32,500 nt of DNA, taken from NCBI GenBank assembly GCA_025435555.1, contig JAIWWG010000051.1, forward strand, positions 1 through 32,500. Direction: 5' to 3'. A program made the translations under genes and the position numbers. The number at the start of each line of letters is the position of its first letter. Position 1 is the first letter of the stretch. This stretch comes from Chytriomyces cf. hyalinus JEL632. Lineage: Eukaryota; Chytridiomycota; Chytridiomycetes; Chytridiales; Chytriomycetaceae. Under the pieces are notes generated by a model. The model saw only the letters and a program-made list of their open reading frames with translations, was not told where the DNA came from and ran no database searches. Of the stretch, positions 1-32,500 are shown piece after piece.

Positions 1-3000
1 GAAGGACCCTGATACATTGATGCTGGATGAATGGGCATTCCATGAAAAGGTTGGGTTGGTTGTGATAGTGGGAGGTGGTCTGGCTGATAATTCAGGGGGT
101 AGGGTCCAGTTGGAAACGGATACATGCCCATTTGGGGTGGGGGATGATGCAAGTATGTGGGTGGATGACTGAATGAATGGGATGAGGGAGGGTTTAAATG
201 GCTTGGCAGCCCATTTTGAAGATGAATCGGTGGAGGGTGGTGTTCGGGTTGATTGCGATTGGTTGAAGTTTTTGGAGGTTGGTCATCCCTGGCAACTTTC
301 TGGGCTGTAGTGCGCTTCAAACTCTGTCGATCATGATCATCTTCATCGTCATTTCTGTCTGCAACTCGCTTCGACAACGACTCATTCGAAGCGTGGCCAG
401 GCGGTTTTTCGATATCATCATCGCCATTGAAGGAATTCGAGACCGAGAGTGCAAGCAGAGTGGTCAAATTGACTGATTTATCCGCAGCAATCGTACATAA
501 GCGGCTGTCCCCCATTGGTCGTTGAAAAATTTCGTCCGGTGGTGTGCTGAGCGCGTCGCTTTGCTGCGGTCTTGAGGACGAACCACCAGCCTTCGATTCA
601 GCCTCAAGTCGGCTCATTTCAACGACATCATCCGGGCAATAATAGGACACAACGCGATGTTTCTGACCATCAGAGCCTTTGAGCGTAATCGTGCGCTTTG
701 TGAGGCCATTTTCAACAAGGCGGGTATTCGGTTTTAACGTTCTTGCGGAAAACGTTGGCTCCAAAGCAGCGACATTGGACTGCACACGTTTTGGTGCATA
801 TTTGGGACCAACGGGATGGGGTTCATTCGTATTTGTTAGCTCCACTTGCCTGGTTGGGTTTGAAAGTGTAAATTATTCAGCAGAGTATGAATCCCGACAT
901 TTACTCTCATACTACCGATAAAGCAAAAAAGGCCCAAACGCCCGCGACGGCGACCAATGAATTCCATCCTGGAAAGTTGATATTGCAAATCATTTCATCA
1001 GTCTAAGCACACCAAAAGTAGTACACTCACCCTCCACCGCTTCACAAAAACACTATTCTCGGGTATCACAATCACTGTTCCGGATCGAATGGGTATCCTT
1101 GCCATGTCGGCTGCGCTTCCAGTAAATTGGCGCAGATTCGAGCGCACGCAGCCTTCAATCACCAGCAAGGCATCCATTGGGTTTTCAATAAATCCGAAAA
1201 AAGAATACGTAAAAGCGCTTTGATTCCGTTCAAGGCGCTTGCGAAGACGAGCCGATTTTCCAGCAGTCTGAATTGATTCTGAACCGTCTGGGCACTGCTT
1301 GTCCTGGTCATCTATGTTTTTTTTTTCATCTCGATGGTTGAGTGACGGAATGAACCCAAAATGAGATCAAATGCTCGTACCTCCATCGCATAATTGGGAG
1401 AACCGGCTTGAACTCCGCGAACGGTCACCCGCATCGGCAATCCCGTTCCTTGCCCGGAGAACCCTCCTATTGGAAGCCGGAGCATCGTCGCTGCCTGTGA
1501 GGAGGACGGGGTTGTCGTTCAGTCAAAAGCAAAGAAAAAGGGTCGAGACGTCTTTCCAATGCATCCGTTCGAGAGCCTAACTGAGCTCAGCACATGTTCT
1601 GAACATTTGTTTGTTTTTTTTTTCTTTCGGAGCAAATCCCATCTCCCAGATTTCCAAAAGCCCCAATATTTGCGTCTTCAACACGATGGTCGCTCTCACC
1701 TAAATTCGCCGCTTTTACTTCTGAACCCTTTTCTCGCACGTTCAAATCCGCTTCCTGATATGTGTGTGATTCAGACAGTTCAGATCCCCGGATATCGACG
1801 CGCTTCGGCTGCTCAGCACAGGCAGGCATCATGGCCAAAGTCACAAGACGCCTTCGAGACGTGAAGTATTTAACAGTGCATCCGTCTGTATTTGTTGTCA
1901 ATGCATGCGCGATCAGTGTTTTGTTCCCCATAGTCCAGCAGGGTCAAGCACGCTTTGTCCAATGACGCAAGTGCCCATCATTTCGTTCCAGAACGCCTCA
2001 CTCGGAGTCTAGTATTGAGATCGTCAATGGCGCCCTCCACCTTCAGATCACCTCCACGCTTTTCGAGTTCCAGACCACAACTATGTTTTCGCAAAACGTT
2101 TTTGCATCCCACTCGACATCCTCAGTGGTCCCAAGCTCAATCAATGGAGGCTGTTACCTATATTCCCATCTGTAGGAGGCTGGTGGACTCTATTGGATGC
2201 TGAGTCAAGCTCTTTGCTCAACCAGTTTCGAATTCCTGGACCCTCAACATGCTCGGATTGATCGCGTTCAGAGATTGATCCACCACTTGCTGCTAATATG
2301 CGTCTTTTTAGAAATCATGCAGCATATTGTACTATCATGAGGGAGGAACACGGGGCGAATCGCTATGCTATTCTTCGTCATTGAATCTTCGAAAATTCGT
2401 GGCCCCTAGACGAAAGTCCAGTGATAACATTTCGATATTTTAAAAACATACCGGGAAACTTTGGTGCATCTTTGGAGAGCCGCAGCAACTGATGATCGCC
2501 AGAATATCCGCCCGCGTTTGGCTGAGCGACATCATCCATCATCAGACTCCTGCTTACATCCAGAGAACCACTCCTTGCTTCTAGATAAAGGCAGTGGAAG
2601 GCAGGTGGGAAAGAGAATGCAGATTGGAAAAAAGTACACTGAGTTAGTTCTTCTCACAGAGAGTCGAGATTGCTATTCTTGATTTGATGCGCCCCCAGTC
2701 GCAGAATCAAAACAGAGGAAAAAAAATAGATGATGAAAATTTGAAAGGATGGGCAACGGCTTCTGGCTGTTGAACGAGTCTCGGCACTCGTCGACCCCTC
2801 CATCCTCAACGACCGACCCCAGTGCAGCGCGTTGAGTTCGAACAAACCCGTCGCGCTTCAGGCAAAATGCTGCTCGCTGGCTTCGAAACTGCAGAAACTT
2901 GAAACAAGGTGGGACTCCTTTTTCGCATAAAATTCGCATGAAAAATGTTCTCCTCATTTTTTTCGAAATCCAGTCCAACCACCTTCCGCCCGCCGCGCAA

Positions 3001-4522
3001 ATGCGTAATTTTATGAAAACAAAATTTCGACGCAACCGACACATACCTGGATGTTTCGATGGCATATGTTCTTCGGTGGCGATGATCTTTCGGGAGTCAG
3101 AATCGTCCATTTTGGTATCCGTCATCGAAATCCAACCCATATTTGCATGATCAGCGTGTGTCCCTGGATTATTCATTGTGAGCAAAGAAGTAGGAAGGAG
3201 AGGTGGGTTAGTTTTCTTGAGTCGAGTCAGAGGATGCCAATCTCGACGCAATTTCCTTCCATCATGAGACAGGAGGAGAATGCTAGATAAAGGGGAGAGG
3301 ATCGATGTTGGATGTGCGAGGGGTTCCCAGAAAGAACTCCATTTTTTTGTGCCAAAGAAATGGGCATCACACCCATCGCCAGCCCGTTCGGTTTTGCCCA
3401 TTTCCTGCGCGTCCACAGGTCCTGAACATATGAGGAGTGGATCCCGTACGCACTCATCCGCTTGTTACATTCGGACAAATCAAATGCCCGGCTTCCGCTG
3501 CGACCGAATTCTTCCGACCCGACTCCACCTCACAGTACTTGCAGAATACCATCAAATTCCGACCCACAGCAACGCACCTGGATGTTCTGGTAGCATGCTC
3601 TGTTCAGCGGGCTGCGTGTCGTGGGCGTCAGGTTTTGAGGGCCGCATGCCGTCCGTCAATGCACTTCCACCCATGTTGAGATGATTTCTTTTTGCTCCTG
3701 AAAATAATTTTTTGATAGGAACCAGCCGGGGAAAGTAAAGGAAATTTGGAGAGGGTGTTTTAGGTTAGTTTTCTGTTGGACTTTTCAGCCAGTCTTGAGT
3801 CATACTGATACGCTGCGCATCATCACATCAACAGCGAAAAAGAGCGTTGAGATCATCGGTGCTTTCAGCCAAGTCTTGTCTTTCCATCCGACACCCCGCG
3901 ATCATGCCCTCGGCCTCGGCCCTCACAAAATAACCAACGCTGCCAGTTACATCGCAAATATGATCATTATCAAGCTCGGCCCATTCCGAAGTCCGGAAAA
4001 AATACAGCAAAACTTGCGTGTCCCCAACTGACTCCGACGGTAAATTCGTCAAGACGTATTCGCTCCTTGAAAAGATTCCGCATCCAACAAAAACATCGAT
4101 CAACAGAAACGCGCGCGAGGGTCCGTAGAGATATTTCGATTCAATGAAACACACCTAGATCCATATGGGAATCCCGTTCGTCAACAACGCGGCCATCGGA
4201 GGAATCCCTGCCCTCGCAAGTTTGTGCGTTCCTCGTTATCGAACTCTGCCCCATTGGAGAAGCCTCTCCTTCGACGTCTATTAAAGTTGAAAAGTGAGAG
4301 GCGAAAAAAAAGTGGGATTTTTGAGGTCAGAGTTTCGAAGGAAGCAGTTTCAATATTTCCAAGTTCACAACTTCATGTCAACGTACCACTCTTGACGGCT
4401 GAGGGAACGTTTAACGACTCTATTTTCTGTCCACTGGACGATTGCTTTGTTGCGGATGAGCGGGGTTCTGAGAGCGGGTCTTTGCGGGGGTTCGCGTGTT
4501 CATGTTGATGCGACGCAGACAT
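1..4522 (-). CDS. Gti1/Pac2 (WOR1-type) transcription regulator, 3' end cut by window edge
   Basis: Fungal-specific DNA-binding regulator family (Gti1, Pac2, Wor1) that controls morphology, gluconate uptake or mating. The exons I read are complement(1..849, 916..968, 1031..1311, 1381..1494, 1700..1885, 2158..2292, 2452..2580, 3047..3163, 3578..3697, 4155..4277, 4387..4522), giving at least 747 residues. The domain begins near residue 387 with FFGFIENPMDALLVIEGC, then IPIRSGTVIV, KRWRDGIHWSPSRAFGPFLL and, after a 66-bp intron, GLTKRTITLKG and VVSYYCPDDV, which match the two conserved halves of the family. The C-terminal part is His/Pro-rich and low in complexity, as in Wor1 relatives. About 353 N-terminal residues precede the domain, longer than the usual short leader, and are polar and probably disordered. 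Exons 2-8 are all flanked by phase-1 introns. The domain call is firm; the upstream exon chain rests on frame and splice-site continuity, and exons 6-7 are the weakest. The long introns near 2.6-4.1 kb could hide further exons. Confidence 0.78.
3047..3163 (-). repeat. Duplicated exon, copy 2 (Gti1/Pac2 gene exon 4)
   Basis: 117-bp phase 1-1 exon. It encodes DHANMGW and MTDTKM and ends HMPSKHPG at a GTATGT donor. Its acceptor follows an ACTAAC branch-like motif and a pyrimidine tract. It pairs with 3578..3697; exon 5 (2452..2580), which ends APKFPG, may be a more diverged third copy. Confidence 0.5.
3578..3697 (-). repeat. Duplicated exon, copy 1 (Gti1/Pac2 gene exon 3)
   Basis: 120-bp phase 1-1 exon. 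It encodes NHLNMGG followed by LTDGM, and ends SMLPEHPG at a GTGCGT donor. It resembles the next exon downstream (3047..3163) in both the NMG...TD.M stretch and the HPG ending, and the first bases of the two following introns also look alike. I infer an exon-plus-intron duplication. Confidence 0.5.
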
Positions 4523-6537
4523 ATGCAGCAGCTATTGAGGGTGTCCGGGGGTTTCGGCAGTCCTTGAATGATCCACGGAGAGTCGTGATAGTATATCGAA
4601 GAGGTAAGTCAGACTGAAGCCTAGAAAGTCTGTTTCGGGGGAGGCGGTTGCGCAAGGAGGGAGAGCTTAATGCTCAGCGGGGCATGAATCGGAGAAATCG
4701 GATAAATACGTCAGGAGCACGATTCAGCCGTTGGAGGAGGTTGCTGCGTGGTGGGTTGGTTCCGAGACTCTTTTTTGTTTTCAAATGGATACTTGTTAAA
4801 ACTGTAAAAAATGCCAGGACTGGCTCGGGTCGCAGATAGTTCTGATTTGATCTCAACAATCGCCCAATTGCACTCCATCGTCCTGCTGGTGTCCGAGCAT
4901 CAAATCCGTGTCCCTAATATTTTCATGACCGCTCTATCGTGAACAGTGAGGCCAGTCCCGCCGGTCCCGTCCCCGTATCATTTAAGAGACATCCTCCCGA
5001 CTCGGATGCACGCTGGCACTCCGCCGTCGTCCCTCTCTCTCTCGCTCACAAGTTATTTCTCAGTACTCACCAAATTGAGACTCAAAAAATTTTGCTAAAA
5101 TGCAATGCTCCAATTTGGCGCGACTATCCCCGCCCATATTCCCATCTTGGAAACTCTAAAATCACAGACACTCCCTCTTGATATACATCCACCCGGAACC
5201 CCACAGTCTGAGAGTGACGGTTGAAAGCATCTCTGCGGTGGTGCCCCATTCACTTTTATAGCACGGCGGAGTCCGCCAAGACAGGGCAGAAGAAAACCGA
5301 CGCAAGAAGCTAACAGCCTCTCCTGGCACCTCCATCCTTGTTTCCAGAAAGCCCTCTATCCCTCCTTTTCTGCTCATTTATCACCCCCCTCCAACATGTC
5401 GTGGTCATTAACAAGATTTATCAATCCTTATTTTTTCCCGAGGCGTTTACTGCTGGTGCCGGTGAATAAATCCCACGGTGGTTACTGGAGTTGCAGGGAA
5501 TTTGAGGCGTCGCTTTCGGGGGGAAAAAAACCCGCATTTCATAGCTCGTCCAACGCGTTTTGGCAATGGCTTCAGTCAAATCGCATTCTAGGCTAATAGG
5601 AGTTAAGTACCTACCCACCTGCCCCCCACCCCCAAGCAAACCAAAAAAAAACCCCAAAAGAAAACAAATTGTCAAGTGAAAAAAGTGAACTTAACGTTCA
5701 AAATATCTCGTACCGCATAATGCGCTGCAGCCTTGCTAGAAATCAATCTCGGACTTGGTGCCAAGTTACAATGCGTGGGGTAATATGCTGACAAGTTTGG
5801 CTGTGGATATGGCAACCAGCCTATGCATTCTTCGGATTTTCAATTGAAAAGGATTCACGCTTTGCGTATGCAATTAATTAACAGTGAATTAGAGTTATAG
5901 ATCATTGAGGGATTCTTTCGGGGAAAGGAAAGTTGTGGGGCTGAGCTGATTTTCATTTCGGTTACAAACGGCTTGGGCCGTATTTTTGATTTGGCAGAAG
6001 GGAGCAATCACAGCCCCCACGCTTTTCTTTCTCCCGTTTAAATTCCGCTTAATTCATTTGAAGGCAGAACGAAGCCTCTCCCAGTTGTTGCACGTGCGCT
6101 ATCTTTGACGATCGCACATAAACCGAATAGTCCAAAGACCCATTGGACTGGTTCCCATTTCGCAAGACCCTCCCCAATTTCATAGATTCAACAGAAAGAT
6201 AGCGGAGATGTGGGGGTTGTTGTAGGCTTCAACTGGGTCAGAGTGAACGGCTTACCAAAATTAGCGCCCCAGAATCCAATCCCGATTAAGCCCCGTCTTT
6301 CACCGAACGAGACATAAAAATCCAGTAGACAGTTGAGGTATGACTGCTACTTGCGTATGATGCATCAGAAAATGGAAATGCATCAGAAAAAAGGCGATGG
6401 TGCGCCCCACGTTATGTCTTTGAAGGAACTGGTTTGAGTAAATTTCGGAGCATGTCCACACAAAGACTCTGTAGCCAACACTCAAAAGATTCTCACCAAT
6501 TTTCGCAAGTATAGATATAATTTGTGTTTGAACGGTC
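4523..6537. other. Non-coding stretch upstream of the Gti1/Pac2 gene
   Basis: About 2 kb with no gene I can support. The open frames are short, interrupted and unlike protein in composition. There is a CT-rich run near 5030-5045 and a C-rich/A-rich run near 5618-5665. Master regulators of this family often have long promoters and 5' leaders, so promoter and untranslated leader are the likeliest contents. That is inference. Confidence 0.4.
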
Positions 6538-6882
6538 CTATTTGTGGATTGTTTGTAAAAGCGACTTGGGGTGCTGGTGCTGGGTGAGACGAGAGAGGTT
6601 TTGAAAGGTCCCACGTTCACCATCGCTCTGATTCAGTGCCATGCGACATGTGCAATCACCGATGCACTCAACTAACATGTTTCGCATTGGTAGATCATAA
6701 TCTCTCAAGTTCCCATTCGTGGAGAGAGTACGACAGTGGGTATCTCGAGAGATAAGTGCCAGATTGACGGCGGAATAATCTACAGGTAGAGCGGAGGTTA
6801 GCGTGGGTAGTAGGTACTTGGAAAAAAAAAACAGTCTTCAAATCAAGAAAAAAAAAGGATGCTTGTTTCAACCTGTAATCAT
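6538..6882 (-). CDS. Possible short gene or exon pair, unresolved
   Basis: A patch that looks coding but that I cannot resolve. The exon 6538..6779 follows a good acceptor (branch-like GCTAACC, pyrimidines, TGTAG). It stays open for 80 codons with protein-like content (DYSAVNLALIS, DLPMRNMLVECIGDC) and ends at TAG. Splicing it to a ten-base exon (6873..6882, ATGATTACAG) across a 93-bp intron would give an 83-residue protein. The donor there, GTTGAAA, is weak. The neighbouring sequence 6873..7077 is also open in a different frame (QQLSGSQAEV, MTPDWASQNTLKNERD) that would join the same acceptor in the other phase and stop after about 25 more codons. I do not recognise either product. Confidence 0.25.
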
Positions 6883-7852
6883 CGGCTGGATCTAATATTG
6901 CTGCAGCAGAATCTCGCTCGTTCTTCAGGGTATTCTGACTGGCCCAGTCGGGGGTCATTCGCGACATGGCTGTCGGCCGTCTGTTGCAATGCAACTGGCG
7001 CGTGTCTGAGACCTCCGCTTGGCTGCCCGAAAGTTGCTGCTCATACAGCAAGGGTTTCCATCGGTGTTGCCTTCTGAGCGCAGACTGGCTCGGGACACTT
7101 ATTTCTTCGTGCTCACCAAATGGAATGTTGTAAAATTTGTTAAAAAAAAAAAGTATTCGGCGTGTCCAACAAACCAAATTTGGATCCACCATCCACGACT
7201 CGGCTCTTTGCGCTTTCCGAATTTGATCGTATGCAGTAGGGCGATTCATCGAACCAGTTTCACACCCCAACAAAGAAACTCAAAACCCGTCTGAGCTCTC
7301 GACATCTTCTCGTTCATGTGCTTGACGCTGCCACTGCAAACGCCTTTTTCCGGTTGCAATGCTTCAATGATGCCCCTTTCAATGATCTGCTCCTTCTACC
7401 AGTGGAATTGGCAATTGAGGGGCACGCCAATAACGGCATGGCAATTTTCTCTTCTCCATTTCTCACTGTCGGAGTAGTACGCCGCTGAATTGTTTAAAGC
7501 GGATGATGTCAAGGTGGTGTTCTCCTGATGTGTTGGTGAACACGTTGTCGTTCGTCCAATCGATTTCAAAATAGCAGCACACAGATTGCCCACTCCTTTG
7601 ATTGTCATGCGCTGGGTGCGAGCTGCAACGCATACTGATGGAACCGCTGCCCTGGAAGTATACAAACATCACCCCTGGGCTCATTCGATGGGACACAGAA
7701 CTGTTCTTTGAAGCCGTTTGTAACGCGATTTATAATTGATGACAAATGCTGTTCTGACAGACCAGACCCACTTTGGGTCTTGTCTTGGAAATCTTCCAAG
7801 AAATACAACAACCCGTCAACCCGACCCCCCAACATCATCTCACAAAACAAAC
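6883..7852. other. Intergenic region upstream of the Rossmann-fold gene
   Basis: The left third (to about 7080) contains the second unresolved open frame described for the neighbouring patch. The remainder holds A/T runs (7141-7152) and short open frames without recognisable content. The right end must contain the promoter of the gene starting at 7853; its immediate leader is C/A-rich, which is common before fungal start codons. Confidence 0.3.
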
Positions 7853-8461
7853 ATGAAAGTCGCAGTATTCGGAGGAACGCAAGGCTGCGGCAAAGAGTTC
7901 CTGATCCAGGCATTATCCGCGGGCCACGAAGCGACAGTTCTGGCTCGCAGCCCCGCCAAGCTGGACGATCTTGCCATCAAGCCAAAAATCATTGAAGGAA
8001 ACGTTAAAGACGCGTCCCTCGTACGCCAAGTTGTTGCGGGCCAAGACGCTGTTGTAATATGCCTTGGAGTGTCTCGCATGAACCTCGAAGAAGTGAAAGT
8101 GTGCTCGGAGGGAACAGCCCTGATCCTCGAAGCCATGAAAGCAGAAGGCGTGAGACGGGTTCTTGTTGTGACGGGGGCCAATCCGTCTGAGCCAAGCATG
8201 CTCCAGAAGGTGTTGATGTGGGTCATCTCTAGCGCGCTTGTTGATAAGGACTTGCAGACAAAGATGGTGGAGGACAGCGGACTTGATTGGATCCTTGTGA
8301 AGCCGCCGTCGCTCACGAACGGACCGCTGACAGGCACGTACAATGTGGGACCAGACATTAAGGCAACTACGCTGTCCCGCAAGGATGTCGGGCACTTTAT
8401 GCTGCAGAATCTCGAGTCGAGCGAGTTTTTGAAGAAGGCAGTCATCATTTCTGACAAATGA
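7853..8461 (+). CDS. NAD(P)-binding Rossmann-fold protein (NmrA / biliverdin reductase B-like SDR)
   Basis: A 202-residue intronless protein of the atypical short-chain dehydrogenase group that includes flavin reductase/biliverdin reductase B and NAD(P)-binding NmrA-like proteins. The N-terminus MKVAVFGGTQGCG (residues 1-13) is a GGxxGxG dinucleotide-binding loop after beta-1. GHEATVLARSPAKL fits beta-2, where an Arg suggests NADPH preference. IIEGNVKD, AVVICLG and RRVLVVTGAN follow in the expected order, and LDWILVKPPSLTNGPLTG is the family's conserved late segment. The length is typical. I chose the ATG at 7853 because it begins exactly at beta-1; the in-frame upstream extension from 7736 has no conserved content. 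The substrate cannot be told, and a redox or sensor role in the cytosol is likely. Confidence 0.87.
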   Translation: MKVAVFGGTQGCGKEFLIQALSAGHEATVLARSPAKLDDLAIKPKIIEGNVKDASLVRQVVAGQDAVVICLGVSRMNLEEVKVCSEGTALILEAMKAEGVRRVLVVTGANPSEPSMLQKVLMWVISSALVDKDLQTKMVEDSGLDWILVKPPSLTNGPLTGTYNVGPDIKATTLSRKDVGHFMLQNLESSEFLKKAVIISDK

Positions 8462-8498
8462 TGCTGATTATGTCGTCAGTTCAAATCAATTCCGATCC

Positions 8499-8504
8499 AA
8501 TAAA
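8499..8504 (+). terminator. Poly(A) signal AATAAA
   Basis: AATAAA 38 bp after the stop codon of the Rossmann-fold gene, in a sensible position for its 3' end. Confidence 0.5.
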
Positions 8505-9251
8505 AGCTGGGCATGAGACGGTGCATATATATTTTAAGAAAGTGGAAACGTTTAAATGCGAACTGGCGAGAGTTGAGAAGCCGCGAAAAGAGAGCATGTC
8601 TTTCTGAGCAAACACATGACGAGCCACGTTGCTGAGATCAGGGCGCTCTTTCGAAAACGGAGCCACTCGCTCAGAATCTTCATCGAAATACCAGCAACCC
8701 TTCATTCAAGCGGGAATGAGTTCGTCATATCTTGTTCAACTGTCTTGTGCAGTCGCGTTGCTTGAAATAGGAGCAAATTCTGGCGATAAGGGGAACGACT
8801 TTCCATGTGCCTTCGTGGCCCGCATAAAGAGCGAGAATTCGATCAAAGGAGCGAGCGACGCTCTGACAGTGGGCGGTCAAGAAGAACATAAACGACGGAA
8901 CAACAAAAGCTGATTGAAATTTCGATTTCTGCATCTGCATACTTCAAGTTTTTGTCTCTTTGGCGCACGTTTTTCTTGTCTTGTCGCTGGCAATTTTATC
9001 GTCCGAAATTTCAACTCCGACGGCAAACAAAAAGTTGACCTGTCAAAACAAAAAGTCCAAAAAAAATTGACCGAGAAACGCGAACTTCAACGCCTGCCGA
9101 CACGCACACACGTCTCAATCGTCAGGTTGGAAACTGCTTGGATGCATGCGAGCATGCATGCGGATCCGTGTATGCTGACGCGCTTTTCGCTTACAGACTT
9201 TAATTCAAACAACACACCTATAACCCAAGCGAATCACGCGTTTCCAACAAC
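8505..9251. other. Intergenic region before the secreted-lectin cluster
   Basis: No gene supported. Two modest open frames on the minus strand (8481..8705 and 8725..8940, about 70 codons each) look partly protein-like but have no recognisable domain, splice partners or conserved start. The right end is the promoter of the first lectin gene and includes the ATGCATGC cluster annotated separately. Confidence 0.3.
9142..9161. promoter_or_regulatory. ATGCATGC palindrome cluster, possible regulatory site
   Basis: ATGCATGC at 9142-9149 and the overlapping palindromes of GCATGCATGC at 9152-9161, separated by two bases, about 90 bp upstream of the first lectin gene's start codon. Clustered self-complementary sites close to a start suggest a dimeric regulator site, but I see no clear copy before the two paralogues. 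Confidence 0.25.
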
Positions 9252-11956
9252 ATGGTTTGTACATCTCCATATTTCTAAAAGCTGATGACCCAGCCGCATT
9301 GCTCATTCATCGCGCACATTCCATCCAGCACACGTCAAAGATATCCAATTGGGGACTTTGCACACTCCTCCTCGCTTCCATCTTGATTCCAATCACAACC
9401 GCCTTCCCCATCGCAAACGATTTCAAAGTCGCGCGTCGCCAGGCTGTTGTCGTTGTTGAAGACTCCAATGTCACGACAACAACGCACGTGCCGTATCTCA
9501 TTACTTTCCTTCTCCCGCAGTCACCAACTGGAACATCCACAACTGAAACCACGAGTACCAGCACTGAAACAACTTCAACCACAAGTGTGACGACAGAAAC
9601 GGAAACAACACTCACAACCACTACTTCCACGGAGACAACAACCATGGATACAACATCAACGTCGACAACTACAACAGCTGCGGATGAATCCTCAACCACC
9701 ATTTCGGACTCAGAAACAACATCTGAAGACTCCACTTCATCTGAATCTGCTGCGCCAGAAACTTCTGCGCCACAAGCGACTTCATCCACCACATCCACAA
9801 GCACCGAAACAACTAGTACACTAACATCATCCACAAGCACTTCGACTGAAACAACCGCAACAACAAGCACATCGACTTCGCAAACAACAAGCACAGGAAC
9901 TACTTCCACATCCACGGAAACCACTACAACTGCCACCACTTCAACTTCCACTTCAACGGAAACCACTACAACAACAAGCACTTCAACGGAAATTGAAGCC
10001 TTGCCCACGACTTCAACCAGCACAACAACTGCCAGAACATCAACTGAAACAACCAGCACGACCACTGAAACCACCACCACAGCAACTGTTTCTACAACCA
10101 CTTCCACTGAAACTACTTTGATCGAGCCTACATCGGTTGCATCGGAGACAGTCACGACCCCAACCACCTCAACAAGCACGACAACTGGCACAACGACCAC
10201 CTCAACCACATCGACCACGACAGAAACTGCAACAACCGCAACGACATCGACAAGCACATCAACTGCCACCACAACAACAGACAGAACCTCCACAACTTCA
10301 GAAACCACAACAACTGCGACTGTCAACACATTCACCTCAACTGCAACCACAAGCACCTCCACTTCGACTGCGACTTCAACCAGCGGAACCACATCCACAA
10401 GCACAGAAACTACGACCACCGCAACATTGACAACTTCTACGTCGACGGAAACTACTTCGACAGAAACTACAAGCACTACTACATCGACCGAGACAGCTGC
10501 CGCGGACACGTCTTCAGCACTCACAGACACAACCACTGTGGATATGTCGGAAACAGCCACAGCGGCCACAACCAGCACCTCTACAACCACAGCGACAACA
10601 ACCACAGACACTACAAGTACAACCACCGAAACAACAATCACTCCAACAACTTCCACTTCCACATCAACCGAAACAACTTCCACGAGCACATCTTCTGAGA
10701 CAACAACGACTGGAACGACATCGACGAGTACTTCCACATTTACAACTTCTACTTCGACTTCGACTTTGACAACGAGTACTTCGACATCTACATCCACTTC
10801 GACATCGACTTCGACTTCTACCTCCACAAGTACAAAGACATCAACAACATTTACTTCCACTTCTACATCAACAAGCACCACAACATCTACATCAACCAGC
10901 ACATCCACTTCTGCAACCACAAACACCATCAACAGCGCAACCACTATCCAGGTAAAAGGCACGACGACTACGGTAAGACAAAATGGAGTATTGATCTCAC
11001 CCCTCTGAACTAAACCAAAAAAACTATAAAATTAGGGTACAACCGCAACAACTACAGCAGATAGCTGCCCTATCGGTCCGTATGGACCCTTGCAACTGGA
11101 CGGAAGACCTTTTGTTGCGAATGCAGCAGCAGGAATTGGACTGGGAGTCCGCATTGTCTTGTGGGAATACAACGAATGGGACAGCTCCATGTTTGCATTT
11201 GACTGCAGGAACCGTCTCCGCATTAAAGCCGACCCAAGCCTGTGTATTGCCGCGACCAGGGCTTCTGCGGGACAAGTCATGTTCCTGGACTCGTGCGCAA
11301 GCATCAGCACGTTGACTTGGACCACAGATGGAAAGGGTCATTACTATCCAAATGGAAACACGGGGCTTTGCTTGGATGACTTTAACTTGAAGTTGAACAA
11401 TGGAAACTCGATTGGGCTGTGGAACTGCAACACTGGATTCAACCAGATCTGGACCATTCGCCCAATCTCGACACCCACAAGGACTGTTTCGAAAACTTCA
11501 ACGTTAAGCACTACGATGACAACTACGACAACGGCTGGGCCTGTTCCCACTTACTGTCCAATTGGCGACTATGCGCCACTGCAAGTCGACCAGCGACGTC
11601 TTATCGGCGCCGCAAAGGGGAACTCCACTTTACCAGGCACCAAGATTGTCCTATGGGAATACAACACGTTGGCAACCTCGCTGTTTGCGTTTGACTGCGT
11701 GAACCGACTCCACATCCAAGCAGACCCAACCATGTGCATTGGCGCCAACAGCATCAGTCAAGGAAACGTGCTGCTTCTTTTGGACTGTTCCAACACCAAT
11801 GCGATTCGATGGGCCGTTGCTGGGACAACGTTTGCGCCCATGGGGAAGCCGAAGCTTGTGATTGACAATTTCAACCTCGTGACTGCAAATGGGAACCCGA
11901 TTGGGTTGTGGAGTTATAACGGCGGATGGAACCAGAAGTGGGCCGAGGCTTTGTGA
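9252..11956 (+). CDS. Secreted mucin-like protein with two ricin-B-type beta-trefoil lectin domains
   Basis: Read as join(9252..9254, 9329..10972, 11036..11956), 855 residues. The first exon is only the start codon, followed by a 74-bp intron with donor GTTTGT. Residues 1-26 form a signal peptide (hydrophobic LCTLLLASILIPITTA). AFPIANDFKVARR (26-38) ends in a dibasic Kex2-like site. A short THVPYLITFLL segment precedes a Thr/Ser-rich stalk (about residues 67-545) built from TSTSTETTTT-like units, expected to be heavily O-glycosylated. Two lectin-like domains follow (about 560-690 and 722-855) joined by a Thr-rich linker. Both share LWEYN, FAFDC, NRL[RH]I[KQ]ADP and a closing NQ[IK]W, the QxW signature of the ricin-B fold. 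The probable location is extracellular or cell wall, binding glycans. An alternative donor GTAAAA at 10951 keeps frame and would drop 22 bp. Carbohydrate specificity is unknown. Confidence 0.85.
9530..10930 (+). repeat. Thr/Ser-rich degenerate tandem repeats (mucin stalk)
   Basis: Short imperfect repeats of ACA/ACC/ACT/ACG and TCA/TCC/AGC codons coding for TST, TETTTT and TSTST units. Copies differ a lot in codon choice, so the array is old or has been scrambled, unlike the near-identical blocks in the third gene. The same composition leaves a long open frame on the opposite strand that is not a gene. Confidence 0.75.
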
Positions 11957-12119
11957 GGATGCCCGTACTTTTTTTTTATTTTTTTTGGAGATTTTGAACT
12001 TTGTGACATTTAGCTGTTTGGACATAGTGTGGGGGATATGCTAGTTTTTGTTTTGAGATTTGCTGGAAGGCGATTTGTCTATTTTTCAGCGCTTGTTTTT
12101 TTATTTTTATTTTTTATTG

Positions 12120-12125
12120 AATAAA
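12120..12125 (+). terminator. Poly(A) signal AATAAA
   Basis: AATAAA about 160 bp after the stop of the first lectin gene, following T-rich sequence. It is the nearest consensus signal, 131 bp before the next gene's start codon. Confidence 0.4.
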
Positions 12126-12255
12126 TTCCCTTGTTCCAAAAACGAGTTTGTTGCCCGAGAAAACAGCGCAAAATTCTCGCCTCTGAATCTTGCCCGAGCT
12201 GCGAAGCAACAACAACGCACGTACGCTCTACTCTATCAGATCACCCACATTCACC

Positions 12256-12753
12256 ATGGTCAGTTCATACAACTCAACGCGTCACGGTATCCAACACACC
12301 AATTTGACACCAAAATCAGAGGACCCCTGTCAACTTCATCCTCCTCTCGTTGCGCGCAGCCATCGGCACTGGCACAGCCGCTTTCCCAGTCTCAAATGCT
12401 AAACATGCACGCCGTAATGCAGAAACATCAACAACCACGACTTGTCCACCAGACTTGCAAACGATCATCATCGACGTTGTGGGATCAAGCACGCGTTTGT
12501 ATCGACTATCGACCATCTTGGCGCGACACCAATTGTTTGTTCTTCGGTTGATCTCAATGCGAGCACATTTTCTTGTCTGATATGCGGTTTTTTTTTATTT
12601 GCCACACAGACCTTAGCGAGCACCACTACGAGCTGCACGACACTCGTGCCAACTATTCTCATCATTGAAGAAGCAGGCAAGTCGCCTGTCATCAAAACCA
12701 TCTACAATATGGGTGCAGTAGCGACGTTGACGAATGATCCTACGGGAGTCTGA
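12256..12753 (+). CDS. Short secreted paralogue of the mucin-lectin proteins, no lectin domain
   Basis: Read as join(12256..12258, 12320..12478, 12610..12753), 101 residues. As in both flanking paralogues, the start codon stands alone in the first exon, here with donor GTCAGT and a 61-bp intron. MRTPVNFILLSLRAAIGTGTA is a signal peptide and AAFPVSNAKHARR repeats the family's pro-segment with its dibasic end at residues 32-33. The rest is TSTTTTCPPDLQTIIID, then TTTSCTTLVPTILIIEEAGK and a tail ending NDPTGV. There is no long stalk and no QxW domain. The last intron (131 bp, donor GTGGGA) is the weak point. A better-looking donor 16 bp further (GTTTGT) changes frame and gives about 78 residues. 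It may be a functional short secreted protein or a decaying gene. Confidence 0.55.
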
Positions 12754-12881
12754 TGCGCGTTTGACTCCGGCTGTTTATTTCTTTTCAATTTGAATCAGCT
12801 GCTGTTTACTTTTACTTATGTATTCTGATGACACATGCTTCGTCGGGTCGGCGAAATGATAAGACGGCCCGTTTTCTTTCG

Positions 12882-12887
12882 AATAAA
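12882..12887 (+). terminator. Poly(A) signal AATAAA
   Basis: AATAAA about 130 bp after the stop of the short secreted paralogue. Confidence 0.4.
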
Positions 12888-14112
12888 ATGTAGATCGCAA
12901 CAGAGGTTGATATTGTTTTGTTTTGTTTCGATAGAACAAATAACAAGAGCGCACCAAACGAATGATCACAACGCGATGTAATCGAAGCTGAAAACAGCTG
13001 CTGATTGCAACAAAACGCCCCAAACTATTCTGATTATCGAGCCATGAAGGTTTTCTTGATCCTCCCTCGATTCATGAATAAAATCACAGTTGGAAAAACC
13101 AACCAGAAGTTGATAATGGCACAGGTGCTTTAACATGTTCAATGGAGCTGCAACGTATGGGACACTTGAACAGACAGCGTCCATCCGCTTCAGAGAAATT
13201 TGAGTTTCGGAAATTTCAGAAACACAACATCAAGGAGTTTCGACTGCTGCAAACCGGCCCCTATTCTCGCGCACCTTCTGTGCCTTCTCGACCGCATCTA
13301 AAATACCTTGCGCTCACTGCATTTACTCATTTGCTCAAGCGCAAAGCGGATAAAACAGCACAACATTTGCTGCTGTTGTCAATCATTGTCAATCTTGAAA
13401 ATCTATTCAGTTTTATTCACGCATACTTGAACATTTCAACCGAATTGAGATATATTAGACGGGATGAAACTGGTTGAGTGGCACTTTGCTGTTTTATACG
13501 ACATGAATGCAGGTTGGAGTGCCGCTCCTGCAAACACTGCGTCGAAGCAGTTTGCGATGAATTCCTTTTGACGTGGCTGGCGCAGCATGCTCGCCTGGTG
13601 TATGCATGAGTGAATGTAGTCTGACTCTTTTCCCTCGCGTCTTTTTGGCACCTCTCCTCTGCCTTCTCATCTAGTCCCACCTCACCTTCTGCCATCTCTC
13701 TCGTTTCATTGCGTTCACCTTTTCCATTTTCTTCTTCCATATTCTCTTTTGCAATAAAACTACTTTTCTTCGGGACAGCAAAACAGTCTCCTTCGGCGCT
13801 CGGCGCTTATCCATATCGCGGAGGTTCCCAAATTTTTTTTTGTTGTGTCCCAAAATTTCTTTTCAAACTCCGAAACCCGTCAAAACAACTTTGACAGGCC
13901 CAACTATCACCCACAAAAAAGTTCCAAAAAACAACCTCAGTTCTCTGCAACTGCCAAAAGAGGTACAATCAATCTGCAGCCGTGATATCAGCTCGCATCA
14001 AGCTCACTCCTCTCTTTCAATCGCACACGGCAGCACAGTCTTTTACGAATACCCAAACACATTCTTGAGCTACATCCCACTGAACTCAACATCAACTGAC
14101 CTTTGACGCGTC
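12888..14112. other. Intergenic region between second and third secreted genes
   Basis: About 1.2 kb with no supported gene. A pyrimidine-rich stretch (13630-13760) on the plus strand and A/C-rich sequence just before 14113 look like promoter and leader of the large mucin gene. Open frames here are short and lack recognisable content. Confidence 0.4.
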
Positions 14113-17100
14113 ATGGTTCGTGCGTGATTCCCAGTCACATCTGCGCAGTGCGCAGTGCTTTCAGCCAACTAAACACCCTCGAATGATTTGTAATTTAACA
14201 GATGCTTCTTCATTCCAACTCGCACGTTCTCAGTGCATTCTTGTGGGCATTGTGCCTCGTTTCCGTGTCTGACGCGTTCCCAATTGGGAATCACTTTAGA
14301 GTGGCTCGTCGTGCTGTCGAACCTTCTGTTGCCGCGGGTCCCAGCGCTGACGTTACACACCAGCCATACCTTGTGACCATTGTTGTCCACGCGTCCAGTC
14401 CCATCCCAGCGGTAATATCATATTCACCATGGATGCAATCATCGCACATGTTTGGATCTCTTATTGAATATTTTTTCGCATGCAGACGTCCACCTCAGTG
14501 TCTTCAGACACGGCAACCTCAGCCCCCACTGAAACAACTGGCAAAACTGAAACAACTGCCACAACTGAAACAACTGCCACAACTGGAACGACTTCGACTT
14601 CAACCGGAACCTCGACGACTGCAACCACAACAACTGGAACAACTTCCACATCTACGGGAACCACCAGTACATCCACAACATCGTCTTCCACTTCCACAAA
14701 AACCACTTCAACAAGCACGTCTTCGACAAGCACTGCAACTACGAGCACGAGCACTTCATCAACTTCGACTGGTACGACCACCACAGGCACCACGTCAACA
14801 TCCACTGGAACAACTACAACGGAAACAACGTCCACCAGCACCGAGACAACAACCACCGGAACCACAACTGAAAGTGAAACAGTGTCGAATTCTGAGGTGT
14901 GAATCAATTCCATTATCATTATTGGCTTTCCCTTTTCATATATAGGCCTCATACTGACTCCATTATACAACGACAGTCCACCTCATCAGTCGAAGCCACC
15001 ACATCAACTGAGTCCATCTCCACCGAAACATCGACGGAACCACCCACCACTGCCGCGACATCGACTTCGACTGAGACGACAACCACAGAGACAACTTCCA
15101 CAAGCACTTCGACTGAAACAACTACCACTGCCACCACTTCCACTTCAACTGCAACAACAAGCACTGGAACCACTAGCACAAGCACTGCCACAACAACCAC
15201 TGGAACAACATCCACCACAACAGCGACGACGTCAACAACAACAGCCACTACAACCACCGGAACCACTTCCACCTCCACTGAAACAACTTCAACCAGCACC
15301 TCGACTGCGACGACAACCACTGGAACCACTTCCACCACCACCGAAACAACTTCAACAAGCACCTCGACTGCCACCACAACCACTGCAACTACGTCCACCA
15401 GCACTGAAACCACGACTACAGCTACTACCTCCACCAGCACTACGACCGGCACAACGACCACTGCAACCACTTCCACAACCACTGAAACAACCACCACCGG
15501 CACAACAAGTACCACTACACAAACAACCACCACCGGAACTACTTCAACAACTACTGCGACCACCACAACTGGAACCACTTCCACTACAACTGGAACCACG
15601 ACAACAGCGACTACGTCCACCACCACCGAAACAACTACAACTGGCACCACCTCAACCAGCACAGAAACCACCACCACCGCGACCACTTCTACCAGCACTT
15701 CGACTGGAACTACCACCACTGCCACCACTTCAACCAGCACTGAAACTACAACCACTGCTACCACTTCCACGTCTACATCTACTGCGACGACAACCACCGC
15801 GACAACATCAACTAGCACGGAAACCACCACCACTGCCACAACGTCGACCTCCACTTCAACAGCCACGACAACCACCGCCACCACTTCGACCACTACGGAA
15901 ACAACCACCACCGGTACCACAACCACCGATACTACATCCACGTCCACTGAGACCACCTCCACTTCCACCACGAGCGTCACTTACTCGACGAGCACCACCA
16001 CAACCGCCACATTCACGGTCACCACCTCCACTTCAACTACATCGACGGCAACTACCACCACAGCCACGACATCCACATCCACTGAAACCACCACCACAGG
16101 AACTACTTCCACCTCCACTTCGACTGGAACAACCACCACTGCCACCACTTCAACTTCCACTGAAACAACAACCACGGGTACAACTTCGACCAGCACCACC
16201 ACCGGCACAACCACCACTGCCACCACATCTACAACAACTGAAACGACCACCACTGGAACAACTAGCACCACAACTGCTACCACTACTACTGCTACCACAA
16301 CAACTGGGACAACAAGTACCACCACTGGAACAACCACAACTGGAACCACGTCTACCACCACTCAAACAGCTACAACTGGAACGACGTCCACCACGACTGA
16401 AACAACAACAACAGCAACCACCTCAACAACCACTGCTACCACTACCACTGAAACTACGAGTACCACCACTGAAACCACCACAACTGGAACCACTAGCACT
16501 ACTACTGCCACCACCACAACTGGAACTACTTCAACCACCACTGCCACCACCACAACAGGAACAACTTCAACCACCACTCAAACAACCACCACCGGAACTA
16601 CTTCAACAACTACTGCGACCACCACAACTGGAACCACTTCCACTACAACTGGAACCACGACAACAGCGACTACGTCCACCACCACCGAAACAACTACAAC
16701 TGGCACCACCTCAACCAGCACAGAAACCACCACCACCGCGACCACTTCTACCAGCACTTCGACTGGAACTACCACCACTGCCACCACTTCAACCAGCACC
16801 GAAACTACAACCACTGCTACCACTTCCACGTCTACATCTACTGCGACGACAACCACCGCGACAACATCAACTAGCACGGAAACCACCACCACTGCCACAA
16901 CGTCGACCTCCACTTCAACAGCCACGACAACCACCGCCACCACTTCGACCACTACGGAAACAACCACCACCGGTACCACAACCACCGATACTACATCCAC
17001 GTCCACTGAGACCACCTCCACTTCCACCACGAGCGTCACTTACTCGACGAGCACCACCACAACCGCCACATTCACGGTCACCACCTCCACTTCAACTACA

Positions 17101-18507
17101 TCGACGGCAACTACCACCACAGCCACGACATCCACATCCACTGAAACCACCACCACAGGAACTACTTCCACCTCCACTTCGACTGGAACAACCACCACTG
17201 CCACCACTTCAACTTCCACTGAAACAACAACCACGGGTACAACTTCGACCAGCACCACCACCGGCACAACCACCACTGCCACCACATCTACAACAACTGA
17301 AACGACCACCACTGCAACAACTAGCACCACTACTGGTACCACCTCAACTGGAACAACGAGCACAAGCACTGGAACGACTACAACTGCGACTACTTCCACC
17401 ACTACGGGTACCACTACAACTGCAACCACCAGCACAACGACTGAAACAGCGACAACTGGCACCACTTCGACTACAACGGCTACTACATCCACTGGAACTA
17501 CTTCCACGACAACGGGTACCACCACAACTGGAACTACTTCAACTACGACTGGTACAACAACCACTGGCACAACTAGCACGACTACTGCTACCACCACCAC
17601 TGGAACCACAAGCACCTCTACTGGAACCACCTCTACTGGAACCACCTCTACTACCACGGTCACTACTACAACTGGAACCACTAGCACGACCACTGCCACC
17701 ACCACCACTGGAACAACCAGTACCTCCACTGAAACCACCACTACTGAGACGGCTTCCGCTACCACCGAAACCACCACCGGCGCTTCTACAAGCACATGTT
17801 CTGAGGAGACTATTTTCCTGACCATTTATGATGATCAAGTTTCGTCGACCAGCGCGGGAGGCAACATGGCCACAACCACGACCGAAACTACTACAACAAT
17901 GACTGAAACTACCACAACTGCAACTACATCTACTTCCACTGCAACCACCACCACGGCCACAACCACCACTTCCACTGCTACAACCACTACTGAAACTACA
18001 AGCACAATGACCGAAACTACCAGCACAACCACCACATTCACCACAACCACTTCCACGGGAACTACTTCTACATCTACCACAAGCACCACCACCGCTCTGG
18101 GAGCCGCTTACTACCCGCTTAAAGTCGCTGGTTGGTCATTGACGGCCCGTTCCAACAACTCGGCCATCACACAAGGAACCAGCCTCGTGATTGACAACTA
18201 CTCGACCGACACTGCGTCTCTGTTCACGCTCTCCTCCAAGAACGTGTTGATCCACAAGGCTAGTGGTCTCTGCGTTGCAACCGTGCCTGTTGGCGGCTCA
18301 TACAATGGCGTGACGCTTACACTGCAGAGCTGCACGAACCCATACGCGGCGCCATGGGTGATTAACAACAATGTGTTCAAGATTGTTGTCCCATTGAAGG
18401 GCGCGTATTGCATGGACTTGTATGGCGAGTACACAAACTCTGGAAACAAGATTCAAGTGTACAGTTGTACAAACAAGTGGAACCAAAAGTGGGAGTTGGC
18501 TTATTAG
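14113..18507 (+). CDS. Giant secreted Thr/Ser-rich mucin with C-terminal ricin-B-type lectin domain
   Basis: Read as join(14113..14115, 14202..14411, 14486..14896, 14977..18507), 1384 residues, all introns phase 0. The start codon is again an exon by itself (donor GTTCGT, 86-bp intron), although an ATG also opens the next exon. The signal peptide is followed by AFPIGNHFRVARR (residues 26-38), aligned position for position with the first paralogue, and THQPYLVTIVV matches its THVPYLITFLL. The stalk of roughly 1150 residues is mainly 12-residue units of the form [GA]TTST[ST]T[AEGQ]TTTT. It is broken by two SVTYSTSTTTTATFTV islands and one non-repetitive patch with Cys (CSEETIFLTIYDD). The last 135 residues form a single lectin-like domain (GTSLVIDNY, NVLIHKASGLCV, CMDLYGEYTNSGNKIQVYSC, closing NQKWELAY). 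It probably acts as a long O-glycosylated surface adhesin. Confidence 0.83.
15520..16271 (+). repeat. Internal direct duplication, copy 1 (752 bp)
   Basis: Matches 16579..17330 at an offset of 1059 bp (353 codons, in frame). By eye I find two mismatches: T at 15741 against C, and G at 16256 against C, the latter changing Gly to Ala. It covers one SVTYSTSTTTTATFTV island and flanking 12-residue units. Confidence 0.9.
16579..17330 (+). repeat. Internal direct duplication, copy 2 (752 bp)
   Basis: Second copy of 15520..16271. The 307 bp between copies (16272..16578) is similar Thr-rich repeat but not a copy of the sequence before copy 1. The identity contrasts with the scrambled codon use of the rest of the stalk, so the duplication is recent or has been homogenised by gene conversion. 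Confidence 0.9.
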
Positions 18508-18578
18508 ATATGTAAATTTGTGATCTTTTTTCCTTTTCTCTGTTGAATATGCCTTTTAGATTTGGCTCTTTTACCCGC

Positions 18579-18624
18579 TTTTTCCTTTCTTCCTCTTTCT
18601 CTCTCTCTCTTCCTCTCTCTCTTT
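18579..18624 (+). repeat. CT-rich low-complexity tract
   Basis: About 45 bases of almost pure C and T, including (CT)n runs, in the 3' flank of the mucin gene. Confidence 0.7.
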
Positions 18625-18723
18625 GCTGTGTTCCTCGCTACGATGGGACTTTGCAGCTGTACTTTAACTTATCACATTCTTAGCCTCGTTTACAGGTGGA
18701 ATGATAATCTGTTTTAGATATTG

Positions 18724-18729
18724 AATAAA
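18724..18729 (+). terminator. Poly(A) signal AATAAA
   Basis: AATAAA about 215 bp after the mucin stop codon, in T-rich sequence. The remaining bases up to 19012 show no gene and must hold the next gene's promoter. Confidence 0.45.
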
Positions 18730-19012
18730 ATCGACTTTTTGATAAACACTTGTTAAGCATGGCAACAAACTGTCAAACGGTCTGAAGGAGAATCAGCATA
18801 GCCGGGAAGATAATTGCTCTCAAAATCGCGGAACGATCGATCCAATGATTTATAAAGACTGACTCTGCGTTGTGGGAGAAGGCGTGCTTTGTGATCGATA
18901 TTCACGAAAAGTCAGCATTCCAAATCAAACAAAAACATTCGAAATCCCCGTTTTGAACACACGTTAAAAACCACCCGCTCCAACCACCAAAAACACACAA
19001 CAAAAATCAGAA

Positions 19013-19830
19013 ATGAAGTCCATCCTGTTCATTCTCACAAACCACGCCGATCTCGGCACCACTGGAAAAAAGACTGGCTTCTGGATCAGCGAAGTTGCCC
19101 ACCCATACAACTTTCTCAAGGACAAGTACAACCTCGTCTTTGCATCCCCGCTTGGCGGGCCTAGCCCCGTTGACCCCGGATCTCTGGAGGCTCATAAGGA
19201 TGATCCAGAAGTGAAGGCTTTCTTGGCGGATGCGGAGGCGCAGAGGCTCGTTGCCACGACGGTTGTCCTGAATACCCTCGATCCAAAGGATTTTGATGCC
19301 GTGCTTTACCCGGGTGGACATGGTCCCATGTATGATCTTGCGAACGATGCCTTCTCGCTGGGTATGTGTGTCCCTGTTTCCGTCGATCCGTTTTCTTTAT
19401 ACCTTCCCCACATTGATTCTGTTCAAAGGTTTCGCCGCTAGAATGTACGAACAAAGCAAAATCGTCGCCGCACTCTGCCACGGCCCCGCCGGAATCGCGG
19501 ATGTCAAATTGTCTGACGGCAGTTTCCTTGTTTCCGGAAAAAACGTGACTGGCTTTGCAAATACTGAAGAAGACGCGGTCCAACTGTCTGCCTTCATGCC
19601 GTTCCTTTTGGAGGACAAGTTGAAGCAGAATGGTGGAGTTTACACCAAGAAAGCGGATTGGGCGAGTTATGTTGTTGTGGACGGCCGGCTTGTCACAGGT
19701 TTTTTTTTATTACTTTTCTGACTTTCCTGCTCTCATTTCCTCGCGTTTTCTCATCCCTTGTCTTGTTTTAGGTCAAAACCCGGCGTCTGGCCATGAGCTG
19801 GCAAACAAGCTGCATGAAATGCTGGGTTAA
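19013..19830 (+). CDS. DJ-1/PfpI family protein (Hsp31-like, class I glutamine amidotransferase fold)
   Basis: Read as join(19013..19361, 19429..19698, 19772..19830), 225 residues, both introns phase 1. This family includes Hsp31-type glutathione-independent glyoxalase III enzymes and chaperone-like proteases. FWISEVAHPYNFL places the conserved acidic residue at Glu27, VLYPGGHGPMYDLA is the oxyanion/nucleophile-elbow region, and AALCHGPAGI gives the Cys133-His134 pair. SGKNVTGFANTEEDAV and a closing GQNPAS are also standard for Hsp31-type members. The catalytic set looks complete and the length is normal. It probably acts in the cytosol against methylglyoxal or other carbonyl stress; deglycase or chaperone activity cannot be separated from sequence alone. 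The start codon is preceded by an A/C-rich leader and nothing conserved lies upstream. Confidence 0.92.
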
Positions 19831-19888
19831 CGTGCAACATCTCCTTCTCCATTCGCGTTTCAGCCTCTTTGCACCCCTATGCGCGCTA

Positions 19889-19894
19889 AATAAA
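19889..19894 (+). terminator. Poly(A) signal AATAAA
   Basis: AATAAA 58 bp after the stop codon of the DJ-1/PfpI gene. Confidence 0.5.
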
Positions 19895-20218
19895 GCATTT
19901 TCAAACAAACTGTCGGACGAGAGTTGACTTTGAATGGAGCATAAGAGTTGCAGCAGAGAGCAGAGCAAGCAATCCATTTTTCACTGGTTAGTGATTATGG
20001 GTTAACGCTCAGAAGCTGATGCACGCGCGTTTTGTGCAGTGCAAGCGTGAGAAAAAAAACCATGCAGAAAGAGATTTATTTGTTGAATGTCATATTCAGA
20101 TGATGAGTAATTTAATTGGATGCACTATGACTTTTGCTGAACGTATGTTACCTGTACAATAAAAGTCGGGGAAAAGAAAAGAGAGGATAGGGGAAGAATA
20201 AGAGGAAGAAAATACAAA
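19895..20218. other. Convergent intergenic region, nothing recognised
   Basis: 324 bp between the 3' ends of the DJ-1-like gene and the 7TM pseudogene. A/G-rich towards the right. No open frame of interest. Confidence 0.5.
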
Positions 20219-21216
20219 TCATGGTATAGCCGAAAATGCAACTTGAGCAATCATATCCGATGCAACTTTAAAATGCACAGTGTCACTCCCAGCATCACCA
20301 CGTTCATCAACTACATCCAGTTGAAACAAGGCCCCCACCCAATCCAAGCAAAACGGACCCGCCATCATAAACACGGGAACAAGGGAATACATGTACACTT
20401 GCGTTTCGTTCACAGGAAGCTGCACTGAGGCATGAGCTGTTTCAAGGAAATAGGCAAGTGTGTATGCGTAACGGATGACGAGTAAGGTAGATTGAACCAG
20501 CGTAAACGCCAGCACCTGCGGTCACGTCAATAAAAAATGAATATGAGAAGCAGGAATACCAAAAAACCATAAACAGCTTTACCATTCTCAACATGCGCCC
20601 AGTCACGCACACAGGTCCAGCATCGCATTCACACAGCACCAGCACAAATACGGACCCACACAACGGCAACAGTGAAAAACCACAAGGAAACCAGCTTCAC
20701 CGACATGGCCCATTGCGCATGTCCCTTGATATTAAACGCAACTGTGCTGAGCGCCAAAAAGGCCATTGCTGCAAACAGAATCTTGTCCAAGAACCCCTGC
20801 GCTTTCGAGATTACGCGCTTTCTTGTGCTGACATTGTTGTTCCATGCTTTGAACCTGGAACTTTGCGAATGCGGGAGGATCTTGATTCACAAGTACGCTG
20901 TGAGACAGTTTTTGGTGACGACTCGTGTTAATGGAGCTCCACCGACAGACAGCAACACGCGCGTGAAGGCAACAAATTTAGCGCTGTTTCCAAGGTACGG
21001 AACAAGGGTAACGAGGCTGCGGAAGAAGAAGGAGACTGTTCGGATCACGGCCCACACTAGCATCAATAGAAGGAGTCTCTTTTGGAATGGGCTGCATGTG
21101 GATCTGTGCGATATGGTCTGCGATGAGAGTAGCGTCATGAACGTAGCAGAGATGGTAAAGAAGAGGAGCGGGAGGAGGAGCGACGACCATCCTTCTACTT
21201 CCGCCGCTGTTGACAT
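20219..21216 (-). pseudogene. Decayed copy of the neighbouring seven-transmembrane gene
   Basis: Aligns along its whole length with the intact gene at 21449..22440. It opens with MSTAAEVEGWSSLLLPLLFF (paralogue MRTAAEEAGWTLLLPPLLFF) and shares GGAPLTRVVTKNCL. At 20887-20889 an in-frame TGA replaces the paralogue's Gly codon. The match then continues in the same frame (KAWNNN, KAQGFLDKILFAA) until about 20665, where a net 11-base deletion shifts the frame. Homology resumes in the new frame (LLPLCGSVFVLVLCECD). The 67-bp intron (20516..20582) and the final exon (20219..20515, VQSTLLVIRYAYTLA to AFSAIP) look intact and the gene's own stop is kept. Two independent lesions with otherwise good similarity point to a young pseudogene. 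A sequencing error would have to occur twice. Confidence 0.8.
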
Positions 21217-21448
21217 TGGGGGGGTATGAATATTGTGAATCAGTCATTGCGGCCTTGTGTTTGTCATAATAAATGACTTTTTTTTTTTTTTTCTAATTTT
21301 CGGAAAACCCGGCGCGTTCACCGCCCTTTCTCCCACACCACATTCAGCATCTTTTTCGTTCAAATATCAGTCTCCATAACAAGGCCATGTATGCGTCCTT
21401 TATGTATATTTTTATCATGCCCTTCCACCTCTGTCAAACATGCATGCC

Positions 21449-22440
21449 TCACAAAACAGCAGCAAATGCAGCCTGACCAAGCACCTCAGTCACAACAATA
21501 AAGTTTGGATCATCTCCCGCGATGACCTCATCTGCAGCATCCAGGCGAAACATGGCCACCACAGAGTCCAAACAAAACGGACTCGCCATTAAAAACTCTG
21601 GAAGAGCCGAGAGGAAGTAAAAGTACAGTTCTTGGGTACCGAACCTCTCTGGATCAGTTGATTCAGCGACAGTGTATGCGTACTTGATGACCAGAAAACT
21701 CGATTGAATCAGCGTGGTGATAAGAACCTGAGAGGGGCTTGCTGTTGTTAAATTTCAAGAAGCCAACAAAAACAAAAAAAAATTCGAACCTGTTTCAAAA
21801 CGCGACTTGCCAAAAACGCAATTCCGCAATCACATTCGCACCACACCAACGCAAATACAGCCCCACCAACAGGCAGCAAGTTCAAGCAAGTAAACACAGA
21901 AACAGAAGCAAGCTTCACCAAGAACTGCCATCGCGCATCCCACTCTTCCCTAACTTTATGCGCAATGGCACTCACCACCAACAAAATCACAGCTGCCAGT
22001 AGAATCATGTCCAGGAAAACTTGCGCGCGTGATGCCATTCGTTTTCGCAGTGGAATGTTGTTGTTCCATGCTCGTAACCACCGATTCTTTGAGTCTGGGA
22101 AAATTTTGATTCCCACAAACGCTGAGAGACAGTTTTTGGTGACGACTCGTGTTAATGGGGCGCCACCGATTGACAGGAAAACACGCGTAGCTGTGATAAA
22201 TTCGGGGCTGTCTGCAAGGTATGGGACAAGGCTCACGAGGCTGCGAAAGAAGAAGGCAAGTGTTCGAATTGCGGCCCACACCACCATCAACAGAAGGAGC
22301 CGTTGTTGGAATGGGGTGTACATGAATCTGAAGGAGATGGAATGCCGCGAGAGAAGTATCAAAATAGTGGCCGAGAGAGTAAAGAATAGGAGCGGTGGCA
22401 GGAGTAATGTCCATCCCGCCTCTTCTGCCGCCGTTCGCAT
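21449..22440 (-). CDS. Seven-transmembrane protein, receptor-like, unrecognised family
   Basis: Read as complement(join(21449..21727, 21790..22440)), 309 residues, one 62-bp phase-0 intron. I count seven hydrophobic helices: about 11-30, 43-65, 82-105 (weaker), 140-160, 172-200, 217-238 and 251-275. Polar loops lie between them and the tail is acidic. Distinctive motifs are GGAPLTRVVTKNCLSAF, AWNNN and WCECDCG. I do not recognise a named GPCR class. The layout suits a fungal orphan receptor or channel-like membrane protein. The start is the first ATG of the open frame, 326 bp from the stop of the next 7TM gene. Its upstream paralogue is the pseudogene at 20219..21216, so this is a local tandem duplication with one survivor. 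Confidence 0.72.
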
Positions 22441-22765
22441 TTTTTTGAATGTTTTGTGAACTTTGAGATATCTTAACCACCCAACGCGTCACGTTGGAAC
22501 CTTATTTAACCCTTTGAACTTGTAATTTGACGCGGTGTCGACTTTGCAAAACTTCGAAGATATTGCGAGTTATACGGAGACGATTTATTTAAAGCATGTG
22601 ATGGGAGACACACGAGCACTTGTAAATCCAAACATCGAAGGGATTGCTTTCCAATGCGTGCCCCTGTCCATGAATAATGATTATCGTGGTTTTGGGAACT
22701 GCCAACTCCTTCGCCATTGGGGCGAGGATTGGTCAAATATATCATCTTAAGGCGATGTATATCAT
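22441..22765. other. Intergenic region between two 7TM genes
   Basis: 325 bp holding the promoter of the 7TM gene to its left and the 3' flank of the one to its right. The right-hand gene has a possible minus-strand AATAAA near 22584. No coding sequence seen. Confidence 0.4.
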
Positions 22766-23674
22766 TTATGAAGGGATTCTTTTAGGAGAATTCGAAACGC
22801 GCCAGGAATGGCTTCCAAGAAGCGCCGAGTTTGCCTTTGACGCTCGCAGCGCTTCTTTTTGCCGATGCAGCGCCACTTTCAACAACACAAGCGAAACGAA
22901 CCCACAAATGACAAAGCATCGAACCACAATCATCATTATCTGAAACTCCAGCATCGCAACCCGTGTCAACGCTGCGGCATAGCCAATTATTGCTGTTCCT
23001 TCAATGAAGGAGGTAATCAGTCCGTAGAAACACGTGATCCTGAAACGATCGTTGTCAGCGTGAAGCAGTTGCGGAGATGTGCTTGCATTCCGCAGGTATA
23101 GTGAAAAGGACAAGCACACGCCCAAGTCAAAGACCGATAGAACGAGCCCAGACACGGCAATTGTCACTTGCGAGATGCGTTTCAACACCGCGTTCGCCTC
23201 CACAAACACGCCCACAAGCGCCAAAATCGGCGGCACGTGCAGCACCACCGTCCCTGCAAATACCGTGGCTCTCATGCAAGCAAGCAAGCGCGGAAGAACA
23301 ATGTCAAAGATGGCTTCACCGCGAAGCCACGTGTACCATGTCAAACAGGTTTGAAGCCCAGCGAAACAAAAGTACGTGCCGACTCCGCTCATGCTTGTTT
23401 TCTTTGCGTCGTCAAACACGGCAACTACTTCGAACGCAAAGTAGCCAATGATGGAGATGTTTCCGATTAATAACGCCACGTTGAATTTGTTGGAGACTGC
23501 TTTCCAGGTAAGCATAGTTCCTTGCGATAGTGTCTCGTCGATAATGATAAATTTGATGAGGTAGGCAAGCAGCACAAGCAATAGCGCTGCTAAGAGTACG
23601 TAAATGTAGCTTAAAGTGTATAGAACTGGGTGTGAAGAGTGGATGACGGCAGCGGGAATTGTCGCGTTGGACAT
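22766..23674 (-). CDS. Seven-transmembrane protein, receptor-like, second type
   Basis: A 302-residue intronless membrane protein. The N-terminus MSNATIPAAV carries an N-glycosylation sequon at Asn3, which suits an outside N-terminus. Seven hydrophobic segments follow: about 17-42, 62-85, 95-117, 133-155, 167-190, 210-233 and 240-262. A basic cytoplasmic tail (HRQKEALRASK) and a Ser-rich end complete a GPCR-like layout. A Trp/Cys-rich third helix (CLTWYTWLRGEAIFD) is striking. It shares no obvious sequence with the 7TM pair beside it. The frame stays open upstream to 23926, but that part reads like leader sequence, so I start at the ATG before the glycosylation site. The family is not recognised; a chemosensory or pheromone-like receptor role is conjecture. 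Confidence 0.7.
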   Translation of the reverse strand: MSNATIPAAVIHSSHPVLYTLSYIYVLLAALLLVLLAYLIKFIIIDETLSQGTMLTWKAVSNKFNVALLIGNISIIGYFAFEVVAVFDDAKKTSMSGVGTYFCFAGLQTCLTWYTWLRGEAIFDIVLPRLLACMRATVFAGTVVLHVPPILALVGVFVEANAVLKRISQVTIAVSGLVLSVFDLGVCLSFSLYLRNASTSPQLLHADNDRFRITCFYGLITSFIEGTAIIGYAAALTRVAMLEFQIMMIVVRCFVICGFVSLVLLKVALHRQKEALRASKANSALLGSHSWRVSNSPKRIPS

Positions 23675-23972
23675 GATTTCTGCAACTGGAAGATTTACAC
23701 GGCAAGAATTGAGTTTATTTTTTGCCTTCACTGGTCCCAACACTACTTCATCACAGCATAAACGTTGAAGCGACTTGGCGCCTGACATGGTTTGAATCTG
23801 TCTGATCATCGTCAAGCTCAGTAATTTCGCTGGGCGATACACACAACAACCATCAAAAGCTGATGCCAAAAAGCAGAAATGGACAACCCATCGCGTTTCA
23901 TATAGTTGCTCAATTCCGTATCCCATCTGTAAAACAATACGTGGTGCGAAATGCTGTCTATTTTTTTGGATT

Positions 23973-26900
23973 TTAATTCAACGAGTAAAAGAAATTGTCC
24001 TCAGCACTGCCACGCAGAAACTCTGCAGCAATCATTTCATTCGTATCCCTGTAATCCAGCAGTCGTTTTTGGAAATCTGTCAAGAGCTTACGATTCTTTT
24101 TCGCAAGTGCTCCCGCGGTTGGTAGTGACTTTGCCTTGACCATTTTTTGGACAAGGTAGTTGAACCACTGAAGGGGGGAAACACGGGAAAAAAAAAGTGT
24201 CAGGGAGAGCAGCAATAGTTTGGTTCAAATTTTGTTGCTCGTACCATCAGGTTGGTTCTCGGACAGAAGGATTCCCATTTTCCTTGCACCTCCTCTTTCA
24301 TCATTCGGTATATGTCAAACTGGTAGTCTCCCTCTCCTTCGAAAATTTCCTCGTCGTCCATCTTATTATATAGCAGCGATTCCTCGTCTGTAGAATTGAA
24401 AATAATCGGAAATAAAAATAAAATAAGTGGCTGTGTGGTCCCGTGAAAAAGAAAAACAGTGGTACATACTGCTTTGACATCGAGATAGGGTATAATCGAT
24501 AATGATGACTTTGACGCCTTCCAAAGCGACATCAATCCACTTTCCATCGTCACCATAAAAGAATCGTTTTTTCGCAGTCATAAATTCTGGTCGCACCATA
24601 CACATGACATTTCCCCAGTGCAAATCCCGGTGTTCGAAATGGACCTGTCGTTCCGCCGCAGCAATCGCCAGAATTGTTTGCATAAGAATCGATCGAACCA
24701 GTGCCCACGTTTTATTGGATGCGGAATTGTTGGCGCCCTGCATGCCAAAGCTTTTCCCCATCGGTGTGGAGGGGGCTGCAGGTGGGGCGACGGGTTTGAT
24801 TTTGAAATGTTCCAGATCTGTTCCAGCGTTTTCAAGCACAATCACAACGTACAATTGCTTTTTGGGGAAATAATCTGTTACATGTGAAAGGGTGAGTAAA
24901 GATATCAAGAGCAACATAAATGACCCAGGGGTCGCTCTACCTGGCCTGTCATTCTCTGAATCCTTCGCGTCATCATACTCGTCCCATGCATCCAGCAATG
25001 CCTCGGAGTAGTATCCCTGGCAAACGTGAGCCCTGAAATTTCAGGCGGTAAAAAAAAATAAGCCAACGCATTCTCAAGACTTGATTCAAAAAATAAAAAA
25101 TCACCAACCCAACAAGCTCCACAAAACTTGCACCAACAGAATCGTTTAGATATCCAGTTCTCTTCTTTTCAAATTCGCCAAGCGTCTTGGTGATCAAAAC
25201 TTCTTGCGCAATGTCGTGTGCACTGACTTGATGACTTCCATTCACCATGTACCGATTTTGCGGGGCTCCAAAAGGAATCACTTTCACTGCAAGGCGTCTT
25301 TCATCCGCATTTCGCAGCATGAAGGAATAAACTTCAGAAAACGTCGCTTCGCCAATTTTCCGCTCCAAAATGCTGATCACGCAAGGTGAGTACTTTATCC
25401 ATTCAATAAAAGACGATGGCGGAGCATTCACTCACTAGTTTGACAGAGCAGACTCAAAGGATATTGGTTTCGATTGTTTGCAAACCGCAAGTAACGTTTC
25501 AAGTGTAAATAAGTTCTGTAAATACGGCATCAAACCAGTGAGCCATTATTCGTCCTTTTTTAAACGAAATATTTTACCTCACTCCGGACTCCAAAAGGTG
25601 ATTTTGTCGCTGATTTTTGAGGTTGCTGGGTCAAGTCAAGCAGAGAAAATTCTGCGTCCAAAGTCAACCCACTGTCAGTTACAGATGGTATTTTTGTAAT
25701 TTGTTTTGGCGATCCAGTGGACTTCTGGATATCTTCGGTATCATGAACGGGATCACGTCCTTTACCATTAATTTCAGACGCTGGGGAAGATCTGTGAAGT
25801 TGCCCTTCAACTGCAGGAACGTCGCTAAGTTCATTTTCAGATTCATCAACACTGTCCGGCTTGTGAGCAGATTCAATGTTGATAGCTTCGATTTCAACAC
25901 TGATGATTGATTTCCTTGTATCCAGCAAAACACTTCGAGATTCATCAGATTCAAGCTTATTCGATTGTTCCTGATGATGCATCTGACGTTCGGATTCATT
26001 CTCCAGCGAGAGCTCCGGTAAAAGAATGGTCGCCGAACTGGTGCGTTCTTCGGCCGTAAGAATTCGGCCGTTTGAACTGGTCGTATTTTGGACAGAAGAT
26101 GAATCTCCTTCCTCGTTGCTTTCAGATTCTAATACTGTCAGTCCGACATCTTCTGTATCTTGCTCAACAGCAGGTAGGGTGATGCCCAGATTTACAATTT
26201 CTTCGACGCGGCCAGTGACATCCGGAATCAAACAAGAATGACAGGAATTCTCTCCGGAAATCGAACTGGAATGTGCCTCAGCGTGGTCAACTGCCAATCC
26301 ATCTTCAAGTATCATCTGGCTCCCATTATGAGCAGAAAGCAAATCGTCTCCAAGATAATCGTTCACTTCAAACGACACTGAGGAAGGCAAGCCCTCGACT
26401 GTTCCAGCAGCCTTTAAATGCAGCGATTCAGCATCAAGATAATTATCCAGCAGCGAGTTCATGTGAAATGACTCGCGGGCGGTTGTTTTCGTTGAATCTT
26501 TGGCAATTTTCGATTCGACCGTCAGTGAATCGTCTGATGGAGTCGTTGCTTCTGGCTCTTTTTCATCAATTGCGCGATTCGGTTCTGGTGGCGTCTGAAT
26601 CCCCAGGGAATTTTCTGTGACTGTATTCTCCAGATCGTGAATTTGACATATCTCGTCGTCGCTCGGGACATCGCTGAATATGTCTGACAATATCGATGCG
26701 TCTGGGTGGTCGGATTTGACAAAAGGATTTTTTTCCGCAGATTTTGGTTCTTGGTATGGATGGTCAAATGCAATGCCGTGTGGTGCATTAACGGTTGATT
26801 TTGAGTTTTGCTATACATTCGAGGAGGAATTAAGTCAACAAGAAGAAAAGATATGCTAAAAACACCAAAAAGAGTGTTACCACATGTTCCATGCGCTCTT

Positions 26901-28216
26901 CCTCTTTCAATGTGGAAGATTTAAGCTCATTGGACGATCGATCCTCAGGGCTGGAAGTAAGGTCAAGAGAAGCAATGACGCTCGTAATGCTGACCAGATT
27001 CTTGGCTGAACTTTCAGTCGCGACAAGTTCGTCCTTCTGTAAATCCAACGGTGAAACTTCAATGGAAAAGTGAACTTCAAAATCAGATTCCACGTCGTCA
27101 ATTTCAGCAATGGCCTGAGAGAGTGCATATTAGATTGGAAAACATCCTCAAAATGAAAAAGATTCGTACGGTTGGTTCAGGAACAGCAGCTGCAGAGGTA
27201 GAAAACGATGAAACAAATTCATCTCGCTCCATAATTTGCGCTTGCAGACTTTTTGAGTGCAAATTTGGGTTTGAAAGTTCCGCAGCTGTATTCAAGATCC
27301 TGGGCGTCGTTGTGATAAATCTCGGGCTCGACGCTTCTCCAGAAATGGGATGGCCGCCAGGCACAAAATCGTCCAGCAGTTCTCCCAAAATGTCGTCCCT
27401 TTTTGGGCTCGTTCTTCGAGAACTGGCTCGCGAATTGTCCGTTGATTTCTCATTTGAAGTTTTGACCATCCAAGGAACAGATGGTTTGTTTTCATTCCCT
27501 TTGATTTCTCCACGATTCCTACGTTGCGCAACAGTCCGTGAATCTCGCGATGATCCCATCAACTGCCTCACAACTTGGCTCGATTGATTATTAACCGTGA
27601 CAACATGGAAACTCTCCTCGCCCAAATCATCCTCCAGAATTTGAGCGGGAAGCGGTTTATCCTCGAGCCGATCAATGTACGTCTTTTCAGAGTCCCAGTT
27701 TGACGAGGAGGATGAAGACGTGGCTTTGTTCGCCTTTGCAGCGCGAGAGGATTTGAGCGCGTTCAACGCGGATGATGATTTTGAGGAAGAGCGGGCAGTC
27801 ATGAGAGATACTTTTCTCGGTTGCAGAGTTGATTCTTTCGGGATTGGGTCTCGTGCTGCGCGTCTCCTTCGGATCTCTTTGGCTGCTTGTTTGGGTTTTG
27901 CAGGCTTTCGAGAACCGGCGTTGAGCAGCTTACTGAGTTCATCGGAAGACTCTGAATCGCTGCTGCTGGATTCGATGCGGGTTCTTGGGGTCTCTCTCCT
28001 GCTCTGTAGTTTCGCGGTCTTGACGGGTTCAATTACTTCCGCGAGTTCTTGTTCTTCCTTCCGTGCATCCGTGTCAGGGACCGTACTTGCAAAGTCAGTC
28101 TTTGGCCGCCGCTTGTACGTTGTTGTGACGCGCGAATGCTGGGACCCGCTCAGCATCGCTTTCTTTTTTATTTGCTTTCTTTTTGTCCGATCCATTTTGT
28201 TTGCTGTGGCCTTCAC
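23973..28216 (-). CDS. HASPIN: Haspin-type protein kinase (histone H3 Thr3 kinase)
   Basis: Read as complement(join(23973..24167, 24245..24387, 24470..24874, 24941..25032, 25109..25372, 25436..25515, 25578..26810, 26881..27114, 27170..28216)), 1230 residues. Haspin phosphorylates histone H3 Thr3 at centromeres and so recruits the chromosomal passenger complex. The kinase occupies about 838-1230. It has KIGEATFSEVY (glycine loop), LAVKVIPFG with Lys895, ENDRPDYFPKKQLYVV, FEHRDLHWGNV with the catalytic Asp near 1067, and IIIDYTLSR. The last has DYT in place of DFG, as is normal for haspin. EGEGDYQFDIYRMM is the haspin-specific helix. The first 838 residues are disordered: a basic start (TYKRRP, KRKQIKKK), Ser/Lys-rich stretches and then an acidic, Ser/Thr-rich part. 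An alternative start lies seven codons downstream (MDRTKRK). All nine exons join in frame across 55-82-bp introns. Confidence 0.93.
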
Positions 28217-28552
28217 TTTTTGCTCTCAACAATCCAAACTAAACAGAGGCCATCTTCGCGATTTCGTTTATTCATAGAGGGAGAGCTTGTTTGAGAGAGT
28301 TGCCGTTTGGCGCTCTTGCCGTCCAACAACCCTCCCTCACCAGGACAACAGCGAACGAGACGGGTGTGTTGAGCATGGCCAGATAGAAGCCACAGGATAC
28401 GCAATTTCTGCATGGCATGGCCTCTTAAAAAACTGGCTCATTTCCGTCTTAGGATTTTGCGTGTTTGTTTTTCTCGTGTCCGAAAGGGGGACAACAATGA
28501 AGCTTGAAAAGAATGGGCCCATTGAAAGAATCCGTCCCATTGTCCAAGAACC
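28217..28552. promoter_or_regulatory. Divergent promoter region between haspin and the next gene
   Basis: 336 bp separate the start codons of two divergent genes, so both promoters must lie here. Open frames crossing it are short and overlap the real start in another frame. I see no certain TATA box. Confidence 0.4.
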
Positions 28553-29298
28553 ATGCGCTCCACCACCAGGAAAGAAGCCGACCCTCAGATATCCCAGATA
28601 CCCACCACCGCTGCTTCAGATAAACCACCAAGTCGCCAGCGCAACTTCCACGCCATCCACGGTGGCCACCACTCGCAGTCACAGAAACCCGATTCAAGAG
28701 ATGCACATCTCTCCAACAATGTCAAGCAGGCAATTGTCGATAATAAAGCCATCAGGAACCAGGCGTACGAATCAGATAAAGTGACGCTGAGGACAGATCT
28801 CAAGTTTGCCATTCGCGATGCAAAGTTGATTGCGGCTGTTAAAGTGAAGCGAGATGCTGTGAGAATTTATTTCTCGTTTTGGGATGAGGTGGTTTTTTGT
28901 TCATGTCGTGGGTGTTTGCAGGATCTTCTTCGGTGTGGGTTTTGCTCAGACTCAAAGGAGCCGTACAAGCCGCTCGGTACTGTTTCGTGATGATATTTCG
29001 TTCTATTTCAGCAGCTATTGACTGATTCTTTTATGTCAACCAGGCGAGCCAATCGTCGACTCAGATGCGCTCCTGTATAAATCATTGAAAATAGATCCAG
29101 CCGCGTTTCACGGGTACCTCACCTTTTTATATTTACCGACGCGTTTAAAAAACTAACGGACTCATACTGTTGTTCAGAAGCAGCAAGGACAAGTATCAAA
29201 GAGACACGAAAAGCACGATCGATGTCGAAGCTGTCAACGAAAAGCACAAACAACGTACCCTTCCTCATTTTGCAGAACCTGTCTTCAAAGAGAAATGA
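28553..29298 (+). CDS. Unrecognised 183-residue protein with a Cys pair
   Basis: Read as join(28553..28858, 28922..28976, 29044..29113, 29178..29298). Introns are 63, 67 and 64 bp in phases 0, 1 and 2, and all joins keep frame. The N-terminal third is polar and His/Gln-rich (NFHAIHGGHHSQSQ) and probably disordered. The middle is Lys-rich and helical (TLRTDLKFAIRDAKLIAAVK). Then comes LLRCGFCSDSKEPYKPLGEP with a CxxC, and a C-terminal part (ALLYKSLKIDPAAFHG, NEKHKQRTLPHFAEPVF). There is no signal peptide and no membrane segment. I do not recognise the family. Four exons joining cleanly make a real gene likely. It is divergent from haspin and may share its promoter region. Confidence 0.68.
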
Positions 29299-29443
29299 AT
29301 AACTAAAATGATTTGGTTTCACTCAGAACGAGGTTCTCGGCATGATAACGGACTGATTGTGTTGAAACAAAAATTGGCGCAATCCAAAAAGCGGATACAC
29401 TCCGTGAAGGTATCCAATCATAATTCTCTTCATTAAAATCAAT

Positions 29444-30581
29444 ATGATTTCTGATTCTGCAGCGACGCAGTTTGGAATTCCATTCACACAAATCTGCGAC
29501 GAACAAACGAAAACAAAGCAAGACGCGCCAACAAAAACATCCGTCAGCGATGCAATCGACTGGAGCAATTTAAAAATTGATACCGATAAGCAGGGGATGT
29601 TTCAAAATATTCTCGAACGACATCGCGTTGCGTGGCTGGAAAAAAGTATGAAAACAAAATATTCTTCTCGAAAAATCGTCTGCGTGTCTCTGAATGATAT
29701 CTGCCTCCAGATAGCCCCGAACATGCTTCGAATAAGGTTGAATCGGATACGCATATGAATGGTAAACCTTTGAAATTTGTCACCCCAACATGACAAACAC
29801 TGAAAAAAAAAACCAAAAAACCAAAGACGGCCTTCCATCCATCTCCAACCTCACCCGCAACACGCAAGAGCGCTCCCAAAAAGAAATCGAACACACCCTC
29901 CAAATCCCCACCCACGCATCCTTCCCCGAAACCATGGAACGCTTCTTTGTAACCCGCGAAAAATTCTACGAACAACAACGCCAAATGAACCAACTCCTCG
30001 AAGAAGATTTGGATCGTCTCGATTTGGACCGTAAAACCATGTTTGTGCGCAAGTATTCGCAGTTTCGGGCAAACAAGAATGGCGCGTTTTCGGAGGATTT
30101 GCAGGCCATGCGGCAAGGTGCAATGAAGCAGCGGTTAACGGAGAAACGCGAGGTTTTGAGGCAGCATGAATGGTATTTTGAACTGTTGGCCAAGGTTTCG
30201 GCGAATAGCAAAAGTCCATTGAAGGTGGAGAAACTGTTGTTGAGACGGATTCGCGGGTGAGCCAATCGTGTTGTTTCCACGAAGACTACGGCTCATCCGT
30301 TTTCTAAAACCAATGGCGTACAATTCTGTCACAGGTACATCGAAGACGAGCAAGAATTTTCGCAAACAACATTCGTTCAACTCATGCGATTGATCCCACA
30401 ACGGCTATTCAACGAAGAAGCAATCCAACGCATCATTCGTTTCGTAAAGCAGCATTCAAGTATCAGCGAGCGCGATTACTTGGAAGCAATTGAATTGGCA
30501 GGACACGGATTAGTGTTGAAGCGAATGGCGGCGAAAACAGAATCCTCAGGGGTTCGACAAGTGTCTGCAATGAATTCGTGA
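29444..30581 (+). CDS. Unrecognised helical protein, about 309 residues
   Basis: Read as join(29444..29645, 29711..29761, 29827..30256, 30335..30581). Introns are 65, 65 and 78 bp in phases 1, 1 and 2. The first part (FGIPFTQICDEQ, SDAIDWSNLKIDTDKQG, FQNILERHRVAWLEK) looks coding and joins in frame. After it come SISNLTRNTQER, a charged helical stretch (EKFYEQQRQMNQLLEEDLDR, MKQRLTEKREVLRQHEW) and a compact C-terminal region (FVQLMRLIPQRLFNEEAIQR, ISERDYLEAIELAGHG). The third exon's acceptor is purine-rich and poor. If it is not used, translation could start at 29790 (MTNTEKKNQ) to give 237 residues in the same frame. Family not recognised; no membrane segment or signal peptide. Only 145 bp separate it from the previous gene on the same strand. 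Confidence 0.6.
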
Positions 30582-31027
30582 TGGAACGGTGACGCCTGTC
30601 TTTTTTTTTATTTTTTCGACGTTTGTGAAATAGTAAACAAGAAGTGCCACGAAATCCCGTGAAAAAATCGTGAAGAATTCAATGCACGAAAATGGCAAGA
30701 TCGGCGCAAATAGAATTATCTCTAATTACTTTTCATGGCGGAATTGACGCATGGCAGTCGCGATAAAAATACACTGGTGTTGTTGTGTCTGCCTGCGTCT
30801 CAACTGTCATCTGAGAAACTCCGGCACGATCGCGTTTCTTTCAATTTACCAAAGCGTTTAGCGAACGAAGCCCGCTAAACGCCAATAAAGCCATCCAATC
30901 AAAACCTTCCAAGATTGCATGATGGCAACTGATAAAAAAAAATAAAATATATATTTCGAAAAACCAGCTTTTGAAAACGAGAGAAAACGACAATGATCTG
31001 CGAAGGTGCATGACCGCACAGATTCTT
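30582..31027. other. Convergent intergenic region, nothing recognised
   Basis: 446 bp between the stop codons of two convergent genes. It is A/T-rich in places (30935-30955), with no credible open frame or RNA gene. Confidence 0.5.
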
Positions 31028-32125
31028 CTACTTTCGGCTCAGTAATTTCCCAACCAGCTCGGCTTGAATATCCGCCTGTTTCTTCGCCTCCGCAAGACTC
31101 TGAACACTCCTCAAATCATTTGCAATGTCCTTCGTCTTTCCAAAGTAGATTTCATGCAGCGCATTGCGCATTTTGATTTCCATGTCTTCGATGATGCGTC
31201 CAATGTTGCCAACGTGGGCGGATGCATCATCCAACGCCAAATCGTGTTCGGCCTAGTTTTTTGCAAGTTAAAATTATCCGCATCTTGGTTGTCGCCAGAA
31301 CGCAAAAAAGAATCTTATACCTGTCGAGTCAGGTTTCCACTCAAGTTGAGTTCGCCGACATTGTGTTTCCCGTGAATTAGATTGAGAATAATGGTACTCG
31401 TTAGTTTGTAGTGCGCGGCTTTGCTCTTCTCTTCGACTTCAATCACATGAATCGAGTCCCATGCGCCTGTTTCTGCGTCTCCATCGTTGATGACTGGTGT
31501 GAAATTCATTGGGGTTGGGTTCAAATTACGACTTTGGTACCCACCTAGAAAGGAGCGTCTCTCACCTTTTTTGACAAGAACCACCCCCGCAAAAATGTCC
31601 TTGTCGTCCGTGTCCCATAAATACGCTGACGAAACACCGCCTTCGTAATAAAGCTCCCTGTAAACATCGAATGCGTCGTTGATGGCCACTTCGAGTCTGC
31701 GCAAGCGGATTGACGGTTGGTTGCCTTCTGGGAGTGGCGGATCGTAGTCCGAAGACCATGGCGAACTAAAGAGCCACACGAAACGCAGGACAGGTTTTGG
31801 TGAGAGTCAAAAAGGGCAATAGAAGGAAAGAAAACATTTGTTACCGGTAAGACTGCTCATCGCGATTGTAATCGCACTTGAGGTACTGGCGCCCACTCTT
31901 GGCGCAAGTACCTGTGGTAAGAGGGAGATCGACGGCACTTTCATCGACTGGTAAGTGAAGGGAACGGTCAAGTATTCCAAGAACCCGCGTCATCCCTCAC
32001 CTAAACAGCTCCTCCTCCAGCTCAGGACCTACAAGCTTGACAAGACGGATGAGGTTGTTGCTGGTGTTGGACGGAGCCAAACGGCGCATCAAGTCCAGTG
32101 CGAGGTCGAACTGCTCTTCAGACAT
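31028..32125 (-). CDS. CAPZB: F-actin-capping protein subunit beta (CapZ beta / Cap2)
   Basis: Read as complement(join(31028..31252, 31321..31493, 31566..31765, 31845..31937, 32001..32125)), 271 residues, the usual length. Together with the alpha subunit it caps actin filament barbed ends. [18 protein letters not shown] is a standard CapZ beta start. [18 protein letters not shown] spans an exon join, followed by [54 protein letters not shown] and [16 protein letters not shown]. Introns are 63-79 bp in phases 2, 2, 1 and 0. For the first intron I use the acceptor at GATGAAAG, because only this keeps frame and gives SAVDLPL, matching the family's SVDQPL. The nearer CAG acceptor leads to a stop. 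The 5' end is very close to the upstream gene. Confidence 0.95.
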
Positions 32126-32168
32126 CGTGTTTATTGCGTTATTTTACCTTCGATTATTTTGTTTATTT

Positions 32169-32495
32169 TTACCTCGCTTCCATCTCCTGCTCCAAGCGCA
32201 CGATTGCTTTAAGAATCGTTTCCTTACATTGGTCTTTTCGACTCTTGCGCATCAACCGCGAACTGTCCGGTTTGAAACCGCGCATGTTGGCAGGCATCTT
32301 CAGAATGACGTCCTTCTCTGGTGTAAACCTGCAGAGGCACTTCTTTGAATAAAGCCCAGAATATGTGAAAGGTATATTTATTTATGTTGGCATGCAACCC
32401 CCCAGATTCCATCTCATCCCCCGCATTATTTGTTAATTTGTTCACCCCATTTCAATGTCTCCCCGCGCAGTCGACCGAGAAGAGTTCCCATTCAT
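32169..32495 (-). CDS. Unrecognised small basic protein, about 69 residues, possibly cut by the window edge
   Basis: Read as complement(join(32169..32328, 32446..32495)). The 117-bp intron (GTGAAC donor, CTCTGCAG acceptor) joins in phase 2. The N-terminus is MNGNSSRSTARGDIEMG. The second exon is coding-like throughout: FTPEKDVILKMPANMRGF, KPDSSRLMRKSRKDQCK, ETILKAIVRLEQEMEAR. The last part is a likely amphipathic helix. The frame is open to the right edge, so the true start may lie outside the window. I do not recognise the family. The stop codon is 43 bp from the CapZ beta start codon on the same strand. The end GCGAGGTAAAAA could also act as a splice donor. Confidence 0.55.
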
Positions 32496-32500
32496 TGCAC

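What the first reader, a model, noticed from the sequence alone, without database searches (positions are those of the whole stretch)
9252..18507. Cluster of three secreted paralogues sharing signal peptide and pro-segment but differing in the mature part
All three begin with a signal peptide followed by AFP[IV]xN...ARR, a probable Kex2-processed pro-segment. In the first and third genes it aligns residue for residue (26-38). After it come a two-lectin mucin, a stalkless lectin-less 101-residue form, and a giant single-lectin mucin. A fixed secretion/processing cassette in front of variable mature modules looks like a locally evolving surface adhesin or glycan-binding system. I know of no described family with this exact architecture.
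Basis: partly seen in the sequence, partly recalled or inferred. Interest (0 to 1): 0.75.

Follow-up and report, generated by a model that had tools for sequence, protein, structure and literature searches.

The report
Fungal mucin-lectin adhesive gene cluster
A flagellated fungus carries a conserved set of three neighbouring genes for probably secreted proteins, two of them very long Thr/Ser-rich stalks tipped with sugar-binding domains, which most likely serve as a surface glue; the parts are familiar, the combination less so.

Summary
Corrections: g1 and g3 are paralogues along their whole length (stalk, then two or one ricin-B lectins), and the 101-residue g2 is only one possible gene model. 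'Fixed cassette, locally evolving modules' is not supported: the same g1-g2-g3 set occurs three times in this genome of a flagellated fungus, the lectins are the most constrained part (omega 0.03-0.13; cassette 0.16-0.34), and stalk length is what varies. Best explanation: secreted lectin-mucin adhesives without a GPI anchor, probably cut by a Kex2-like protease, binding glycans through about one canonical site per lectin domain. A conserved strand-like segment just after the processing site (PY[LI][VI]T[FI]) is the strongest of the 2-5 hydrophobic patches outside the lectins and may drive self-association. Nearest known kind: fission-yeast Ser/Thr-rich, non-GPI adhesins with C-terminal lectin-like domains. 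Everything functional is inferred: no RNA, protein or named relative genomes were available, and structure prediction was off.

The parts
9252..9254 (+). g1 exon 1: start codon alone, followed by a 74-nt intron (9255-9328)
   Evidence: ATG|GTTTGT; position conserved in 3 of 3 copies
9329..9403 (+). g1 signal peptide (rest of it)
   Evidence: hydrophobic run ending ITTA before FP; read by eye from the translation, no predictor run
9404..9439 (+). g1 pro-segment FPIANDFKVARR ending in a dibasic site
   Evidence: alignments of the copies
9494..9514 (+). g1 post-pro hydrophobic strand YLITFLL
   Evidence: conserved with g3; hydrophobic hot spot (scale recalled)
9521..10972 (+). g1 Thr/Ser stalk (continues at 11036-11065)
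   Evidence: 494 residues, 75% T+S
10973..11035 (+). g1 intron between stalk and lectins, phase 0
   Evidence: GTAAGA...TTAG; equivalent introns modelled in C111 and C81
11066..11452 (+). g1 ricin-B lectin domain 1
   Evidence: Pfam PF00652 over cut-off; match 11144-11452
11555..11941 (+). g1 ricin-B lectin domain 2; gene ends 11956
   Evidence: 62 of 130 columns identical to domain 1; PF00652 matches this frame in three stretches
12256..12258 (+). g2 exon 1: start codon alone, then a 61-nt intron
12320..12546 (+). g2 exon 2: signal peptide, pro-segment (12383-12415) and first motif copy; 3' border uncertain
   Evidence: alignment with C111 and C81; the window copy differs in length by one nucleotide in this exon
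12610..12753 (+). g2 exon 3: second motif copy (SCTTLVPTILIIEEAGKSPVIKTIYN...)
   Evidence: 77% identical to the C111 copy over query residues 69-117
14113..14115 (+). g3 exon 1: start codon alone, then an 86-nt intron (exon 2 itself begins with another ATG)
14202..14411 (+). g3 exon 2: signal peptide, pro-segment (14277-14312), post-pro strand YLVTIVVHAS (14367-14396)
14486..14896 (+). g3 exon 3: Thr/Ser stalk
14977..18108 (+). g3 exon 4: Thr/Ser stalk (1187 residues in all, 80% T+S); start of this exon tentative
   Evidence: the acceptor chosen differs from that of the other copies
15510..16260 (+). near-identical internal duplication within the g3 stalk, second copy 1059 bases further on
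   Evidence: 60-base windows 0.95-1.0 identical at offset 1059 (0.90 in the last one)
18109..18507 (+). g3 ricin-B lectin domain and stop; no hydrophobic tail after it
   Evidence: PF00652, 39 bits against a cut-off of 29; ends NQKWELAY

Best explanation
The cluster encodes secreted lectin-mucin adhesives of a flagellated (zoosporic) fungus. The signal peptide sends the chains out; a Kex2-like protease removes the short FPIxNxF[KR]VARR pro-segment; the 500-1200-residue Thr/Ser stalk is O-glycosylated into an extended brush; the C-terminal ricin-B domain(s) bind galactose- or xylan-type glycans through about one canonical site per domain. With no GPI or membrane tail, the proteins stay in the wall or cyst coat non-covalently, through the lectins and probably through the hydrophobic strand at the new N-terminus. 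g1 (two lectins) could cross-link, g3 (one lectin on the longest stalk of the window) could reach out, and g2, with its short hydrophobic strands, would be a small partner. Shown: architecture, conservation of the set in three block copies, constraint on the lectins. Inferred: secretion, processing, glycosylation, sugar specificity, role in adhesion, stage of expression, any role of g2.
For: Ricin-B domains over Pfam cut-off in g1 and g3; solved relatives by sequence are CBM13 modules of glycosidases and galactose-binding lectins, including B chains of plant ricin-type proteins. The last repeat of each domain keeps the pattern CxD or xID ... GN ... NQxW. Strong purifying selection on the lectins (omega 0.03-0.13, 9 comparisons). 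Stalks 75-80% T+S in 6 of 6 g1/g3 copies. Dibasic end of the pro-segment in 9 of 9 copies, and a convertase P-domain gene in the genome. No hydrophobic C-terminal tail in 6 of 6. Aminoadipate reductase over cut-off and IFT46 indicate a flagellated fungus. In the chytrid B. salamandrivorans a ricin-B-like lectin is reported in galactose-mediated chemotaxis and adhesion (PMC8490390, passages).
Against: No transcript, proteome or binding data. Signal peptides and Kex2 sites were read by eye, with no predictor. Secreted lectins can also serve defence or nutrition. Only one of three repeats per domain looks canonical, so binding may be weak. The whole g3 last exon gives no Pfam match at all; the lectin shows only when its part is scanned alone or in the genome search. 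g2's place in the system rests on its cassette and neighbourhood alone.
Confidence: 0.6

Rival explanations
1. Structural coat mucins: the proteins mainly protect and hydrate the sporangium, cyst or rhizoid wall, and the lectins only tether them to the fungus's own wall glycans; adhesion to outside substrates is secondary.
For: No GPI or membrane anchor, so something must tether them; the lectins are highly constrained, as fits a fixed self-ligand better than changing outside targets. Mucins secreted by Phytophthora zoospores and cysts are discussed as possibly protective (PMC7718214, passages).
Against: Does not by itself explain the tandem lectins of g1, or the lectin-bearing fourth gene of the same region, which may also carry CBM5/12-like repeats.
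Confidence: 0.25
2. Defence or antagonism lectins: secreted ricin-B proteins that bind and harm grazers or competitors.
For: Fungal ricin-B lectins can be toxic to animals and worms (recalled); ricin-like proteins of Mucor act as toxins (mentioned in PMC11291939, passage).
Against: No enzymatic or ribosome-inactivating domain found in the exons scanned (Pfam); giant stalks are unusual for soluble toxic lectins (recalled).
Confidence: 0.08
3. Substrate-targeting scaffold for nutrition: secreted polymers that hold enzymes or nutrients at plant or algal polysaccharides (CBM13-like use).
For: Solved relatives include CBM13-type modules of xylanases, an arabinofuranosidase and an alpha-galactosidase.
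Against: No catalytic or docking domain found by Pfam in the exons scanned.
Confidence: 0.12

Closest known systems
Fission-yeast Ser/Thr-rich adhesin family (Map4, Mam3 and relatives; Linder and Gustafsson), as summarised in PMC6023273
   Same: Signal peptide, Ser/Thr-rich repeats, no GPI signal, often a C-terminal lectin-like domain, possible wall attachment through beta-aggregation-prone sequences (passages).
   Different: No DIPSY match by Pfam here (that Pfam holds a DIPSY model is recalled); the lectin here is ricin-B (their lectin-like fold was not compared); a shared pro-segment cassette, an ATG-only first exon and a three-gene cluster; a flagellated fungus.
Batrachochytrium salamandrivorans ricin-B-like lectins (PMC8490390, PMC9926174; passages)
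   Same: Ricin-B lectins of a chytrid, reported in galactose binding, chemotaxis and adhesion.
   Different: The passages seen describe no stalk, pro-segment or cluster; their sequences were not compared.
GPI-anchored Flo/Als adhesins
   Same: Long Ser/Thr-rich stalks and hydrophobic strands that may self-associate (PMC6023273, passages).
   Different: No GPI tail here; the ligand domain is at the C-terminus, not the N-terminus.
Oomycete mucin-like zoospore/cyst proteins such as PPMUCL1-3 (cited in PMC7718214, passages)
   Same: Mucin-like proteins secreted around zoospore encystment and biofilm formation.
   Different: Unrelated lineage; no lectin domain is mentioned in the passages seen.

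Membership tests
Ricin-B lectin / CBM13 domain | Pfam PF00652 match over the curated cut-off | tested here: met
   g1 69.3 bits in three stretches, g3 C-terminal part 39 bits, cut-off 29. The g3 last exon as a whole gave none
Ricin-B lectin / CBM13 domain | Three QxW repeats with sugar-contact Asp and Asn-Gln | tested here: inconclusive
   Only the last repeat of each domain keeps the full pattern; judged by sequence, no structure
Ricin-B lectin / CBM13 domain | Glycan binding | not testable with these tools
   needs purified protein
Non-GPI Ser/Thr-rich adhesins of fission-yeast type | Ser/Thr-rich stalk plus C-terminal lectin-like domain, no GPI tail | tested here: met
   6 of 6 g1/g3 copies, tail judged by eye
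Non-GPI Ser/Thr-rich adhesins of fission-yeast type | DIPSY domain (lineage-specific in Schizosaccharomyces) | tested here: not met
   No such Pfam match in the g1 and g3 exons of the window; so it works like one but is not filed as a member
GPI-anchored Flo/Als adhesins | C-terminal GPI-addition signal | tested here: not met
   Proteins end NQKW[AE]EA[LF] and NQKWELAY right after the lectin
Ricin-like toxins | Ribosome-inactivating A domain | tested here: not met
   Only ricin-B lectin matches in the g1 and g3 exons of the window
Kex2-processed secreted protein | Dibasic site shortly after the signal peptide; a convertase in the genome | tested here: met
   RR in 9 of 9 copies; P_proprotein domain at C68 (91.7 bits, cut-off 21) and two further matches on C123
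Kex2-processed secreted protein | Actual cleavage | not testable with these tools
   needs N-terminal sequencing
Amyloid-type fungal adhesins | Short hydrophobic beta-aggregation segment | tested here: inconclusive
   A segment at the same place in 6 of 6 g1/g3 copies by a simplified AGGRESCAN-like score whose scale was recalled; such predictors over-call

The most novel reading that the evidence does not exclude
A protease-armed glue: removal of the conserved pro-segment frees an N-terminal beta strand (PY[LI][VI]T[FI]) that nucleates amyloid-like assembly of giant lectin-mucins, and g2, a small protein with two hydrophobic strand motifs behind the same pro-segment, co-assembles as nucleator or chain-linker. 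The cluster would then be a self-assembling, glycan-binding cement of flagellated fungi with separate 'brush' and 'seed' subunits under one processing switch.
Probability: 0.12. Interest if true: 0.75.

Novelty: new variant of a known kind. Interest (0 to 1): 0.42.

Why it matters
How chytrid-like fungi stick to their substrates is poorly known at the molecular level: the 2018 review seen here says adhesins outside the Ascomycota are rarely described (PMC6023273, passages). A conserved, duplicated cluster that joins mucin-like stalks, lectins and a processing cassette gives testable candidates for a substrate or coat glue, and a concrete hypothesis (processing-triggered self-assembly) about how it sets.

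Tried and rejected
Rejected: local shuffling of modules behind a fixed cassette (same architectures in the three block copies; the cassette less constrained than the lectins). Rejected: cassette match at C229 (E=0.0025); the surrounding DNA shows nothing like a member (by eye). Rejected: GPI-anchored adhesin; ricin-like toxin. Not established: that g2's motifs are homologous to the post-pro strand of g1/g3. Without the pro-segment the four g2 comparisons give z=1.1-2.3, with 66-280 of 2000 shuffles reaching the score. The internal repeat of g2 is weak (z=3.3 and 4.2; 17 and 6 of 2000). Pfam gives g2 nothing but a sub-cut-off match of its last exon to PF05047, a mitochondrial ribosomal and complex-I domain (15.5 and 12.9 bits, cut-off 26.6), which I take for chance. 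CBM5/12-like repeats in the fourth gene lie below Pfam's cut-off (16 against 26.2 bits), and a PDB sequence search gave no support. A stalk query of the genome returned only cluster stalks (9 of 9 matches; 46 candidates scored), but it also missed the fourth gene's stalks, so it does not show that stalks are rare.

Alternative gene models: the 101-residue g2 uses an early donor; the relatives argue for a longer exon; unsettled without RNA. The g3 exon-4 acceptor in the window is tentative.

Led nowhere: identifying the species. Literature searches listed no stalk-lectin family in chytrids, judged from titles and abstract openings of capped lists.
Full report
WHERE IT IS. The window is contig C190 (bases 1-32500) of a 37.8-Mb genome in 242 contigs, held without a name. 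It is a fungus by an aminoadipate-reductase match over the curated cut-off (C40, in several pieces; 0 of 14 control genomes over the cut-off) and a flagellated organism by IFT46 (three exon matches on C35; 0 of 14 controls). That these two marks together point to a zoosporic fungus is established knowledge; the species stays unknown.

GENE MODELS. g1: 9252-9254, 9329-10972, 11036-11956 (855 residues). g3: 14113-14115, 14202-14411, 14486-14896, 14977-18507 (1384 residues; start of the last exon tentative). g2: 12256-12258, 12320-about 12546 (3' border unsettled), 12610-12753. The six g1 and g3 models (three copies each) read without internal stops. In 9 of 9 copies of the three genes the start codon is followed at once by GTNNGT and an intron of 61-86 bases, so the first coding exon is the ATG alone (in g3 the next exon happens to begin with another ATG). 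This shared position is the best single argument that g2 is a true paralogue, because its sequence similarity is short. No RNA evidence was available.

THE SHARED CASSETTE. After the signal peptide come AFPIANDFKVARR (g1), AFPIGNHFRVARR (g3) and AFPVSNAKHARR (g2) in the window. g1 and g3 remain alike beyond the dibasic site up to THxPY[LI][VI]T: post-pro z=8.1 for the C111 copies (0 of 2000 shuffles) and 4.0 for the window copies (3 of 2000). For g2 the similarity rests on the pro-segment; past it the comparison is not significant (z=1.1-2.3). Four protein queries of the genome at E up to 10 gave 7, 6, 6 and 3 matches; 21 of these 22 lie in the cluster's genes and one (C229) looks unrelated. 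A motif scan of the 179,000 bases fetched, a set chosen around lectins and cassettes, gave 6 hits, all in cluster genes. The g1 and g3 queries found none of the three g2 copies, so wider use of so short a segment is not excluded.

THREE COPIES OF THE WHOLE BLOCK. g1, g2 and g3 recur in this order on C111 (block about 246-274 kb, reversed) and, split over two contigs, on C81 (g1, g2) and C30 (g3). That C81 and C30 are two parts of one copy is inferred: their alignments to C111 end within about 40 bases of each other, though the first 2.9 kb of C30 do not fit. The ThiJ/PfpI-like gene after g3 is present in C111 and C30; the NAD(P)-binding gene lies beside g1 in C111 and C81 too, but in the opposite orientation. 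C81 and C30 are 87-89% identical in DNA to C111 over their long alignments; the main alignments of the window to C111 are 65-74% identical (120 of 461 rows printed). A gene at window 31 kb still matches C111 near 210 kb. Pairwise dS is 0.36-0.74 between the window and the other copies and 0.14-0.36 between C111 and C81/C30, the lowest being g2. The haspin kinase of the window gave one match in the genome, and the RNA-polymerase domain PF00562 lies at four loci, so this looks like a partly duplicated, hybrid or highly heterozygous genome; I did not resolve which.

WHAT IS CONSTRAINED. Lectin omega is 0.03-0.13 (9 comparisons), SP-to-strand cassette of g1 and g3 0.16-0.34 (6 comparisons). g2 evolves faster: dN/dS 0.088/0.143 between C111 and C81 (whole protein), 0.147/0.739 (exon 3) and 0.254/0.618 (trimmed exon 2) between window and C111. 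Stalk length is what changes: g1 494, 978 and 862 residues; g3 1187, 1089 and 1102 (window, C111, third copy). The g3 stalk in the window holds a near-identical duplication of about 750 bases at offset 1059.

THE LECTINS. A genome search listed 20 PF00652 matches, a lower bound: 8 in g1/g3 copies, 2 in a fourth gene of the same region, 10 elsewhere. The 10 elsewhere lie at 8 loci; none of these 8 has a frame of 70 residues or more with over 40% Thr+Ser from 4.5 kb before to 0.6 kb after the lectin on its strand, so the stalk-lectin design looks confined to this region; a stalk further off would be missed. The last repeat of each domain is canonical, the first two look degenerate. Scanned alone the g3 lectin scores 39 bits, but the whole last exon gives no Pfam match, presumably because of the stalk's composition. 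Solved relatives by sequence are CBM13-type modules of xylanases, an arabinofuranosidase and an alpha-galactosidase, a 29-kDa galactose-binding lectin and B chains of plant ricin-type proteins. Sugar preference (galactose or xylan type) is inference from these.

THE POST-PRO STRAND. With an AGGRESCAN-like score (rule seen in passages of PMC1828741; amino-acid scale recalled; my version simplified, patches with a mean over 0.2 listed), the segment YL[IV]TFL or Y[LI]VTI[IV]V comes out at the same place in 6 of 6 g1/g3 copies and is the strongest of the 2-5 patches outside the lectins in each, narrowly so in two g3 copies (0.53 against 0.52 for ETIFLTI). The other patches are QAVVVVED in the window g1; TIEIA and patches near the stalk end in the other g1 copies; SVSL[AT], IVTSS(I), TATFTVTTS and ETIFLTI in g3 copies. 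The two g2 relatives scored have patches in both motif copies (around TIIIDVV, and TILIIEA). The review seen here reports such segments in 21 of 24 adhesins by TANGO, and warns that predictors over-call (PMC6023273, passages).

A FOURTH GENE. On C111 (220.1-221.0 kb) and C30 (37.2-38.1 kb) lies another probably secreted gene: a signal-peptide exon, two possible CBM5/12-like repeats (one weak Pfam match, below cut-off), a ricin-B domain over cut-off, then a stalk frame of 559 (C30) to over 1350 (C111, running off the fetched piece) residues. Its protein finds no match on the window's contig at E up to 1. It lacks the AFP pro-segment in the exons seen, and its lectin precedes the stalk.

MECHANISM. 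Steps shown: shared 5' structure, dibasic end, stalk composition, lectin homology, absence of a hydrophobic C-terminal tail, conservation of the set. Steps inferred: secretion, Kex2 cleavage (a P-domain convertase gene exists), O-glycosylation, wall or matrix retention by lectin and strand, glycan binding, role in attachment or coat. Rivals: protective coat mucin (0.25), nutritional scaffold (0.12), defence lectin (0.08).

COMPARISON WITH THE KNOWN. It works most like the fission-yeast non-GPI Ser/Thr-rich adhesins with C-terminal lectin-like domains (PMC6023273, passages), but no DIPSY domain was found, so it is not filed there. A B. salamandrivorans ricin-B-like lectin is reported in galactose-mediated adhesion (PMC8490390, passages; PMC9926174, passages). 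The R. globosum chitin study mentions CBM5 but neither 'lectin' nor 'adhes' as a word start (PMC12115818, term search). Seven answered literature searches listed no paper that, by title and abstract opening, describes this architecture; most lists were capped and the library holds open-licence papers only. Verdict: a new variant of a known kind, moderately interesting, with one bold testable idea (processing-triggered self-assembly).

Noticed in passing
L035 4120-5019 (C111:220119-221018) and L034 4181-5077 (C30:37180-38076): Fourth probably secreted ricin-B gene with a giant Thr/Ser stalk and possible CBM5/12-like repeats, in the same region of two block copies and not found on the window's contig.
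   Followed up: partly
window 9252, 12256, 14113 and their copies: First coding exon is the start codon alone (ATG then GTNNGT), conserved in 9 of 9 gene copies.
   Followed up: partly
window 7.7-32.4 kb against C111:209-274 kb and C81/C30: Block present three times at two levels of divergence (dS 0.14-0.36 and 0.36-0.74), with the NAD(P)-binding gene inverted in the window relative to the others: partly duplicated, hybrid or highly heterozygous genome.
   Followed up: partly
window 15510-16260 and 16569-17319: Near-identical duplication inside the g3 stalk, probably a recent change of stalk length.
   Followed up: no
window 12320-12546: The window copy of g2 differs by one nucleotide in length from two relatives inside this exon; decay, another splice form or a sequencing error cannot be told apart.
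   Followed up: partly
window 20.2-24 kb; L027: Hydrophobic, membrane-like proteins in neighbouring related copies, also on C30; the two frames scanned have no Pfam match.
   Followed up: no
G000:C165:44613-69678 and C180:26288-38210: Many sub-cut-off matches to the adenylating aminoadipate reductase model, several in long open frames: possible peptide-synthetase-like gene arrays in a flagellated fungus.
   Followed up: no
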